DNA from: Candidatus Peribacteria bacterium | Lineage (GTDB): Bacteria; Patescibacteriota; Gracilibacteria; UBA1369; 2-02-FULL-48-14 | Assembly (NCBI GenBank): GCA_943349825.1 | Contig: CALQZQ010000001.1 | Coordinates: 124,001 to 188,000, forward strand | DNA: 64,000 bases | Direction: 5' to 3' | Part shown: positions 1 to 64,000 of the stretch, piece by piece | How positions within the stretch are numbered: position 1 is the stretch's first letter | How the letters are laid out: every line of letters starts with the position of its first letter | Made by a program: the position numbers and the translations under genes | The notes under the pieces: model-generated | Told to the model about the DNA's origin: nothing | The model's database searches: none | Seen by the model: only the letters and a program-made list of their open reading frames with translations

Positions 1-525
1 TTGGCTCCGCTCGATCCACGCAAACGCCTTTCTTGGACCTTTGCCTCGGCTCGTCGTTTTCCTAAAGTTTCTTTCGTTTGTGCCGGGCTCAAAAAGCAGG
101 ACAGTCGTTTTTCCCGACTGCGTGTGCCGGATTTGCCGAACCTTTATTCTTTGGCTTCCGTGACGGAAGAAGAGAAAAAATGGCTGCTCAAAAATGCGAC
201 AGCCTTACTCGCGCTCAGTGCTTATGAAGGCTTTGACCTACCGGTTTTGGAAGCGATTTCGGCTAAGATCCCGGTGATTCTTTCAGACATTTCGGTGCAT
301 CGGGAGCTCTATAAAAATGCTGTGTTTGTGAGCGATCAATCTGAACTCCAGGCCGCGCTCTATTCCGCCTTGCAGGGTGATGGAAAGATCCCTCAGCTGC
401 GCGGAGACTATTCTTGGAAGAAGGCAGCGGATCGAGCCTTACTTTTCTTTTTCCGCGTACTCCTTCACAAAGATCGAAACCGTGGTGGCGACCGGCACGG
501 CCATGATCATTCCCACAATGCCTAG
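1..525 (+). CDS. Glycosyltransferase family 4 (group 1), C-terminal part only
   Basis: The window opens inside this gene, so only the last ~174 codons are seen. The stretch around residues 70-102 (EGFDLPVLEAISAKIPVILS) is the nucleotide-sugar-binding signature of GT-B family 4 enzymes, followed by the usual helix ending in YSWKKAADRAL. The family transfers a sugar from an NDP-sugar to a lipid or saccharide acceptor at the inner membrane face. After about residue 148 the protein runs into an Arg/His-rich tail (ending HGHDHSHNA) that is read from DNA antisense to the 3' end of the permease gene. The two genes overlap tail to tail by 87 bp, so the tail is probably a late extension after loss of an earlier stop. 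Acceptor sugar cannot be told. Confidence 0.8.
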   Translation: MAPLDPRKRLSWTFASARRFPKVSFVCAGLKKQDSRFSRLRVPDLPNLYSLASVTEEEKKWLLKNATALLALSAYEGFDLPVLEAISAKIPVILSDISVHRELYKNAVFVSDQSELQAALYSALQGDGKIPQLRGDYSWKKAADRALLFFFRVLLHKDRNRGGDRHGHDHSHNA

Positions 526-1656
526 GGTTTCGAGCCCGGTGAGCATCGCCAGGATGATGATGATGGGGCTGAGTCCTACGGCCTTGCGCATGACGAGTGG
601 AATCAAAACGTGACCTTCAATTTGTTGAATCAAGATGATGAGCCCGATCACCCACACGGCGAGCCAAGGAGATTCGTTGAAGGCCACAAGTACAGCAGGG
701 ATACCGGAAGCAACAGGGCCTACTACGGGAAGCAGTTCTCCGATTCCTGTCATCATGGCCAGAGTGAGTGCATTGTCGACTCCTAAAATCAATAAGCCGA
801 TCCACGTGAGCAGGAACATGAGGAACATCAGCATCAATTGTCCGTTGAGCCAGTAGCCTACTTTGGTTTGGATGGCGTGAATTTTTTCTGCGATGTAAGC
901 GCCGTGTTTAGAAGGGAAAAGGGAAATGAAGAATTCGTTCACGTCGCTATCGTTCACTACGAGGAAGAAAGTCAGCACCAGTACTACGATAAAGTTCAGG
1001 ACTCCATTGAATACAGTATGGATCACTTCGAGGGTGTTTCCTGCAAAGAATTCCAGTTGGCTGGCTGCTCTTTCCAGACCGAGCTTGAGTTCGGCGATCA
1101 CTGATTCCTGATCGACTTGTTGTAAGAAGTCGTTCAAAGGACCTTCAAGACTTTTGCCAAAGGGAAGGGAAATGGGGCCTTCGTTCAACTTCCCGAGTAT
1201 GCTGCTGAGACTTTTGCCCAACTCCACGAGTTGAGTGGCCATGAGCGGTATGAGCTGAGAAATGAAGAACACTATTGCTAGAAGCAAGAGCAGGTAAATG
1301 AAGGAGACGCTGAGGGCTCGTGGTACGCGGTAGCGCTTTTCTAGAGCGTTGACGGTGGGGTTGAGGGCGGAAGCGAAGAGGATTGAAATGAAGAAAATGA
1401 GGAGGATGTGGCTGATCTCTCCCAAAAATTGGCTGAGGACCACCATGGCGATCACCACGATGGTGGCTTTGGCTACGTTCAGTAATGAAAAATGAAAGAT
1501 GACTTCTTCAGCATCGTCTTTCTCCGCCTTCTTACTGACCTGTGGTTTGAATTTAATCTGCTCTTCCCGTTCTTTTTTTAAATCACGCAGCGTTTTGCGC
1601 AGATTTTTGAACTTCTTGGTGGTGAAATCGACGATTTTGGAAAGATTTTTTTCCAT
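439..1656 (-). CDS. AI-2E family transporter (PF01594-type permease)
   Basis: A 405-residue polytopic membrane protein. Two family signatures are clear: GIGELLPVVGPVASGIPAVL and, nearer the C-terminus, QQIEGHVLIPLVMRKAVGL followed by a Gly-rich hydrophobic segment ending in AVPVAT. About eight membrane segments are visible. Unlike typical members it starts with ~60 charged, probably cytoplasmic residues (Lys/Arg/Glu-rich, coiled-coil-like) before the first hydrophobic stretch. Known members export small molecules or ions (AI-2, Na+/H+), and the substrate here is unknown. It begins 2 bp after the stop of the VirB2-like gene on the same strand, so the two are likely co-transcribed. Confidence 0.88.
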   Translation of the reverse strand: MEKNLSKIVDFTTKKFKNLRKTLRDLKKEREEQIKFKPQVSKKAEKDDAEEVIFHFSLLNVAKATIVVIAMVVLSQFLGEISHILLIFFISILFASALNPTVNALEKRYRVPRALSVSFIYLLLLLAIVFFISQLIPLMATQLVELGKSLSSILGKLNEGPISLPFGKSLEGPLNDFLQQVDQESVIAELKLGLERAASQLEFFAGNTLEVIHTVFNGVLNFIVVLVLTFFLVVNDSDVNEFFISLFPSKHGAYIAEKIHAIQTKVGYWLNGQLMLMFLMFLLTWIGLLILGVDNALTLAMMTGIGELLPVVGPVASGIPAVLVAFNESPWLAVWVIGLIILIQQIEGHVLIPLVMRKAVGLSPIIIILAMLTGLETLGIVGMIMAVPVATTVSIFVKEYAEKEK

Positions 1657-1657
1657 A

Positions 1658-2176
1658 TCAGCTGGTGAGGGCTAGAAGGATGAGGTTGACGACAAACCAG
1701 GAGGTGATGACCATAATGAAACCGCCCAGGGCGTAAGTGATGATGTGCTTGCCTTTCTCTTTGTCGTCCGTGATTCCGCCTGCAATATAGTAGTAAGCGC
1801 CCACCACTACCATCATCACCGCGATGAGACCGGCGAGTTGGATCACAAACTGCAGCGCATAGATCACAAAATAAGGAATCATCCAGAATTTGACGTAACC
1901 TGTTTTGAGAGCACAGGCAAAGAAGTCTTTAACCACATCTACTCCTGCATTTTCTATGATGGTCTTGTAGGCCGAAGAACCGGCGTTCACTTGAGATATG
2001 AAATCGTTCCATGACTCTTTGTGATTCCCTGATTCGTCTAGACTTTGGTCACAAGGGTAGTTGGTGTTATTTTCATCCAGATTGGGCAAAATACTGCTGC
2101 TGACTGCGTCTACCGAAGGCACACTCATTAGGAGAGTGCTTGCGATCACGAGAGAAATCCAGAATTTTTTGAGCAT
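1658..2176 (-). CDS. Small membrane protein resembling VirB2/TrbC-type pilin subunits
   Basis: 172 residues with a cleavable signal peptide (about residues 1-24, ending SVDA), a soluble Cys-containing region (Cys around 42 and 92), and two C-terminal hydrophobic helices separated by the short polar loop GGITDDKEKGKHI. The arrangement of two helices with a GGI-D-E/K loop is that of VirB2/TrbC-like pilin proteins, common in CPR genomes beside type IV secretion fragments. Function is inferred from architecture only. It is first in a two-gene unit with the AI-2E permease and lies divergent to der. Confidence 0.6.
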   Translation of the reverse strand: MLKKFWISLVIASTLLMSVPSVDAVSSSILPNLDENNTNYPCDQSLDESGNHKESWNDFISQVNAGSSAYKTIIENAGVDVVKDFFACALKTGYVKFWMIPYFVIYALQFVIQLAGLIAVMMVVVGAYYYIAGGITDDKEKGKHIITYALGGFIMVITSWFVVNLILLALTS

Positions 2177-2263
2177 GGGCGTGGGGATGTTTGTATTAAC
2201 TCAAATTTTGGACTTTTCGGCAAGCTTGAGTTTCTGGTTGGGATCAGGTAAGGTGCCCGTACT

Positions 2264-3718
2264 ATGACAGCAGTGGTTGCCATTGTCGGACGTCCTAACG
2301 TGGGTAAATCCACGCTTTTCAATCGCTTGCTTGGAAAGCGTAAGGCCATCGAGTCCAGCGTGCCCGGCACGACGCGGGATCGTATTTATGAAACGATGGA
2401 AATTGGCGCCTATCAGGTGTTGATGGTGGACACGGGAGGACTCGAGCTCGGAAAATCTCAGGACAGCATTGAAGCGAATGTGCAGGAACAATCCAAAGTC
2501 GCTATTGATGGGGCCGATGTGATTTTGTTTGTGGTGGATGTGCGTGCGGATATGACTGCGGAAGACTTCCACGCGGCGGAACTGCTGCGCAAATCTAAGA
2601 AAAAAGTGATATTGGTGGCCAATAAGTGTGACAATCCTCGTTATGAGGAGCTTCGCTACAATTTGTACGAACTTGGTTTTGGGGAACCGGTGGCTGTGGC
2701 TGCGCTCCATTCCATGGGCGTCTATGAACTCGAGGATCAGATCGAAAATGGACTCAAGGAGCTTGGTTTTGAAAAGGGGACGCCGGCAGACAGGCCCACG
2801 GGCCGTCTCCGCATCGCCTTCTTGGGTCGCCCGAATGTGGGTAAATCCACGATGGTGAACTCTTTGTTTGGAAAAAAACGTGTGGTGGTTTCGGAAGTGG
2901 CGGGTACGACTCGTGATGCGACGGAAGTGGATTTTGATTACGATGGCCACGCCTTCACCTTGATAGATACGGCCGGTATGCGTCGCCGTGGAAAGGTGGA
3001 ACCTGGCATTGAAAAGTATAGCATTTTGCGCACCATGCAATCCGTGGACGAAGCGGATGTCTGTGTGGTGATGGTGGATTTTTCCGAAGGGGTGATGAAT
3101 CAGGATGCGCACGTGTGTGAATATATTTTGGAAAAGAAACGAGGGCTGATTTTGGTGGCGAATAAAGTAGATGCGATTGATGCGGATGAACGAGAACAAG
3201 CCGAGCACATGTTCATTCATGCGCTCAAGGATAAGATGGCGTTCTTGCCTTGGGCTCCGCTCATCTTCACGTCGGCTTTGGAACGTCGCAATGTGTTCAA
3301 TGTTTTGGAAATTGCGCTGCAAATTCAAGACCAGCGTTGCCGTACGATTCCTAAGCAGGATTTGGCGGTCTGGCTGCAAATGTCGCTCGATAAGCATCCC
3401 CCTAGAGGAATGCGTGGCAAGCACAAGTTTGCGATTTTAGGAATGAAGCAGGATGGCATTCAACCCCCCACCTTTGTTTTCACCTGCAACTGGCCGGAAA
3501 TCATGCACTTTTCTTACAGTCGTTATTTAGAAAATGAACTGCGCGGCCGCTTTGGCTTCGTTGGAACGCCGATTCGCTTTATTTTCCGTACTCCGGAAGA
3601 CCGCGGGGGAAGCCGAAAGCGCGAAGAACAAGAGGTGGCTCAGGAAGAAACTGTGGCCAAAGAAGCTCTGCTTGCAGAGATGGATGTTTCTGCGGACGAT
3701 GAGTTTGAGGAACAATAA
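2264..3718 (+). CDS. der: Ribosome biogenesis GTPase Der (EngA)
   Basis: 484 residues with two tandem GTPase domains, each with GRPNVGKS as P-loop (about residues 9-16 and 187-194), a DTAG/DTGG switch, and NKxD-type base-recognition motifs (NKCD, NKVD). The C-terminal KH-like domain follows. Der binds the 50S subunit and is needed for its late assembly. The ATG lies about 90 bp beyond the start of the divergent VirB2-like gene. The C-terminus carries an extra Lys/Arg- then Glu-rich tail of about 35 residues beyond the usual end. It meets the ABC exporter gene tail to tail with no gap. Confidence 0.97.
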   Translation: MTAVVAIVGRPNVGKSTLFNRLLGKRKAIESSVPGTTRDRIYETMEIGAYQVLMVDTGGLELGKSQDSIEANVQEQSKVAIDGADVILFVVDVRADMTAEDFHAAELLRKSKKKVILVANKCDNPRYEELRYNLYELGFGEPVAVAALHSMGVYELEDQIENGLKELGFEKGTPADRPTGRLRIAFLGRPNVGKSTMVNSLFGKKRVVVSEVAGTTRDATEVDFDYDGHAFTLIDTAGMRRRGKVEPGIEKYSILRTMQSVDEADVCVVMVDFSEGVMNQDAHVCEYILEKKRGLILVANKVDAIDADEREQAEHMFIHALKDKMAFLPWAPLIFTSALERRNVFNVLEIALQIQDQRCRTIPKQDLAVWLQMSLDKHPPRGMRGKHKFAILGMKQDGIQPPTFVFTCNWPEIMHFSYSRYLENELRGRFGFVGTPIRFIFRTPEDRGGSRKREEQEVAQEETVAKEALLAEMDVSADDEFEEQ

Positions 3719-5494
3719 CTAGAGGACTTGTTTCTCCCAGAGCGTATAGAACTGGCCTTTTTGAGCGATCAAAGATTCAAAGGTGCCTTCTTCCACGATG
3801 CGGCCGTTCCCCAGCACAAGGATGCGATCCATCTCTTTCAAGGTGGATAGACGATGAGCAATGACGATGGCGGTGACGTTCTTGAAAAAATCATGGAGAG
3901 CCAAACGAATTTTGCTTTCGGACTCTCCGTCTAAGTGAGACGTGGCTTCGTCTAAGAAAAGGAGCTCCGGGTGGCAGTAGATGGCTCGTGCGATTCCCAC
4001 TCGCTGGCGTTCACCTCCGGAAAGTTTGATGCCTTTTTCTCCTATCAAAGAATCCACTCCGTTCGGCAGTTTGTGCAAAAAATCTTTAACGTGGGCGACG
4101 GCGAGAGCCTTTTGAAAACGTTTTTCGTCCACGCCACCATCCAGGGCTAGAGTGACATTGTTCTTCAATGATAAATTGAAGAGTTCAGTTTCTTGGGGTA
4201 CATAGGAAAAGTGCTTCAAGTAGGATTCACGTTTGATGTTTTTGAGTTCTTTGTCGTTGAAAAGAATGTCGCCTTCGTAGCGGTCGTAGAGTTTGAGCAG
4301 TAGTTTGAACAGAGTGGATTTTCCCGCTCCGGAAAGACCGACGATGCCCACTTTTTCGCCCCGCTTGATGTCGAAAGAAATTCCTTGGAGTACTTCTTCT
4401 GTACTGTAGGAAAATTTCAAATTTTTCACGGAAAGTGTGCTCCACTGCTGGGGAAACGCTTGGGTTCCGGACAACTCTGCACTGGGTTTGCTCGTGAGCA
4501 TTTCTTTGAGTCTCATCATGGCGATGCGACTCAGCTCAAAATGATAGGCCACCTCGGAGAGTTCGCCCGCTGAGTCGGAGATTTTCAGGAAATAAAGAAG
4601 TACGAGTGAGATGACTCCCACTTCGAATTCACCGCTGAACACGGTAAAAACGACATACCACAGGATGACTTGTCGGAAAAATTCCCTCCATAGGTTCAGG
4701 ATCAAAGAGCGTGAACGGTACCACAGGATTCTTTTTTGGATGGCTTTGTAGAGTTTCACCGATCTTCTTTTGAGCCAAGCCAGCACGGGCTTCCAAAAAC
4801 CAAGTGCCCGAATGGTAACGATGTTGTTTACCGATTCAAACATCACACCTTCGAATTTTTCCCATTGATCGTTGGCTTCGATGGAACTCACGGAAGATTT
4901 CTGCGTGAGAACGCGGGCCATTATGTAATAGGTCAGGAAAAAGAAGACCATGAAGCCGCTGACCCAAGTTCCCAGGCTCAACAAAACGATGGTGATACCG
5001 ATCACATTGATAGTGGATTCAATGGAAAGGTCCACGTACATGCGCATGAGTTGATCCAAACTTTCCCCGGCTTTGTGTATTTTTTGTAGCTTGTTCCCGC
5101 TGTTTTCTTTTTCGTGCCAGTCGGGGTCTAGGCGAAAAATGTGAGCAATGGCTCCTTTCATGGCATCCAGGCGCATGGCTTCACTCACTTGGTAGATGAT
5201 GTACTTGGCGCCGTCGTGGGTGCAGTAATGGTAAAGGCCGAGGATCCAAATGGTACCCATGTAGGTCCAGAACGTTTTCAAAGAATCGCCGGGCTGGTAG
5301 GTGGTGGCGAAGTTGATGATTTGGCTCAGCGCCCAGGGAGGGTAAAGCCAAACGATGTCGCTGGTGATGCGGAGCAAAGAACCTAAAAAGAACCGGCCTT
5401 TATAGGGTTTGATGTAGCGCCATAAGTCCCGAATGAGTTCGAAAGTTCCATAATTCACGTCTTCATTGTAATAGAGGCGAGGTGGGTCTGCCAC
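3719..5494 (-). CDS. ABC exporter, fused membrane and ATPase domains
   Basis: 591 residues: six-helix transmembrane domain (about 30-320), then a nucleotide-binding domain with Walker A GLSGAGKST, signature LSGGERQRVGIARA, Walker B LLFLDEATSHLD and switch His in IAHRLST. This is the half-transporter plan of lipid, peptide or drug exporters (MsbA/LmrA-like), which work as dimers. The chosen start is GTG at 5494, inside the 3' end of the upstream nucleotidyltransferase-like gene (40-bp overlap), which suggests translational coupling. Substrate unknown. The neighbouring glycosyltransferase hints at envelope export, but that is weak. Confidence 0.92.
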   Translation of the reverse strand: MADPPRLYYNEDVNYGTFELIRDLWRYIKPYKGRFFLGSLLRITSDIVWLYPPWALSQIINFATTYQPGDSLKTFWTYMGTIWILGLYHYCTHDGAKYIIYQVSEAMRLDAMKGAIAHIFRLDPDWHEKENSGNKLQKIHKAGESLDQLMRMYVDLSIESTINVIGITIVLLSLGTWVSGFMVFFFLTYYIMARVLTQKSSVSSIEANDQWEKFEGVMFESVNNIVTIRALGFWKPVLAWLKRRSVKLYKAIQKRILWYRSRSLILNLWREFFRQVILWYVVFTVFSGEFEVGVISLVLLYFLKISDSAGELSEVAYHFELSRIAMMRLKEMLTSKPSAELSGTQAFPQQWSTLSVKNLKFSYSTEEVLQGISFDIKRGEKVGIVGLSGAGKSTLFKLLLKLYDRYEGDILFNDKELKNIKRESYLKHFSYVPQETELFNLSLKNNVTLALDGGVDEKRFQKALAVAHVKDFLHKLPNGVDSLIGEKGIKLSGGERQRVGIARAIYCHPELLFLDEATSHLDGESESKIRLALHDFFKNVTAIVIAHRLSTLKEMDRILVLGNGRIVEEGTFESLIAQKGQFYTLWEKQVL

Positions 5495-6378
5495 TTATTT
5501 TGAATTTCGCCGCGCGCGTCGTGGTCGTGGAATTTGAGCATGGTGTCGGAAATCACGGTGCCACTACTGTCTGTGAGGCCGCGCGCTTTGTCGTGGATGC
5601 GGGCCAACTGTTTGTTGCGAGTTTCGAGTTCGTATTTTTCGCGGTTCAAGACCCATTCGAGGGTTCTGCGGATGGTGCTGGCGAGCGACCCGCTTTTGCG
5701 GAAGTAGCGACGTTTGGGGAAAAGGGTGTGGAAGTAGGTTTTGATCCAACGGTTTTGGGCGATGAGGGCTTCGTAAGTGGTATAGTCGCCGGCGATGGGT
5801 TCCAGGGTTTTGAGCCAGTAGGCGAGGTAGATGTCGGTGGGCTGGAGGGCGATGCTTTCCAGGTTGAGGCGCTCTTCTGTGATGTAAAAACTCAGGCAGA
5901 AGCGCTTGCGGATTTTGGAGCCGTGGCGACGGATTCCTAGAACGGTGGTCAGAGCCGTCAGCCACCAACGGGCCAGGAAGAGGCGATTTTTTTGAGCGAT
6001 CACAAAGAGATCAATGTCGCTGCCGGGGTGTACGTCTCCGAGAGGGAGTGTATTGCAGACGGCGATCAGTTTTATAAAAGGGCACAGGTTCAAGAGGCTT
6101 TGGTAGCGGCGGACTTTTTTGAAGTAACTCTTTTGCAGCGCGAGTTTTTTCCGCCAGGCTTCCCAAAATTCAGAGTCGCGGTGCAGGCTGAAGTAGCCGG
6201 CGTGGTAGTGGACCAGCGGGCTTTCCTTGAGGTAAATGTCGATTTTGTCGTCGTCGAAGTCCCCCCAAAGCAGATGCTCCGAAACTTCTCCACGGGTCAG
6301 CGGGACCCCGAAGAGATCAAAGTAGGCCAAGGTTTGGAGGACGGCTTGTTTGACGGTTTGCATAGTTCGAGTTTTCAT
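5455..6378 (-). CDS. Nucleotidyltransferase-fold protein with N-terminal winged-helix-like region
   Basis: 307 residues. The motif GDVHPGSDIDLFVI (about residues 113-126) matches the GS-x-D-x-D metal-binding core of Pol-beta-type nucleotidyltransferases. Residues 8-75 look like a small helix-turn-helix (LAYFDLFGVPLTRGEVSEHL). The rest is helical and basic. Proteins of this plan are frequent in CPR genomes without a known substrate. An alternative start is Met6 at 6363. Its start codon is only 17 bp from that of uvrC on the other strand, so promoters must overlap the opposing genes. It precedes and overlaps the ABC exporter. Confidence 0.6.
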   Translation of the reverse strand: MKTRTMQTVKQAVLQTLAYFDLFGVPLTRGEVSEHLLWGDFDDDKIDIYLKESPLVHYHAGYFSLHRDSEFWEAWRKKLALQKSYFKKVRRYQSLLNLCPFIKLIAVCNTLPLGDVHPGSDIDLFVIAQKNRLFLARWWLTALTTVLGIRRHGSKIRKRFCLSFYITEERLNLESIALQPTDIYLAYWLKTLEPIAGDYTTYEALIAQNRWIKTYFHTLFPKRRYFRKSGSLASTIRRTLEWVLNREKYELETRNKQLARIHDKARGLTDSSGTVISDTMLKFHDHDARGEIQNKWQTHLASITMKT

Positions 6379-6395
6379 CTTACCATGAATTTAGC

Positions 6396-8672
6396 ATGTC
6401 AAAACCTATCATTGAATCCTTGCTCAAAAAGCTCCCGCACAGTCCGGGCGTCTATAAAATGAAGGACGGGGAAGGGCGGATTTTGTATGTGGGGAAGGCC
6501 AAGGATTTATCCAAGCGCGTGCATTCGTATTTTCGAGTGATGAAGGATAGGCCCATGCGTACGCAGAAATTGGTGGAAAACATTGCAGATTTGGAATGGA
6601 TTGAAGTGGGCAGCGATTTGGAAGCGCTTTTTTTGGAAACGAATCTGATTAAAGAGTTTCGGCCAAAGTACAACGTGCTGATGAAGGACGACAAGAATTT
6701 TGTGTACATCAAAATCACCAAGGAAGATTTTCCCCGCATTTTGATTGTGCGTCGGGTGGATCGGGATGGGGCACGTTATTTTGGTCCGAAGACGGCTGCG
6801 GGAACCGTGCGTAAAACTCTCACTCTGCTTCAGAAACTCTTCATGTACCGCAGTTGTGATTTGGGTTTAAAGTGGAAGGACGGCGAAACGGAGGTGACCT
6901 ATAAGAGCATCGCGTACCCGTGTTTGGATTATCACATCAAGCGCTGTGCGGCGCCGTGCATCAGCAAGATCACGCCGGAAGCGTATGCCGAGTCCATTCA
7001 TAAAATCGAACTGTTTTTGGAAGGGAAGACGGGGGACATCGAGGCGGAACTTCGCCAGCAGATGGCTACGGCAGCGACTGAAAAACATTTTGAAAAAGCG
7101 GCTCTGCTGCGCGATAAGTTGCTGGCGCTGCAGAATCTCAACGATTCTTCCGACCAACTGGTGACTTCGCCGGATCAATTCAACACGGATGTGTTTTCTT
7201 TTGTGCTGGAAGCGGGGAAGGCTTATTTCAATCTTTTTATCCTGCGCAATGGCAAGTTGGTGAATCAAGAGAACTTCATTGCGGAAGCCTTTGGTTTTGA
7301 GCCGGGTGAAGAAGAAAAGGCTTCTGATGTGATGGAAGCCTGTCTCACCCAGTATTACCAAAAGGCCACGAATTTTCCGGACACCATTTTGATTGCGCAA
7401 GACTTGGAAGAACCGGATTTTTTGGAGGATTGGCTCAAGAATCAAGCCAGTCATCGTGTGGAAATCCGTGTGCCCAAGCGGGGAACCAAACACCAGCTGC
7501 TCGAGCTGGGTGAGAAGAATGCGCGTAGTTTTCAAAAACAACAGAAGGCACGTTGGGAAGGTTTTGCTCCGAGTGAGGAAGAAACTTTGCTGGAACTCGC
7601 CAAAGCTTTGGGCCTCCCCAAGCCACCGAAGCGCATGGAGTGTTACGACAATTCGCACCTCGGCGGCACGGACACGGTGGCCAGCATGGTGGTTTTTGAA
7701 AATGGAAAACCTAAGACCTCCGATTATCGCAAGTTTCGACTCAAGACCATTGCCGACGGCGAGATCGACGACTTCAAATCCATGAATGAAGTCCTGATGC
7801 GTCGCCTCTTTTACCTCAGCAAGGGGCCGAAAGGGGTGAGTTTCCGCAAAGCAGCTAAAACGCATACGAAGGGAATTGAGGCGCTGCTCGAAGAATGGCG
7901 CGGAGACAAAACTATTTTGGGTGAACTGTCCGAATATTCTGTGGCGCTCAAGGACAAAAAAGTATTGGGACTTTTGCGACTGCTGCCCGGGAAAGATAAA
8001 TCTTTTTTGCAGCTTTCCCTGTATGTTGCGCCCAAGGCGCGTGAGAACGGTATTGGGAAAGGGCTCATGCGTAGTGCCTATGATCGACTCAAGGCCAAGC
8101 GTATTTATCTGACTTGCGACGAAGACCGCCGCGAATTTTACGAACACTTTGGTTTTGGCGATGTGAAACAATTTCCTGAAGAATTTGCTCAGGATTTGAA
8201 GCCCTTGCTCATGGCCTACGATCCTTCCAAGCACCACGACGCTTCTTTCGAAACAAAGCCCGATCTGATTGTGATCGATGGAGGCAAGGGGCAACTCGGC
8301 ATGGCCGTGAAGGCACGCGACGCGCTGGGCCTTAATATTCCGATGGTCGGACTTGCGAAACGCGAAGAAGACATCTTTGTCCCCGGTAAATCCTTGCCCT
8401 TGCTGATCCCTAAAGATTCCAAGGGGCTCATGATGCTGCGCCACATTCGTGATGAAGCGCACCGTTTCGCCATCACTTTCCAAAAAAGTTCCCGCAAAAA
8501 ATACCTCACCGCTTCTGCGCTCGACGCCGTGGAAGGACTCGGCGAAGTGGGTAAGATGAAACTGCTCAATGCTTTCGGTTCGGTGGAACGCATCAAAGCC
8601 GCGAGTCTGGAAGAAATTGCCACGGTGGTGGGGGAGAAGGTGGCGGAGAAAGTGGTGGAGCATTTGACGTAA
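6396..8672 (+). CDS. uvrC: Excinuclease UvrC with an embedded GNAT acetyltransferase domain
   Basis: 758 residues against about 600 for usual UvrC. In order: GIY-YIG nuclease (15-90), four Cys (154, 176, 184, 188) spaced as in the reported UvrC Fe-S cluster, UVR helix pair (~207-243), RNase-H-like nuclease starting at CYDNSH (Asp417), continuing at VIDGGKGQL (Asp628) and RDEAHRFAI (His689), then helix-hairpin-helix (~704-758). All three catalytic residues of the C-terminal nuclease are kept. Between FKSMNEVLMRRL (~471) and PDLIVIDGG (622), where other UvrCs have a dozen or so residues, lie about 145. They include a GNAT core: beta strand LSLYVAP, acetyl-CoA loop RENGIGKGLM (549-558) and motif B FYEHFGF (581-587). 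UvrC makes both incisions in nucleotide excision repair. What the acetyltransferase does is unknown. Confidence 0.95.
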   Translation: MSKPIIESLLKKLPHSPGVYKMKDGEGRILYVGKAKDLSKRVHSYFRVMKDRPMRTQKLVENIADLEWIEVGSDLEALFLETNLIKEFRPKYNVLMKDDKNFVYIKITKEDFPRILIVRRVDRDGARYFGPKTAAGTVRKTLTLLQKLFMYRSCDLGLKWKDGETEVTYKSIAYPCLDYHIKRCAAPCISKITPEAYAESIHKIELFLEGKTGDIEAELRQQMATAATEKHFEKAALLRDKLLALQNLNDSSDQLVTSPDQFNTDVFSFVLEAGKAYFNLFILRNGKLVNQENFIAEAFGFEPGEEEKASDVMEACLTQYYQKATNFPDTILIAQDLEEPDFLEDWLKNQASHRVEIRVPKRGTKHQLLELGEKNARSFQKQQKARWEGFAPSEEETLLELAKALGLPKPPKRMECYDNSHLGGTDTVASMVVFENGKPKTSDYRKFRLKTIADGEIDDFKSMNEVLMRRLFYLSKGPKGVSFRKAAKTHTKGIEALLEEWRGDKTILGELSEYSVALKDKKVLGLLRLLPGKDKSFLQLSLYVAPKARENGIGKGLMRSAYDRLKAKRIYLTCDEDRREFYEHFGFGDVKQFPEEFAQDLKPLLMAYDPSKHHDASFETKPDLIVIDGGKGQLGMAVKARDALGLNIPMVGLAKREEDIFVPGKSLPLLIPKDSKGLMMLRHIRDEAHRFAITFQKSSRKKYLTASALDAVEGLGEVGKMKLLNAFGSVERIKAASLEEIATVVGEKVAEKVVEHLT

Positions 8673-8714
8673 AACCCTTTCCCCGCGAGAATACGTCCGA
8701 CTTAACTCATTCTT

Positions 8715-9155
8715 ATGAATCTTGCCGAACTCCAGGAAAATCTCAAACAGGCCATGCTCGCGAAGGAGGAACTCAAAGTTTCTGTGCTGCGTATGCTTAA
8801 GGCGGAAATCATGAAAATCCAGACGGATGGCAGTGGTACGGAAATCACGCCGGAGTTGATTCAAAATACTATTCAAAAACTCGTGAAACAGCGCAAGGAC
8901 GCTTTTGAGCAATTCACCAGTGGTGGTCGCCCCGAGCTCGCTGAAAAGGAGCAACAGGAAATCGCCCTTTTGATGGTTTATCTTCCCGAACAAATGAGCG
9001 AAGAGGCGGTTCGCGCCGAAGTGCGTGCTACGAAAGCAGCTTTGGGGGTCACAGATAAAAGCGGTGTTGGAAAACTCATGGGTGCGCTGATGGGCAAACT
9101 CAAAGGCAAGGCCGATGGAGGACTCATCAAAAAGATTGTGGAGGAGGAATTGTAA
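8715..9155 (+). CDS. yqeY: GatB/YqeY domain protein
   Basis: 146 residues, the full normal length of free-standing YqeY proteins, with the typical start (LQENLKQAMLAKEELKVSVLRML), the EITPELIQNTIQKLVKQRKDA helix and the C-terminal Gly/Lys-rich hairpin-helix region (GVGKLMGALMGKLKGKADGG). The fold is shared with the tail of GatB, which binds tRNA. The free protein is suspected to act on tRNA or amidotransfer but has no proven reaction. It follows uvrC after 42 bp and is likely in the same transcript. Confidence 0.9.
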   Translation: MNLAELQENLKQAMLAKEELKVSVLRMLKAEIMKIQTDGSGTEITPELIQNTIQKLVKQRKDAFEQFTSGGRPELAEKEQQEIALLMVYLPEQMSEEAVRAEVRATKAALGVTDKSGVGKLMGALMGKLKGKADGGLIKKIVEEEL

Positions 9156-9170
9156 AACTTATAGTGTAGT

Positions 9171-9216
9171 TTAACAGGTTGGTCTGCCGTATTAGTACGG
9201 CGCTTACAGGTTAAAT
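9171..9216. repeat. Nested hairpin in the yqeY / membrane protein gap
   Basis: TTAAC at 9171 faces GTTAA at 9210, and inside them GCCGTA (9186-9191), loop TTAG, TACGGC (9196-9201) form a perfect 6-bp stem. No T-tract follows on either strand, so it is not an evident intrinsic terminator. It sits between two convergent genes and resembles the other tri- and tetraloop hairpins between genes in this window. Confidence 0.45.
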
Positions 9217-10023
9217 TTCCTCCCTGGGGAGGGAGGGTGGTTCTTTTGTCAAATGGAGTTTTTGGTACAGCCAGTAAAAAACAAAAGTGGCCAGGTAACT
9301 TAAAAGGGTTCCGATCCAAATGCCGTAGAGTGGGAAAGTGAGGCCTGCTATCCAAGCATAAAGGCTGAAACCTATTGCTCCCGGGAAAAATAAAGATTTG
9401 CTGACGGCCGGAATCACTTTTGCACCGTGCACGTGATGGAAAATCAGTAAGATCGCACTGAAAGAACCTGGAAAAGCCGAGAACAACCCTCCCCAGATAT
9501 TTCCCAGGGTCTGAGCCAAGTAAACCACTACGACTAAGATACTTCCTCCCACCAAGGAGCGTATGGCGACGTGTTTTATATTGAAGGGGACGGGTTTGAG
9601 TTGGTGCTCTTGAGGCAGTAGGCCAATCAGCCAGTAGAGCAGAAAAACAAAGGGCAGGAAGTATAGATAGAAAGATTCTGCGAAAGAGCTAGGAGGAAAC
9701 TGCAGCAGTATTTTTGCTGATAGAGCCCATGCAGCGTAGGAGCACACGAGGTTGAGGAAAATGTTGCGTTTTGAAAGGAGCGCAAAAACGAGCACAAAAA
9801 GGTAGTCCGGGATCAATGCTGCAGGAACGATCACGGAGGCTTCGGTGACGTCGGCCGGAGTTTTGGTTAGGCCGATAAAGAAGAAACCGATAGCAATAGT
9901 GGTTGGAACGGTGAGTACTATTTTCCTCCATTTCAAAGGAACTCGTTCACCAATCAGACTCAGTGAAGCAATCAGCAGTCCTCCGACTAAGAACGAGGTG
10001 AGTAGTTGTAAATAAAACATCAT
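9211..10023 (-). CDS. Polytopic inner-membrane protein of unknown function
   Basis: 270 residues, about eight hydrophobic helices. The first six or so helices split into two similar halves, and the segment GGLFSAFPGSFSAILLI around residue 180 recalls small DUF3147-like membrane proteins, but I cannot assign a family with confidence. No enzymatic motif is visible. It starts with two Met codons in a row (10023 and 10020). It lies 10 bp downstream of the lipoprotein gene on the same strand, probably as one unit. Confidence 0.6.
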   Translation of the reverse strand: MMFYLQLLTSFLVGGLLIASLSLIGERVPLKWRKIVLTVPTTIAIGFFFIGLTKTPADVTEASVIVPAALIPDYLFVLVFALLSKRNIFLNLVCSYAAWALSAKILLQFPPSSFAESFYLYFLPFVFLLYWLIGLLPQEHQLKPVPFNIKHVAIRSLVGGSILVVVVYLAQTLGNIWGGLFSAFPGSFSAILLIFHHVHGAKVIPAVSKSLFFPGAIGFSLYAWIAGLTFPLYGIWIGTLLSYLATFVFYWLYQKLHLTKEPPSLPREEI

Positions 10024-10033
10024 TCAAGGAACT

Positions 10034-10474
10034 TTAAATCGATGTCACGTGTTCCGTGATGTTGATTTCAACCGTGTTGGAGAGTTCTTCGCCCGTAGCG
10101 GAGTTGGTGACGCTGCTTTCTTTGCGTGAAAAGTCAAAGAGGCTGTCCGCGGTGAAGGTGTCGGTCTGAGTCATGAGATTGTAAAATTCATCCCAGGTCA
10201 GGGTTTTCATTTTTGCGGGATTTTCGCCGTCCCGAATATTCACGGCCACCGTGGTGTCCGGCGTGATTTGGTATTTTTCGTCTTCTACGGAAGGATTGTT
10301 GATGGTTCCGTCGGTTGTGATTTCTACAGGATCTACGGAAAAGGAAACAGCGTCGACGGAGCTGATGTGTACTACACTGATGCTGGTTTCAGAGCTTTCG
10401 CTCGTTTCGGTGGGCGTGCAGCTGGTCAATACTAAAGCGGCTCCCAGAACGAGAAGTAGTTTGGACGTTTTCAT
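10034..10474 (-). CDS. Small lipoprotein of unknown function
   Basis: 146 residues with an N-terminal Lys, a hydrophobic stretch and the lipobox LTSC (Cys19), so it should be lipid-anchored on the outer face of the membrane. The mature part is Ser/Thr-rich, acidic and predicted beta-rich, with no Cys and no family I recognise. The gene is preceded on its strand by tRNA-Leu (end at 10493), only 19 bp away, and may be co-transcribed with it. Confidence 0.7.
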   Translation of the reverse strand: MKTSKLLLVLGAALVLTSCTPTETSESSETSISVVHISSVDAVSFSVDPVEITTDGTINNPSVEDEKYQITPDTTVAVNIRDGENPAKMKTLTWDEFYNLMTQTDTFTADSLFDFSRKESSVTNSATGEELSNTVEINITEHVTSI

Positions 10475-10492
10475 AAAAGAGGAGGGTTAGTG

Positions 10493-10581
10493 TGGTGCCG
10501 AAAGTGGGGGTCGAACCCACACTCCCGATGAAGGGAACGGGATTTTGAGTCCCGCGCGTCTGCCAGTTCCGCCATTTCGGC
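10493..10581 (-). tRNA. tRNA-Leu (anticodon CAA), CCA encoded
   Basis: On the minus strand the acceptor GCCGAAA pairs with TTTCGGC, followed by discriminator A and a genomically encoded CCA (10493-10495). The anticodon stem CGGGA/TCCCG holds the loop CTCAAAA, giving anticodon CAA (reads UUG). A long variable arm, typical of Leu tRNAs, and a TTCGACC T-loop are present. Confidence 0.96.
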
Positions 10582-10584
10582 ACA

Positions 10585-10637
10585 TTGTTGTGGCTTCGCC
10601 ACGTTCTTGCTTAGCAAACACTTTGTGTTCGCTTGCC
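10585..10637 (-). repeat. Leader repeat copy 1: three mini-hairpins upstream of tRNA-Leu
   Basis: Read on the minus strand this ~53-nt segment contains AACAC-AAA-GTGTT, TTGC-TAA-GCAA and GTGGC-GAA-GCCAC in a row. The same element, about 88% identical, is found in sense orientation just before lepA (21821-21874). The two copies differ by a compensatory pair in the first stem (C-G to A-T). A promoter predicted at 10643-10671 would start transcription at the first base of the element. Confidence 0.7.
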
Positions 10638-10642
10638 GGTGA

Positions 10643-10671
10643 AAATTACACTATTTGGAAAAACCAGACAA
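10643..10671 (-). promoter_or_regulatory. Predicted promoter of tRNA-Leu(CAA)
   Basis: On the minus strand TTGTCT (10666-10671), a 17-bp spacer and TAATTT (10643-10648). The expected start, near 10636, coincides with the beginning of the hairpin leader repeat, so the repeat would form the tRNA 5' leader. Confidence 0.5.
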
Positions 10672-10705
10672 TAGGTGTATTTTGTTGGCACTTTAATTTC
10701 GTCTT

Positions 10706-11449
10706 ATGTCTAAGAACAACAATCAATCGCTTTGGATGGGTGTGAGTTTCCTCGTTGTGGGACTCGCTTTGGGAATGGTGATCAACACCGGTGGAGCCAG
10801 TCTTTTTGCGAACATTACAGGTAGTGATACCCCCCCCACAACGGTTGTGGACAACAGCGATGAGGCTGTGGCTGCTCAAGTGGATCCTTCCAAACTCGAC
10901 ACGGTCTCTGCAGATGTGGATGACGATGCTTTCTTGGGAGACGCGGATGCACCAGTGACGATTGTGGTGTTCAGCGACTTTCAATGTCCTTACTGTGAAC
11001 GTTTCTACACGGATTCTATGGGAACTCTGATCGAAGAATACATCGATACTGGTATCGCCAAGTTGGTTTACCGTGATTTCCCTCTCCCCATGCACCAAAA
11101 TGCCAGCATGGCGGCTCAAGCAGCGGAATGTGTACGCAAGCAAGATGGCACTGCAGATGACGTGGCTTACTTCCAAATGCATGATCTTTTGTTCGAAACT
11201 CAAGGGGATTGGTCCAACAATGCCGATGCTCAGGGTATGATTGAAGCTTTGGCTAAGGACAACTTGGGCGTAGACATTTCTGCTTGTCTCGATTCCGAAC
11301 AAATGAAAGCCGAAGTGGAAGCCGATTATACGGCAGGTCGCGGTTACGGTATCTCCGGAACGCCCAGCTTCTTCATCAACGGAAAGAAACTCGTGGGAGC
11401 TTATCCTTACTTAGTGTTCCAGAAAATAATCGATTACGTTCGTCCCTAA
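10706..11449 (+). CDS. DsbA-like membrane-anchored thiol oxidoreductase
   Basis: 247 residues. One N-terminal hydrophobic anchor (about 10-32), an acidic linker, then a thioredoxin fold with the active site FQCPYC preceded by TIVVFSDF, the helical insertion, and the cis-Pro loop SGTPSFFINGK near residue 225. This is the DsbA/BdbD group with an N-terminal anchor, which oxidises cysteines in exported proteins on the outer side of the membrane. Several exported proteins here carry Cys pairs. A TTGGAA-17-TATTTT promoter-like pair at 10656-10684 precedes it. The stop lies 2 bp before obg. Confidence 0.88.
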   Translation: MSKNNNQSLWMGVSFLVVGLALGMVINTGGASLFANITGSDTPPTTVVDNSDEAVAAQVDPSKLDTVSADVDDDAFLGDADAPVTIVVFSDFQCPYCERFYTDSMGTLIEEYIDTGIAKLVYRDFPLPMHQNASMAAQAAECVRKQDGTADDVAYFQMHDLLFETQGDWSNNADAQGMIEALAKDNLGVDISACLDSEQMKAEVEADYTAGRGYGISGTPSFFINGKKLVGAYPYLVFQKIIDYVRP

Positions 11450-11451
11450 AT

Positions 11452-12840
11452 ATGTTTTTTGATGAAGTCACCCTCGAACTCGAAGGAGGCCGAGGCGGAA
11501 ACGGAGCCATGTGTTTTCATCGAGAAAAATTCGTGGCGGAAGGTCCACCCGATGGTGGAGATGGTGGCGATGGTGGAAACGTGGTCTTAGAAGCGGACGA
11601 CAACTACAACACGCTTCAACACTTCATGGGGAAGAAGCACTATCAAGCGAATTTTGGTGAAAATGGGGCGAAGAACGATATGGCCGGTCATGGCGCTGAA
11701 GAATTGATTCTGAAGGTTCCGGTGGGCACAATGGTGCACGATTTAGAAACGAAAGAACAAGTGGCGGATCTTTCTATTCATGGGCAGCGTCTCTTGATTG
11801 CCCATGGTGGACGCGGAGGTTACGGGAATGGTCACTTCATGGCCAGTACGCGTCAAGCGCCGATGTTCGCGGAATTGGGGGACATTGGGGAGTTTAGAAA
11901 AGTACGACTCGAGCTTCGCCTCGTGGCGGATGTGGGCTTGGTGGGTTACCCCTCTGCGGGAAAATCCACTTTGATTTCTCACGTTTCTGCGGCGCGACCC
12001 AAGATCGCAGCCTATCCTTTTACGACTTTGGTGCCCAACCTGGGCGTGGTGAACGTGGCGAAATTTGGGGGTGAAGAGGCTCAAACTTTTGTGATTGCCG
12101 ATATGCCGGGGATCATCGAAGGGGCTAGCGAAGGGAAGGGGCTTGGGGGGCAATTCCTCAAACACATCTCACGCACGGCCACTTTGGTTTATGTACTGGA
12201 TCCTTTCTCTTATGAAGGCCTCAGCATGTCTGAACAATTCACGGTGCTGCAACGCGAACTTAAGGCGCACGATCCGGAATTACTCAAAAAAGATTTCTTT
12301 GTGGTGATGAATAAGATCGACTCGATTCCTGAAGACGATCGTAAAAAACTGTCCAAAGAATTTTTGAAGGATTTCCCCAAAGTTAAAAAAATATTCCGTT
12401 CTGTTTCCGGGGTGAGTGGGGAAGGGCTGCAGGATCTTATGTTTGAACTCTTTAAGGTCATTAGAAAATCGAAAGCCAGTTTGCCCGAAGTGGTGACGGA
12501 GGAAAATAAAGTCATTGAATACACGCCGACTCGCTTCTTGGACGACGCGGCTTTTCAAGTGGAGTACATGTACACCGTGAGTGCTCGGGAGTTTCAGGAG
12601 CCGGTGTGTGGGAATGTGATCACTCCGGAGACCATGCCCAAGCGTGAGCTCTATAAAGTCACGGGCAAGCGCATCGAACAAGTTTCCCGCATGACCAACC
12701 CTTTGCAACCGGATGGAGTGGTGCGTGTTTTCGACATTCTTATTAAGATGGGCATTCAAAAGGCGCTCCTTAAAGCTGGCGCTGTGAATGGCGATCTGCT
12801 TAAAATAGGGCCACACTTCTTTGAATTCCACGCGCTATGA
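11452..12840 (+). CDS. obg: GTPase Obg (CgtA)
   Basis: 462 residues from ATG 11452, chosen because it gives the canonical Obg start (MFFDEVTLELEGGRGGNGAMCF). The reading frame stays open further upstream, but inside dsbA. Gly-rich Obg fold (1-160), G domain with GYPSAGKST (~164-172), DMPGIIEGA switch and NKID, then an OCT-type C-terminal domain. Obg binds the 50S subunit in GTP form and links ribosome assembly to stress signalling (it can bind ppGpp). It overlaps pth by 4 bp (ATGA) and stands near rplU, as in many bacteria. Confidence 0.97.
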   Translation: MFFDEVTLELEGGRGGNGAMCFHREKFVAEGPPDGGDGGDGGNVVLEADDNYNTLQHFMGKKHYQANFGENGAKNDMAGHGAEELILKVPVGTMVHDLETKEQVADLSIHGQRLLIAHGGRGGYGNGHFMASTRQAPMFAELGDIGEFRKVRLELRLVADVGLVGYPSAGKSTLISHVSAARPKIAAYPFTTLVPNLGVVNVAKFGGEEAQTFVIADMPGIIEGASEGKGLGGQFLKHISRTATLVYVLDPFSYEGLSMSEQFTVLQRELKAHDPELLKKDFFVVMNKIDSIPEDDRKKLSKEFLKDFPKVKKIFRSVSGVSGEGLQDLMFELFKVIRKSKASLPEVVTEENKVIEYTPTRFLDDAAFQVEYMYTVSAREFQEPVCGNVITPETMPKRELYKVTGKRIEQVSRMTNPLQPDGVVRVFDILIKMGIQKALLKAGAVNGDLLKIGPHFFEFHAL

Positions 12841-13373
12841 AACTGATTTGCGGACTGGGGAACCCCGGCGACAAGTACGCTCGCACTCGTCACAACGTGG
12901 GCTTTCGCGTGCTGGATTTGCTCGCTCAAAAACTGAATTTTCCCGAGTTTTCCGAGAAAGGAAAGTATTTACTCAGCGAAAAAGGTCGTGGCGAAAATAA
13001 GATTTTTTTGATGAAGCCGCTCACTTATATGAATCTTTCCGGCGAAGCCGTGATGGAAGTCTTGAATTTTTATAAAATCGAGCCCAAGGATTTGCTGGTG
13101 GTTTATGATGATGTGGATTTGCCTTTGGGCAAACTTCGCTACCGTGACAGTGGTTCGGCAGGAACGCACAACGGGATGAAGTCTATTATAGAGCAACTCG
13201 CAACACTCGACTTCCCGCGACTTCGAGTGGGAATTGAATCTCGTGGGGTTACGGCTCCGGAACAAATGGAGCTGGATGTCTTTGTTTTGGCGCCTTTTCT
13301 CCCTGAAGAAGAAGAGCTGCTGAAGCCTGCTTTGGCCGAAGCTGTAGAGCTGCTTGAAAAATCTCTTGCTTAA
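12837..13373 (+). CDS. pth: Peptidyl-tRNA hydrolase
   Basis: 178 residues with the family start CGLGNPGDKYARTRHNVGF (catalytic His in RHNVG, substrate-binding Asn), the KPLTYMNLSG loop and DDVDLPLG (catalytic Asp). It frees tRNAs from prematurely released peptidyl-tRNA in the cytoplasm. Slightly shorter than E. coli Pth (194). It overlaps obg by ATGA and is translationally coupled. Confidence 0.96.
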   Translation: MKLICGLGNPGDKYARTRHNVGFRVLDLLAQKLNFPEFSEKGKYLLSEKGRGENKIFLMKPLTYMNLSGEAVMEVLNFYKIEPKDLLVVYDDVDLPLGKLRYRDSGSAGTHNGMKSIIEQLATLDFPRLRVGIESRGVTAPEQMELDVFVLAPFLPEEEELLKPALAEAVELLEKSLA

Positions 13374-13419
13374 AGGCGGATTACCCCTTAAAGTAGCCCC
13401 GCACTTATATTTTTGATCT

Positions 13420-13854
13420 ATGTTTGCAGTCGTTTACCTCGGTGGAAAGCAATACAAAGTCCGTGAAAAGGACGAAATTGAAGTAGAAAAACTCGATATT
13501 GAAATTGGAAAGAACTTTAAGGTCAATGAAGTGCTTTTGATGGGTGAAGAAGATGGCAGCGAAATGAAGCTCGGTATGCCTTTTGTGGGAGGTGCTCACG
13601 TGGAATGCCAAGTGATGGAACAAGGAAAAGGAGAAAAGATCCGCGTGTTCAAGTTCCACGCAAAAAAGCGTTACCACCGTACTCAAGGTCACCGTCAACT
13701 CTTCACCCTGTTGAAGGTTTTGAAGATTTCTGCTGTGGAAAAGAAAACTTCTGCCGCTAAGGAAGAAAAAATGGATGCTTCTGAAGTGGAGGACTCCAAA
13801 GCTGCTGCTCCTAAAAAAGTAGCTGCAAAGAAGACCACGAAGAAAGAAGAGTAG
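13420..13854 (+). CDS. rplU: Ribosomal protein bL21 with Lys/Ala-rich tail
   Basis: The first ~104 residues are a normal bL21 (MFAVVYLGGKQYKV; KKRYHRTQGHRQ near 86-97, which contacts 23S rRNA). About 40 further residues form a low-complexity Lys/Ala/Glu tail of the kind that may reach out over rRNA. The usual partner rpmA (bL27) is not downstream: a secreted protein of unknown function follows instead, after a likely promoter. Confidence 0.95.
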   Translation: MFAVVYLGGKQYKVREKDEIEVEKLDIEIGKNFKVNEVLLMGEEDGSEMKLGMPFVGGAHVECQVMEQGKGEKIRVFKFHAKKRYHRTQGHRQLFTLLKVLKISAVEKKTSAAKEEKMDASEVEDSKAAAPKKVAAKKTTKKEE

Positions 13855-13875
13855 TTTTTCTCCACAAAGGTCTGC

Positions 13876-13881
13876 TATTAT
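13876..13881 (+). promoter_or_regulatory. Extended -10 box upstream of the secreted protein gene
   Basis: TGC-TATTAT forms an extended -10 element shortly after the rplU stop. The start would fall near 13888, about 35 nt before the ATG at 13923. No good -35 is visible, which is usual for extended -10 promoters. Confidence 0.4.
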
Positions 13882-13922
13882 GATTTGGGCTCCCTCCCGA
13901 ACTATTTCTTAATCTTCTTTAT

Positions 13923-14366
13923 ATGAAGAAATTAGTCGCTGCGGTGCTCTTGTCTCTTTTTCTTGTTCCCAGTGCGTTTGCTGCCAACCTCGACGATTTA
14001 TCGTCTTTTTTGGGAGTGACTAAGGCTACTTTAATCGCTGAACTCAAGTCGGGTACTAGTTTGCAGGACTATGCTGTTTCCTTGGGAATCGATAAGCAGG
14101 CTCTCAGAGACTATATCAACAAAGGGCCCAATTCTGTTTTCTCGATTCTTATTCAGCAGGATGAATTTGCTCAAGGTTTGGCAGATTTATTGGGGCTCAC
14201 CATTGAAGAACTGCGGAACGAATTGGCTGCTGGCGAAACACCTGCCACCTTGGCCAAATCACAAGGAGTGGAAATGGTGATCATTAAGGGTTACCTCAAG
14301 ACCGAAATGGATGAATACCGAGCTGCTCATCCCGACACTAGGACAAAGCCGACTCCTAAGAATTAA
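13923..14366 (+). CDS. Secreted protein of unknown function with a duplicated helical unit
   Basis: 147 residues with a clean signal peptide (1-20, ending AFAA). The mature part holds two related segments, LGVTKATLIAELKSGTSLQD (about 30-49) and LGLTIEELRNELAAGETPAT (about 93-112), each followed by a short helix. Such LG-T-EEL-x-L-G motifs recur in exported proteins of Gram-positive-like bacteria, but no function is known to me. The last ten residues are Lys/Pro/Thr-rich. It lies 2 bp before the next small membrane ORF. Confidence 0.7.
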   Translation: MKKLVAAVLLSLFLVPSAFAANLDDLSSFLGVTKATLIAELKSGTSLQDYAVSLGIDKQALRDYINKGPNSVFSILIQQDEFAQGLADLLGLTIEELRNELAAGETPATLAKSQGVEMVIIKGYLKTEMDEYRAAHPDTRTKPTPKN

Positions 14367-14368
14367 TT

Positions 14369-14542
14369 ATGATTGATGAGTTTTTAAAAGTTGTGGTGGG
14401 GGATCTGCTTGTAGGTGGGCTTAAACTTATTTTTTCTACTCCTTTTGTACTGGTGCTGGCTTTTTTTGGAAAGGATTCTTACTTCGTGAATTTAAAAGCG
14501 TATTACAAAAAAGTGTGGAACTGGAGTCCATTGCGGTCGTAA
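14369..14542 (+). CDS. 57-residue single-span membrane protein
   Basis: ATG at 14369 follows the stop of the secreted protein by 2 bp. The frame encodes 57 residues: a hydrophobic segment of about 20 residues (LIFSTPFVLVLAFF), then a positively charged, aromatic-rich tail (KAYYKKVWNWSPLR), as in a protein with its tail in the cytoplasm. Tight spacing and the membrane-protein character support a real gene. No family recognised. It ends 5 bp before the convergent tRNA-Ile. Confidence 0.55.
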   Translation: MIDEFLKVVVGDLLVGGLKLIFSTPFVLVLAFFGKDSYFVNLKAYYKKVWNWSPLRS

Positions 14543-14546
14543 TAAA

Positions 14547-14626
<80 letters not shown>

Positions 14627-14652
14627 AGCTGTCTGCCCTGCCAGAATAGAAA

Positions 14653-14729
14653 TGGTGGAGCTGAGGAGAGTCGAACTCCTGACCTCCTCGGTGCAAGCGA
14701 GGCGCTCTAGCCAACTGAGCTACAGCCCC
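14653..14729 (-). tRNA. tRNA-Ala (anticodon TGC), CCA encoded
   Basis: Minus strand: acceptor GGGGCTG pairs with CAGCTCC (one G-T pair), discriminator A, CCA encoded. Anticodon stem CCTCG/CGAGG with loop CTTGCAC gives TGC, a U34 tRNA. First gene of a two-tRNA unit. Confidence 0.96.
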
Positions 14730-14747
14730 ACTTCGTCTGGCTGAGAA

Positions 14748-14776
14748 CTTATACCTGCGCCAGTTTAAAAAATCAA
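14748..14776 (-). promoter_or_regulatory. Promoter of the tRNA-Ala/tRNA-Ile unit
   Basis: Minus strand TTGATT (14771-14776), 17-bp spacer, TATAAG (14748-14753). The predicted start near 14741 is about 12 nt ahead of the tRNA-Ala 5' end. Confidence 0.7.
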
Positions 14777-14801
14777 GAAAAGTTTAGGGTGGATTTTTTT
14801 C

Positions 14802-14831
14802 TTGGCAAGAGGGGAGTGCTGAAGCTATTCT
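14802..14831 (+). promoter_or_regulatory. Promoter for a leaderless mRNA (small membrane protein)
   Basis: TTGGCA (14802-14807), 18-bp spacer, TATTCT (14826-14831). The expected start falls on or next to the A of the ATG at 14838, so the message would have no leader and no Shine-Dalgarno site. Confidence 0.55.
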
Positions 14832-14837
14832 GAGCCT

Positions 14838-15071
14838 ATGCAGATCCTTCAAGGTTTTATAGGAATGGTGGTTGGGATGCTGATTTTGATTTATCGACCC
14901 TATGTAAAGGATTTTATTGGGAGCATTGGTTTTGCCGAAGAATACATGGGACCGGGGGGCACTTGGACCCTTCTCCTTATTATAGGGGTGGCTTTTTTTG
15001 TGGGGGGACTCATGTGGGCCATGGGGGTGATTCAAGACTTCTTCATTGCTCACTTCGCGAACTTTGTGTGA
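14838..15071 (+). CDS. 77-residue two-span membrane protein of unknown function
   Basis: Two hydrophobic helices (about 1-18 and 44-66) joined by a loop with FAEEYMGPGGTW. Small proteins of this look (helix, short soluble loop with GPGGT, helix) are common in CPR genomes, but no role is established to my knowledge. A promoter with near-zero leader precedes it. Confidence 0.6.
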   Translation: MQILQGFIGMVVGMLILIYRPYVKDFIGSIGFAEEYMGPGGTWTLLLIIGVAFFVGGLMWAMGVIQDFFIAHFANFV

Positions 15072-15128
15072 TTGAGTTGACAAAAATCAAAAGTATTAGT
15101 AAGCTGTATTCTTTTCATAATTCTATAT

Positions 15129-15533
15129 ATGGAGAATCGACTTCCTTTGCTTGCTCTCGCTGCCTTGACTGCTTGTACTCCGAATCCTGAACGGATTGCT
15201 CAGGAAGAACTGACTGCTTTTGCTCAAGCGGCTAGTATGGCGTGTAAAGCTCCTATAGAAGAAGGTTCTCGAGACGTGACTGTAGAAAGCCCGCTCCAGG
15301 CCTCTAGTACCACTAATCTTCTGGTGGAAGCCGAAAGGCAAGGTGAAGTGGAGGCTTGTATTGGAAATTTACAGGGTGGCCCATTCGTATCTTCTCTTCA
15401 AGGTGAATGTTACGTGAGTTATAAACGTGCTTATGCTCCCGGAGAGAATATGTCGGGGGCCAAAGGTTTCGAGCTTTCTACCTCTGTAGACTGTGCGGCT
15501 GGAGTTATCGCTGATGCTCGAAGGGCTCAATAG
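15129..15533 (+). CDS. Small Cys-containing lipoprotein
   Basis: 134 residues with a short signal and lipobox LTAC (Cys16). The mature part contains four further Cys residues (in SMACKA, EACIG, GECYVS and VDCAAG), an even number that suggests two disulfides, in keeping with the DsbA-like protein encoded upstream. TTGACA at 15076-15081 may belong to its promoter. No family recognised. It is the last gene before the rRNA promoter. Confidence 0.6.
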   Translation: MENRLPLLALAALTACTPNPERIAQEELTAFAQAASMACKAPIEEGSRDVTVESPLQASSTTNLLVEAERQGEVEACIGNLQGGPFVSSLQGECYVSYKRAYAPGENMSGAKGFELSTSVDCAAGVIADARRAQ

Positions 15534-15555
15534 AAAAAATCCCCAGAAAATCCCC

Positions 15556-15584
15556 TTGACGAAGCCTGGGCGCCTTCCTATAAT
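15556..15584 (+). promoter_or_regulatory. Near-consensus sigma-70 promoter ahead of the rRNA unit (P1)
   Basis: TTGACG (15556-15561), exactly 17 bp, TATAAT (15579-15584). It is the best consensus promoter I found in the window. Transcription should start near 15591. The first transcribed stretch ends in a strong terminator at 15691-15719, before 23S. Confidence 0.85.
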
Positions 15585-15590
15585 GCCCCA

Positions 15591-15719
15591 GCCTAGTTTG
15601 CTAGGATCTACTTACGCATCTGAATGGTTCTGTTCCAAATACCCTATAGATTCAAACCATAAGTCGTCTTTACAGACTGTTTGAGTTTCTAGGGTGTATG
15701 GAATCCATACACCCTTTTT
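15591..15719 (+). ncRNA. Candidate ~130-nt RNA between promoter P1 and an intrinsic terminator
   Basis: A short unit delimited by the near-consensus promoter at 15556-15584 and the hairpin-plus-T5 terminator at 15691-15719. Inside it CCTAG-TTTG-CTAGG (15593-15606) and ATGGTT...AACCAT arms can pair, and no reading frame with a good start is evident. It shows no SRP RNA, tmRNA or RNase P signature that I can recognise. It may be a stable small RNA, or an rRNA leader in which the terminator is overcome by antitermination. Confidence 0.5.
15691..15719 (+). terminator. Intrinsic terminator upstream of 23S
   Basis: AGGGTGTATG (15691-15700), loop GAATC, CATACACCCT (15706-15715): a perfect 10-bp stem directly followed by TTTTT. 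It lies between promoter P1 and the 23S gene. Confidence 0.85.
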
Positions 15720-15746
15720 GTTCCTTGAAAATTCGATCAATATACT
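15718..15746 (+). promoter_or_regulatory. Possible second rRNA promoter (P2)
   Basis: TTGTTC (15718-15723), 17-bp spacer, TATACT (15741-15746), just after the terminator. The start near 15753 would give a ~45-nt leader for the 23S-5S transcript. It could explain 23S transcription despite the terminator. Confidence 0.5.
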
Positions 15747-15766
15747 GAATAAAAATTTATTCTTTC

Positions 15767-18794
<3,028 letters not shown>

Positions 18795-18840
18795 ATTTGT
18801 GAGAATAAAATTTATTCAGACTGAATCGAATTACTTTGTA

Positions 18841-18985
18841 AAAAGCAGTTTGGTTCAGGCGTCTTTAGAGAAAAGGTCACACCTGTTCCCATTCCGAACA
18901 CAGCAGTTAAGCTTTTCTTCGCCGATAGTACTGCGGTATGAACCGTGGGAGTGTAGGACGACGCCTGAACTAAGCTGCTTTTTTT
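18841..18985 (+). terminator. Terminator/processing stem enclosing 5S
   Basis: AGCAG (18844-18848) before 5S pairs with CTGCT (18975-18979) after it, stacking on the 5S terminal helix, and is followed by a run of seven T (18979-18985). The T-run is also the antisense of the last Lys codons of the convergent HD hydrolase gene. Confidence 0.6.
18855..18969 (+). rRNA. rrf: 5S ribosomal RNA
   Basis: About 113-115 nt. TTCAGGCGTC at the 5' end pairs with GACGCCTGAA at the 3' end, and the conserved loop CCATTCCGAACACAG is present near 18889. It follows 23S after about 85 bp. The 16S gene is not in this unit or elsewhere in the window. Confidence 0.93.
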
Positions 18986-20346
18986 AGTGCCCCTAAAAGG
19001 GCTCGAATCCTTTGGACTTCTTTTCCAAGATCAGTACGGATAGGTTCTTCCACCTGTCCTGTGACGGCCAAGAGATTTGTGCTGGTTTCTATGGTGGTGT
19101 TGATCAGAACTTGAACGTCAACAGACAAGGCTCCACGTTTTTTATTTCCTGTGGCTAGTTCTCTGCCTAAATCAATGATTTTGCCTGTTTCAATCATATA
19201 ATCTGCTTGTTTGGGGATGGGTTTTATATTGACGGAACGCACATTGTGTAATCGATCCCCTACCTTCACTCGAAAACAGAGCACTTGGTCAGTTATACTT
19301 CCGTCCCATTCTTCCTTTAAGTTTCTTTCTAAGTAGCCAGCTCTTAATGGGTCGCCTTTGGGGGGTTTCGTGAGAGCCCTCAACATTCGTAGAATGCCTC
19401 TTTTGTTACGAGTGAAAAAATTACTTCTTGGTGGTATCCCCTGGTAACCCGGCATTCGAAGGTCTCCTTCAATGTCGGTATGCCAGGTTGTTTGTTGAGT
19501 CAGTTTATCTTCTAGAAAGGACTCCAGGAGTTTTACAAAATCTTCTTTGTAATCGTGTGGGATAGCCACTAGAACCCCTTTTTTTACTTGATTGTAGAGC
19601 CCGCGTCTTTTTTTTGGATCTGTTTCGAGACGCAGTTCTTCGAGGTAGCGATTGATCACGTAGACACTGGTTTTGTAACAGTGGTCCATCACCAGCGTTC
19701 CATCTTCTCTCACAGCGCCAAATTTATGCGCTCCACTTCGTACTGCAGCGTAGCCTATGTGTCCTAGACATATGAGTTCTGTTTCGTCCAAAAGGTCGTC
19801 GGTCACGGCTGCCTTCTCTGGAAAATCTGGACAGTTTTTGTAGAGGTAGAGGTAACACATGGCTCGCTGGAAATACTCTTTCTTCTTCCGCAGGTGATCT
19901 TCACGATTGCTCTTTTCAAGACGTTCCATCCCGCCTTTTCCTCCTGGATTTATCACTCCCAGCATTTTTAGTACGGGCGCGCTTACGGGTTCTCCTGTTT
20001 GAGTTTTAGCGCCGTCCTCTAAAAATTTCTTGATGGTTTTTATCATTTCAACCCCAGACATCAGTTCTGCCTCAGCCTCCATCAATTTGCTCCAGGCTTT
20101 TTTTACAGGGTGATCTTCCGCTAAATCTTCCGGAGGATGTGGAAAAGTTGCTTGTGGATGGAAGACACGGTCTTCCATTTCTAAAATTTGAGTCTCGTCC
20201 ACTTCAGCGTAACTAGGTTCGGATTGATAGTTCTTTTCACGCGTGGGAAAACGAAAAGGAGGTCGATTCGTGTCGAAATCTGAATATGCCTTTTTGATCT
20301 CTACGAGATCGCCTTCTACTAATCTGGTGCCTTCAGGAGTTGCCAT
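18970..20346 (-). CDS. Stand-alone RelA/SpoT-type HD hydrolase-like protein (putative alarmone hydrolase)
   Basis: 458 residues. Residues ~200-370 follow the (p)ppGpp-hydrolase HD domain of Rel enzymes: AHKFGAVREDGTLVMDH (206-222), IPHDYKED (262-269), RALTKPP (323-329) and KVGDRLHNVRS (361-371). These match Rel His53, the His-Asp-x-x-Glu-Asp motif, and the Asp/Asn of ADRLHNMRT, plus the Arg before the first His, so all expected Mn2+ ligands appear kept. No synthetase, TGS or ACT domain follows. The N-terminal ~180 residues are acidic and unlike Rel. If active, it would remove the 3' pyrophosphate of ppGpp in the cytoplasm. The gene converges on the rRNA unit, its stop touching the 5S end. Other HD phosphohydrolase roles remain possible. 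Confidence 0.72.
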   Translation of the reverse strand: MATPEGTRLVEGDLVEIKKAYSDFDTNRPPFRFPTREKNYQSEPSYAEVDETQILEMEDRVFHPQATFPHPPEDLAEDHPVKKAWSKLMEAEAELMSGVEMIKTIKKFLEDGAKTQTGEPVSAPVLKMLGVINPGGKGGMERLEKSNREDHLRKKKEYFQRAMCYLYLYKNCPDFPEKAAVTDDLLDETELICLGHIGYAAVRSGAHKFGAVREDGTLVMDHCYKTSVYVINRYLEELRLETDPKKRRGLYNQVKKGVLVAIPHDYKEDFVKLLESFLEDKLTQQTTWHTDIEGDLRMPGYQGIPPRSNFFTRNKRGILRMLRALTKPPKGDPLRAGYLERNLKEEWDGSITDQVLCFRVKVGDRLHNVRSVNIKPIPKQADYMIETGKIIDLGRELATGNKKRGALSVDVQVLINTTIETSTNLLAVTGQVEEPIRTDLGKEVQRIRALLGALKKAA

Positions 20347-20397
20347 GCACTATGAAAAAGAAGCAAGCTATATTTTTACCATATTTCTTGTTTTATA

Positions 20398-21156
20398 TCA
20401 AGCGCCTGCTTGAGGCACCGCAGCCGTTCCCGTGGGGGCCTCCGGTACTTCGTCTTGTTCCAAGGCGAGCTCGGCGTCGGGTTCGAATTTTTGGCTGCGA
20501 GAAGTCAGTGGATTGTAGGTTTCGTAGAAGAGCTCGATGAGGTCTTGAGTGTTGAGTTCGTCCACGCGTAGGCCACAACCTTCCAGCCCGGCGCGCACGG
20601 TGTTCACCCGCCCGGAGAGGCGCTTTTTGAGTTCGTCGAAATGAGTGTGACGGTCTTTGATTTTGCTGGCGTTGTCTTGAGGGAAAATGGATTCGAGAAA
20701 GCTCTTGATGAGCCCACGTTTTTCTTCGCCTAAAGGATCTTGGGGAATGACCACGTAGAATTGTTTCTCCATGATGTTGGCGTATTCCACCAAGCGGCTG
20801 ACGTATTCGATGTATTCAAAAGTTTGTTTTTGCAGGAGGGGATTGGTTTGTTTCACCCCGATTTTTTTGAGTTTCTCAATGTAGTGTTCCAGATCCAGCT
20901 TTTTGCTGCGGACCACGATTTGAATGGGAAATTCCAGAGAGTTGAGGAAGTTTTGATACGAATAAATGACCGCGTTTTGCTCTTCCTCAGATTTGAGGTT
21001 GAGGTTCACGCTGGAGGTTTTGAGGATCGCGCGCAGCCCCCCGTTTTTAAGGATGGCGGTGTCGTCGCGGATTTCGGAAACCTTCAGGTACAGTTGAGTA
21101 CTCGATAAAGGGTCTTTTTTGGCTCCTCTCACCGATTTGTCGCCTTGAGTGTTCAT
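20398..21156 (-). CDS. TraC/VirB4 N-terminal-domain-like protein
   Basis: 252 residues. The start (STQLYLKVSEIRDDTAILKNGGLRAIL) and the FLNSLEFPIQIVVRSKKLDL segment are typical of the TraC-like N-terminal domain of conjugation ATPases (VirB4/TraC), which here ends without a P-loop ATPase domain. An Ala/Pro-rich acidic tail closes the protein. It overlaps the PrgI gene by 4 bp (ATGA), an arrangement seen widely in CPR secretion loci, where a VirB4 ATPase normally comes next. Here the next gene is the HD hydrolase. Confidence 0.7.
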   Translation of the reverse strand: MNTQGDKSVRGAKKDPLSSTQLYLKVSEIRDDTAILKNGGLRAILKTSSVNLNLKSEEEQNAVIYSYQNFLNSLEFPIQIVVRSKKLDLEHYIEKLKKIGVKQTNPLLQKQTFEYIEYVSRLVEYANIMEKQFYVVIPQDPLGEEKRGLIKSFLESIFPQDNASKIKDRHTHFDELKKRLSGRVNTVRAGLEGCGLRVDELNTQDLIELFYETYNPLTSRSQKFEPDAELALEQDEVPEAPTGTAAVPQAGA

Positions 21157-21602
21157 ATGGCTTGAGGCTTGCTATAAGAGTCGAGCATTTTGGAGATTTC
21201 CCCAATTTTTTGGAGACGTTCGTGATCGCGAGCAATTTTTCCTTCGGCGTCTGCTCCAGTTTGCACTTTTTTTACCTTGTCTGCAAACAGTGTTACGGCG
21301 TAGTTGTCTCCTGCTCCCATCACAAAGGTGCGTTTACGGGGATTTTTCATGAATTCAATGCTCAGGAAGATCCATTGGTCGAAGGGAATGCCCCCGATGC
21401 TCACAAAGGTGGACAGGAGGGTTAAAATTCCTGGAATGAGCACGGGAATCAGCCACACTTCAATGAAGAAGCTTTTGGCCAGGGTCACGTAGATCACGTA
21501 GGTGATGCCGCCGCCCACACCCAATTTGATGAGCTGTCTCAGAGTGAGTGGCCCCACGATTTTGTCTTCTACCTGTACGTTTTGAGGGATTTTGTATTGC
21601 AC
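21153..21602 (-). CDS. PrgI family membrane protein
   Basis: 149 residues: MQYKIPQNVQVEDKIVGPLT start, two adjacent hydrophobic helices (about 27-75), the motif PFDQWIFLSIEFMKNPRKRTF, and a charged cytoplasmic tail. This is the PrgI/VirB3-like plan of small inner-membrane subunits of Gram-positive type IV secretion. A TATAAT box lies at 21623-21628 on this strand, with a leader of about 14 nt. Followed by the TraC-like gene. Confidence 0.8.
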   Translation of the reverse strand: MQYKIPQNVQVEDKIVGPLTLRQLIKLGVGGGITYVIYVTLAKSFFIEVWLIPVLIPGILTLLSTFVSIGGIPFDQWIFLSIEFMKNPRKRTFVMGAGDNYAVTLFADKVKKVQTGADAEGKIARDHERLQKIGEISKMLDSYSKPQAI

Positions 21603-21622
21603 GCTTTTGTTTTAATCTATTT

Positions 21623-21651
21623 ATTATACCTGAAAACCGGTAAGAAATAAA
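21623..21651 (-). promoter_or_regulatory. Predicted promoter of prgI-traC
   Basis: Minus strand TTTATT (21646-21651), 17-bp spacer, TATAAT (21623-21628). The -10 is perfect and the -35 weak. The start would be near 21616, about 14 nt before the PrgI ATG. Confidence 0.5.
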
Positions 21652-21740
21652 GCCTCCCGTCTCGCTGGGAGCGTAAGTCTCCTCATGCATGATTCGGAGC
21701 CTCCACTTCCTAAGCTTGCGCTCCACGGCAGGCTTATTTC
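21644..21740. other. Long imperfect hairpin in the prgI/lepA intergenic region
   Basis: GAAATAAAGCCT (21644-21655) pairs with AGGCTTATTTC (21730-21740), then CCGT/ACGG, GGAGCG (21668-21673)/CGCTCC (21719-21724), TAAGT/GCTTG and CTCC/GGAG towards the tip: more than 25 pairs over 97 nt. A second hairpin, CTGGTT...AACCAG, follows at 21741-21760. On the plus strand AAAGCCTCC (21650-21658) could instead pair with GGAGGGCTTT before T6 (21777-21791), a terminator-like alternative. It may be a structured lepA leader or a small RNA. No known riboswitch motif is recognised. Confidence 0.5.
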
Positions 21741-21820
21741 CTGGTTTCCATAATAACCAGATTGAAACTATCGAGTCAGGAGGGCTTTTTTCAAGGAGCT
21801 AAACCTGGTAGACTCCCTCT

Positions 21821-21874
21821 GCCAGGCGAACCCAAAGGGTTTGCTAAGCAAAAACGTGGCGTAAGCCACAACAT
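21821..21874 (+). repeat. Leader repeat copy 2: three mini-hairpins before lepA
   Basis: AACCC-AAA-GGGTT, TTTGC-TAA-GCAAA and GTGGC-GTAA-GCCAC in tandem, ending 3 bp before the lepA ATG. Second copy of the element found before tRNA-Leu (10585-10637, minus strand), about 88% identical. A weak -10-like TAGACT at 21809-21814 would again place the transcript start at the edge of the element. Confidence 0.7.
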
Positions 21875-21877
21875 TCT

Positions 21878-23689
21878 ATGAAGAACATTCGCAATTTTTG
21901 CATCATCGCGCACATCGACCATGGGAAATCCACCTTGGCTGACCGCTTCTTGGAGGTTACGGGCACACTGACGCGTCGTGAAATGAAGCACGGCCAGATG
22001 CTCGACACCATGGAGCTGGAACAGGAGCGTGGAATCACCATCAAACTGCAGCCGGTGCGGATGAACTGGAAATACAAAGGCGAAGACTATCAACTGAACC
22101 TCATCGATACGCCCGGGCACGTGGACTTCAGTTATGAGGTTTCGCGCAGTTTGGCGGCCTGTGAAGGGGCGATTTTGGTGGTGGACGCGACTCAGGGCAT
22201 CCAAGCTCAGACTTTGGCCAATTGTTACATGGCTTTGGAGCACAATTTGGAGATCATTGCGGTGCTCAATAAAATCGATCTGCCCGCCGCTGACGTGGAA
22301 GGGCGTGCGAACGAAATTGAAAAAGCACTGGGAATTCCCAAAGAAGAGATTTTGTTCATTTCTGCCAAAGAAGGAACGAATGTGGATAAATTGTTGGAGC
22401 GAGTGATCGAAAAAGTGCCGGCACCGAAGGAAGCTCCCGGAGGGGAGACTAAGGGCCTGATTTTTGATTCGGTTTACGATACTTACAAGGGCATTGTGGC
22501 TTATGTACGTCTGATGGATGGCTCACTGAAGCGTGGAGATAAAATCAAAATGCTCAATACCAAAGCAGAAACGGAAGTGATGGAAGTTGGTTTTTTTAAG
22601 CCCAAATACGAAGCCAACGACCGTCTGAATGCCGGCGAAGTGGGTTATGTGGTCACCGGAATGAAGTCGGTGGCGGATGCACGTGTGGGGGACACCATTT
22701 GGCGTCCCAAAGAATGGTCACAACGAGACGAACTCAAGCCCACGCCTTTGCCCGGATATAAGAAAGTGGTGCCTTTTGTTTTTGCGGGGATGTTTGCCAC
22801 GGAGAATGAGCAATACTTATTGCTTCGTGAGGCCTTGGAAAAATTGAGCTTGAACGATTCTTCGCTGACTTTTGAGCCGGAAAATTCGGGAGCGCTGGGG
22901 CATGGTTTCCGTTGTGGATTTTTGGGCTTGTTGCACATGGATATTGTGCAGGAACGACTCGAGCGCGAATACAACCTGGACTTGATTGTCACGGCGCCGA
23001 GCGTGCGTTACCAGGTTCAGAAAAACGACGGAACCTTGATTGAAATCTCCAATCCTTCTGAATTGCCAGACATCGCGCACATCGCAGCCATTTTAGAGCC
23101 TTGGATCAAAGTGGAAGTTTTGACGCCGGTGGATTACATGGGACCCCTGATGCAAATGCTGGCGGACCGCCGCGGACTTTCTAAAAATGTGGTGTATTTG
23201 GACGAAAAGCGCGTGAGCCTTCATTATGAAATTCCATTGGCTTCGATTGTGGTCGATTTTTATGACGACTTGAAAAGTCTCACTTCCGGTTACGCCTCCA
23301 TGAGTTACGAATATTTGGAATTCCGTGTGGGGGATTTGGTGCGTCTGGATTTTATAGTGCATCATGAAAAGCTCGATGCCTTGTCCATCATCATCCATCG
23401 CAGTTCGGCGACTCACCATGGAATGAAAGTGTGTAAGAGACTCAAAGGAATCATCCCCAAAGGGCAGTTTGAAATTCCTATTCAAGGGGCGATTGGGGCC
23501 AAGATCATTGCTCGTGAAACCATTCCTGCGTTCCGAAAAGATGTGACCGGCTATTTGTACGGCGGGGATGTGACCCGAAAAAACAAACTCCTCGACAAGC
23601 AGAAAAAAGGGAAGAAACGCATGAAGATGTTTGGCCGCGTGGAGGTCCCTCAAGAAGCCTTCCTTGCCGTGCTGAAGAAGGAGGATTAA
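21878..23689 (+). CDS. lepA: Elongation factor 4 (LepA)
   Basis: 603 residues, normal length. HIDHGKSTLADRFLE (11-25) P-loop, DTPGHVDFSYEV, NKIDLP base recognition, EF-2-like domains, and the LepA C-terminal domain with KKQKKGKKRMK-type basic end. It binds stalled or pre-translocation ribosomes and helps under ionic stress. Start chosen at ATG 21878 (MKNIRNFCIIAHIDHGKS), the family start. It opens a likely operon with the binding protein and phosphatase genes. Confidence 0.97.
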   Translation: MKNIRNFCIIAHIDHGKSTLADRFLEVTGTLTRREMKHGQMLDTMELEQERGITIKLQPVRMNWKYKGEDYQLNLIDTPGHVDFSYEVSRSLAACEGAILVVDATQGIQAQTLANCYMALEHNLEIIAVLNKIDLPAADVEGRANEIEKALGIPKEEILFISAKEGTNVDKLLERVIEKVPAPKEAPGGETKGLIFDSVYDTYKGIVAYVRLMDGSLKRGDKIKMLNTKAETEVMEVGFFKPKYEANDRLNAGEVGYVVTGMKSVADARVGDTIWRPKEWSQRDELKPTPLPGYKKVVPFVFAGMFATENEQYLLLREALEKLSLNDSSLTFEPENSGALGHGFRCGFLGLLHMDIVQERLEREYNLDLIVTAPSVRYQVQKNDGTLIEISNPSELPDIAHIAAILEPWIKVEVLTPVDYMGPLMQMLADRRGLSKNVVYLDEKRVSLHYEIPLASIVVDFYDDLKSLTSGYASMSYEYLEFRVGDLVRLDFIVHHEKLDALSIIIHRSSATHHGMKVCKRLKGIIPKGQFEIPIQGAIGAKIIARETIPAFRKDVTGYLYGGDVTRKNKLLDKQKKGKKRMKMFGRVEVPQEAFLAVLKKED

Positions 23690-23703
23690 ACTGGGTTCAC
23701 GCC

Positions 23704-25188
23704 ATGAAAAGACTTCTCGCCCTCCTGCTCATTTTGTCACTTTTCAGTTTGCCGGCTTGCCAGCAAACGTTTTCGAATATCGATCAAGGGCAGCCTTCCA
23801 TGAGCAGTATCAGCATCGCATATGCGGAAGCGCCTTCCACGTATTCGCCCCTTTCTTATGAAGCAAAGAACCGAAAGTTTTTTGCGAATTTGTATGAGCC
23901 CTTGGTGAAGTTCGACGGCACTTTTAACACGGACAGCGCTCTTGCAGTTTCGTGGGGTCGGCTCGATGATACGACTTGGGATTTCCATTTGCGCCACGAC
24001 GTCTATTTCCACGATGGAAAAATCTTTACGGCGGCGGATGTGGTTTATTCCATCAATTTGGCACGGGGGGAAACTTCGGAACTTCAGCCCTTGCTCTCTA
24101 CCATTTTGAGTGTGGAGCAGACCGATGAAGATCGCATCAGCATCACTACCAGTTCACCGGATCCACTGCTGCTCAATCGTTTGACCTATGTGTACATGGT
24201 GCCTGAGGCCACAACGGATTTTTCTTTGCCCATTGGCACGGGGCCTTATCGCGTGCATGAATTCGCTCAAGACGATTTGGTCTTGGAACGCTTCAATGAT
24301 TATTGGGGGCCGCTGGCCTACTTCCCGGAGGTGCATTTGAGGACGGTTGCTGATCCGGAGGAGCGTGTAAAAGCTTTGGAAAACAATACAGTGCAAGTGC
24401 TGGCGAATGTGCCTCCTCAGTCCGCCGAAGAATTGAAGGCGCAGGGCTTGGTGGTGACGGACTTTCCTAGTTTGGAAGTGAGCTATTTGATTTTGAATCA
24501 AAGTCGTATTTTTGCGGATGAGAATTTGCGTGCGGCAGTGAATGCCGCGTTGGCCACGGATTACGCGGAACGACTGGGTGGGGGCTATCTGATGGGGACT
24601 TCACAGTTTGCGGCTACGGGCATTGAGGGCTATTCCAAAACGGCTCCTCAGCGGGAACAAAATTTAGAAATCGCTCAGGAATTACGAGCCTTGGTGCAGG
24701 GGCCGGTGACCGTGACTTTGGACATTCCTGAAGGACTGGAAATTTTGGGGGAAGCCATCCGTTCCGACTTAGCGGCCATCGACATTCAGGTGACGGTGAA
24801 TGTGCTGACTGCGACGGCCTTGCAGGATAAAATTGAAGCGAGTTTGTCTGATTTTTATTTCTTTGGGTGGAAGTACGATTTGGCTGACAGTGGAGATTTT
24901 TTTGAAGCGGTGGCGCACAGTAAGGTGGGCAGCTATGGACAGTTCAACGGAGCAGCTTATGCGGACGCGGAATTGGACCTGCTGATTGAGAAAGCGGCAA
25001 CGGAGTTTGGCCTTATGGAACGACGCCAATTCATCACTCAAATTGAGGCGCAGCTCAATAGCGACATGGCCATTGTGCCACTCTTTGAATCTAAAACCTT
25101 GTATGCTTTCCATGCTCCACTTCTGTGGAGCTCGCGTTTGGACGGGCAGCTTTGGGTTAGCGATTTGGTCGAAAATGTGGTAAAATAA
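23704..25188 (+). CDS. Extracellular solute-binding protein, family 5 (peptide/nickel type), lipoprotein
   Basis: 494 residues with signal and lipobox LPAC (Cys19), then the SBP family 5 fold: YEPLVKFDGTF, LAVSWGRLDDTTWDFHLRHDVYFHDG, FTAADVVYSI, and GTGPYRVHEF. The family feeds oligopeptides or similar ligands to DppBCDF-type importers, but no permease or ATPase gene lies nearby. It is 14 bp after lepA and 22 bp before a membrane phosphatase, so it might serve as a sensor or work with distant permeases. Confidence 0.9.
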   Translation: MKRLLALLLILSLFSLPACQQTFSNIDQGQPSMSSISIAYAEAPSTYSPLSYEAKNRKFFANLYEPLVKFDGTFNTDSALAVSWGRLDDTTWDFHLRHDVYFHDGKIFTAADVVYSINLARGETSELQPLLSTILSVEQTDEDRISITTSSPDPLLLNRLTYVYMVPEATTDFSLPIGTGPYRVHEFAQDDLVLERFNDYWGPLAYFPEVHLRTVADPEERVKALENNTVQVLANVPPQSAEELKAQGLVVTDFPSLEVSYLILNQSRIFADENLRAAVNAALATDYAERLGGGYLMGTSQFAATGIEGYSKTAPQREQNLEIAQELRALVQGPVTVTLDIPEGLEILGEAIRSDLAAIDIQVTVNVLTATALQDKIEASLSDFYFFGWKYDLADSGDFFEAVAHSKVGSYGQFNGAAYADAELDLLIEKAATEFGLMERRQFITQIEAQLNSDMAIVPLFESKTLYAFHAPLLWSSRLDGQLWVSDLVENVVK

Positions 25189-25210
25189 AGGGATATTTTT
25201 AAGAGTAAGG

Positions 25211-26788
25211 ATGCTCCATTCGCTCAAAGCCAAATTCATTCTGGCCTTCGGGACACTCATTGTCGCCTTGTTTGCGGTTATGGGACTGTTCCTGGTACAG
25301 GCTAAAACAACGGAACTTTCTGCGGATATTGCGGGCAGCACCGAATCCTTTGCTCAATTCACCGTGAAGCGCATGGTGGAGGCTTATGAACAGTTCCTGG
25401 ATCCCGGAAATTTTGTTCCGTTCCAACGAGAAATGTCTCGCGTGCTGCGTATAAATCAAAACATTGCTGGACTCCAAATGAGCACTTATGGCGGCGTGAT
25501 TTTGTACGATTCGACTACGGAACAAAGCCAGCGTTACGACGGTGTGGTTCGCACTGTGAGTGACCCCAAAGAACTCGAACGAGTGCAGTCGAATAAGATG
25601 TCCCTGCTGTTTGAGAATGGCCGAGTGGTTTATGTGAAAACTGATGAAGATAAAAATTCAAGCTATGTGGATTTTAACGAAGACTTAGTGGCTGCTCCGC
25701 TTTCTACCGATCGTATCGTTAACATTGTGATGCCTTACGACAACGCCTACGCGGTGACTTATATGGTGAGTTACGCCACGATGGATGCTCGTTTGGCGAA
25801 TGCCAAAATGCACATTGGCCTGATTGCGGTGGTGGGCTTTCTGCTCTCCTTCATGCTTTCCATTATGCTTTCGGTGAGCATCACGAACCCGCTGAAGGCC
25901 TTGAAAGAAGGTGCAATACGAATTGCTGCTGGAGATTTTACAGTTCGTGTGGCAGTGAAAACAAAAGATGAAGTGGGGCTTTTGGCCGGCACTTTCAACC
26001 AGATGGCGGTGGACTTGGCTGCTGCCGTGGAAGTCAAAATCTATAAAGAACGTGTGACGAAGGAACTCGAATTGGCCGCCAGCATTCAAGACAATCTTAT
26101 TCCTCGCAATACCTTGTCTCTGCCTACGCTCGATATCGTGGGAGGGCTTGATCCGGCTACGGAAGTGGGCGGCGACGCTTACGACTATATCCCCATGAGG
26201 AATGGCAACACCCTGGTTTACATCGGAGACGGAACTGGGCACGGAGTTCCCGCCGGAATCATGGCGTCCATTTCCAATGCCTTGCTCTACGCTTACCGTG
26301 GTGAAACTGATCTTAAAGTTGTCGCAAAAGCCATGAATGAAGTCATCCAGAAAAAATCTTCCAACACCATGTTCATTACCATGGCTCTTACGATTTGGAA
26401 CGAGGTCACCAGCACTTTGAAGTATGTGAATGCGGGCCACTTGCCGCTGCTTTACTTTGACGCTGCCAACAAAAAACTCACCGAAATCAAACTCCCCGGA
26501 ATCGCTTTTGGAATGGTGGACGACATCGTTCCCTTGCTCAATGAACAGGAGCTTGTTCTAAAATCGGGAGATGTGGTGGTGCTGTATAGCGACGGTTTCC
26601 CGGATGCTCAAAACGAACGTAGGGAAGCCTACGGTGTGCAGCGCCTCAAGGCAAACATTCAAAACTTGGCCAACGAAGGCTACAGCGTCGAAGAAATGCG
26701 CGACGGTATTCTTGCTGACGTCATGAACTTCATCGGCGCGCGTGAACACCTCGATGATATTACGGTTGTGGTGATGAAGAAGAAATAA
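25211..26788 (+). CDS. Membrane sensor with HAMP and SpoIIE/PP2C-type phosphatase domain
   Basis: 525 residues. One hydrophobic helix near the N-terminus (10-33), an extracellular region of ~155 residues, a second helix (~195-215), HAMP linker (SITNPLKALKEGAIRIAAGD), then a PPM/SpoIIE phosphatase: ELAASIQDNLIP, VGGDAYDYIP and GDGTGHGVPAG metal-binding region, LYSDGFPDAQN near the end. RsbU-like enzymes dephosphorylate anti-anti-sigma proteins in partner-switching stress pathways. No STAS or anti-sigma gene is seen here. It follows the solute-binding protein, which may present its ligand. Confidence 0.92.
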   Translation: MLHSLKAKFILAFGTLIVALFAVMGLFLVQAKTTELSADIAGSTESFAQFTVKRMVEAYEQFLDPGNFVPFQREMSRVLRINQNIAGLQMSTYGGVILYDSTTEQSQRYDGVVRTVSDPKELERVQSNKMSLLFENGRVVYVKTDEDKNSSYVDFNEDLVAAPLSTDRIVNIVMPYDNAYAVTYMVSYATMDARLANAKMHIGLIAVVGFLLSFMLSIMLSVSITNPLKALKEGAIRIAAGDFTVRVAVKTKDEVGLLAGTFNQMAVDLAAAVEVKIYKERVTKELELAASIQDNLIPRNTLSLPTLDIVGGLDPATEVGGDAYDYIPMRNGNTLVYIGDGTGHGVPAGIMASISNALLYAYRGETDLKVVAKAMNEVIQKKSSNTMFITMALTIWNEVTSTLKYVNAGHLPLLYFDAANKKLTEIKLPGIAFGMVDDIVPLLNEQELVLKSGDVVVLYSDGFPDAQNERREAYGVQRLKANIQNLANEGYSVEEMRDGILADVMNFIGAREHLDDITVVVMKKK

Positions 26789-26801
26789 TAATATTAATTC
26801 T

Positions 26802-27125
26802 ATGATAGAACGTATTGAAAGCAAGGAGTACATCAAACGGTTGAGAGGGAAACTTAAAGAAGCCTATCCAGATGGAAAATTTCCAAAAGATGTCCGATCT
26901 AGGTTTAATACACGTCTTTGGGAAATTACTCATTTGCCCAAAGGAGTCCTTATGACTTCAGATTATTTGGACAGAGATTTACGAGGGATCCTCTACGTCC
27001 AGAATGCGGAGATTCTTAGTGTCATCAACGCGTCGAAAAGACTGGGTTCTGTTTCAAAATTCGGAGCGGAGGGTAATGAGTTAAGAGATGAGGGATTACT
27101 CTCTGGTCCACACAAAAGATCTTAA
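26802..27125 (+). CDS. 107-residue protein of unknown function
   Basis: A soluble, basic protein without signal or membrane segments (start MIERIESKEYIKRLRGKLKE). No family recognised. It starts 13 bp after the phosphatase stop and ends 7 bp before the likely start of the GNAT gene, so it sits in the same operon. Codon use looks like its neighbours. Confidence 0.55.
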   Translation: MIERIESKEYIKRLRGKLKEAYPDGKFPKDVRSRFNTRLWEITHLPKGVLMTSDYLDRDLRGILYVQNAEILSVINASKRLGSVSKFGAEGNELRDEGLLSGPHKRS

Positions 27126-27132
27126 AGTAAAC

Positions 27133-27768
27133 ATGGGGGTCGAAAAACAAAAACAATATCGAACTGCTTATCCGGACAACTGTCCTCCTTTAGATCCTGT
27201 TCGGGTCGATGAGATTTTTGAAGCCTATTACAACGAAACGTTTACTAACGATCGCGAGAATGAAGAAATGAAAGGAAACTACCGACGGTGGATTAAGGAG
27301 GGCCTCCTGCAGGATCGGAATACGGTTTTGATTTTTGATGAAAATGACACTTTAGTGGGATGGGGAGGATTAGATCATCATGGCAAAGGTGCGGATGAAT
27401 TTTCCAATGTTGAGCTCCGTGCTATCACGGTTCATCCTTCTTTCCAGGGCCAAGGAATTTCGAAAAAGATCATTGAAACTTTGGAAGGGGATTTAGCTGG
27501 TGCAAAGGTGCCTATTCGTATTCAAATGAGTAGTCACGAACCGAAGATTTTAGAGTCTGCGGAAAAGAGAGGATATAAGCGTATGCCAATACCGGAGCTT
27601 TTGACCTTACGTGGATGGGATCAGCAACCTGGCTATGAAGAGCGTTTGAAGTGGTACGAAAGTAACCGCATGGAAGGCGTGATCAAAGAAGTGGTTCCGG
27701 AAAATAAAACTCGTTTGGCGCGCTTGTGTGGATTTTTCCGTAAGAGGGTCTTGGGCTGGACCACGTGA
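27133..27768 (+). CDS. GNAT family N-acetyltransferase
   Basis: 211 residues from ATG 27133. An in-frame ATG at 27088 would overlap the previous gene by 38 bp and adds no conserved sequence. GNAT features: strand VLIFDENDTLVGWGGL, LRAITVHPSFQGQGISKKII (acetyl-CoA loop Q-G-Q-G-I) and AEKRGYKRMP. The substrate is unknown. Last gene before the terminator at 27808. Confidence 0.8.
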   Translation: MGVEKQKQYRTAYPDNCPPLDPVRVDEIFEAYYNETFTNDRENEEMKGNYRRWIKEGLLQDRNTVLIFDENDTLVGWGGLDHHGKGADEFSNVELRAITVHPSFQGQGISKKIIETLEGDLAGAKVPIRIQMSSHEPKILESAEKRGYKRMPIPELLTLRGWDQQPGYEERLKWYESNRMEGVIKEVVPENKTRLARLCGFFRKRVLGWTT

Positions 27769-27807
27769 GCTTGCAAAGGACAATTTATTATTGATATAAT
27801 ATGCATG

Positions 27808-27858
27808 TTAAAGCTTTCGGCCGAGGTTTATAAGCCTCCATCTGGCGGAAAGCTTTTT
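27808..27858 (+). terminator. Intrinsic terminator after the GNAT gene
   Basis: TTAAAGCTTTCGGCC pairs with GGCGGAAAGCTTTTT around a GAGG...CCTC inner stem, with a T5 run at 27854-27858. A TTGCAA-18-TATAAT pair (27777-27800 region) stands directly ahead of it on the same strand and would make only a ~50-nt RNA. I take that pair as probably fortuitous. Confidence 0.75.
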
Positions 27859-28277
27859 CACTTGCCTTGAGGAAAGATGGACATGAGATATTTCTGTCCG
27901 TTTCTTTTATTTTCTTTGATTTGCACATAGAAAAGTTCGTTCTCTGAAGTAATCCCTGCAAATCTGTGTAATATTTCGCCCTTCTTGTCGACACTTTCTA
28001 CTGTTGTAGGGTCAAATCTTGATTCACGAATCAACTCAATGGCACAGGGGAAATACTTGAATCTACGTAGCCTTTCCTTATGATGTTTGTCGTTGAGGTG
28101 ATGCCAAAATAAGGACAAAAAGATCTTATCTTTGTGGAAGTAAGCGGATCGAAGATAAACTCTTCGTTTAGATCGCTTCTTTATTTGAGTGTAAAGGTGG
28201 AAAGCTTTCCGGTGAACTTCTCCATAGTTGGAGCCGGCTAGTCTTTTGGATTTGGTTCTGTACGCTTTTGTAGCCAT
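27858..28277 (-). CDS. 139-residue basic protein of unknown function
   Basis: Strongly basic N-terminus (MATKAYRTKSKRLAGS) and a C-terminal stretch, ITSENELFYVQIKENKRNGQ followed by KYLMSIFP, that recalls small nuclease/toxin-like proteins of mobile elements, but the resemblance is too weak to name a family. No signal peptide. It stands alone between the GNAT terminator and glyA. A tandem CTGACAAA motif (28311-28329) lies 34 bp upstream of its ATG. Confidence 0.5.
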   Translation of the reverse strand: MATKAYRTKSKRLAGSNYGEVHRKAFHLYTQIKKRSKRRVYLRSAYFHKDKIFLSLFWHHLNDKHHKERLRRFKYFPCAIELIRESRFDPTTVESVDKKGEILHRFAGITSENELFYVQIKENKRNGQKYLMSIFPQGK

Positions 28278-28310
28278 GAGTTTTTTATATCAGACTGTTT
28301 CTCAAAAGTA

Positions 28311-28346
28311 CTGACAAAGACCTGACAAATGGTTTTATCAGGTCTA
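28311..28346. promoter_or_regulatory. Tandem CTGACAAA motif and palindrome
   Basis: CTGACAAAGACCTGACAAA at 28311-28329 is an 11-bp-spaced direct repeat that recurs with one mismatch at 59705-59723 upstream of ssb/ribE. It overlaps the inverted repeat AGACCTGA (28319-28326) / TCAGGTCT (28338-28345). Possible operator; binding factor unknown. Confidence 0.4.
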
Positions 28347-28380
28347 AATCAGGGTTGATTTTGAGGGAAAAAGTTGCAGC

Positions 28381-29664
28381 CTAGGCACTCACTCCCGGCA
28401 CTGGGTATTTGAGGCACATCTCAACCACTTTGACTTTGATGCCGGCCAAGTAAGCGTCGTCGGAGTGATGCTTTAAGGCATCGAGCATCCATTCGCCGAT
28501 TTGCTTCATTTCGGCTTCCTTAAAGCCACGCGTGGTGGCGGCGGGAGTACCGAGACGAATACCGCTGGGTTTCAGCGGGGGATTCGGATCGTCGGGGATC
28601 ACTTGTTTGTTGGTGGTGATGCCGGCTTTATCTAGGGCGACTTCAGCCTCTGTTCCACCAACACCGAATGAAAGGGTAGTGTCCACGACCATCATGTGGT
28701 TGTCGGTTCCGTCAGTGATCAGCTTGGCGCCACCGGCCATCAGCGTTTCGGCGAGGGCTTTGGCGTTCTTCAAAATCTGCGCCGTGTATTCCTTGAATTC
28801 AGGCTGCAGCGCTTTTTCGAGAGTCACCGCAATGGACGCGATGGTTTGCATGTGCGGGCCGCCTTGGAGGCCGGGGAACACGGATTTGTCGATGGCCTTG
28901 GCGAATTCTTCTTTACAGAGAATCATGCCGCCGCGTGGTCCACGAAGACTCTTGTGCGTGGTAGTGGTCACGATGTCGAAGCCGTAGTCGAAGGGATTTC
29001 GCATCACGCCTCCGGCAATGAGTCCACCGATGTGCGCCACGTCTGCCATGGTGATGGCTCCCACTGCATCCGCCGCTTTCCGGAAAATGCTGTAGTCGAG
29101 GTCACGAGGGTAAGAGGTGTAACCGCAGAGAATGATTTTAGGTTTGTGCTCCAGTGCTAGGGCCATGATTTCTTCGGGGTCGATCCAGCCTTGTTTTTCT
29201 GGATGAGTTTTGTAGCGCACGAAATTGAAAATCTTCCCCATGTGGGAAACGGGGTGCCCGTGAGTGAGGTGGCCGCCGTGAGAAAGATCCATGCCGAGCA
29301 CGGTGTCGCCGGGTTTGAGGAACGCGAGGTAAACCGCTTGGTTCATCGGTGAACCGGAGAGGGGTTGAACATTCGCGTGGTCGCAGCGGAATACTTTTTT
29401 GGCGCGTTCGATCGCGAGGCTTTCTACAATGTCCGTGAATTCTTGACCGCCGTAATAACGCTTGCCGGGGTAACCTTCCGCATACTTGTTGGTGAGTACG
29501 GAGCCGTTGGCTGCAAAGACTTCCGGGTAGGTGTAGTTCTCCGAGGGGATCAATTCAATACCTTCCATCTCCCGCTTTTCTTCACCGCGGATGGCGTTGT
29601 ATACAGCGGGGTCGTTTTGTTCGAGCAATTCCCAGTTCTTTTGATTGGCGGGGCTGATGGTCAT
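28381..29664 (-). CDS. glyA: Serine hydroxymethyltransferase
   Basis: 427 residues, full length. PLP-binding Lys lies in TTTTHKSLRGPRGG, with the family motifs IPSENYTYPEV, GYPGKRYYGG and NVQPLSGSPMNQAVY. It converts serine and tetrahydrofolate to glycine and 5,10-methylene-THF. Its ATG overlaps the stop of the 5-formyl-THF cyclo-ligase gene by 4 bp, giving a two-gene one-carbon unit. Confidence 0.97.
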   Translation of the reverse strand: MTISPANQKNWELLEQNDPAVYNAIRGEEKREMEGIELIPSENYTYPEVFAANGSVLTNKYAEGYPGKRYYGGQEFTDIVESLAIERAKKVFRCDHANVQPLSGSPMNQAVYLAFLKPGDTVLGMDLSHGGHLTHGHPVSHMGKIFNFVRYKTHPEKQGWIDPEEIMALALEHKPKIILCGYTSYPRDLDYSIFRKAADAVGAITMADVAHIGGLIAGGVMRNPFDYGFDIVTTTTHKSLRGPRGGMILCKEEFAKAIDKSVFPGLQGGPHMQTIASIAVTLEKALQPEFKEYTAQILKNAKALAETLMAGGAKLITDGTDNHMMVVDTTLSFGVGGTEAEVALDKAGITTNKQVIPDDPNPPLKPSGIRLGTPAATTRGFKEAEMKQIGEWMLDALKHHSDDAYLAGIKVKVVEMCLKYPVPGVSA

Positions 29665-30233
29665 GAGGCAAGGGGGTTAGTGTGCTTGAAGTAAAGGAGA
29701 TTGCGGCCGGTGAGCAGTACGTCTACCGGCACGTCGTGGTCTTCGATGGGAAGTTCTGGCACGAGTTGTTCTTCAAAAGCGAGTCCTACTTTATAGGCGC
29801 CGGTTTTCTTCAGCAAGCGATCATAGTGGCCTTCGCCGCGTCCGAGGCGGTGACCGCGATGGTCAAAGCCCACGCCCGGTACTACAATCAAATCCATTTT
29901 TGTGGGGTCGACAGATTCGGTGCAAGTGGTGGGTTCCAGAATTCCATGGGCGCCTGACTCGAGTTCCTCAAAGTTATTGAAAGGGTAGATGAGCAACTCG
30001 TCATTCACTGTTTTTGGCAGGTAGACTTTTTTCCCGCTTTCCACCGCAGCTTTAATCATCTCGTGGGTATCCACTTCTTCCGGAGTGGATACGTAAAATA
30101 AAACGTGTTCCGCCTTCAAATACTCCGCCAAGTGGAGGAGAAGTTGGCCTATCTTTTTACACTTTTCGGCATAGAGACCCGCAGCAATGCCACGGCGCTT
30201 CTCCTTGAGCTGCTCCCGGAAAGTGTGTTTCAT
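29661..30233 (-). CDS. 5-formyltetrahydrofolate cyclo-ligase
   Basis: 190 residues, typical length. Family marks: an N-terminal helix with Arg/Lys pairs (MKHTFREQLKEKRRGIAAGL), VLFYVSTPEEVDTHEMI, IVVPGVGFDHRGHRLGRGEGHYDR (the ATP/substrate motif G-x-G-x-G-x-Y-D). It turns 5-formyl-THF into 5,10-methenyl-THF with ATP, rescuing the folate form that inhibits SHMT, which is encoded next in the unit. Confidence 0.93.
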   Translation of the reverse strand: MKHTFREQLKEKRRGIAAGLYAEKCKKIGQLLLHLAEYLKAEHVLFYVSTPEEVDTHEMIKAAVESGKKVYLPKTVNDELLIYPFNNFEELESGAHGILEPTTCTESVDPTKMDLIVVPGVGFDHRGHRLGRGEGHYDRLLKKTGAYKVGLAFEEQLVPELPIEDHDVPVDVLLTGRNLLYFKHTNPLAS

Positions 30234-30344
30234 AGGGGAAAATCCAGCCTTAGTTTGCCCGACGGAGATGACTTTTGTAAAGCAAAAAAGCGGTGTATAT
30301 TTTTGCCACCACGCCGTCCTAATTCATTATTAATATCAAAATTT

Positions 30345-31562
30345 ATGGAAACGAATCTTTTCAAAAAAACTATTTTATTCACTTCTTTGGTCAGTCTGAT
30401 TTTTGGAGCTGCCGGAGGAGGTCTTACCAGTTGGGCTTTGCTAGCCTATGACGAAAGCCACTTGGTGCAGGAAAATACGGGAGACACCATTGTGAACTTC
30501 GAAAATGGCTCTTACAAAGAGGTCTACGACAAAGCCTCTCCCGCGGTTGTTTCTGTGGTCGCGCTCAAGGATCTCACGGATTATTACAATCAAATGCAGC
30601 AATATGGACCCTTCCAAATGTTTGGCGCGCCCCAGCAAGAGGCTCCTGAAACAGAAGGTGAAGGCGAGTTGTCTGAAGTCAGCAGCGGAAGTGGTTTTAT
30701 TGTGACGGGAGACGGGCTCGTGGTTACGAACAAGCATGTGGTGTCCGACGACACGGCTCAGTATGAAGTCATTTTGAACGACGGAACTACTTTGGATGCG
30801 AAGGTGGTCGCGATCGATACTCTCAATGACATCGCTCTCGTTCAAATCACAGGTGAAGACGACCGTATGGGTAATTTTCCTACCCTCAGCTTTGGTGATT
30901 CTGAAGCGATGAGTGTAGGGGATCCGGTGGTGGCCATTGGGAATGCCCTGGGTGAATATTCCAACACGACGACGGTAGGAATCATTTCTGCGACCGATCG
31001 TCAGATTGTGGCCAGCGGTGGAGGGCAAGGTACTGAAAATTTAGTGAACCTTATTCAAACGGATGCTGCCATTAACCCTGGAAACAGTGGAGGCCCCTTA
31101 CTCAACCTCAATGGAGATGTGGTGGGCATGAACACGGCCATCGATACGACAGCCAGTGGAATTGGCTTTGCGCTTCCTTCCGCCGACATCGAGCCTGTGG
31201 TGCAGTCTTATCAAGCCAATGGGCACATTGTGACTCCTTATATTGGCGTGCGTTATGTGCCGGTGACTCCCGCTTTGATCAAACACTTCAATTTGGCGGT
31301 GGATCATGGTGCGTATGTGATTGGGGACGCCAATATCGGGCCTTCGGTGGTTCCTGGCAGCCCCGCGGAAAAAGCCGGGCTCAAGGAAGCCGATGTGATT
31401 CTTTCTGTGGATGGCACCGATTTGAACGAAAGTTATACTTTACAAAATGCGGTCGCCAGCCATCGGGTGGGTGACGTGATCACTCTGAATGTGCATCGTG
31501 ATGGCAAAGACATAGAAATCAAAGTGACACTCGAAGAAGTGCCTCAAGAAACGGAGAGCTAA
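30345..31562 (+). CDS. HtrA/DegP-type membrane-anchored serine protease
   Basis: 405 residues from ATG 30345, chosen over an upstream in-frame ATG because it starts right before the membrane anchor (8-34). Trypsin-like domain with catalytic His131 (NKHVV), Asp162 (NDIALV) and Ser248 (NPGNSGGPL), followed by one PDZ domain (~300-395; YIGVRY, GSPAEKAGLKEADVILSVDG). It degrades or refolds damaged exported proteins. A Gln/Glu-rich linker separates anchor and protease. A hairpin terminator follows. Confidence 0.95.
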   Translation: METNLFKKTILFTSLVSLIFGAAGGGLTSWALLAYDESHLVQENTGDTIVNFENGSYKEVYDKASPAVVSVVALKDLTDYYNQMQQYGPFQMFGAPQQEAPETEGEGELSEVSSGSGFIVTGDGLVVTNKHVVSDDTAQYEVILNDGTTLDAKVVAIDTLNDIALVQITGEDDRMGNFPTLSFGDSEAMSVGDPVVAIGNALGEYSNTTTVGIISATDRQIVASGGGQGTENLVNLIQTDAAINPGNSGGPLLNLNGDVVGMNTAIDTTASGIGFALPSADIEPVVQSYQANGHIVTPYIGVRYVPVTPALIKHFNLAVDHGAYVIGDANIGPSVVPGSPAEKAGLKEADVILSVDGTDLNESYTLQNAVASHRVGDVITLNVHRDGKDIEIKVTLEEVPQETES

Positions 31563-31568
31563 GAGTTG

Positions 31569-31590
31569 CCCTATCCGTTAGGGTTCTTTT
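31569..31590 (+). terminator. Short terminator after htrA
   Basis: CCCTA (31569-31573), loop TCCGT, TAGGG (31579-31583), then TTCTTTT. Stem is short but the position, 7 bp past the stop, fits. Confidence 0.55.
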
Positions 31591-31591
31591 C

Positions 31592-31600
31592 TGCTATAAT
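31592..31600 (+). promoter_or_regulatory. Extended -10 promoter for the 140-residue protein gene
   Basis: TGC-TATAAT with a perfect -10 hexamer at 31595-31600, right after the htrA terminator. Start expected near 31607, leader about 20 nt. Confidence 0.6.
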
Positions 31601-31627
31601 GAGAAGATTTAGTTCTAATTCTTCCTT

Positions 31628-32050
31628 ATGCCTTCAGAATCTTTGCCTGAGCGTGACATCAGAGAAGTTCCCCTGCCTGGCCCTTACAAAGTAAAAGATA
31701 CTCCTGAGGTTAAAGATGCTGGAGGTCTCAGACTTCGTGAGATTGTTTTGGATGCAGAAACGAAAAATGAGGCGGGTGCAGTAGTGATTGAAGACAAGGT
31801 GGTTCGTATCCCTGCGGGGGCTAGCATTACTGTGGAACGTGTGTTTTATTCTAAAAAAGAACGTGCCCCCTTTGGTATTGTGACTTTCAATTATCACAAC
31901 GATTATAAATCCACCGATGTGGCTTTAAAGGGCTGCGTGAACATGAATTACCTCGAAAAAGCCCAGACGGCCTCCGCCGAAGATCCTCTTCAGAAAATGC
32001 GCATGGAACTTCAAGCCCTCCAATCAGAGATCGGAGGGAAGGAGGTATAA
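31628..32050 (+). CDS. 140-residue soluble protein of unknown function
   Basis: No signal or membrane segment. The middle (VVRIPAGASITVERVFYSKK) is predicted beta-rich, and the last 25 residues form an amphipathic helix (DPLQKMRMELQALQSEIGG) suited to oligomerisation. Own promoter and extended -10. No family recognised. Stop lies 3 bp from the convergent tRNA-Val. Confidence 0.55.
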   Translation: MPSESLPERDIREVPLPGPYKVKDTPEVKDAGGLRLREIVLDAETKNEAGAVVIEDKVVRIPAGASITVERVFYSKKERAPFGIVTFNYHNDYKSTDVALKGCVNMNYLEKAQTASAEDPLQKMRMELQALQSEIGGKEV

Positions 32051-32052
32051 AA

Positions 32053-32129
32053 TGGTGGGCGCTGGGGGATTCGAACCCTCGACCCTCTCGGTGTAAACGA
32101 GATGCTCTAACCAACTGAGCTAAGCGCCC
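32053..32129 (-). tRNA. tRNA-Val (anticodon TAC), CCA encoded
   Basis: Minus strand: acceptor GGGCGCT/AGCGCCC, discriminator A, encoded CCA. Anticodon loop TTTACAC gives TAC, a U34 tRNA that could be a substrate for wobble-uridine modification. Second in a unit with tRNA-Leu(GAG). Confidence 0.96.
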
Positions 32130-32151
32130 TTATGGAATTCTATGTTTCCAT

Positions 32152-32203
32152 GCACTGAGTCGCAACGCGACTCTTTGTAGTAATTACTCGGCTGAGCCGA
32201 GTG
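32152..32203. repeat. Two triloop hairpins between tRNA-Val and tRNA-Leu
   Basis: GAGTCGC-AAC-GCGACTC and ACTCGGC-TGA-GCCGAGT, both perfect 7-bp stems with 3-nt loops. They would lie in the spacer of the tRNA-Leu/Val precursor and match the style of the leader repeats at 10585 and 21821. Confidence 0.6.
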
Positions 32204-32290
32204 TGGTGCGCAGGAGAGGACTTGAACCTCCAACCCCTTACGGGGGCTACCACCTCAAGGTAGTGCGTCTACCAATTCCGCCACCTGCGC
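32204..32290 (-). tRNA. tRNA-Leu (anticodon GAG), CCA encoded
   Basis: Minus strand: acceptor GCGCAGG/CCTGCGC, discriminator A, encoded CCA, long variable arm (CCCCGTAAGGGG). Anticodon stem CTACC/GGTAG with loop TTGAGGT gives GAG. Confidence 0.96.
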
Positions 32291-32330
32291 ATTCTTTTTG
32301 CCTAGCTCACCAAAGGTGAGTGGCCCATGC

Positions 32331-32358
32331 ATTTTAGCGAATCTTGCGCAGAGCACAA
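32331..32358 (-). promoter_or_regulatory. Promoter of tRNA-Leu/tRNA-Val
   Basis: Minus strand TTGTGC (32353-32358), 16-bp spacer, TAAAAT (32331-32336). The leader would contain the triloop hairpin CTCACC-TTT-GGTGAG (32306-32320, antisense reading). Confidence 0.55.
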
Positions 32359-32391
32359 GTTTTTTCTATGATGGGGGTACACGCCTTCTGT

Positions 32392-33687
32392 ATGAATCCC
32401 AGTTTCACTTTCTTTCAGCACCTCGGATTGGCTTTGCTTATGGGCAGCTTGATTGGGCTGGAACGTGAGCGGAATCACGGAAAAGGCATGCTCCACGAAT
32501 TCGGAGGGATCCGCACTATGGCGCTGGTTTCCACGCTTGGGTTTTTGATTTATGACGTGTTTTTCTCCACTCCCATCCTCTTCGCCTTGTTCACGGGGGC
32601 TTATTTGTTATTGCTCGTGGCTTCCTATGTGATGTCTTCCTATCAAAATAAAAACTCGGGAGCTACGACGGAAATTGCCGGTATTTTCGCCTATTTTATT
32701 GGGATTTTGGTGGGGATGGACCAAGAGCTTTACGCGACCGTTATCACCTTACTTCTGGTCCTCGTTTTGTACTTTAAAGATCCGCTGCATAATTTCGCCC
32801 ATAAGATAGGAAAGGAGGAATTCTACGACACCATCAAATTCATCGTGGTGGCTTTTGTGGTGCTGCCCTTGCTGCCGAATGCGGCTTACGGCCCCCTCAG
32901 TGTGCTCAACCCTTATGAAATTTGGCTGGTGGTGGTGCTGATTTCCACGATTTCTTTTGCCAGTTATATTGCGATTAAGCTGGTGGGACCTAAAAAAGGA
33001 ATTGGACTTGGTGGATTTTTGGGTGGATTCATCTCTTCCACGGCGGTTGCCATGAGTTTTTCGGAGCTCAGTAAAAAGAATTTAAAGATTGTGAATCCGT
33101 TCATTTTCGCCATTTTAATCGCGTCTTCGGCGATGTTCATTCGTGTGATCATTACGGTTTCCATTTTGAATCCGGATTTGGTGTCCTACGTGTATGCGCC
33201 GCTGCTGGGGATGGCTCTGACGGGTTTTATTTTATGTATCTACTATTGGTTTAAGAAGGGTGGTCAGCCTATGAAAGAGGTGTCGGCGGAGTCCTTGCAC
33301 CTACACAGCCCTTTCCAACTCAGTTCGGCTATCAAATTTGCGTTGTTTTTTGCAGCCATGCTCTTTATTTCCAAATTCGCCGTGACTTACTTTGGCAGCA
33401 ATGGAATTTACTTCACTGCATTTCTCTCAGGCTTGGTGGATGTGGATGCCATTTCCGTCTCCATGGCCAATCTGTCTGCGGCGGGCACCATCTCGCTTTC
33501 CACGGCGGGGATGGGAGTGACCATCGCTGCGATGACCAATACGCTGTCTAAGGCCCTCATTGTCTTGTTTTTTGGCTCCCGTGAGGTGGGAGCCCGCACC
33601 TTGCTGGCTATGTTGTTTATGATTTTTCTTGGTTTTGCTATCATCTTCGTAGTTTTACCTGCTACGTATGGCTTTGCTTTCCTCTAA
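32392..33687 (+). CDS. MgtC/SapB-like membrane protein with DUF4010-type C-terminal half
   Basis: 431 residues from ATG 32392, preferred over the in-frame ATGs at 32344, 32368 and 32371 because it gives the family start (LGLALLMGSLIGLERE). The N-terminal ~140 residues match MgtC (GLERERNHG, GGIRTMALVSTLGF). The rest has 7-8 more helices with a GGFLGGFISSTAVAMSFSEL-type motif and a conserved Asp pair in GLVDVDAIS. Roles proposed for the family concern Mg2+ or acid stress, and the true substrate is unknown. It overlaps the next gene by 20 bp. Confidence 0.85.
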   Translation: MNPSFTFFQHLGLALLMGSLIGLERERNHGKGMLHEFGGIRTMALVSTLGFLIYDVFFSTPILFALFTGAYLLLLVASYVMSSYQNKNSGATTEIAGIFAYFIGILVGMDQELYATVITLLLVLVLYFKDPLHNFAHKIGKEEFYDTIKFIVVAFVVLPLLPNAAYGPLSVLNPYEIWLVVVLISTISFASYIAIKLVGPKKGIGLGGFLGGFISSTAVAMSFSELSKKNLKIVNPFIFAILIASSAMFIRVIITVSILNPDLVSYVYAPLLGMALTGFILCIYYWFKKGGQPMKEVSAESLHLHSPFQLSSAIKFALFFAAMLFISKFAVTYFGSNGIYFTAFLSGLVDVDAISVSMANLSAAGTISLSTAGMGVTIAAMTNTLSKALIVLFFGSREVGARTLLAMLFMIFLGFAIIFVVLPATYGFAFL

Positions 33688-34180
33688 AATGGTGCCCTTG
33701 GGCACTCCGGCACCCGATTTCAATCTAAAAGGGATCGATGGGCAGTGGCACAATTTGGATTCTTATGCTGCAGCGGAGGTTTTGGTGGTCGTTTTTATGT
33801 GCAACCACTGTCCTTACGTGCAGAAGATTTGGGATGAGTTGACTGCGCTGGATGAACGTTTGCCCCCGTCTGTGCAATTCGTGGGAATCAATTCGAACGC
33901 CGGGAATCCCGAGTATCCTGAAGATGCCTTTGAGAAGATGGAAGAATATGCCGCTATTCACCTTCAAAAATTTCCTTACTTGGCTGACGAAACTCAAGCT
34001 GTGGGGAAGGCCTACGAGGCGGTGTGTACGCCGGATTTCTTCCTCTACGATAAAAGTCGTCGTTTGGCTTATCGCGGTGCTTTTGAAGGCGTGGGTGCTG
34101 CTGCTCGTGCACTTTTGAATGACGAGCCTGTACAGGAACGAGCGCATTCAATGGGCTGTTCGATCAAGTGGAATGGCTAG
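33668..34180 (+). CDS. Thioredoxin-like / AhpC-TSA family protein
   Basis: 170 residues. APDFNLKGIDGQWHNL start, then VVVFMCNHCPYVQKIW with a CxxC site, FVGINSN and TPDFFLYDK (cis-Pro). The CNHCPYV variant is typical of a bacterial group annotated as thioredoxin family or alkyl hydroperoxide reductase-like proteins. No signal peptide, so probably a cytoplasmic thiol reductase or peroxidase. An alternative start, Met8 at 33689, removes the overlap with the membrane protein gene. Confidence 0.85.
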   Translation: MALLSSKMVPLGTPAPDFNLKGIDGQWHNLDSYAAAEVLVVVFMCNHCPYVQKIWDELTALDERLPPSVQFVGINSNAGNPEYPEDAFEKMEEYAAIHLQKFPYLADETQAVGKAYEAVCTPDFFLYDKSRRLAYRGAFEGVGAAARALLNDEPVQERAHSMGCSIKWNG

Positions 34181-34231
34181 AAATTGACTTTTTTGTCAAA
34201 AGGTTTAGAATAGCTCCCCTTTCTTTGTTTT

Positions 34232-34975
34232 ATGAGTTCTGTGGATTTAGATCAACACTTTGAAGCTTGTCTCGTCCTGGCGGACCACCCAAGGCGTGAA
34301 CTTTTGCAGAAAAGAGCTGGTGATTGGCTGGACACAGGGGGTAATTTCCCAAATTCTAGAACGCGTCCGCTTCTTTTTGCAGCTGTTCTAGATCAGCTGG
34401 GTGACAAAGATGATCCTGATGCGGGTACAGCCAGTTCTATCGTGGATATTTTGAGTAAGCCTTACGCGCCTTTCTTTGCTGCTGATGTGCAAACTTTGAT
34501 GAAAGATCAAGAACGACCTTTTGAAGCCTTGGCGGCTCATCCTACGGTCAATGCTACTGTACGTAACACTTTGATCGCAGATCAGTTGAGAGATTTTGTT
34601 GCTGAGGCAGGTTGGACTCCGGTTTTGCGTTATGCCAATTACACTTGGAGGGAGTTGGCTGCTTCACGAGATAATCAGGGTATTCCTGAGGATATGCCGG
34701 ATGGTACTGCTGATCGTCGTTACTTAAAACTCATGGTTGAATTTCAGCGTCCTGATGGAAGGGCTTATTTGGCCGATTATGGTCAACGTACTGCAGGTGA
34801 AGGCTTTGGAAGGGTTCAGGGCACACCTTTGCCCTATACGGAACCGGTGAGCGTAGAAGGTTTCTTTAGTGTACTTCGTGAGATCGCAAACTCTCAAGCC
34901 CGCCCCTCGGATCGAGAAGCGGTGGAATCGATGGTCAGCTACCAGGATTTACTGAGAGGTTTAAGACGTCGATAG
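34232..34975 (+). CDS. 247-residue soluble protein of unknown function
   Basis: No signal, membrane segment or known motif. Mainly helical, with a Gly/Tyr-containing beta region near residues 170-210 (YLADYGQRTAGEGFGRVQGT). No family recognised. The palindrome TTGAC-TTTTTT-GTCAA (34185-34200) lies 32 bp upstream and may be a promoter or operator. It converges on the sigma-4/HARE gene with a 1-bp gap. Confidence 0.55.
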   Translation: MSSVDLDQHFEACLVLADHPRRELLQKRAGDWLDTGGNFPNSRTRPLLFAAVLDQLGDKDDPDAGTASSIVDILSKPYAPFFAADVQTLMKDQERPFEALAAHPTVNATVRNTLIADQLRDFVAEAGWTPVLRYANYTWRELAASRDNQGIPEDMPDGTADRRYLKLMVEFQRPDGRAYLADYGQRTAGEGFGRVQGTPLPYTEPVSVEGFFSVLREIANSQARPSDREAVESMVSYQDLLRGLRRR

Positions 34976-34976
34976 T

Positions 34977-36053
34977 CTAAGCAAACTGCTTCAGCGTGTA
35001 CTTGTCGCGACCGACACGAGCGAATTGAGCCTTGTTTTTCAGGTTCAAATAGATGGTGATGGTCTTCACGTGGCGCTGATCCAGCACTGCTTTGGTGATT
35101 TCTTCACGGCTGCGGGGAGTTCCATCTGTTAAGATTTCGGAAATCACTTCCGCCACGGTTCCCGTTTTGTAGCCCCATTCCTTCAGAGCGTAGATTCCAC
35201 GTCCAATCAGGATGAAGTTGTCATTGCGAATCAGTTCGTTGTGGACGGCTTGAATGTTGACGCGCTTTTGATCGAATTCCAAATCACGAATGAGTTGAGC
35301 GATTTTTTCGAAGTGCAGCGGTTTTTTCTCGTGGTTCAAGATGAAGAAAATCTTGTCGCGCAGAGTGCGAGGGTGAATGTGACGCCAAGTGTAGAGACCC
35401 ACGCCTTGTTCGGTGAACTTGCACTCTTTGATGATCTGGAGCAGGTTGGAAATAGTGTGCTCAGGGTAGCTGGACTTCAAAGTCTCGTTGATTTTTTCGG
35501 CCAATTTGTCGAGCGGAGTCACATGCTTGCTGCGAGTGAGCAGTTTAGTGGCAGTGGAACCCACTTGGTCGATGGCCTTCGCGTCGAAATCATTCAGTCT
35601 CCAATAAGGGTGGGTCTTTAGCGTGTTGGATTCAAAGAAGATGTCTCCGTCCAAAGTCAGTGCCAAGTGCAAATCTTGAATTTCTTGAGCCAACACATTA
35701 GGCAAAATCTTCAGGAGTAACCCTTTGAAGTGTTCGTCGGAAGCGATGCCACCTTCTTTTTGTAAGAGCGCTTTGGCAAACTCGGTCAAAATCTTCAGGT
35801 TGGTATTCTGGGCATTGCGTTCCAGCTTACGGAGCGCGGTCTTTTCAATTTGTCGAACACGTTCTCGGGTCACACCGAAATGTTGTCCTATCTCTTCTAA
35901 GGTCAGTCGTTTATCCGTGTGCAGCGCAAAACGGTTCTTGATGATGTACTTCTCTTTGTCCGAAAGTACAATCAGCAGGTTTTCTACCAAGTCGTGCAGC
36001 TGCAGTTCTTGAGGAGACAGCTTGCGATCGAAGGTAAAATTGGTGTTAACCAT
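34977..36053 (-). CDS. Sigma-70 region 4 fused to HARE-type winged helices
   Basis: 358 residues. Residues ~20-80 are a sigma region-4 domain (LSDKEKYIIKNRF, then LTLEEIGQHFGVTRERVRQI with the recognition helix). There is no region 2 or 3, so it cannot melt promoters like a sigma factor. Residues ~230-292 match the HARE-HTH fold (LRDKIFFILNHEKKPLHFEKI, then LIGRGIYALKEWG), as in RNA polymerase delta, and ~298-358 form a second similar winged helix. It may bind the -35 region or RNA polymerase as an auxiliary factor. Two inverted repeats lie upstream (36114-36136, 36165-36181). Confidence 0.8.
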   Translation of the reverse strand: MVNTNFTFDRKLSPQELQLHDLVENLLIVLSDKEKYIIKNRFALHTDKRLTLEEIGQHFGVTRERVRQIEKTALRKLERNAQNTNLKILTEFAKALLQKEGGIASDEHFKGLLLKILPNVLAQEIQDLHLALTLDGDIFFESNTLKTHPYWRLNDFDAKAIDQVGSTATKLLTRSKHVTPLDKLAEKINETLKSSYPEHTISNLLQIIKECKFTEQGVGLYTWRHIHPRTLRDKIFFILNHEKKPLHFEKIAQLIRDLEFDQKRVNIQAVHNELIRNDNFILIGRGIYALKEWGYKTGTVAEVISEILTDGTPRSREEITKAVLDQRHVKTITIYLNLKNKAQFARVGRDKYTLKQFA

Positions 36054-36113
36054 TTTGACAGGGAGGTAAGGGATTGACGTACCTTTTCTTGTTTTCCTGG
36101 ATACGTTGAACCT

Positions 36114-36181
36114 AATTCTCTAACTTTTTGAGAATTTGTAAAGGGCTAGTGGGGCATTTTGTGTTGTCAAAAGTATTGACA
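36114..36181. promoter_or_regulatory. Two inverted repeats upstream of the sigma-4/HARE gene
   Basis: AATTCTC (36114-36120) / GAGAATT (36130-36136), and TGTCAA-AAGTA-TTGACA (36165-36181). Both stand in the 176-bp gap between this gene and the end of the TrmB-like gene. They are candidate operators, the second also containing a TTGACA -35-like hexamer on each strand. Confidence 0.45.
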
Positions 36182-36203
36182 GTACTCGTCTTTCGCTTCG
36201 TTC

Positions 36204-36219
36204 CTTACCTTAAGGTAAG
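36204..36219. repeat. 16-bp perfect palindrome
   Basis: CTTACC-TTAA-GGTAAG, just past the 3' end of the TrmB-like gene. No T-tract follows on the gene strand, so it is not a standard terminator. It may be an operator or another mini-hairpin of the type seen between genes here. Confidence 0.4.
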
Positions 36220-36229
36220 ACGGTTTACT

Positions 36230-36985
36230 CTATCTCTGCTCTTTTTTATCGAGAATCTTTGCATACTCGAAGGCTAGGTTGAAGATGGCCCTTTGTGTGT
36301 CAGCGATATTTTTATTTTGTAGGATCACTCCAACCTTGTCTTCGTGTGAAATAATTGCGACCTTGTCGTCATATATGTTGATTTCATTTTTAAAGGGAAA
36401 TTTTTCAGCAGGTATCAGATAAACCTCTCTTAACTCCTCTTTTCCTTTTGCCTTAAATTCCTGGCCAATTCTGTCAAGACAAAATATTCCTCTCAGCCAG
36501 ATCTTTCTTTCTACTTTTTTTTTCACATATGTAGAGTAGTAGTCTTCCAGCAGTCCCATTGCGATTTGAGGATTCGCCCAACAGCAAAGCTCGGTTTTTG
36601 CAGTTAGGGTGTCCTCCATGATTTGAACTAGACCTTCCTTACCTTCGTACACACTCATCTGAGGGGTAACCTCATATTTTTGGTTCAATTTTTCTAATTC
36701 TGGCAGAAAGATTTTTAGTCTTTCTAGCTTATTCTTTTCCTCCTCTAAGATTCTTATTGGAGCTACCGCTCTAAAATAAAGGCCGCCTTTTTTATTCACG
36801 TGGCTAATAAATCCTTTGTTTTGTAGCTGTTCTAGGATTACGTATACAGTTGGCCTTTTAATCCCTGACTTTCTTGCAATCGTACTTGGTAATGCCTCAT
36901 TAAGCTCAAGAAGTGTAAGATATGTTAGGGACTCTTTCGTTGAGAAACCTACAGACTCCAGCGCTGAAACTAGATTTTTATACAT
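36230..36985 (-). CDS. TrmB family transcriptional regulator, paralogue 1
   Basis: 251 residues from ATG 36985, chosen by alignment with the second copy (38119-38931); a longer frame up to 37063 is not shared. N-terminal winged helix (~1-75: SALESVGFSTKESLTYLTLL, SGIKRPTVYVILEQLQNKGF), a short coiled coil (~85-115), then an effector-like domain with QMSVYEGKEGLVQIMEDTLT and NEINIYDDKVAIISHEDKVG. TrmB proteins sense sugars in archaea, while CPR members have no known ligand. Roughly half the residues match paralogue 2. Confidence 0.88.
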   Translation of the reverse strand: MYKNLVSALESVGFSTKESLTYLTLLELNEALPSTIARKSGIKRPTVYVILEQLQNKGFISHVNKKGGLYFRAVAPIRILEEEKNKLERLKIFLPELEKLNQKYEVTPQMSVYEGKEGLVQIMEDTLTAKTELCCWANPQIAMGLLEDYYSTYVKKKVERKIWLRGIFCLDRIGQEFKAKGKEELREVYLIPAEKFPFKNEINIYDDKVAIISHEDKVGVILQNKNIADTQRAIFNLAFEYAKILDKKEQR

Positions 36986-37096
36986 ATTTTTCGGTAATCT
37001 TTCTTTAGAGATTGTATAACGATTTCCTGCCATCCGTTGGGATTTTACTTGACAAACTATCACTTTTGTTTGAAAATTTAGCTCTATACTTTCAAT

Positions 37097-38077
37097 ATGC
37101 GTTGTATTAGACCTGGAGAAATCGATTTTGAAGACACTTCTACTCCTGGGACGTCGTCCATTTCTGTTATTGCTGGGGACATGTATTTCCCTAGAGATCC
37201 TGAGGGGAGCTCTTTACCTGGTTATAGGCAGCCGGACTTTCAGTCTGAAGCTTTTGCAGCGGCAATGAAAGAGGTTAAGGTTGTTAGAAAGAAGCTTGAT
37301 AGAGTGCTCGGAAATGTCATTTTAATGTTTGACCAAAAGGGGCTTTGGGATCCTTACTTCCTTCCTACTGGTCGAAATGCAATGAAAAGAACACAGTATT
37401 TATCAGCTTTAGTGCCCCCTCATAGAGCTCCGCTGGCGAAGATCGTTAAGAGGTTAGGTTTACCAGCTAATTTTGCCATGCAAATTCAGGCAATTCCTGA
37501 AGAAAAGTTGAAGTTTTTGTTTTTAACTCTAGCCCAAGAGAAAGGTGTGTCTGTTGATGACCTCTTATCAGGTTCGTTGGTAGTTCCTAAGTCTATGACT
37601 AATCTAGAGAAGGGGGAGTTGACTCCTGTCGGTGCTGGTGATGACCGGCGCGTAGAACTTGATGACGACATAACTGTCGATGACGACATAACTGTCGATG
37701 ACGATATCCTGACCACAGGAGTTTCCTGTGGAGTAGAACCTAGTGGGGTCACGCTACCGAACGAAAACTTAGCTTATAAGGATTTGTTGGTTCGTTGCCG
37801 TGGGGTAGCCGCTGCATTGGTTGTTAGAGCAGCAACTACATCTGATCTGGATCGTGTTGATCTCGTGAAAGCTTTTTATCAATATGACCCCGTTGACCCA
37901 AGGAGGCTTGACGCTCAGGTAGTTATTGATGGGGCTGAATTTGCTCAAAAGCGTTTGGGTGTTACTTCAGGCGTTATGACTAATTTTTTCGTTAAACATC
38001 CGCAAGGTGTTTTTGTAAAAAGATTTATAACGAAGGGTGGGGTGACTCGGACTTTAGACAGAAAAAATAAGAGTTGA
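37097..38077 (+). CDS. 326-residue protein of unknown function with an acidic tandem repeat
   Basis: Soluble, no signal or known domain. An N-terminal region (1-185) with a basic helix (EVKVVRKKLDRVLGNVILMF) is joined to a C-terminal region (~235-326) by a linker carrying DDDITV repeated two and a half times, coded by an 18-bp tandem repeat (37661-37710). It lies between two TrmB paralogues that both point away from or towards it, and its start is 111 bp from the TrmB-1 ATG on the opposite strand, so TrmB-1 may control it. Confidence 0.6.
   Translation: MRCIRPGEIDFEDTSTPGTSSISVIAGDMYFPRDPEGSSLPGYRQPDFQSEAFAAAMKEVKVVRKKLDRVLGNVILMFDQKGLWDPYFLPTGRNAMKRTQYLSALVPPHRAPLAKIVKRLGLPANFAMQIQAIPEEKLKFLFLTLAQEKGVSVDDLLSGSLVVPKSMTNLEKGELTPVGAGDDRRVELDDDITVDDDITVDDDILTTGVSCGVEPSGVTLPNENLAYKDLLVRCRGVAAALVVRAATTSDLDRVDLVKAFYQYDPVDPRRLDAQVVIDGAEFAQKRLGVTSGVMTNFFVKHPQGVFVKRFITKGGVTRTLDRKNKS
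37661..37731 (+). repeat. 18-bp tandem repeat followed by a triloop palindrome, in coding sequence
   Basis: Unit GATGACGACATAACTGTC occurs at 37661-37678 and 37679-37696 without change, then a degenerate partial copy. Immediately after comes CCACAGGA-GTT-TCCTGTGG (37713-37731), a perfect 8-bp stem with a 3-nt loop. Lengths stay in frame. Confidence 0.85.
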
Positions 38078-38118
38078 TAGTCGATTCTCAGCATAGTTTG
38101 AAGGACGGCTGTAAATAC

Positions 38119-38931
38119 TTATCTTTTTAAGAATTCGATGTCATCTTTTGTTAAAACTTCTTTTTCGAGTTGTTTCGCCATCTTGAAACATAGCTCAAAA
38201 ATGGCTCTTTGGGTTTCGGCGATGTTCTTGTTTTGAATGATCACGCCCACTTGGTCTTCGTGAGAAATGATGGAGACTTTGTCGTCGTAGATGTTGATTT
38301 CGTTGCCAAAGACACGTTCATCTTCAGGTAAGAAGCGGACTTCGCGTAACTCTTCTTTGCTTCTTTTTTTGAAATTTCTTCCGATGGCGTCTTCCAGGAA
38401 TAGGCATTTTGACCAGATCTTTCGTTTTACTTTTTTCTTAACGTAGCTGGGGTGATAGTCCTTCAAAAGGGTGTTCACGGCCAGGTCGGTGTTTGACCAG
38501 CAAAGAATGTCGCCCTTTGCCGTCAACGTATCCTCCATCACCTGTATTAATCCTTCTTTCCCATAATAAACGGACATTTGAGGGGTGGCGGCGTATTGTT
38601 GGTGAAGGGCTTGGAGCTCGGGGAGAGCGGTGGTGAGAGTTTCTAAGGTTTTGTTCATGCTGGTTATGCGTTGGCGTTCTTTTTCAAGGAAGACCTCGGG
38701 TTTGGAGGCTTGGTAATAAAGGATTCCGGATTTTTTGACGCTACTGACGATGCCGCGCTTTTGGAGTTCTTCTAAAACCAGGTAAGTGGTGGGTCGCTTC
38801 AGGCCGGTTTTGCGGGCGATGCCGGCGGGTAGAGCTTCGTTGAGCTCAAGTAAAGTCAGATAGACCGTAGCTTCCTTCTCCGAGAAGCCTATGTTTTTAA
38901 GCAGCTGGGTGAGGACGCTAGGGTCGATCAT
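38119..38931 (-). CDS. TrmB family transcriptional regulator, paralogue 2
   Basis: 270 residues from ATG 38931, which overlaps the rluD stop as ATGA. Winged helix (LLKNIGFSEKEATVYLTLLE, KTGLKRPTTYLVLEELQKRG), coiled coil, then YYGKEGLIQVMEDTLTAKGD and NEINIYDDKVSIISHEDQVG as in paralogue 1. It is co-transcribed with a pseudouridine synthase gene, an uncommon partner for a regulator. Ligand and targets unknown. Confidence 0.9.
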   Translation of the reverse strand: MIDPSVLTQLLKNIGFSEKEATVYLTLLELNEALPAGIARKTGLKRPTTYLVLEELQKRGIVSSVKKSGILYYQASKPEVFLEKERQRITSMNKTLETLTTALPELQALHQQYAATPQMSVYYGKEGLIQVMEDTLTAKGDILCWSNTDLAVNTLLKDYHPSYVKKKVKRKIWSKCLFLEDAIGRNFKKRSKEELREVRFLPEDERVFGNEINIYDDKVSIISHEDQVGVIIQNKNIAETQRAIFELCFKMAKQLEKEVLTKDDIEFLKR

Positions 38932-39818
38932 AGCTTTATAGGAGTGGGGAGTGCGCTCACGAGGTCGTCGGGCAGGGGAGCAGTAAACTCTTTGCCGGCG
39001 AGTTCGATGTGCCAGGCGTGGAGCCATTGGCGGGTGAGGCCGAGTTTTTGGCGGGCTTGCATGTTGGCGGCGTGTTCGCCGTAGGTGGAGTCGCCCAAAA
39101 TGGGGTGGCCGATGCTGGCCATGTGGAGGCGGATTTGGTGGGTGCGTCCGGTTTCAATCTTCACTTTCAGGAGACTGCACCAACCCCAGGTGTGATCCAC
39201 TTCAAAAGTGGTCACGGCGTTACGTCCTTGGGAATGAATGGCCATCTGCTGGCGGTTCTTGGAGCTGCGTTGCATGGGTGCGTCGATGCGTCCGGTTTCC
39301 GTGCGGGGCGTACCTTTGACGAGGGCGAGGTAGGTTTTGCGTACGTCGCGATCCAGGAAAAGTTTGGAAAGCTTGGTGAGGCTGGCGGGAGTTTTAGCGA
39401 TCACCAGGGCGCCGGAGGTGTCTTTGTCCAAGCGATGCACGATTCCGGGGCGCAGGTCTTTGCCGGGCTTGAGTTTGAGGTGCGTCAGCACGGCGTTGGC
39501 CACGGTGTCGTTTTGGTGACCGGTGGAATCTGGGTGCACCACCATGCCGGGCGCTTTGTTGATCACCAGCATGTCTTTGTCTTCGTAAATGATGTCGAGG
39601 GCGATGTCGCTGGCCTTCAAATGAATGGGTGCGATTTTGGGCGTGGCACAGGTCACCACGTCGTCTTCTTTCAGTCGATAAGCCTTCTTTGCGGTATTGT
39701 CGTTGACCTGCACTTGGCGCTCATCGAAGAGTTTTTCCAACAGACTGCGTGAGATTTTGAGTTCTTTTGCCAGGAAGCTGTCCAGGCGCTCTCCACTTGT
39801 TTTGACCTTGAACTTCAT
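38928..39818 (-). CDS. rluD: RluA/RluD family 23S rRNA pseudouridine synthase
   Basis: 296 residues from ATG 39818; the frame stays open upstream through DNA antisense to tyrS, which I do not accept as coding. S4 domain (~8-60: GERLDSFLAKELKISRSLLEKL), then the synthase core with VNKAPGMVVHPD, GIVHRLDKDTSGALVIAKT (catalytic Asp) and ETGRTHQIRLHMASIGHPILGD. Members isomerise uridines of 23S rRNA helix 69. RluD is the closest match by layout, though RluC-like specificity is possible. Confidence 0.93.
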   Translation of the reverse strand: MKFKVKTSGERLDSFLAKELKISRSLLEKLFDERQVQVNDNTAKKAYRLKEDDVVTCATPKIAPIHLKASDIALDIIYEDKDMLVINKAPGMVVHPDSTGHQNDTVANAVLTHLKLKPGKDLRPGIVHRLDKDTSGALVIAKTPASLTKLSKLFLDRDVRKTYLALVKGTPRTETGRIDAPMQRSSKNRQQMAIHSQGRNAVTTFEVDHTWGWCSLLKVKIETGRTHQIRLHMASIGHPILGDSTYGEHAANMQARQKLGLTRQWLHAWHIELAGKEFTAPLPDDLVSALPTPIKL

Positions 39819-39845
39819 GAATGTGACGGTTAATCTGTTGGCATT

Positions 39846-41060
39846 ATGGCAGATAAACCTAAAGTGGTCACTACAGAAGCCGTTGTCGACAAGGTGCTGG
39901 GCCTTGGGGTGGCGGATTGCATTGTGCGTGCGGATTTGAAAAAGAAGATGATGAGTGGCAAGCAGTTGCGCATCAAACTGGGCATCGATCCCACAGGTTT
40001 TGATCTGCACCTGGGGCACATGGTGGTGGTGCACAAGCTCCGCGAATTCCAGGCGCTTGGGCATCAAATCGTGCTGATTTTTGGAAATTTCACGGGAAGA
40101 ATTGGCGACCCCACGGGCAAAAATGAGACTCGTCCCATGCGCACTCAAGAGGAATTGGAAGCCAATGCTGCTGATTATTTGAAGCAAGCTTCGCACATTT
40201 TGGATGCCGATAAAATTGAAGTGCGTTGGAATGCCGAATGGCTGGCGCCCCTCAGTTTTGCCGATGTGGTAACGCTCGCGTCCCAGTTCACGGTGGCGCA
40301 GATGCTGGAACGCGACATGTTCCAAGACCGCATCAAGGCCAATCAGCCTATTTCCGTGCACGAATTCATGTACCCGCTCATGCAGGGTTATGACAGCGTC
40401 GCGCTGAAGGCGGACGTGGAGCTCGGTGGAACGGACCAGACTTTCAACTTGCTCGCCGGACGTACGCTGCAAAAGGCTTATGGCCAAGAACCTCAAAATA
40501 TTATGACGGTGCCGATTTTGGTGGGTACGGACGGCACGATGAAGATGGGCAAGAGCACCGGCAATTACATCGCCGTGGCTGACACTGCCGAAGACATGTA
40601 CGGCAAAACCATGTCTATTCCCGACTCCGCAATTCTGACTTACTTTGAACTGGCTGGCCGAGTGGGCGGCAAGGAACTGGGCGAGATTGAAAAGCGCCTC
40701 AAGGGCAGCGAAAATCCCAAGACTTTAAAGATGGAACTGGCGCACTTACTGGTGCGTTTGTACAAAGGTGAGAAAGCCGCTGTGGATGCTGAAGCGCACT
40801 TCAAAACTGTGCACGAAAAGAAAGAGGTGCCGGATGAGGTGGAGGAAGTGAAACTCAAGGGTGCTACGTGGGGGATGATTGATTTGATCGTTGAACTCGG
40901 ACTCGCTCCAACCACGAGCGAAGCCCGCCGCTTGATTCAAGGTGGCGCTGTGAAATGGGAAGGCGAGAAGGTAGCGGATGTGAAGGCTTCGGTTGAACTT
41001 ACAAAGGAGGGCGCGCTACTTCAGGTGGGGAAAAGGAATTTTAGGAGAGTGAGGGGGTAA
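39846..41060 (+). CDS. tyrS: Tyrosyl-tRNA synthetase
   Basis: 404 residues, TyrRS of the bacterial TyrZ-like group. HIGH-type motif as DLHLGHMVV (~55-63), KMSKS-type motif as KMGKST (~238-243), tRNA-binding S4 domain at the C-terminus (~345-400). It charges tRNA-Tyr in the cytoplasm. Starts 27 bp from the divergent rluD start. Confidence 0.96.
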   Translation: MADKPKVVTTEAVVDKVLGLGVADCIVRADLKKKMMSGKQLRIKLGIDPTGFDLHLGHMVVVHKLREFQALGHQIVLIFGNFTGRIGDPTGKNETRPMRTQEELEANAADYLKQASHILDADKIEVRWNAEWLAPLSFADVVTLASQFTVAQMLERDMFQDRIKANQPISVHEFMYPLMQGYDSVALKADVELGGTDQTFNLLAGRTLQKAYGQEPQNIMTVPILVGTDGTMKMGKSTGNYIAVADTAEDMYGKTMSIPDSAILTYFELAGRVGGKELGEIEKRLKGSENPKTLKMELAHLLVRLYKGEKAAVDAEAHFKTVHEKKEVPDEVEEVKLKGATWGMIDLIVELGLAPTTSEARRLIQGGAVKWEGEKVADVKASVELTKEGALLQVGKRNFRRVRG

Positions 41061-41132
41061 ATTCCTAGGCGCAAAAAAGTGTGAACCGCCGGAGGATTTG
41101 TAGAGGCAGCCCTTTTTGACTATCATGGGGCC

Positions 41133-41618
41133 ATGGACCTCATTTTAGAACCAGCCACGTTGGAGGATTACGAAGAAATGATCGATGTGTATTCGGAGTT
41201 GGTGGATCTCCACGTGGCGAATCTTTCGTGGAAATTTCAAAGGCCAGAAAAAGAGATCTTTTCAAAAGCGTATTTTGAAGAGTGTCTGAAGAGCAAAAAC
41301 AACCTTATTCTTTTAGCGAAACAAAAGGACAAGGCCATTGGACTGGTGAACGTAAAGATTGAAAGGTCGGCTAAAATCCCGCTGTATCTTCCTCGTCGCT
41401 ATGCGAAAATCAATGATTTGGTAGTGAAAGAATCCTTTCGAGGGAAGGGTGTTGGCAAAAAGCTACTGGAGGAGGCTCAAAAATGGATTCAAGCCAAAGG
41501 AGTTACCGATATAGAGTTGGAAGTTTATGACTTCAATGCGGATGCCTTGGCCTTTTATAAAAAGGACAATTTTCAGGAAGTGAGTGTCACACTCAGGAAG
41601 ACTTTAAAGACTCGTTAA
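41133..41618 (+). CDS. GNAT family N-acetyltransferase
   Basis: 161 residues, single GNAT domain: KINDLVVKESFRGKGVGKKLLEEA (acetyl-CoA loop R-G-K-G-V-G) and DFNADALAFYKKDNFQEVSVTLRK (motif B). Cytoplasmic. The close variants in this family include RimI-like and small-molecule acetyltransferases, and the substrate is unknown. It ends 10 bp before recG. Confidence 0.88.
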   Translation: MDLILEPATLEDYEEMIDVYSELVDLHVANLSWKFQRPEKEIFSKAYFEECLKSKNNLILLAKQKDKAIGLVNVKIERSAKIPLYLPRRYAKINDLVVKESFRGKGVGKKLLEEAQKWIQAKGVTDIELEVYDFNADALAFYKKDNFQEVSVTLRKTLKTR

Positions 41619-41628
41619 GTTTGCCCTC

Positions 41629-43671
41629 ATGCTCAACACTCGCCTCGATTCAACGGTCTTAAAGACCCGCGATAACTACATCAGTAAGCTCAAGGAGCTG
41701 GGGGTGAAGACGCTGGGGGATTTGCTGACGTATTTTCCGAGGGCGTATAAGGATGAGGCGGAGTTCACGAAGATCAATGAGCTGCGGACGGATGAGGTGA
41801 ATGTGGTGCAGGGGAAGCTGAAGTCGATCCTGAATGTGCCGACGCGGACGGGGAAGGTGATGACGCGGGCGGTGGTGGCGGACGAGACGGGGGAGATCCC
41901 GGTGCTGTGGTTCAATCAACCCTATGTGAAGCAGCAGTTTTTTAAGGGCAGTGACATTATTTTGACGGGCAAGCTGAAGTACGAGCGGGGAAGATCGATG
42001 CTGATGAGCCCCAAATACGAGAAGCCGACCGGGCCGATGCTGCACACGGGGCGGATTGTGCCGGTGTATCCGGAGACCGAGGGAATCACGTCGCACTGGT
42101 TGCGGGAGAAGATTTATATGCTGCTGCCCTACGCGAAGTTTTTTGATGATTTTATGCCGCAGTGGATACTCGAGGAAAATGCGCTTATGCCGCTTGCAGA
42201 AGCCATTTATCACGTGCACTTCGCCGCGGATGAGGAGCATCTGGGGAAGGCGAGGGAGCGCTTGGCTTTTGATGAGCTGTTTCTTCTACAGTTTTTAGCC
42301 CTGAAGCGGAAATATTATTGGCAGAAGGGTTTTAGTGGCGAAGTGAAGCGAGTGGCCGGTGTGAATTTGGAGCCGTTCTTGGATGAGTTGCCGTTCAAGC
42401 TGACAGGGGCACAATTAAGGACTTTGCAGGAAGTTTTTGCGGATTTGGAGCGGGATTTCCCGATGCTTCGTTTGGTGCAAGGCGACGTGGGATCCGGGAA
42501 GACGGCGGTAGCCGCGGCGGCGATTTATGCGGTTAAGGTGGCGGGCTACCAGAGCGTGTTGATGGCGCCCACGGAAATTTTGGCGCGGCAGCATTTTAAA
42601 AATTTGACAAAGCTGCTGACTCAGTTCGGATTCAATGTTCAGCTACTGGTGGGTTCGATGACGGAGGCAGAACACGCAGATGTGCTGCGTCAACTGGCCA
42701 CGGGCACCTGTGATTTGGTGATTGGTACTCACGCTCTCATTCAGGAAGGCGTGAATTTTGCGCGACTCGGCTTGGTGGTGATCGACGAGCAGCATCGTTT
42801 TGGCGTGAAGCAGCGCAATGTGTTCAAGGCGCAGGGAACTCCGCACATGCTGAATTTGTCCGCGACGCCGATTCCGCGGACCATGGCGCTGACCATTTAT
42901 GGGGATCAGGATTTGTCGGTGCTCGACGAATTGCCTCCGGGACGACAGGAAATTGTGACGCGGCTGGTGCCGGAAGAAAAACGCCGTGATGCGGAGCTGT
43001 GGGTCTCCGACCAAGTGGCTAAGGGACGGCAAGTCTTTGTGGTCTGTCCGCTGATTGAAGAATCGGAAATGTTGCAAGTGAAGGCGGTGACTTTGGAATA
43101 CGAGCGGCTGCGCACCGACGTGTTTCCTCAGCATCGGCTGGCGCTGCTGCACGGGCGCATGAAGGCCGAAGACAAGGACGAAGTGATGCGGCAGTTTTCC
43201 GCAGGCGAAATCGATATTCTGGTGTCGACCTCCGTGATTGAAGTGGGGATCGACGTGCCGAATGCCACCATCATGATGATTGAGGGCGCGGATCGTTTTG
43301 GGCTGGCTCAGCTGCATCAGTTCAGGGGGAGGGTCGGGCGAGGAGAACACCAGTCTTATTGTTTCCTGTTTACAGATTCGGGCAGCCCCGACGCCTTGCA
43401 AAGACTCAAGTATATGGTTAAGTATAATTCGGGCTTCGATTTGGCCGAAATGGACTTACAACTCCGTGGTCCCGGAGAAATTTATGGCGTGAAACAAAGT
43501 GGAATTCCGGACCTACGCATGGCGACATTCAGTGACAAAGAGTTGCTCGACCGTGTGCGCAGCGCCGCGGAACGTTTGGTTGACGAAGATGTGGAGCTCA
43601 AGGCTTATCCGGCGCTCGCTGCCAAAATCGCCAAATTCGAGGCCGCAAGTGAAATGGTGGACGGTGTTTGA
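41629..43671 (+). CDS. recG: ATP-dependent DNA helicase RecG
   Basis: 680 residues. Wedge/OB domain (1-160), then superfamily 2 helicase domains: GDVGSGKTAVAAAA (Walker A, ~286-299), DEQHRFGVKQR, LSATPIPRTMALT, and in the second lobe STSVIEVGIDVPNAT and GADRFGLAQLHQFRGRVGRG, with the RecG C-terminal TRG region. RecG regresses stalled replication forks and processes recombination branches. Slightly short of E. coli RecG (693) but complete. Confidence 0.97.
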   Translation: MLNTRLDSTVLKTRDNYISKLKELGVKTLGDLLTYFPRAYKDEAEFTKINELRTDEVNVVQGKLKSILNVPTRTGKVMTRAVVADETGEIPVLWFNQPYVKQQFFKGSDIILTGKLKYERGRSMLMSPKYEKPTGPMLHTGRIVPVYPETEGITSHWLREKIYMLLPYAKFFDDFMPQWILEENALMPLAEAIYHVHFAADEEHLGKARERLAFDELFLLQFLALKRKYYWQKGFSGEVKRVAGVNLEPFLDELPFKLTGAQLRTLQEVFADLERDFPMLRLVQGDVGSGKTAVAAAAIYAVKVAGYQSVLMAPTEILARQHFKNLTKLLTQFGFNVQLLVGSMTEAEHADVLRQLATGTCDLVIGTHALIQEGVNFARLGLVVIDEQHRFGVKQRNVFKAQGTPHMLNLSATPIPRTMALTIYGDQDLSVLDELPPGRQEIVTRLVPEEKRRDAELWVSDQVAKGRQVFVVCPLIEESEMLQVKAVTLEYERLRTDVFPQHRLALLHGRMKAEDKDEVMRQFSAGEIDILVSTSVIEVGIDVPNATIMMIEGADRFGLAQLHQFRGRVGRGEHQSYCFLFTDSGSPDALQRLKYMVKYNSGFDLAEMDLQLRGPGEIYGVKQSGIPDLRMATFSDKELLDRVRSAAERLVDEDVELKAYPALAAKIAKFEAASEMVDGV

Positions 43672-43708
43672 GTCGGCTTTTAAATTTAACCGCGTTTAAA
43701 CGAAGGTT

Positions 43709-43888
43709 TTAGCACGTGGTGTTGTAGCTGGTCTCACTGTTCTTAGTGAGTGAGCAATCGGAGCCATCGCCCTTTTTTCGATGCCAAGAGGTGCCATTGG
43801 GCGCTTTTTGAATTTCGCTTTCTAACGGTAAGTCCTGTGCGCCGACTGCTTTCAGGGCATTGATGGCAGAGGTGAGTTGAGAATTCAT
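43709..43888 (-). CDS. Possible 59-residue protein
   Basis: An ATG-to-TAA frame in the 380-bp gap after recG. The product (MNSQLTSAINALKAVG start; middle NGTSWHRKKGDGSDCSLTK) is Ser/Thr/Gly-rich with two Cys, reminiscent of the tail of pilin-like proteins but without a signal or helix. No Shine-Dalgarno site. The rest of the gap holds a GCACAA-GATATA-TTGTGC hairpin (43946-43963) and the promoter of the next gene, and nothing else I can name. Confidence 0.3.
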   Translation of the reverse strand: MNSQLTSAINALKAVGAQDLPLESEIQKAPNGTSWHRKKGDGSDCSLTKNSETSYNTTC

Positions 43889-44000
43889 AGCGGCAGGGGT
43901 TAGGACTGTTTAGAGTATACTCCTGTTTACCCTAACGTATACTTCGCACAAGATATATTGTGCAGGATTAGATCTGGAGGGCGACCGGGCTGCTCCCCTC

Positions 44001-44029
44001 TTTTAATTACTCTGAAAATAAGGTATAAT
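44001..44029 (+). promoter_or_regulatory. Promoter overlapping the first ATG of the giant gene
   Basis: TTTTAA (44001-44006), 17-bp spacer, TATAAT (44024-44029). The -10 box ends one base before the ATG at 44031, so transcription would begin about 44036, after that ATG. This makes the in-frame ATG at 44052 the likely start. Confidence 0.6.
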
Positions 44030-44051
44030 AATGAGATTTAATAAATCACGT

Positions 44052-47000
44052 ATGGCAGACGATTCTATTGCTATCGTAGGTGGTGTCGAACTTCCCAAGA
44101 CTCAGGAAGCTGAAAAAGACTCCCCTGCTCCAGATGCGCGCCAAGCTCTTGAACAGCTTAAGGTTCAATTGGAACGCGAGAAGTTGACTGACGAGGAGCG
44201 TGAGCTTCGCCTGCAACAGATGATGGATAAGGTTTATGGGGAAAAAGCTTCAGCAGTGTTACGTCGTATAGAAACTTTGGATGAACCCACGGAAGAGGCT
44301 AAAAATCTTTTGAGAACGGGTACTAGCGTACTGATTACTGAGGCTCATTTTAAAGGCAAAGAAATCCATTCTGCTCAAGAGTTGATTGATCTGTACCGTG
44401 CTGATTCACATGCTTCTAATCAGGTTTTTGCTGAAACCCTGGTGCGTGTTTTGGCCAATGACACCTCCGAGCTCTCTCGTTGGTATAAACGTGAAGGTTG
44501 GGACGCTGCTATGGAAGAGGCTGTAGATTTTGAAGAAGCGGTTCGAGCGGCACAGGATACGATCCAAGAAAAAGAAGCTGCCGAGAAAAAAGAAGAAGAA
44601 AGTGGAGAAAAAGGCACGTATGATAAAACCAAAGATTTCTACAAAGACCACGAAAGTGATCTGAAAACGGCCGCAATGCTAGGTGTTGCTGGACTTGGAG
44701 CCTTTTGGCTCGTCCATAAGTTGTTTGAAAAAAAGGATGCCGGGAAAACTGAGGAAGAGAAGAGTGGCTTTGGTAGTAAAGTAGCCCTGACCGCTTTGAT
44801 TGGTGGGTTTGTCGGAGGTCAAGTGCTTGGCATGGAAAACGTTCAAGATTGGATCGCCCGTGGTGATCATGAGTCGTGGGTGTATAAGCCCTGGGCTCGT
44901 GGTTGGACTGAGCTTGTGGATTTGGAATTTGGCAACGCTGCCGATTATTGGACTGGCAATGGTCCCACTGAATCTGAGCGTTCTCAATTCGACACGCTGG
45001 CCGGAATCTTTAAGGTATCGGAAAGTGTACTTTGGGCCGATTCTAAACTCAGTTATGGTGATTTTATGGAAGGAAAGTCTGGTACGATCAACCCCTTTCA
45101 CAAGGCGGATGAAGATAAAATTCGTACTCAAATTAAGGATTACTATCAGGGTGATTTAGAACGCCGAATCCCTGAACTTAAGGACCCTGAGACAGCTAAA
45201 AAAGTGTCAATGAAGGAAGTGTTCATGAAAGGTCTTGCCTCCGGAGCTATTCGTGACAAAGATACGACTAAGCTCGATGAAGGTGACCGTAAAGACATTG
45301 ACGATCAATTTGATGAAGACCAAGCGAAGATCGAGGGCACTCGTAGGCTTTTAGATAAGCCTGAAGAAAACATGGATAAATTGGATGCCAAGGGTGATGA
45401 ATTATTGACCGATATTAGTGAATTGGACGGTAGTGTTGAGGATTATTGGGGGGAATACCGTGTTGCTTTTGAGGATGCGATGGGAGTTAACTTTTCCTTC
45501 GGTCACGATGACCCTGACAACTATAGGGATCTAAAAGCAGCCCGTGAAAAATTCGTGAAATTTTTTGACGACCATGCCAAATCGGATCATGCGTTTTTTG
45601 AAGAAAAGGAAGGCAGGGTTAAAGCCTTTAAAGTATTTTTGGCGAAGCATAAGGATGAAAAACCGTGGACGGATTCCACTAAAGAGGAATTCGAAGATTA
45701 TAAAAAGGAGATTTTGGATATTCAGGAGAAGATTTTGCGCTCCAAAGAATTAGCTAAGCAGGAGAATTTAACGAAGATGAAGGAAGATCTTTTGCACCGT
45801 ACTTCGGATGACGCAAGTGAGGGGCTCACCTTAGCGGTGATGACTTTGAGTGGAGCTTGGGATTACCTCGGCTTTCGTTTTGAGAAAGTTATGGAAGGTA
45901 GTGTCCCTTGGGTTGCACTTACGATTGCACAAGGAGCAGGTATCGCTTCCGAGTTTATTGGCCAGCCTGCTCCTAAAAGTGGCTGGGGGGTTGGTTACCG
46001 TATTGTGAAGGGGGCCACTTGGAATATTACTGGGAAACCCGGTTGGTATACTCTTAAGCTGAGTCGTGACGCCTTGCATGCCTTCCGTGCCTTTGAATAC
46101 GACGCGGAAGGGCTAACTGTGGAAATGTTGAAAGGTAAATTGACTACTCAACAAGTAGGTACACGTATTGGTTGGGCAGAGAAACTAAGCAGTTGGTATG
46201 AACTGAAGAATTTGCCGGCTCCCACCAGTGGCATTCAAGATTTTAAGTCTGGTCAGGTTCAGAAAATGAAAGAATTGTTGGAGGTTCGAGAGCGCATCGG
46301 TGATATTAGGGTGATGAATGAGTATGTGGACGGGAAGATTGACATTCGATCTGTGCCTGACCCAGTTCGGGCTTTGCTGCAAAGGATTCCTTCTGAAAAG
46401 ATTTCTGAAATCCGTGCTTATCGACTTTTGGCTCGTACGCAAACTGTGAGCGGCACTTTATTTGATGAAGTGTTGATGAAATTGAAAGATCCGAAAACAA
46501 CCATTTCTGCTGATGCTGAGGCGGCCTATAGAAAACTCGGTCTAAGTGAAGGCGAAGCCACCTTTATGAAGGACTATATGTCTAAGGAAGAAGGAAATGG
46601 CGTTCTTAGAGAATTTCAGAAAATCAAGAAGCCTACTCCGGAAGGATTTGAGTGGATCAAAGGTGAGGGAACCGGTGACGCTGCAAGTCACACTTATCGT
46701 TTTGGAAAAGCTGAAGTGGTACTTACTCATAAAGAAATTGCTGAGCGCGCCGCACAGTTGGCGACTCAAGAGAGGGCTGCTGGCAGAGTTCCTCCTGAGG
46801 GGGAAACGGCGGCTTGGCATGACTCCAACTGGGGTAAGGCAGCGCAACAACTTTGTGAAGAAAAGTTCACCGCTCCAGTGAAAGTTCGAGAGGGTGCATA
46901 CAAAGTGGCTGGACAAGAATTTGCCGTGAGCGATGCTGAGATTGCTGCAAAAATGGCCGCTGAGTCAGGCTTGACTGAAGAACAGGCGATTCGAAGACTG

Positions 47001-48224
47001 GCTATTGAAAAGGCGACCGCTTCTTTGAAGGTGGAAGGTGTAAAAACTGCTGGGGGTAAATATAAGTATAAAGTTAATGGGGAATGGTTGGAATTTGAAA
47101 AACCGATGAAGGCCTCTGAAGTGAAGGCAAAATTTCAGGAAAATTTGGGGTCAAAACTGGGAGATTTTGAGAAATTTGCGGCTCAAGCTAAAACTCTTAA
47201 ATATTTCGCCGCTTTTGAAAAAGTTTTAGGTACTGCAACGGCGGTATGGGTGATTTGGCATTTAGAAACAGCTACCGACAAACGCAAAGCTACCGCCGAA
47301 ATTGCATCATGTGTCGCTAGTTTTTACGCGGGTATGAAACTTACTGATTGGACGGTGGGGAAAAATCGTTCCCCTGTTCAGCGTTTGATTATTGATCTCT
47401 TGGGAGGTTTGGCTGCCGCTTACTTTGGTGCTGAGTCCATTGAGAAAATCGTCATGTCTTACTATAAGGATATTCCTGCCTCTTACGCAGTCAGTGGTGA
47501 AGTGGCTTCTCTCATGGAAAAGCACGCTACTCGAACTTTGGTGCTTGGTACTCTACGCAGTGCTGAAAGCGGACTCCTTCGTACCGGCATGGAAAAAATG
47601 GGAATGAAGGGCCTCACTGAACTTTTTGCGAAACGAGTCTCCTCTACTTTCTTGAAGCGAATTGCGGTGATTGCTGCTAAACAAGGATTCCGTGACATAC
47701 TGGCTTTCTTGGGTGTTCGTGGAGTTGCTGTCGGCCTTTTATTGGCCGATGACGCCACTGTAATTGGAGTTGCAGATGACATTATTGCCGCCGGCCTGTT
47801 GATTTGGATGGGGAAAGACATTATTGATATCCTCTTGTTGGTTGGGAATGCCAAAGAACTCCAGGATCAAATGGCGGAACGTCAGAAACATGAAATTGCT
47901 TCGTATGAAATTCGCCCTGCCGCCGCACGTGCCGAGTTCCAGGAAAAATTGATTCCGTATGGTTGCTCTATTGAAGACGCGCCTGAGAAGTTGGGTGAAG
48001 AAACCTTCTTTGATATTTTGAGAGGGATTGCTGATCTTAAACTAGTGATCGAGCGTGAGGAAACTTTAGGTCACGAAGAATGGACTCTCCACAATGGTGA
48101 GGCTGTGGGCATGGCAGTCTTTAATCAGGACGGCAGCGTCCTGTGTGAAATGAGCGATGAGGATGCAAAGGTCATGGATGAAAAATTAAGCGAACAAGCT
48201 CAGGAGCCTGAGCCTACCCGATGA
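44052..48224 (+). CDS. Giant membrane-associated protein of unknown function (about 1390 residues)
   Basis: Start at 44052 is preferred (MADDSIAIVGG) because the promoter lies at 44001-44029. Numbering here counts from 44031. Residues ~30-210 are charged and helical, then hydrophobic helices at ~211-230 and ~250-267. A long acidic helical region (~300-590) rich in Lys/Asp/Glu follows, then a hydrophobic patch near 620-640. At ~885-1035 there are three degenerate units of the form aromatic-x-F/V...EIA-x-x-A. The last third has about four more helices (~1055-1080, 1115-1145, 1205-1275). No signal peptide, enzyme motif or known family was recognised. Confidence 0.75.
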   Translation: MADDSIAIVGGVELPKTQEAEKDSPAPDARQALEQLKVQLEREKLTDEERELRLQQMMDKVYGEKASAVLRRIETLDEPTEEAKNLLRTGTSVLITEAHFKGKEIHSAQELIDLYRADSHASNQVFAETLVRVLANDTSELSRWYKREGWDAAMEEAVDFEEAVRAAQDTIQEKEAAEKKEEESGEKGTYDKTKDFYKDHESDLKTAAMLGVAGLGAFWLVHKLFEKKDAGKTEEEKSGFGSKVALTALIGGFVGGQVLGMENVQDWIARGDHESWVYKPWARGWTELVDLEFGNAADYWTGNGPTESERSQFDTLAGIFKVSESVLWADSKLSYGDFMEGKSGTINPFHKADEDKIRTQIKDYYQGDLERRIPELKDPETAKKVSMKEVFMKGLASGAIRDKDTTKLDEGDRKDIDDQFDEDQAKIEGTRRLLDKPEENMDKLDAKGDELLTDISELDGSVEDYWGEYRVAFEDAMGVNFSFGHDDPDNYRDLKAAREKFVKFFDDHAKSDHAFFEEKEGRVKAFKVFLAKHKDEKPWTDSTKEEFEDYKKEILDIQEKILRSKELAKQENLTKMKEDLLHRTSDDASEGLTLAVMTLSGAWDYLGFRFEKVMEGSVPWVALTIAQGAGIASEFIGQPAPKSGWGVGYRIVKGATWNITGKPGWYTLKLSRDALHAFRAFEYDAEGLTVEMLKGKLTTQQVGTRIGWAEKLSSWYELKNLPAPTSGIQDFKSGQVQKMKELLEVRERIGDIRVMNEYVDGKIDIRSVPDPVRALLQRIPSEKISEIRAYRLLARTQTVSGTLFDEVLMKLKDPKTTISADAEAAYRKLGLSEGEATFMKDYMSKEEGNGVLREFQKIKKPTPEGFEWIKGEGTGDAASHTYRFGKAEVVLTHKEIAERAAQLATQERAAGRVPPEGETAAWHDSNWGKAAQQLCEEKFTAPVKVREGAYKVAGQEFAVSDAEIAAKMAAESGLTEEQAIRRLAIEKATASLKVEGVKTAGGKYKYKVNGEWLEFEKPMKASEVKAKFQENLGSKLGDFEKFAAQAKTLKYFAAFEKVLGTATAVWVIWHLETATDKRKATAEIASCVASFYAGMKLTDWTVGKNRSPVQRLIIDLLGGLAAAYFGAESIEKIVMSYYKDIPASYAVSGEVASLMEKHATRTLVLGTLRSAESGLLRTGMEKMGMKGLTELFAKRVSSTFLKRIAVIAAKQGFRDILAFLGVRGVAVGLLLADDATVIGVADDIIAAGLLIWMGKDIIDILLLVGNAKELQDQMAERQKHEIASYEIRPAAARAEFQEKLIPYGCSIEDAPEKLGEETFFDILRGIADLKLVIEREETLGHEEWTLHNGEAVGMAVFNQDGSVLCEMSDEDAKVMDEKLSEQAQEPEPTR

Positions 48225-49806
48225 GCTTCGTCATATAAGTCCCCTCGAGCTCATAGCCCCACTTGCGGTAGTAATTGCGAGTGCCCACTCCGGCGATGAC
48301 GGCGACTTTTTTGAAGCTGGCGGCGCGGGAGATTTCTTCGGCTTTTTCGAGCATGCGGCGGCCGAGGCCCACGTGTTGGGAAGCGGATTTGCGGGACTCG
48401 CCCACTTCCACTTCGGCGCCGTAGACGTGGACTTCGCGCACGAGTGCGGCGCCCTCGAGTTCGGGAATGAAATGTTTTTTGCCTTGCAGGGAGTAGGAGC
48501 TGAAGCGGAGGCGCAGGAGGGAGAGTAGCTTGTCGCGCGCTTCATCTTCAAAGTGGATGAAGAATTCTTTGCCCTCACCCGCTTCGTATTCGTCGACTTT
48601 GAGCGTGGCGGATGCGGCTTCATAAATGCCGTCTTTGATTTCTCGGCAGCGGATGCAGCGGCAGGTTTTCCCGTCGATCACCATCTGTTCTTCCACGAGT
48701 TGGCGCATGTTGGTTTTTTGTGAACCTTCGAGGATCGATTCGCCGGGGATGTCGCGGAAGAGGCGTTCCACGCGCACGTACTCGGGAATGAGCAGCTGCA
48801 TTTTGGTGAGCAGTTCCATGAGTACTTCGTCGCTGTAGGCTTTGTAACGACCTTCCTTCCACCATTGTTCAAGCTCCGCGTAAGGCGTGACGACGCAAGG
48901 ATAAATTTTGACTTGGTCGGGACGGAAATTGGGGTTTTCAAAAAATTCTTTCACGACCCAGAGGTCCATTTCTGGCGTTGAGCCGGGAAGATTGGGCATG
49001 AGGTGGGTCGCGATTTTGAGCCCTGCGTCGCGCATGAGCTTCATGGCATGAACCGTGTCTTCGATGCGCTCGCCGCGCTGGTTGAGGTCGAGCACGCCTT
49101 GATCGATGTGCTGAACTCCGATTTGGACTTTGGTGGTGCCGAGGCGCAGCATGCGTTTTATTTCTTTTTCGGTGATGTGGTCGGGGCGAGTTTCGAGGCT
49201 CAGGCCAATGATCTTGTGCTTGGCGGATTCGTTGATGACTTGGGCTTCGCGGAGGGAGCGGCCGGGCTTGTCGTTACAAGCGTTGAAGAGAGCGCGTATG
49301 AAGTCCGTTTGGTAGCGTGGGTTGTAAGCGGAAAAAGTTCCGCCGAGTACGATCATTTCGATTTTGTCGGTTTCGTGGCCCTGACGCGTGAGGCTGTCGA
49401 GGCGGGTTTTCACTTGGTCGCGCGGATGGAAATCGTCCAGCACCGCACGCATGGCGCCGGGCTCGTTGGAAAGATAGGACTTGGGCATGCCGGGTTCGGT
49501 GGGACAAAATACACACTTCCCCGGACACGGGTAGGGTTTGGTGAGCACCGTGATGATGGTGACGCCGGAAAGAGTGCGGATTTTTCGTTTGCGAATGAGA
49601 CGTTGCAAAGTGCGATTTTCTGGCCAACCTTCGGCGATCATTTTTTCGTAGGTTTCTTGGAGTTTAAAATTGGTCGGCAGTTGTACGCCGAAATCACGAG
49701 CATAATGCTTTTTGAGTTTGTGCAGCTCTTCTTCGTCTTTGAGCTTGAGTTCCGATGCTTGTTTTAGGAGGCCTTTCAGGTTATCCTCCTCGGTAAGAAT
49801 TTTCAT
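48214..49806 (-). CDS. elp3: Elp3-type tRNA wobble-uridine modification enzyme (radical SAM + GNAT)
   Basis: 530 residues, full length for a bacterial Elp3. N-terminal tRNA-binding helices with Arg/Lys clusters (RTLQRLIRKRKIRTLSG), radical-SAM cysteines Cys94-x3-Cys98-x2-Cys101 (PCPGKCVFC), the YLSNEPGAMRA loop, and a C-terminal GNAT domain with QHVGLGRRMLEKAEE and NYYRKWGYELEGTYM. Elp3 joins an acetyl-CoA-derived carboxymethyl group to U34 of tRNAs (cm5U). The other Elongator subunits are not seen, as is usual in bacteria. Its ATG is 5 bp from the ATG of the Trm9-like gene on the other strand. The 3' end overlaps the giant gene by 11 bp. Confidence 0.95.
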   Translation of the reverse strand: MKILTEEDNLKGLLKQASELKLKDEEELHKLKKHYARDFGVQLPTNFKLQETYEKMIAEGWPENRTLQRLIRKRKIRTLSGVTIITVLTKPYPCPGKCVFCPTEPGMPKSYLSNEPGAMRAVLDDFHPRDQVKTRLDSLTRQGHETDKIEMIVLGGTFSAYNPRYQTDFIRALFNACNDKPGRSLREAQVINESAKHKIIGLSLETRPDHITEKEIKRMLRLGTTKVQIGVQHIDQGVLDLNQRGERIEDTVHAMKLMRDAGLKIATHLMPNLPGSTPEMDLWVVKEFFENPNFRPDQVKIYPCVVTPYAELEQWWKEGRYKAYSDEVLMELLTKMQLLIPEYVRVERLFRDIPGESILEGSQKTNMRQLVEEQMVIDGKTCRCIRCREIKDGIYEAASATLKVDEYEAGEGKEFFIHFEDEARDKLLSLLRLRFSSYSLQGKKHFIPELEGAALVREVHVYGAEVEVGESRKSASQHVGLGRRMLEKAEEISRAASFKKVAVIAGVGTRNYYRKWGYELEGTYMTKLIG

Positions 49807-49811
49807 ACTTT

Positions 49812-50453
49812 ATGCACTCTAAGCGACTTCGAGAAAAGGTCAAGCAGGACTACAATGACATTGCGGAAGAGTTTTCCAAAACTCGAGCCCATGACTGGAA
49901 CGAATTTGATATTTTTCTCTCTTATTTGACCCCTCAAATGAGGGTTTTGGATCTGGGCTGTGGGAATGCACGCCTGCTCAACTTTTTAGATGGCTGGAGG
50001 ATGGATTATACCGGTTTTGATCAGTCTGAGGGTTTGATCCATTTGGCTCGAAAGAAACATCAGGGGCAGCGATTGGAGATTCATGATATGGCTGAACTTC
50101 CGGATTTGGATGAAAAATGGGACGCTGTTTTTATAATTGCGTCCTTTCATCACTTGCCACCGCAGGATCAGAAAAAAACGCTGGACTGGATTCGTGATCA
50201 TTTGGAGCCGGATGGGGTTTTACTCATGACGAATTGGAATTTGTTTCAATGGCGATTTTGGAAGGCCTGGCTCAAGAATTTGTTCTGGCCCAAGTGGGGT
50301 TTTAAAGGATTGGAGATTCCTTGGAACCATGGTGTGAAACGCTATTATTATGCCTTTAGTCCTCGGGAGTTGCGCGGACTTTTACACGCCGCCGGTTTTG
50401 AAGTTTTGGAGGAGAAAAATGGTCGAAATTTTGTTACTATAGCGCGCGTATGA
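49812..50453 (+). CDS. Trm9/ALKBH8-like SAM methyltransferase, likely partner of Elp3
   Basis: 213 residues, class I methyltransferase fold: VLDLGCGNARLL (45-56), acidic loop FDQSEGL (69-75), FHHLP (112-116). It shares with eukaryotic Trm9 the order Y-x-D/E-IA-x-x-FS-x-TR (14-25) plus Trp29, DxGCGN, a G-x-D-x-S-x-GLI segment and a RYYY-type motif near the C-terminus (177-182) before a final strand. Trm9 methylates cm5U34 to mcm5U34, the step after Elp3. The gene lies head to head with elp3 with a 5-bp gap. I infer the same function; a different small-molecule or tRNA methyltransferase cannot be excluded. It overlaps the next gene by 4 bp (ATGA). Confidence 0.75.
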   Translation: MHSKRLREKVKQDYNDIAEEFSKTRAHDWNEFDIFLSYLTPQMRVLDLGCGNARLLNFLDGWRMDYTGFDQSEGLIHLARKKHQGQRLEIHDMAELPDLDEKWDAVFIIASFHHLPPQDQKKTLDWIRDHLEPDGVLLMTNWNLFQWRFWKAWLKNLFWPKWGFKGLEIPWNHGVKRYYYAFSPRELRGLLHAAGFEVLEEKNGRNFVTIARV

Positions 50454-51232
50454 AGCTTTTTGGAGTGACCATTGACGAAATTCGCCGCGAAGATGCCTTG
50501 CTTCGGCTCGAAAAATCTCAGGTGATTTTTACACCGAATCCGGAGATTTTATTGGAGGCGCGTAGGAATCGTGTTTTTCAACGAGCCCTTTCCGCTGGAA
50601 CCTTGATGCTACCGGATGGACACGGCTTGCAGTTTGTTTCGACCTTATTGCAGGTTCGCTCCGTTTGGCTTCGGGCCATTTTGTACTTCCCCGCTTTGCT
50701 TTTATTTTTGATTTGGAAAGGGCCGTTCACGAAAGTTTTTCCGGAAGTGATTCATGGCAGTGATTTTATGGACGACGTGGTGCACTTTGCAGCGACGCGC
50801 GGCTATTCCGTCTTCTTCTTGGGTGGAAAAAATAGTGCCCAAGGAACGGCGGATTATTTTGTGAAAAAATATCCACGGCTCAAGGTGGCTGGAGTGTCTT
50901 CCCAGGATCCGTCTGAGGAAGCTTTGGAGGCGGTAAAACAAGCTCGGACGCAGGTGCTTTTTGTGGCTTATGGAGCTCCGAAACAGGAACTCTGGATCTC
51001 TAAATATGCCAAGCAGATTTCTGGCTTAAAGCACGTGATGGCGGTGGGTGGCAGTTTTGATTTTTATTCGGGAAAAGTGAAAAGATCGCCAAAGGTTTTG
51101 CGCGCTGTGGGCTTGGAATGGCTCTGGAGACTTTGCATGAATCCTTGGCAAAGAATCCGACGCATTTGTAATGCGGTGGTGGTGTTCCCTATTATTTCTT
51201 TCGGCTCATCTTCTCTTGAGCGCCGGAAATGA
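50450..51232 (+). CDS. WecG/TagA/CpsF family glycosyltransferase
   Basis: 260 residues. Family marks: VIFTPNPEILLEARRNRVF, LMLPDGHGLQFVSTLL, VFFLGGKNSAQGTADYF and VLFVAYGAPKQELWI. Members add N-acetylmannosamine or related sugars to lipid-linked intermediates of teichoic acid, enterobacterial common antigen or capsule. A hydrophobic stretch around 65-90 may dock it to the membrane. Coupled to the Trm9-like gene by ATGA, and its end overlaps the convergent small membrane gene by 41 bp. Confidence 0.92.
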   Translation: MKLFGVTIDEIRREDALLRLEKSQVIFTPNPEILLEARRNRVFQRALSAGTLMLPDGHGLQFVSTLLQVRSVWLRAILYFPALLLFLIWKGPFTKVFPEVIHGSDFMDDVVHFAATRGYSVFFLGGKNSAQGTADYFVKKYPRLKVAGVSSQDPSEEALEAVKQARTQVLFVAYGAPKQELWISKYAKQISGLKHVMAVGGSFDFYSGKVKRSPKVLRAVGLEWLWRLCMNPWQRIRRICNAVVVFPIISFGSSSLERRK

Positions 51233-51443
51233 AGGGGCTGATGAATTCGATGATGCTCTTGGTCATCAAGATGGGCTTGGTGATGTAGGTGTCTACTTTT
51301 TCCACGAGGCCTTGAATTTTGTCGGTGACTTTTACCACGTCACGTAAAATAAAGAGCAGGTACACGAGCGTGATCGACAAAAATACCGTGAGCAGAGTGA
51401 TGCAAACGGAAAGCGTAAGGTAGAGGATGTCGAGTGACTGCAT
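51192..51443 (-). CDS. 83-residue single-span membrane protein
   Basis: One N-terminal hydrophobic helix (~7-33), then an amphipathic charged region (VVKVTDKIQGLVEKVDTYIT) that resembles DUF948-type coiled-coil proteins. Function unknown. It is the last of three genes on this strand after the PH-domain protein and gatB. Confidence 0.6.
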   Translation of the reverse strand: MQSLDILYLTLSVCITLLTVFLSITLVYLLFILRDVVKVTDKIQGLVEKVDTYITKPILMTKSIIEFISPFISGAQEKMSRKK

Positions 51444-51466
51444 GGCGTGGTGGTTACTTTAACTCA

Positions 51467-52897
51467 TTATACCAGAAGCTTCTCGAGAATGGAATTCACA
51501 AGGGGCGGATTGGCCTGACCCTTGGATTCCTTCATCACGTAGCCCACGAGAGCGGCCATGGCCTTGGTTTTACCGGCTTTCACGTCGGCGACGGCAGCTG
51601 GGTTGGCTTCCATGGCGGCTTTACAAAGCGCCTCGATGGCACCGGTGTCGCTGACTTGAGCCAGACCTTTTTCTTCCACGATGGCTTTAGGCATTTTGGC
51701 GCTGAGCATCATTTCGTCGAAGACGGTGGTTTTTGCGGTGTTGTTGGAAATAGTGCCGGCATCGATGAGCTGGATGAGTTCAGTGAAGTGAGCAGCGGTG
51801 AGGCCGGATTCAGCCAAGGTTTTATTCGCCTCTTTGAGGTGGCTCGGGAGTACCGTTCCAATGAAAGAGGCGGCGGTTTTTGGGTTTTTGGTAGCGGTGG
51901 CAGTGGCTTCAAAAAGCTTGGCGTAAGTGCCGTCCTCAGCCAGGAAGCGGGCTTCGATTTCGGACATGGCGTAGTCCTTCATGAAGCGATCCATTTTCTC
52001 ACCCGGAGCTTCGGGGACTTCTTTGAGCCATTCGGCGAGTTCGGCTTCGGAAATGTCGATGGGAGGTAGATCGGGTTCTGGGAAATAGCGGTAATCGGCG
52101 GCGCTTTCTTTTTCACGCATCAGGTAGGTTTGGCCTTTGAGTTCGTCCCAGCCCACGGTGGTTTCGATGCTAGGCGCCTCGTCTTTTTCCCAGAGTTCAC
52201 CCTGACGTTTGATTTCGTAGTCGATGGCGGATTCGAGGGAACGGAAGGAATTGAGGTTTTTGATCTCGGCACGAGGATAGAGCTTAGTGTCCCCCACTGG
52301 TCGAAGGGAGACGGAGGCGTCGAAACGCATTTGGCCTTTTTCCATGTCGCAGTCGGAGCTGTCGCAGTAGCGCACCAGCTTTTGAACGGTTTCAGCGTAT
52401 TCTTTGGCTTCTTTAGCGCTGCGCAGATCGGGATCAGAAACGATCTCCATGAGGGGTTTCCCGGCGCGGTTGAAGTCGAGGAGGGTGCCTGCGGAGCCGT
52501 GAGTCAGTTTTCCGGCATCGTTCTCCAGATGGAGGCGAGTGATTCCAATTTTCTTCTTCTCACCATTTAGGCTGATTTCCAGCCAACCGTTTTTAGAGAT
52601 GGGTTCGTCGAATTGAGAAATCTGGTAGCCGGTGGGTAGATCCGGGTAAAAATAGTTTTTACGGTCGAACTTAGAGTGCGGCTGGATTTGGCAGTGCAGT
52701 GCCAGAGCGGCCACTCCTCCTTTGCGGATGGATTCCTTGTTGGGTACAGGAAGGGTTCCGGGGAAGCCCATGCAGATTGGGCACACGTTGGTATTGGGAA
52801 TTTTACCGAAATTGTCGTTCGAGCAAGAGCAGAACATTTTGGTTTTCGTGTTCATCTCCGCGTGGATTTCCAGACCGATAATGACTTCGAGTTCCAT
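51467..52897 (-). CDS. gatB: Aspartyl/glutamyl-tRNA amidotransferase subunit B
   Basis: 476 residues from ATG 52897, the family start (MELEVIIGLEIHAEMNTKTKMFC); a frame extension overlaps the upstream gene and is not conserved. Contains the Cys metal site (CSC near 24-26 and CPICMGFPGTLP), NYFYPDLPTGYQISQ, DFNRAGKPLMEIVSDPD, and the C-terminal helical plus YqeY-like domain. With GatA and GatC it amidates Glu-tRNA-Gln or Asp-tRNA-Asn. gatA and gatC are not in the window. Confidence 0.96.
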   Translation of the reverse strand: MELEVIIGLEIHAEMNTKTKMFCSCSNDNFGKIPNTNVCPICMGFPGTLPVPNKESIRKGGVAALALHCQIQPHSKFDRKNYFYPDLPTGYQISQFDEPISKNGWLEISLNGEKKKIGITRLHLENDAGKLTHGSAGTLLDFNRAGKPLMEIVSDPDLRSAKEAKEYAETVQKLVRYCDSSDCDMEKGQMRFDASVSLRPVGDTKLYPRAEIKNLNSFRSLESAIDYEIKRQGELWEKDEAPSIETTVGWDELKGQTYLMREKESAADYRYFPEPDLPPIDISEAELAEWLKEVPEAPGEKMDRFMKDYAMSEIEARFLAEDGTYAKLFEATATATKNPKTAASFIGTVLPSHLKEANKTLAESGLTAAHFTELIQLIDAGTISNNTAKTTVFDEMMLSAKMPKAIVEEKGLAQVSDTGAIEALCKAAMEANPAAVADVKAGKTKAMAALVGYVMKESKGQANPPLVNSILEKLLV

Positions 52898-52917
52898 GTA
52901 AAAGGGTTTGGCCTGAT

Positions 52918-53484
52918 TTAACCCTTTTTCTGGCTGGAGCGCAACAGGGTTGTGAGTAGCTCTTTGAGCTGGCCGTGGTCGGTGATGGTTTTGTTGTGAA
53001 CCCATTTGGACTGGTGCTCCATGATGATGCGTTCAACTTTCTTGGGCATGGCTACGTTTTGGAGTACCACGGGGTTGGCAGACACATTGTCTATGCGCAA
53101 GTTTCCGTAACGAAACAAGAGCCCCCAGAACCCTTTGGTTTCACTGGTGATGGTTTCGATGGTTCCGTACTCAATGCGAACCGCGGAGTTGTCGAAGGGT
53201 GAGTTCCATTCCTGGTTGATTAAGGAAGTGTCGGTGACGATCCAGGCGTCCATGTACCAACTAAAGATTTGATAGTTGAATACAATCACTCCTAAAGCCC
53301 CCCAGGCCAGCCAAATCCCCCAGAGTGGTGGGAAAAGGAGCCAGCCCCCTAGAGGCAAGAGCATTCCAAAGAAGAGTTCACGGAAAAGGCTTGAGTAAAT
53401 AATGAAGGGGTGTACGTGAGCGACGTATACGATTTTCTCGTCTTCATCGAGGAGATTCCGGAAAGCGACACGGTCGATGAACAT
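52918..53484 (-). CDS. Membrane protein with bacterial PH-like domain
   Basis: 188 residues. Two hydrophobic helices (~30-75) precede a beta-rich region (YQIFSWYMDAWIVTDTSLINQ, then IEYGTIETITSETKGFWG and FRYGNLRIDNVSANPVVLQN) that fits the bPH2/YdbS-like fold. A basic helical tail follows. Function unknown, possibly membrane-associated scaffolding. First gene of a unit with gatB. Confidence 0.7.
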   Translation of the reverse strand: MFIDRVAFRNLLDEDEKIVYVAHVHPFIIYSSLFRELFFGMLLPLGGWLLFPPLWGIWLAWGALGVIVFNYQIFSWYMDAWIVTDTSLINQEWNSPFDNSAVRIEYGTIETITSETKGFWGLLFRYGNLRIDNVSANPVVLQNVAMPKKVERIIMEHQSKWVHNKTITDHGQLKELLTTLLRSSQKKG

Positions 53485-53534
53485 TGTAGAAGGTAGTTTT
53501 TCTTGCTAGTCTGTCATCACTATTTTACACGCTT

Positions 53535-54206
53535 ATGGAGGAAAAGACGACTGGAGATTTTGTACTGACCCGATTTTTGTTGGATATTGCGATCGATATC
53601 GTGATTGTGGTGGTGATGGTATTGGTCATTCGGAGCTATCTTTTCGCTCCCTTCCGAGTGCATGGGCCCTCTATGTGTGACACTTTTAACGTTTACAATG
53701 ATGAGTGTTATAACGGAGATGGCGAGTTCATTTTAGTTTCTCGATTGGCCACTTGGGATCTCTTTGACTGGGCTCCGAGTGACTTGGAACGTGGGGACGT
53801 TATTGTTTTTCAAGCCCCCTACTCCGAACCTGGTGAGTACTATATCAAACGTGTGATTGGGCTTGCTGGAGACACTATTAAAATTGAGAATGGTTACGTG
53901 TATTTGAAAGATGTGAATGGAGCTTTTGTGCTCCTCAGCGAACCGTATTTGAATGAAGAGAACTTGGGCCACACCTATCCTTACCGCAGTAGCTCCGAAA
54001 CGTATGAGGTGCCGGAAGGAGAGTATTTTGCGCTCGGGGACAATCGCACAAAGAGCAGCGATGCTCGCCGTTGCTTCCAGCAACTGGGTTGTACGGATCA
54101 AAGCTCCCCCTATCTCACGATGGATTTGATCCAAGGCGAAGTGGAGCTCGTGATGTTCCCCTTTTCACACTTCCGCTTCATCTACGACACGGATTATGCC
54201 TTATAG
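53535..54206 (+). CDS. lepB: Signal peptidase I
   Basis: 223 residues. One N-terminal membrane helix (~12-36), catalytic Ser46 in HGPSMCDT and Lys105 in YYIKRVIGLAGD, ALGDNRTKSSDAR (box E). It removes signal peptides from exported proteins on the outer side of the membrane. A Cys pair near 185-190 might form a disulfide. Convergent with the next small membrane gene (6-bp overlap). Confidence 0.95.
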   Translation: MEEKTTGDFVLTRFLLDIAIDIVIVVVMVLVIRSYLFAPFRVHGPSMCDTFNVYNDECYNGDGEFILVSRLATWDLFDWAPSDLERGDVIVFQAPYSEPGEYYIKRVIGLAGDTIKIENGYVYLKDVNGAFVLLSEPYLNEENLGHTYPYRSSSETYEVPEGEYFALGDNRTKSSDARRCFQQLGCTDQSSPYLTMDLIQGEVELVMFPFSHFRFIYDTDYAL

Positions 54207-54614
54207 CTCGTCCCTTCCGCTGAGGTAGAACTCGATCAACATCATCAAGATCACGAGGAGTAGACCATTCCATACTCTTAAGAATCCTAAAACAAGGAGG
54301 CCTGAACACAGCGTGGTGCAGAGGCTCAAAAGGATGCCCTGCCTCAGAGAAATGAGGATGTGTTTGATGTAGAGTTGATCACGCGTGCGCCATTTTTTCA
54401 GGAAAGCGAGTAGGAGCGTGAAGGTGCCGGAAAGGGCCACGAAAAAGCTGATGAAAAAAAGCGTAAGTGAGAGTGGGGCGTTGGCGTAAGGGTCTAGTTT
54501 GAAGAGTACGAGCAGCCAAGCGGCCCATGCTAGCAAGGTTCCTCCCAGGATCCACGTGAGGATGCGATAGTGAGGAATGAGGAGGATTTTTCGAGAATGA
54601 AAATCAGCGTTCAT
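54201..54614 (-). CDS. Four-helix membrane protein of unknown function
   Basis: 137 residues with four hydrophobic helices, grouped in two pairs (~18-65 and ~85-130), and a basic loop (FLKKWRTRDQLYIKHI) between them. Short polar ends. No family recognised. It lies divergent to fmt with 44 bp between start codons. Confidence 0.6.
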   Translation of the reverse strand: MNADFHSRKILLIPHYRILTWILGGTLLAWAAWLLVLFKLDPYANAPLSLTLFFISFFVALSGTFTLLLAFLKKWRTRDQLYIKHILISLRQGILLSLCTTLCSGLLVLGFLRVWNGLLLVILMMLIEFYLSGRDEL

Positions 54615-54658
54615 AGTGGCGCGGGGCGTGTTACAATACCGGAAGTTTAGCAGATTCC

Positions 54659-55597
54659 ATGAAAGCCACCAGTCTCCTTTTTTTCTCCAGTAGCCCCTTG
54701 TCTCTTCCTTTATTGGAGGTACTTTTGAAGGATGAACGCTTCGTTCTTGTGGGACTAGTGTGTCAGCCGGATAAGGCTGCGGGGCGCAGTGGAGAGTTGT
54801 TGGCGCCAGCGACCAAGGCTTTGGCGTTGGAGCATGGAATTCCTGTTTATCAGCCGGAAAAACTTTCTAAGGATGCGGCGCTTTTGGAAACGCTCAAAAA
54901 GGATCCTCCCGACTTTTTGTTAACCTTTGCCTACGGCCAATTGCTTTCTGAAGACTGGCTCAAACTCCCTCGCCGTGAGGCCTTGAATCTACACCCTTCC
55001 TTGCTTCCCAAATACCGCGGACCGACTCCGCCTCAAGCAGCTCTACTGCATGGAGAAAAAGAAACGGGAATTACTTTGATGCGAATGGTGAAAGAAATGG
55101 ACGCTGGACCGATTGCCAGGCAACATCCTTTTGCTTTAGGGGAAATCACGACGGGGGAACTTTTTGAAGAGGTGGCCAAACGAGCCGCCGAATGGATTCC
55201 GGAAGATCTTGCCCTAATCGCGGCGCAGGAGGATTTTGCTTTTGTGGAGCAGGACGCTAGCCTCGCCACATACTGTGAAAAATTTACGAAAGAAGATACT
55301 TTTGAGGATTTTAAGAAAGCTGCCGAGGTGGTGATGAATCGCTACCGTGCTTTCACGCCGTGGCCCGGGCTGTGGACGACTTTCAAAGGAAAACGTTTGA
55401 AGTTTTTGGCGCTGGACTCTTCGGAACGGAAGGCGTCGCCTGGGACTGTTTTGGTGGATGGAGGGTGTTTATTTGTGGGGACTCAAACGGAGGCTGTGAA
55501 AATTTTGACTCTACAAATGGAGGGGAAAAGTGCCCTGAGTGCGGCGGAATTTTTGCGAGGACATCCGAATTTTACAAATGCCGTCCTCCCCTCCTGA
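54659..55597 (+). CDS. fmt: Methionyl-tRNA formyltransferase
   Basis: 312 residues, normal length. Formyl-THF-binding domain with LNLHPSLLPKYRGPTPPQAA (catalytic Asn/His region, SLLPKYRG signature) and ITLMRMVKEMDAGPI, then the C-terminal OB-like tRNA-binding domain (~205-312; RYRAFTPWPGLWTTFKGKRLK). It formylates Met-tRNA for initiation, using 10-formyl-THF. Its 3' end overlaps the ligase gene by 26 bp. Confidence 0.96.
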   Translation: MKATSLLFFSSSPLSLPLLEVLLKDERFVLVGLVCQPDKAAGRSGELLAPATKALALEHGIPVYQPEKLSKDAALLETLKKDPPDFLLTFAYGQLLSEDWLKLPRREALNLHPSLLPKYRGPTPPQAALLHGEKETGITLMRMVKEMDAGPIARQHPFALGEITTGELFEEVAKRAAEWIPEDLALIAAQEDFAFVEQDASLATYCEKFTKEDTFEDFKKAAEVVMNRYRAFTPWPGLWTTFKGKRLKFLALDSSERKASPGTVLVDGGCLFVGTQTEAVKILTLQMEGKSALSAAEFLRGHPNFTNAVLPS

Positions 55598-56903
55598 CCG
55601 GGAAAACGTGCAGAGGGTCTGAGACAAAGTGGGCGAACATCCCCCACAGTAAAACCAGGAGGAGTCTCCCCTGTTCCAGGCTCATCCAGTAATGATCGAA
55701 GAGCCCGATGATCACGACACTGAGTCCGATCAAGGTGAAGACCCGTTTTTTAAAAGCCAACTCCGGAGTGGATAGGGTTTTGTGAAGTAGGAACATTTTT
55801 TTGATTACTAAGACGATGGCCACTAGGGCCACGACAAATCCTAAAAGGCCGGTTTCGGCGAGAGCAAGGAGGTAAACGTTGTGAACGGGTTGATAATCCC
55901 AGGGCTGCAAAGCCATTGCAGTGGATTGATCCAAGAAAAGAGTGTAGTGATTCCAGCCCACGCCCAATGGGTACTGCTGAAAAAGAGCGAAGGCTTCTTT
56001 ATAGCCGCTCCAACGGCTGAGGAGGGCGGGGTCATTCCAGGGGAAAGTGCCTCTGGACCAGAATAGAAGGATCATTTCGATGAGGAAAATTCCGGTGAGC
56101 GTGCCGAGTACCGCTTTGTTTTCCTTTTTCAATTTATTGGCGTACCAAAAACAAAGCAGAACGAGGGAGCAGGATAGCGCTAATAGAGCGGATCGTGAAC
56201 AAGTGGCGATGAGGCCGGCGAATTGAAGCGCCAAAAGAATCTCGCGTTCGTGTCTGCGGGTAGGGTTGTAGAGGAAGGTGGCGAGAAGGCTGACTACAAG
56301 GAATCCCCCCAAGATATTGGGATGAGGGAAGGTGCCGTAGGCTCGGATCCATGTGAAGCTTCCCCAGGAAATTTTAGCGAGATGCGCTGTGTCTGGAGTG
56401 AGTGAGGGCTCGCCGAGAAATCCTAAACCCCATCTGGATTGGCTCAGAACTTGGAGTAAGCCGAGTAGCGCCTCTAAGGTCATGATTCCAATGAAAAATT
56501 TTAGAATTTTATTTTGTCTTAGGACACCGTTGGTCGTTAGAATATAGAGTACGATGGCCTCCATCGCTTTGATCCCCATGAATAAGTGCAACTCTGTATC
56601 TTGGAAAGGAGTGGTGACCAACGAGGCTAGAAGCGCCAGCAATAAAAAGGCGCCTACTTTTAAAAAAGTGGAGTCCCCCCATTTCCAGCGTTTTTTGTGG
56701 TGGGCGATGGCGAAGAAAGCTCCTGCGCTCAAGAGAAAAACCTCAGGAAGTGTGAGGGCGATACTGAGGTAGGGATTTAGAAATCCTCTTCCCCAGTCCG
56801 CTTGATAAATGAGCAGATTGCTTTGAAAAGGCAAAGTGACAATGAAGGCCATGAAGCTCCATCGGCAGAACCTTTCTAGGTGCTTATTCAGTCGTGGGAA
56901 CAT
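55572..56903 (-). CDS. O-antigen ligase / Wzy-type polytopic membrane protein
   Basis: 443 residues with about 11 hydrophobic helices and a large loop after helix 8-9 (~300-340) with GVGWNHYTLFLDQS and QPVHNVYLLALAETGLLGF, the signature area of the Wzy_C/O-antigen ligase superfamily. Such enzymes polymerise or transfer glycans at the outer face of the membrane. Overlaps the binding-protein gene by 20 bp in a unit led by a GT2 enzyme. Confidence 0.85.
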   Translation of the reverse strand: MFPRLNKHLERFCRWSFMAFIVTLPFQSNLLIYQADWGRGFLNPYLSIALTLPEVFLLSAGAFFAIAHHKKRWKWGDSTFLKVGAFLLLALLASLVTTPFQDTELHLFMGIKAMEAIVLYILTTNGVLRQNKILKFFIGIMTLEALLGLLQVLSQSRWGLGFLGEPSLTPDTAHLAKISWGSFTWIRAYGTFPHPNILGGFLVVSLLATFLYNPTRRHEREILLALQFAGLIATCSRSALLALSCSLVLLCFWYANKLKKENKAVLGTLTGIFLIEMILLFWSRGTFPWNDPALLSRWSGYKEAFALFQQYPLGVGWNHYTLFLDQSTAMALQPWDYQPVHNVYLLALAETGLLGFVVALVAIVLVIKKMFLLHKTLSTPELAFKKRVFTLIGLSVVIIGLFDHYWMSLEQGRLLLVLLWGMFAHFVSDPLHVFPVRRGGRHL

Positions 56904-58278
56904 AGATGGGTTTTACACCGCCGCTGGGAATCAAATTTTGAATTTGATCAGCAAGATTGCGGAGTACATCTTGCGCCGCAGAGGTGCTTAGGATTTGATC
57001 CACTCCATCCATAAATACCGCTTTGTAGTCGCTGGGGTAGACCATGGGAATGCTGTGGGCGTAACCGACTTGAGCGGCGAATACGCCGTAGATGGGATCT
57101 TTCATTTCATCGGTAATCAGGCTGCGCAGCGCACTGGGACGGTGAGTAACTGCATTGTAACCTTCGAGTAAACTGGTGTTGGTCATGCTCAAAAGGAAGT
57201 CCCAGGCGTAGTCGGAGTTGACGCTGGTACGGCTGACCACCGGTACGAAATAACTGGCATAGGCCTTGCGGGTTTCAGCGCTGGTGGCTGGGTCAAAGGC
57301 TTGAGGCGCTTCTTGAATTTTTACGTCGTCGACGTCGATGGTCTCTTGGTCTTCTTGCTTGAGGCGATTGACCTCGGTGAGGATGTCGTTGTAGGTGTAG
57401 GAGTAGCCAAAGAGCATGGAGAGCTTCCCTTTTGCAAAAGTGGTGAGTTCTTTTTCACTGCTGTCGGCGTCGGCTAAATACTTATTCCAACTGTAATTTT
57501 TTTGGCTGGGTAAGCCAAAGCTTGTGAAGAGTTCCAAAGCTTTGAGCGCGTTGGGATCGTTGGCGAATGTAGCTTGGGTGAGATCGTCTGAATAAAAATT
57601 CACTTTATAGTCGAGCATCATCATCATGAGAATATCGAAGGCACGCAAAATATTATCGCTGCGGCCGAGGGCTATGCCGGAACGCTCGAACCGTTCGAAG
57701 CTTTGGTCTTGGCGGTTCAAAAGAGTCACGTCATTTTTAATTCCATCCCAAGTGGTGGACGGTTTGCCTTGCGCAGTGAGCGCGTCTTCGAAATGAGCGT
57801 CGTTGTAGTAAAGGGCGAGCGTGTCTACATAGAGAGGAATCCCCCAGACCTGTTCGGCGTTGGTGGAATCGGGGATGATAAGGTCGTCTGAAGTGACGTC
57901 TACAAAGCTGGAGCGGAAGATTTCCGGGGTGATTTCGCTGGCGGGCGCCGGAGTCAGCTTTTTATAGTTCCCGGGAAACCAGGTGTTGTGCAACATGAAA
58001 ATATCGGGCCCCTCACCTTCGGCGAGTTCATTCACGATGAGACTCAAATAGGCGTCGGGATCGGTATATTTCTTATAGAGGATGGTGACGTTGGTGTGGG
58101 ATTTTTGATAAGCGTCGATGAAAGGCGTGTACACGTCTTCGTTGTCGAAGAGCCCATAAAAAGTCAGGGTAACCTCCGGGACTACTGTGGTGGTGACGGG
58201 GTCTTTGGTACGGAGACAGCCTGTGAACGAAGAAATGACCAAAGTGCTGAGGAGCAGTGTCGAAAGAATTTTTCTCAT
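56884..58278 (-). CDS. Extracellular solute-binding protein, family 1, lipoprotein
   Basis: 464 residues from ATG 58278; the frame also has an ATG at 58302 that overlaps the GT2 stop. Signal and lipobox FTGC, then EVTLTFYGLFDNEDVYTPFI start, GEGPDIFMLHNTWFPGN, and WDFLLSMTN late in the protein: the fold of sugar-type binding proteins (UgpB/MalE-like). No permease is nearby. Its place between a glycosyltransferase and a Wzy/WaaL-like gene is unusual and may hint at a role with surface glycans. Confidence 0.87.
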   Translation of the reverse strand: MRKILSTLLLSTLVISSFTGCLRTKDPVTTTVVPEVTLTFYGLFDNEDVYTPFIDAYQKSHTNVTILYKKYTDPDAYLSLIVNELAEGEGPDIFMLHNTWFPGNYKKLTPAPASEITPEIFRSSFVDVTSDDLIIPDSTNAEQVWGIPLYVDTLALYYNDAHFEDALTAQGKPSTTWDGIKNDVTLLNRQDQSFERFERSGIALGRSDNILRAFDILMMMMLDYKVNFYSDDLTQATFANDPNALKALELFTSFGLPSQKNYSWNKYLADADSSEKELTTFAKGKLSMLFGYSYTYNDILTEVNRLKQEDQETIDVDDVKIQEAPQAFDPATSAETRKAYASYFVPVVSRTSVNSDYAWDFLLSMTNTSLLEGYNAVTHRPSALRSLITDEMKDPIYGVFAAQVGYAHSIPMVYPSDYKAVFMDGVDQILSTSAAQDVLRNLADQIQNLIPSGGVKPIYVPTTE

Positions 58279-58301
58279 GGCGGTGAGTTGAGTTGTTGGC
58301 A

Positions 58302-59186
58302 TTATAGCGAGTCCACTCCTCGAAGGAAATAGCGCTTTGAAAGAGCGTACCAGTATGGATTTTTCCCGAGAATCGGGCTGAGGATTTTGAGCAGTGCAAG
58401 GGTGGGCCTGCTGCTGATGAGAGTGAGGGTATTTTTTTTGAGGCCGCGCGGGATCACCTGCAGCTCGGGATGTTTTTTTTGAAAGGTGCTTGCGGTGCGA
58501 CCGATGGCCAACATTTTCCTTTCAAGGTCTTTTTCTTCCATGGCGTGGTCGTGGGTGGCGAGAGCTTGCGGCGCGTAGATGAGTTTTAAATGGTGGTGGC
58601 GCTCCAAGCGGTAACCGAGTTCGATGTCTTCCCAGCCGTAGCCCTTAAAGTCTTCGTCGAAAGATTCTTTTTTGAGCAGTGAAGTTTTGATGGAAAGGTT
58701 GGAGGTGTAGAAATACCAGAAGTCGGCGGGCTGATCTGCGGTGAGGTCTCCGTACGCGAATTGTGGACCACCGTGAGTGAGCCAGCGCATGAAGAGAGTC
58801 GCGGGTTCTTCCCATTCGGTGAGGCCGAGACAAGCCTGATTCTCTTCCGGGTGATCTTGGTGGAAGCGGACGTGGTTTAGGAGAAAGTCGGGCGAACCGT
58901 AAATGTCATCGCCGATGAAGAGGGTGATTTTTCCTTCGGCTTTTTTAAGGGCGTGGTTGCGAGCCACTCCTTGACCAGCGTTTTTTTGATGAAAGACGTG
59001 GAGGCGCGGATTTTTTGCGGACCATTTTTTAAGTAGGGCTTCGGTTTCATCGGTGCTGCCGTCGTTGACGACAATAATTTCGTAGGATTCGCTGGAAAGA
59101 CTCTGGTCATGAAGGTGCTCCAGAGTCCGCTCCAGCTTTTCCGCGCGGTTGTAGGTAGGAATGACTACGCTTAGATAAGGTTTCAC
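58302..59186 (-). CDS. Glycosyltransferase family 2
   Basis: 294 residues, GTG start at 59186. GT-A fold: LSVVIPTYNRAEKLERTL, VVNDGSTDETEAL, GQGVARNHALKKAEG, FIGDDIYGS (DxD-like metal site) and FKGYGWEDIELGYRL (ED acidic motif). It transfers a sugar from an NDP-sugar in the cytoplasm or at the membrane; sugar and acceptor unknown. First gene of an envelope unit. Confidence 0.92.
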   Translation of the reverse strand: MKPYLSVVIPTYNRAEKLERTLEHLHDQSLSSESYEIIVVNDGSTDETEALLKKWSAKNPRLHVFHQKNAGQGVARNHALKKAEGKITLFIGDDIYGSPDFLLNHVRFHQDHPEENQACLGLTEWEEPATLFMRWLTHGGPQFAYGDLTADQPADFWYFYTSNLSIKTSLLKKESFDEDFKGYGWEDIELGYRLERHHHLKLIYAPQALATHDHAMEEKDLERKMLAIGRTASTFQKKHPELQVIPRGLKKNTLTLISSRPTLALLKILSPILGKNPYWYALSKRYFLRGVDSL

Positions 59187-59206
59187 TCCTCTACTTTAGC
59201 CTGATT

Positions 59207-59629
59207 TTAGGCGGCGACAAGTTCTTTCTCTTTATTGGGCGCACTTTCGTGCGTCTCAGTGGGTTCGAGGGTTTTGGGCTCCACGTTTTTCTTGCTCTCC
59301 CCAATCTGTAGGAGCGTGACGTGAGTGGCCACCACTTCGGTGATGTAGTGGGTCAAACTGTCCTTGCCTTCGTAGGAACGGTTGGTGAGGCGACCTTCCA
59401 GGTAGATTGGACTCCCCTTTTGGAGGAATTTGCTGCAGAGATCGGCCAAGTGATCCCAGGCCACGACGCGGTGAAAGTCGGCGCTCTTTTTGAGCTCGCC
59501 TTCGGCATCGAACCACTCGTTGTTGGTAGCGATGGCAAAACTGACGACGGGTTTGCCCGTCTTGGTGCTTTTGAGCTCGAGATCTGCTACGATGTGCCCG
59601 AGTAAAGTCACACGATTGACGCTTTTCAT
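59207..59629 (-). CDS. ssb: Single-stranded DNA-binding protein without the usual acidic tip
   Basis: 140 residues from ATG 59629 (MKSVNRVTLLGHIVADLELK, family start). The OB domain (1-110) is complete: KTGKPVVSFAIATN, ADFHRVVAWDHLADLCSKFL, GSPIYLEGRLTNRSYEGKDS. The tail is short and ends KEKELVAA rather than the Asp-Asp-x-Pro-Phe tip that recruits repair and replication proteins. It may be a second SSB or a lineage variant. Upstream lie three CTGACAAA boxes. Confidence 0.9.
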   Translation of the reverse strand: MKSVNRVTLLGHIVADLELKSTKTGKPVVSFAIATNNEWFDAEGELKKSADFHRVVAWDHLADLCSKFLQKGSPIYLEGRLTNRSYEGKDSLTHYITEVVATHVTLLQIGESKKNVEPKTLEPTETHESAPNKEKELVAA

Positions 59630-59671
59630 ATAAAGGGGGTTAAAAAGCATTACCCTTATAAAGGCTCGACC

Positions 59672-59723
59672 TGACAAAACTCCTGAAATAAATCTTACGT
59701 TTCGCTGACAAAAACCTGACAAA
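59672..59723. promoter_or_regulatory. CTGACAAA boxes between ssb and ribE
   Basis: CTGACAAA at 59672, 59705 and 59716. The last two form a direct repeat nearly identical to that at 28311-28329. On the ssb strand they read TTTGTCAG. They lie in the divergent ssb/ribE promoter region and are candidate regulator sites. No FMN riboswitch is present. Confidence 0.4.
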
Positions 59724-59729
59724 ATTTCT

Positions 59730-60308
59730 ATGTTCACCGGACTTGTTCAAAATTTGGGGAAAATCCTTGATCTGAAGAAAAGTGGCGAAAATCTAGAACT
59801 GTGCATTTCCAGTGCGCTTCCTGAATCTGTTTTTATGTGCGGAGCCAGTATTGCTGTGGACGGAGTGTGTTTGACGGTGGAAAACTACGAAAACGGGCAG
59901 TTTTGGGCCACGGCGGTGCCGGAAACCTTGGAACGGACTTGTTTGGGAGCTTTGAAGATTGGTGATCCAGTGCATTTGGAGGCGGCTCTCACTCTGGCCA
60001 CTCCTTTAGGTGGGCATTTGGTGAGCGGGCATGTGGACGGGTTTGCGACTGTGGTGGCTCCCGGGGCGCGACTGCGTATTGAATTGCCGGACGAGCTTTT
60101 GAAATTTTGCCCTGTGAAAGGTTCGATTGCTGTTTTGGGAGTCAGCCTCACTATTGCAGACGCTCAGGAGAATTGGGTGGAACTGGCCTTGATTCCGGAG
60201 ACGATGAAGAAGACGAAGTTGGGTGCGCTGCAAGCTGGTGAGCAGGTCCATATTGAAGTGGATATGATTGCGAGGTATCTTGAACGCCTTTATTCTGCTT
60301 CCCGATGA
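59730..60308 (+). CDS. ribE: Riboflavin synthase, alpha chain
   Basis: 192 residues made of two similar lumazine-binding halves: MFTGLVQNLGKI and SIAVDGVCLTVEN in the first, HLVSGHVDGFATVV and SIAVLGVSLTIADAQ in the second. It converts two molecules of 6,7-dimethyl-8-ribityllumazine to riboflavin and a pyrimidine. Overlaps ribH by 4 bp. The first-step genes (ribA/B, ribD) are not in the window. Confidence 0.95.
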   Translation: MFTGLVQNLGKILDLKKSGENLELCISSALPESVFMCGASIAVDGVCLTVENYENGQFWATAVPETLERTCLGALKIGDPVHLEAALTLATPLGGHLVSGHVDGFATVVAPGARLRIELPDELLKFCPVKGSIAVLGVSLTIADAQENWVELALIPETMKKTKLGALQAGEQVHIEVDMIARYLERLYSASR

Positions 60309-60712
60309 ACTACGGCATTATCGTTTCCGAATTCAATGAAGAGGTTGTTGAGGGCCTGCTGGCGGAATGCTTGAAGGGTTTCGAGGAGCAAGGAATCACG
60401 CCGGTCGTTTTTAAAGTTCCCGGAGCTGTAGAAATTCCTTTGGCTGCGCAGGTTTTTATTGCCGAGAAGAAACTCGACGCTGTCGTGACCCTCGGTTGCG
60501 TGGTGAAGGGCGATACCGATCACTACGATGCCGTTTGCCAGATGTGCTATCAGGGAATTATGGATGTGATGCTCAAAACCGGAGTGCCGATTGTTTTTGA
60601 AGTGTTGATGGTAGACGACGAAAAAAAAGCCCTGGAACGTTTCTCCAAGGGTTATGAGGCCGCTTTTGTGGCTACGAAAATGGCTAGTTTACTGAGAAGT
60701 GATCGTAAATGA
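60305..60712 (+). CDS. ribH: 6,7-Dimethyl-8-ribityllumazine synthase
   Basis: 135 residues, a little short at the N-terminus. GIIVSEFNEEV start, KVPGAVEIPLAAQ, ALGCVVKG-type loop as TLGCVVKGDTDHYD (catalytic His) and VPIVFEVLMVDDEKKALER. It makes ribityllumazine, the substrate of ribE upstream. ATGA overlap gives tight coupling of the last two riboflavin steps. Confidence 0.95.
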   Translation: MNYGIIVSEFNEEVVEGLLAECLKGFEEQGITPVVFKVPGAVEIPLAAQVFIAEKKLDAVVTLGCVVKGDTDHYDAVCQMCYQGIMDVMLKTGVPIVFEVLMVDDEKKALERFSKGYEAAFVATKMASLLRSDRK

Positions 60713-60959
60713 ATTTCCGCCACTTCTTAACGGTGGTGCGGCAGGCCACCCAGATTACGCTTAAAAGTAACCAAGGAGCTGCGCCGCTGGTCTCCGTGAG
60801 GGTGTCTGAGAGTAAGAGGTTTGTAGTGTAGTTGTTGGTGTAAACGGACTTTTCCACTCCGTTCATGTAGAGTTGAAAAGTCACGAAGAGACTGAGGGCG
60901 ATGATTGCGCCGGTGCCTAGTCCGCTGTAAATTTGGCTTCGGAGTGGGTATTTCATCAT
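60684..60959 (-). CDS. Two-span membrane protein of unknown function
   Basis: 91 residues, two helices (~9-30 and ~58-78) with a loop facing outside (NGVEKSVYTNNYTTNLLLSD) and a basic end (RTTVKKWRKFIYDHF). Starts with two Met codons. Overlaps the ribH end by 29 bp, convergent. No family recognised. Confidence 0.55.
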   Translation of the reverse strand: MMKYPLRSQIYSGLGTGAIIALSLFVTFQLYMNGVEKSVYTNNYTTNLLLSDTLTETSGAAPWLLLSVIWVACRTTVKKWRKFIYDHFSVN

Positions 60960-61017
60960 GTTATTATAGCAAATTTTGGCACTTTTGCCTAGAATGATTT
61001 CGATTTAAATTTTATAC

Positions 61018-62199
61018 ATGAAATTCCGCACTCTTTCTGAAGCGCTCGTAGAAGGCAAAACCGTACTGCTCCGCACCGATTTCAATGTCCCTATCAAGGA
61101 TGGGAAAATACAGGATGACACTCGCCTTCGAGAGAGTTTGCCGACTATTCGAGCTTTGATGGAGCGTGGGGCTAAGGTGGTGATTGTGACCCACTTAGGG
61201 CGGCCTAAGGGTGTGACTGAGGAATTGCGACTGGATTTAGTGGCCGGTGCGCTGGGGGTTTTGTTGGCTAAACCAGTTATCAAGCTGAATGACTGCGTGG
61301 GGCCTGAGGTAAAAGCTGCGATTGCTGCGATGGGAGCCGGTGATGTGGTGCTTTTGGAGAATGTGCGCTTTCATCCTGAAGAAGAAGCGAATGATCCTGC
61401 GTTTGCGAAGGCTTTGGCGGAAGGCTGCGACGTGTATGTGAACGATGCTTTTGGAACCATTCACCGAGCTCATGCGAGCACGGTGGGCGTGGCAGCGGTC
61501 TTGCCGGCTTACGCGGGATTGCTCGTGGCGCGCGAGGTGAAAGTTTTGTCTGGAATCTTAGAAAATCCCGAGAAACCGGTGACTTTGGTGGCGGGCGGGG
61601 CGAAAATCGACACGAAAATTGGTATTTTGGAGAAGTTTTTGGACATCGCGGACACTTTTATCATTGGTGGGGCTTTGGCCAATACTTTTTTGGCAGCTCA
61701 GGGCCACAGTGTGGGCAGCTCACTGTGTGAGGCGGATAAGGTGGAAATTGCTAAAAAGTTTTTGGAGGCGGCGAAGGCGCAGGGTAAAACTGTGCTGCTG
61801 CCTGTGGACGCGGTGGTGGCGACCGATGCGACCGTGGGACTTCCCTTCCAAGAAGTTTCTGTGGACACAGTGCCTGCGGATCAGAAAATTTTAGACATCG
61901 GTTCGAAATCAGTGATTTTGTTTGCCGAGGCTTTGGCAAAGAGTCGTACTATTTTGTGGAACGGGCCAATGGGACTTTATGAAAATCCTGTTTTTGAAAA
62001 AGGCACTCGTGGTGTGGCGGAGGCGATTGCGGGAACTTTCGCGGTGAAAGTTTTGGGTGGTGGGGACAGCATCGATGCCGTGAATCACTTTGGAATCGCT
62101 CACGAAAAATTCACGCACATTTCCACCGGTGGTGGAGCGATGCTGGAGTTTTTGGAGGGTAAAATGCTACCTGGCGTCCAGGTGCTTTTAGTTTCCTAA
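61018..62199 (+). CDS. pgk: Phosphoglycerate kinase
   Basis: 393 residues. RTDFNVPIKDGKIQDDTRLR (substrate loop), VVIVTHLGRPKG, NDAFGTIHRAHAST, GGAKIDTKIG and the Gly-rich nucleotide site LGGGDSIDAV, then STGGGAMLEFLEG. It makes ATP from 1,3-bisphosphoglycerate in glycolysis. Its end overlaps the ruvX end by 12 bp. Confidence 0.97.
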   Translation: MKFRTLSEALVEGKTVLLRTDFNVPIKDGKIQDDTRLRESLPTIRALMERGAKVVIVTHLGRPKGVTEELRLDLVAGALGVLLAKPVIKLNDCVGPEVKAAIAAMGAGDVVLLENVRFHPEEEANDPAFAKALAEGCDVYVNDAFGTIHRAHASTVGVAAVLPAYAGLLVAREVKVLSGILENPEKPVTLVAGGAKIDTKIGILEKFLDIADTFIIGGALANTFLAAQGHSVGSSLCEADKVEIAKKFLEAAKAQGKTVLLPVDAVVATDATVGLPFQEVSVDTVPADQKILDIGSKSVILFAEALAKSRTILWNGPMGLYENPVFEKGTRGVAEAIAGTFAVKVLGGGDSIDAVNHFGIAHEKFTHISTGGGAMLEFLEGKMLPGVQVLLVS

Positions 62200-62589
62200 A
62201 TGGATTTCGAGCAGGATTTGAGCGGCGCGACTGTCGTGGTGTTTTTCCGCGGTTTCAAAGCCGTGCAAATTTTCTGCGAACTGTGTAGACAGCCGCTCGT
62301 CGATGAATTCGATGGGAAGTTCCAGCGCGGCGAGGATGCGGGCGGTAGCTTCCACTACGGTGGTTTGTTCCGTGGCTTCCCCGCTCAATTTAGTGGGGCG
62401 ACCGAGCAGGAGACCTACCAAGTTTTCCGTGGCCACCAGGGCTTTAAGCTGCTCGAGCAGTTCTTGATCGTTCTTGTGTTCGAGTTCGGGACGCGCGAAG
62501 GCCACGCTTTGAGTGGCGTCGGAAACGGCGACCCCTGTGCGACGGGTGCCAAGATCCAGAGCGGCAATTTTTCCTGGTTTAGGCAGCAC
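62188..62589 (-). CDS. ruvX: YqgF/RuvX family putative Holliday junction resolvase
   Basis: 133 residues, GTG start at 62589. RNase-H-like core: AALDLGTRRTGVAVSD (first Asp), VGLLLGRPTKLSGE, PIEFIDERLSTQFAEN (Glu) and HDSRAAQILLEI (final Asp). Family proteins process 16S rRNA ends or DNA junctions. Start overlaps the rplI stop by 11 bp. Confidence 0.93.
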   Translation of the reverse strand: MLPKPGKIAALDLGTRRTGVAVSDATQSVAFARPELEHKNDQELLEQLKALVATENLVGLLLGRPTKLSGEATEQTTVVEATARILAALELPIEFIDERLSTQFAENLHGFETAEKHHDSRAAQILLEIHLGN

Positions 62590-63022
62590 GAACGTGGAGT
62601 GTGAAGGTAGCGGAAGTGTCCTTGAACAGCTTCACCGTCACAGAGAAATCACCAGTGGTTTTGATGGCTTCCACTTCAATGTTTTTTTCGGGCACGTCGA
62701 GCTGAAGTTGTTCGCGCAAAGCCTTGGCAATTTCTTTGCCGTGTACAGACGCGTAGAGTTTGCCTGCTTCACTGGCTTTCTCAGTGAGAGTGAGCTCCTT
62801 GCCTTCCAGTCGCGCCTTTACGGCGGAAGCACTCTCTTTTATGTTCTCCAGGCGTTCTACAGCCTTGGCTTGTTGAGCATGGATGTGACCGACTTGGCTG
62901 GCGACTGCGGGTGCTGCGAGTTTTCGGGGTGCAAGAAAATTTTGATAGTAACCGTCGGAAACTTCTTTAATATCTCCTTTTTGCCCGATGTTTTTGACGT
63001 GAGCGAGTAGTATGACTTTCAT
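62579..63022 (-). CDS. rplI: Ribosomal protein bL9
   Basis: 147 residues, full length. N-domain MKVILLAHVKNIGQKGDIKE with GYYQNFLAPRKLA, long connecting helix, and the C-terminal domain (FSVTVKLFKDTSATFTLHV). It binds 23S helix 76 and helps keep the frame. Several CPR groups lack bL9, so its presence has taxonomic value. Confidence 0.95.
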   Translation of the reverse strand: MKVILLAHVKNIGQKGDIKEVSDGYYQNFLAPRKLAAPAVASQVGHIHAQQAKAVERLENIKESASAVKARLEGKELTLTEKASEAGKLYASVHGKEIAKALREQLQLDVPEKNIEVEAIKTTGDFSVTVKLFKDTSATFTLHVRAA

Positions 63023-63032
63023 AAAGTGTGGA

Positions 63033-64000
63033 TTAGTGGAGTTCCCACCCCGTTATATTGCTGAAGCGGTCTTTGGGAAGCAAGAGCTTTTGCCAGTTTA
63101 CTCCGGTGACCTTGGTGTCCACCAAGTAGTAATAACTGGGAGTGTAGAGGAAGACCGCGGGGACGTCTTTGGAAATGGTGTCGGCGAGATCGTCGAGCAG
63201 GGCTTGGCGGTCGGATTCATCGAAGGTGCCACGGATTTTTTCAATGAGCAGATCTGAACTGGGGCTTTGGTAATTGGAAAGATTGAGCCCGGTTTCTGTG
63301 GCTTGGCTGGAATGCCAGTAGCTGAACGTGTCCAGGTTGTAACCCAGGCTTTGGCCGTAAAGAAGCATGTCGTAGTCGCGGGTTTGGATGATGGCCTGGA
63401 GGTCTGCCTCGTTGTAGGCTTCGATGCTCAGCTCCACACCCACCGCAGCGAGTTGCTCTTGAATGAGCTCAGCGGTTTTTTTGGAAGTTTCTTCTTGAGG
63501 TTCATTGCTGCCTGAGAAATCCCGACGGACCAGGCGCAGAGAAAGTTTGTCCCCCTCCTCATTGCTGCGTACTGTTTCCCCTTCTACAAGATCCCAACCG
63601 GCATCGTGCAGTGCACCCTGGGCTTCTTCAGTGTTGAAAGTATTGATCCAATCGTCTTGGCTGAGCTCCAACAAAGGAGTGTCTATTTGTACTTTGTAAC
63701 CGATGGCGTCCAGAATAGCTTTTTTGTCGATGGCCTTGGAGAGCGCCAGGCGTTCTTTGTTTTTTCCTAAGAACGGCGAATCTGTATTGAAGAAGAGCGC
63801 GTTGTACTGAGGAAGCTCGTACTGAAAGCTGCTCAAATCGGTGAGATCGACTTCATTGAACAAGCTTTGACGGACACGTGCCGCGCCATTCCAAGTCGAG
63901 CGGTTCGCAATGAGTTCGGTGACTGTGGGGTAAGCAATGAAACGTAATTTTTCGATAGTGGGTTTTTCTCCATAATACTGGGTTGAAGCGCTCAAGTTCA
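63033..64000 (-). CDS. Extracellular solute-binding protein, family 5, C-terminal part
   Basis: The frame stays open to the window edge, so the start and signal are missing; a TTG at 63995 is not a true start. About 322 residues of the C-terminal lobe are seen: YGEKPTIEKLRFIAYPT, FNTDSPFLGKNKERLALSKAI, and YDMLLYGQSLGYNLDTFSYW, as in DppA/OppA-type proteins. A second family-5 protein lies at 23704. Ends 11 bp before rplI. Confidence 0.88.
   Translation of the reverse strand, partial: NLSASTQYYGEKPTIEKLRFIAYPTVTELIANRSTWNGAARVRQSLFNEVDLTDLSSFQYELPQYNALFFNTDSPFLGKNKERLALSKAIDKKAILDAIGYKVQIDTPLLELSQDDWINTFNTEEAQGALHDAGWDLVEGETVRSNEEGDKLSLRLVRRDFSGSNEPQEETSKKTAELIQEQLAAVGVELSIEAYNEADLQAIIQTRDYDMLLYGQSLGYNLDTFSYWHSSQATETGLNLSNYQSPSSDLLIEKIRGTFDESDRQALLDDLADTISKDVPAVFLYTPSYYYLVDTKVTGVNWQKLLLPKDRFSNITGWELH

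Follow-up and report, generated by a model that had tools for sequence, protein, structure and literature searches.

The tRNA nucleoside mcm5U34 is regarded as a eukaryotic (perhaps archaeal) mark, and the eukaryotic route to it consists of Elongator, with its six subunits, and Trm9-Trm112. The product of Elp3 is cm5U, from which mcm5U is made by Trm9 (PMC6367351, PMC3110198), and yeast Trm9 depends on Trm112 in vivo (PMC3110198). According to a 2017 review, bacterial genes similar to Trm112-dependent methyltransferases were not detected (PMC5372719), and the Elp3 of Dehalococcoides mccartyi (DmcElp3) has been described as a rare bacterial example of this protein (PMC6367351). In archaea, the clustering of Elp3 with Trm9 was first noted in Sulfolobus solfataricus (PMC2584109), and it has been given merely as a lead, with HVO_1032 in Haloferax (PMC5372719). 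The MnmE-MnmG(-MnmC) route likewise modifies C5 of U34 and has a methyl transfer (by MnmC) as its last step, but it uses other enzymes and leads to another product (cmnm5/mnm5U).

The locus described here lies in a 64,000-nucleotide stretch of DNA from a Candidatus Peribacteria bacterium, which we call the window. As the preliminary description had reported, an elp3 gene (48214..49806, minus strand, 530 aa) and the gene of a Trm9-like class I SAM methyltransferase (49812..50453, plus strand, 213 aa) stand head to head, with the 5 bp at 49807..49811 between the two ATGs. Elp3 comprises a radical SAM and an acetyltransferase (KAT) domain, and its predicted function, based on TIGR01211, PDB matches and motifs, is the C5-carboxymethylation of tRNA U34. 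It matched TIGR01211 with 546.6 bits over residues 19-528 (the curated cut-off of this model is 350 bits), and its best solved relatives in the PDB were MinElp3 and DmcElp3, with E values down to 9e-124 over nearly the full length. The radical SAM Cx3Cx2C motif (CPGKCVFC, residues 94-101) and the acetyl-CoA-binding QHxGxG motif of the KAT domain (QHVGLG at 477) are intact, and each of them is kept in 106 of 107 relatives. At its other end elp3 meets a convergent ORF of 1397 aa (44031-48224 of the window) with zero Pfam matches, which overlaps the elp3 stop by 11 bp.

In the pathway that we propose, Elp3 would make cm5U34 from U34 in selected tRNAs with the help of acetyl-CoA, SAM and its [4Fe-4S] cluster, and the methyltransferase, whose predicted role draws on Pfam, PDB, AlphaFold/Foldseek and a reverse Trm9 query, would carry out the SAM-dependent methyl-esterification of the carboxylate, turning cm5U34 into mcm5U34 (mcm5s2U34 where thiolated). 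This second step would proceed as with yeast Trm9-Trm112, minus the Trm112 partner, and the two proteins would together replace the MnmE/MnmG route, which is absent in the lineage.

The preliminary description had staked its reading on the pairing being kept in relatives, and kept it is. The window's order is represented by 89 genomes. Both genes are present in 78 of them, of which 73 carry the two divergently on one contig and the remaining 5 on separate contigs; 10 genomes have neither gene, and in one Elp3 lies at a contig edge with no methyltransferase. We also analysed an evenly drawn sample of 145 Patescibacteria, in which the methyltransferase was called at 100 bits or more. DmcElp3 likewise belongs to the Elp3 family and stands without other Elongator subunits, but here Elp3 was present in 57 of the 145 genomes, mostly together with a dedicated methyltransferase. 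The latter was found in 37 genomes of the sample, 37 of the 57 Elp3-positive versus none of the 88 Elp3-negative ones (Fisher 2.7e-20, a value for which kinship among the genomes inflates independence), so the co-occurrence across CPR genomes proposed as a check was borne out, with the methyltransferase occurring only where Elp3 was present. The two genes were divergent neighbours in 32 of the 37 methyltransferase-bearing genomes, and about one third of the Elp3-bearing Patescibacteria in this sample lacked the methyltransferase.

A scan of GTDB contigs that used the methyltransferase alignment alone as query, and in which Elp3 played no part, gave 80 loci, almost all of them on contigs with titles such as Peregrinibacteria, Gracilibacteria, Parcubacteria-type or other Patescibacteria. 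Elp3 lay within the fetched DNA in 69 of them, mostly divergent and less than 400 bp away, and 12 of 14 genomes checked, a set made up mainly of non-adjacent cases, encode Elp3. Two contigs titled Ignavibacteriales and Lysobacteraceae (L079 and L134) bear a typical Patescibacteria pair and are probably mis-binned. In Patescibacteria the methyltransferase forms a conserved family, and Elp3 is its constant partner. Since the divergent pair is kept across order and phylum, and since many of the motif residues that had been named for the methyltransferase vary little or not at all in its orthologues, the observation goes beyond chance. In the literature we found nothing relevant on Elp3 in CPR/Patescibacteria.

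As to the 5-bp divergent start, the head-to-head arrangement proved to be conserved, but its exact length did not: most start-to-start distances elsewhere were 0-330 bp, and with spacer length varying among loci we dropped the idea of a conserved 5-bp spacer. A CATG palindrome is common to both start codons in 18 of 62 divergent loci (L076, L079, L086, L087, L093-L095, L104, L119 and L125 among the loci of this type), and in some others the codons stand back to back as CATATG. Where start codons overlap or abut in this way, any promoter or leader must therefore lie inside the opposite gene.

Every motif named for the methyltransferase in the preliminary description was found: YNDIAEEFSKTR at residues 14-25, DLGCGN at 47-52, GFDQSEGLI at 68-76, HH at 113-114 and RYYY at 177-180, many of their residues showing little or no variation among 31 orthologues. 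Also conserved in these 31 are W142, IPW (169-171) and RYY (177-179), with the window's protein having Y180 where Trm9 has H. The Pfam matches were Methyltransf_23/25/11, and since the matches to curated NCBIfam models were weak and below threshold, databases would label the protein a generic methyltransferase. Its nearest characterised relative is Trm9. The structure of Trm9 from Yarrowia (5cm2) was the top PDB match for the single sequence (E 5.5e-9), for the order-level profile (96 bits, the next match having 66), for the phylum-level profile (113 bits, the next 90) and, narrowly, for the archaeal profile (74 versus 73), and with the order and phylum profiles the alignment extended through the C-terminal W-x-L-x-Q / (V/I)PW / RYY region. 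The AlphaFold model of the protein (pLDDT 96) also had 5cm2 as its first Foldseek match.

When the search was reversed, with the 5cm2 sequence as query, the Elp3-linked proteins had median scores of 47-53 bits and a maximum of 78, and the nearest generic methyltransferases at most 28 bits. Across the whole genomes of the 145-genome sample, all 30 matches to Trm9 of at least 33.9 bits were members of the Elp3-linked methyltransferase family, and in the window's genome the methyltransferase was the sole match. With 5cm2 at the top of the forward searches and the reverse query singling the family out, similarity gave no sign of the grouping with small-molecule methyltransferases that had been named as the danger to this reading. 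Compared with Trm9-Trm112 and ALKBH8 (5cm2), the family has in common the DxGCGN, HH, W-x-L-x-Q, (V/I)PW and RYY(H/Y) motifs and Elp3 as partner; it differs in that identity is about 26-35% and in that the gene is bacterial and head to head with elp3.

The phylogenetic comparison with Trm9 that had been suggested gave a divided answer. In the tree, bacterial, archaeal and eukaryotic sequences stood together against generic methyltransferases (SH-aLRT 94), but an AU test that included one truncated, long-branch eukaryotic sequence did not reject a position of Trm9 outside the Elp3-linked clade (p 0.64). With a C-terminal-only profile Trm9 reached 26 bits, level with two generic CPR methyltransferases, and the archaeal homologues were clearly separated. 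Because of these two results and the absence of Trm112, we call the protein Trm9-like rather than Trm9, a name that the sequence comparisons largely support and that stops short of Trm9 ortholog.

These data bear on an explanation in which the target is indeed the Elp3 product, or the same anticodon loop, but the final nucleoside is a different one, for instance through methylation of another atom in a cm5U derivative, or as some Elp3-dependent mark that is not mcm5U. Linkage and strict co-occurrence show merely an Elp3-dependent function, and Trm9 orthology is not proven by the tree. In addition, VIA-align gave METTL6 (tRNA m3C32) as the nearest match over the whole fold and also placed small-molecule methyltransferases above Trm9; this method ranks many class I methyltransferases about equally, and the fold was set aside as evidence for Trm9. 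We nevertheless regard a different final nucleoside as unlikely, since Trm9 is the best match both by sequence and by Foldseek, the reverse query picks out this family, and the Trm9-type PW..RYY(H/Y) motif is shared.

Trm112 (PF03966) was absent from 88 of the 89 order genomes, the window's genome among them, and was found in one. Since yeast Trm9 needs this partner, the bacterial methyltransferase would have to act alone. MnmE and MnmG, whose presence or absence had been suggested as a check, exceeded their curated cut-offs in none of the 89 order genomes, the window's genome included, while bacterial controls were positive. The candidate for MnmE in the window's genome was rejected, as it consisted merely of short GTPase-domain matches below the cut-off, which fit a two-GTPase-domain (Der-type) protein. 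In the phylum sample MnmG occurred in 5 of 145 genomes, none of them with Elp3, a disjoint distribution that with 5 genomes is not significant (p 0.16), and mutual exclusion of MnmG and Elp3 was not retained. MnmG is missing in most Patescibacteria, with or without Elp3, and since most Elp3-less genomes also lack it, the Elp3-methyltransferase pair is no specific explanation for the loss of MnmG.

The linkage extends to archaea. In a Thermoproteota MAG (L137) the methyltransferase overlaps the start of Elp3, and strong homologues were present in 16 of the 29 genomes of its Thermoproteota group. In 9 of the 15 best archaeal loci Elp3 lies immediately downstream on the same strand, and most of the archaeal homologues bear W-A-L-F-Q, PW and RYYHLF. 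The archaeal cluster resembles the locus described here in that a Trm9-like methyltransferase adjoins Elp3 without other Elongator subunits, but its genes are co-directional, whereas those of the Patescibacteria are divergent, often with start-codon bases in common. Because gene orientation differs between bacteria and archaea, the linkage appears to be functional and not only inherited.

A different target for the methyltransferase is suggested by its downstream neighbour in the window, a WecG/TagA/CpsF-family glycosyltransferase (50450..51232, plus strand; PF03808, 146 bits), whose start overlaps the methyltransferase stop (ATGA) and which is probably co-transcribed with it. This gene adjoins the methyltransferase in most of the order loci examined, and a fusion is found in Peregrinibacterium L084 (L084:5001-6521, one 507-aa ORF), as would be expected if the methyltransferase belonged to an envelope-polysaccharide operon and modified a sugar or lipid carrier, with Elp3 as an accidental neighbour. 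We consider this improbable, since the glycosyltransferase was present in 16 of the 80 scan loci compared with 69 for Elp3, since zero Elp3-less genomes of the phylum sample had the methyltransferase, and since in archaea it is Elp3 to which the homologues are joined. With the glycosyltransferase linkage mostly confined to one order, we rejected a glycan methyltransferase as the main reading; the glycosyltransferase is probably an order-specific neighbour and not a member of the pathway. There are many class I methyltransferases with protein substrates, and with genetic linkage alone known the target could be a protein such as Elp3 or a translation factor, or the methyltransferase could moonlight as a regulator of Elp3, but this is very hard to credit, given that the characterised protein closest to it methylates tRNA and that the motif match takes in the Trm9-type C-terminal region.

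The wobble-uridine pathway of Elp3 and a Trm9-like enzyme, put forward in the preliminary description, is thus supported by linkage, co-occurrence and similarity to Trm9; what is inferred is the chemistry of the two steps, the choice of tRNAs and the independence from Trm112. Judged from sequence, it is likely that the two proteins make mcm5U34 (or mcm5s2U34) by a minimal, Trm112-free route of two genes.

Two further kinds of neighbourhood were observed. At two loci with no adjacent Elp3, the gene after the methyltransferase encodes a NifS/IscS-like cysteine desulfurase (L120:5639-6694 and L149:5706-6755), which is possibly tied to 2-thiolation of the same uridine. In a Magasanikbacterium (L118:4968-6092) the methyltransferase ORF runs on into a NUDIX-like domain, with an RNA pyrophosphohydrolase-type match.

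Beside Elp3 in 5 of the 19 Elp3-positive, methyltransferase-less genomes we found a stand-alone asparagine-synthase (PF00733) synthetase domain without a glutaminase domain (L252:957-1805, L253:3834-4265, L256:1239-2024, L264:1810-2610 and L267:4210-5031). The five genomes represent four families, and the orientation of the domain to Elp3 is either divergent or co-directional. Among solved structures the domain is closest to the synthetase halves of asparagine synthetases, and it occurred in none of the 69 methyltransferase loci with Elp3 (p 3e-4, in a post hoc comparison). Asparagine synthase amidates a carboxylate, and the conversion of cm5U to ncm5U is a reaction of the same type. The enzyme that forms ncm5U has been described as unknown (PMC6367351), and we found no literature linking ncm5U with asparagine synthase. 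As a hypothesis from gene context only, we put the stand-alone domain forward as a candidate for the enzyme that amidates cm5U to ncm5U, and it would make the question of ncm5U formation directly testable. Because an enzyme of the carboxylate-amidating type adjoins Elp3 in some genomes that lack the methyltransferase, there seems to be a slot beside Elp3 for an enzyme that finishes the cm5U carboxylate. We suggest tentatively, as an idea somewhat short of an even chance, that Patescibacteria and some archaea have an ancient, minimal, Trm112-free Elp3 module whose neighbour finishes the cm5U34 carboxylate, the methyltransferase giving mcm5U in most of them and the asparagine-synthase-type protein ncm5U in others.

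Many of the Patescibacteria, which are tiny and uncultured, thus probably form a tRNA mark of the eukaryotic kind, one that was not thought to be bacterial. If this is true, much of a major bacterial radiation would decode split codon boxes with eukaryote-type chemistry, and two proteins would do the job of Elongator and Trm9-Trm112. The pair would then also offer a simple system for Elp3 and Trm9 chemistry and would bear on the question of where the eukaryotic pathway came from.
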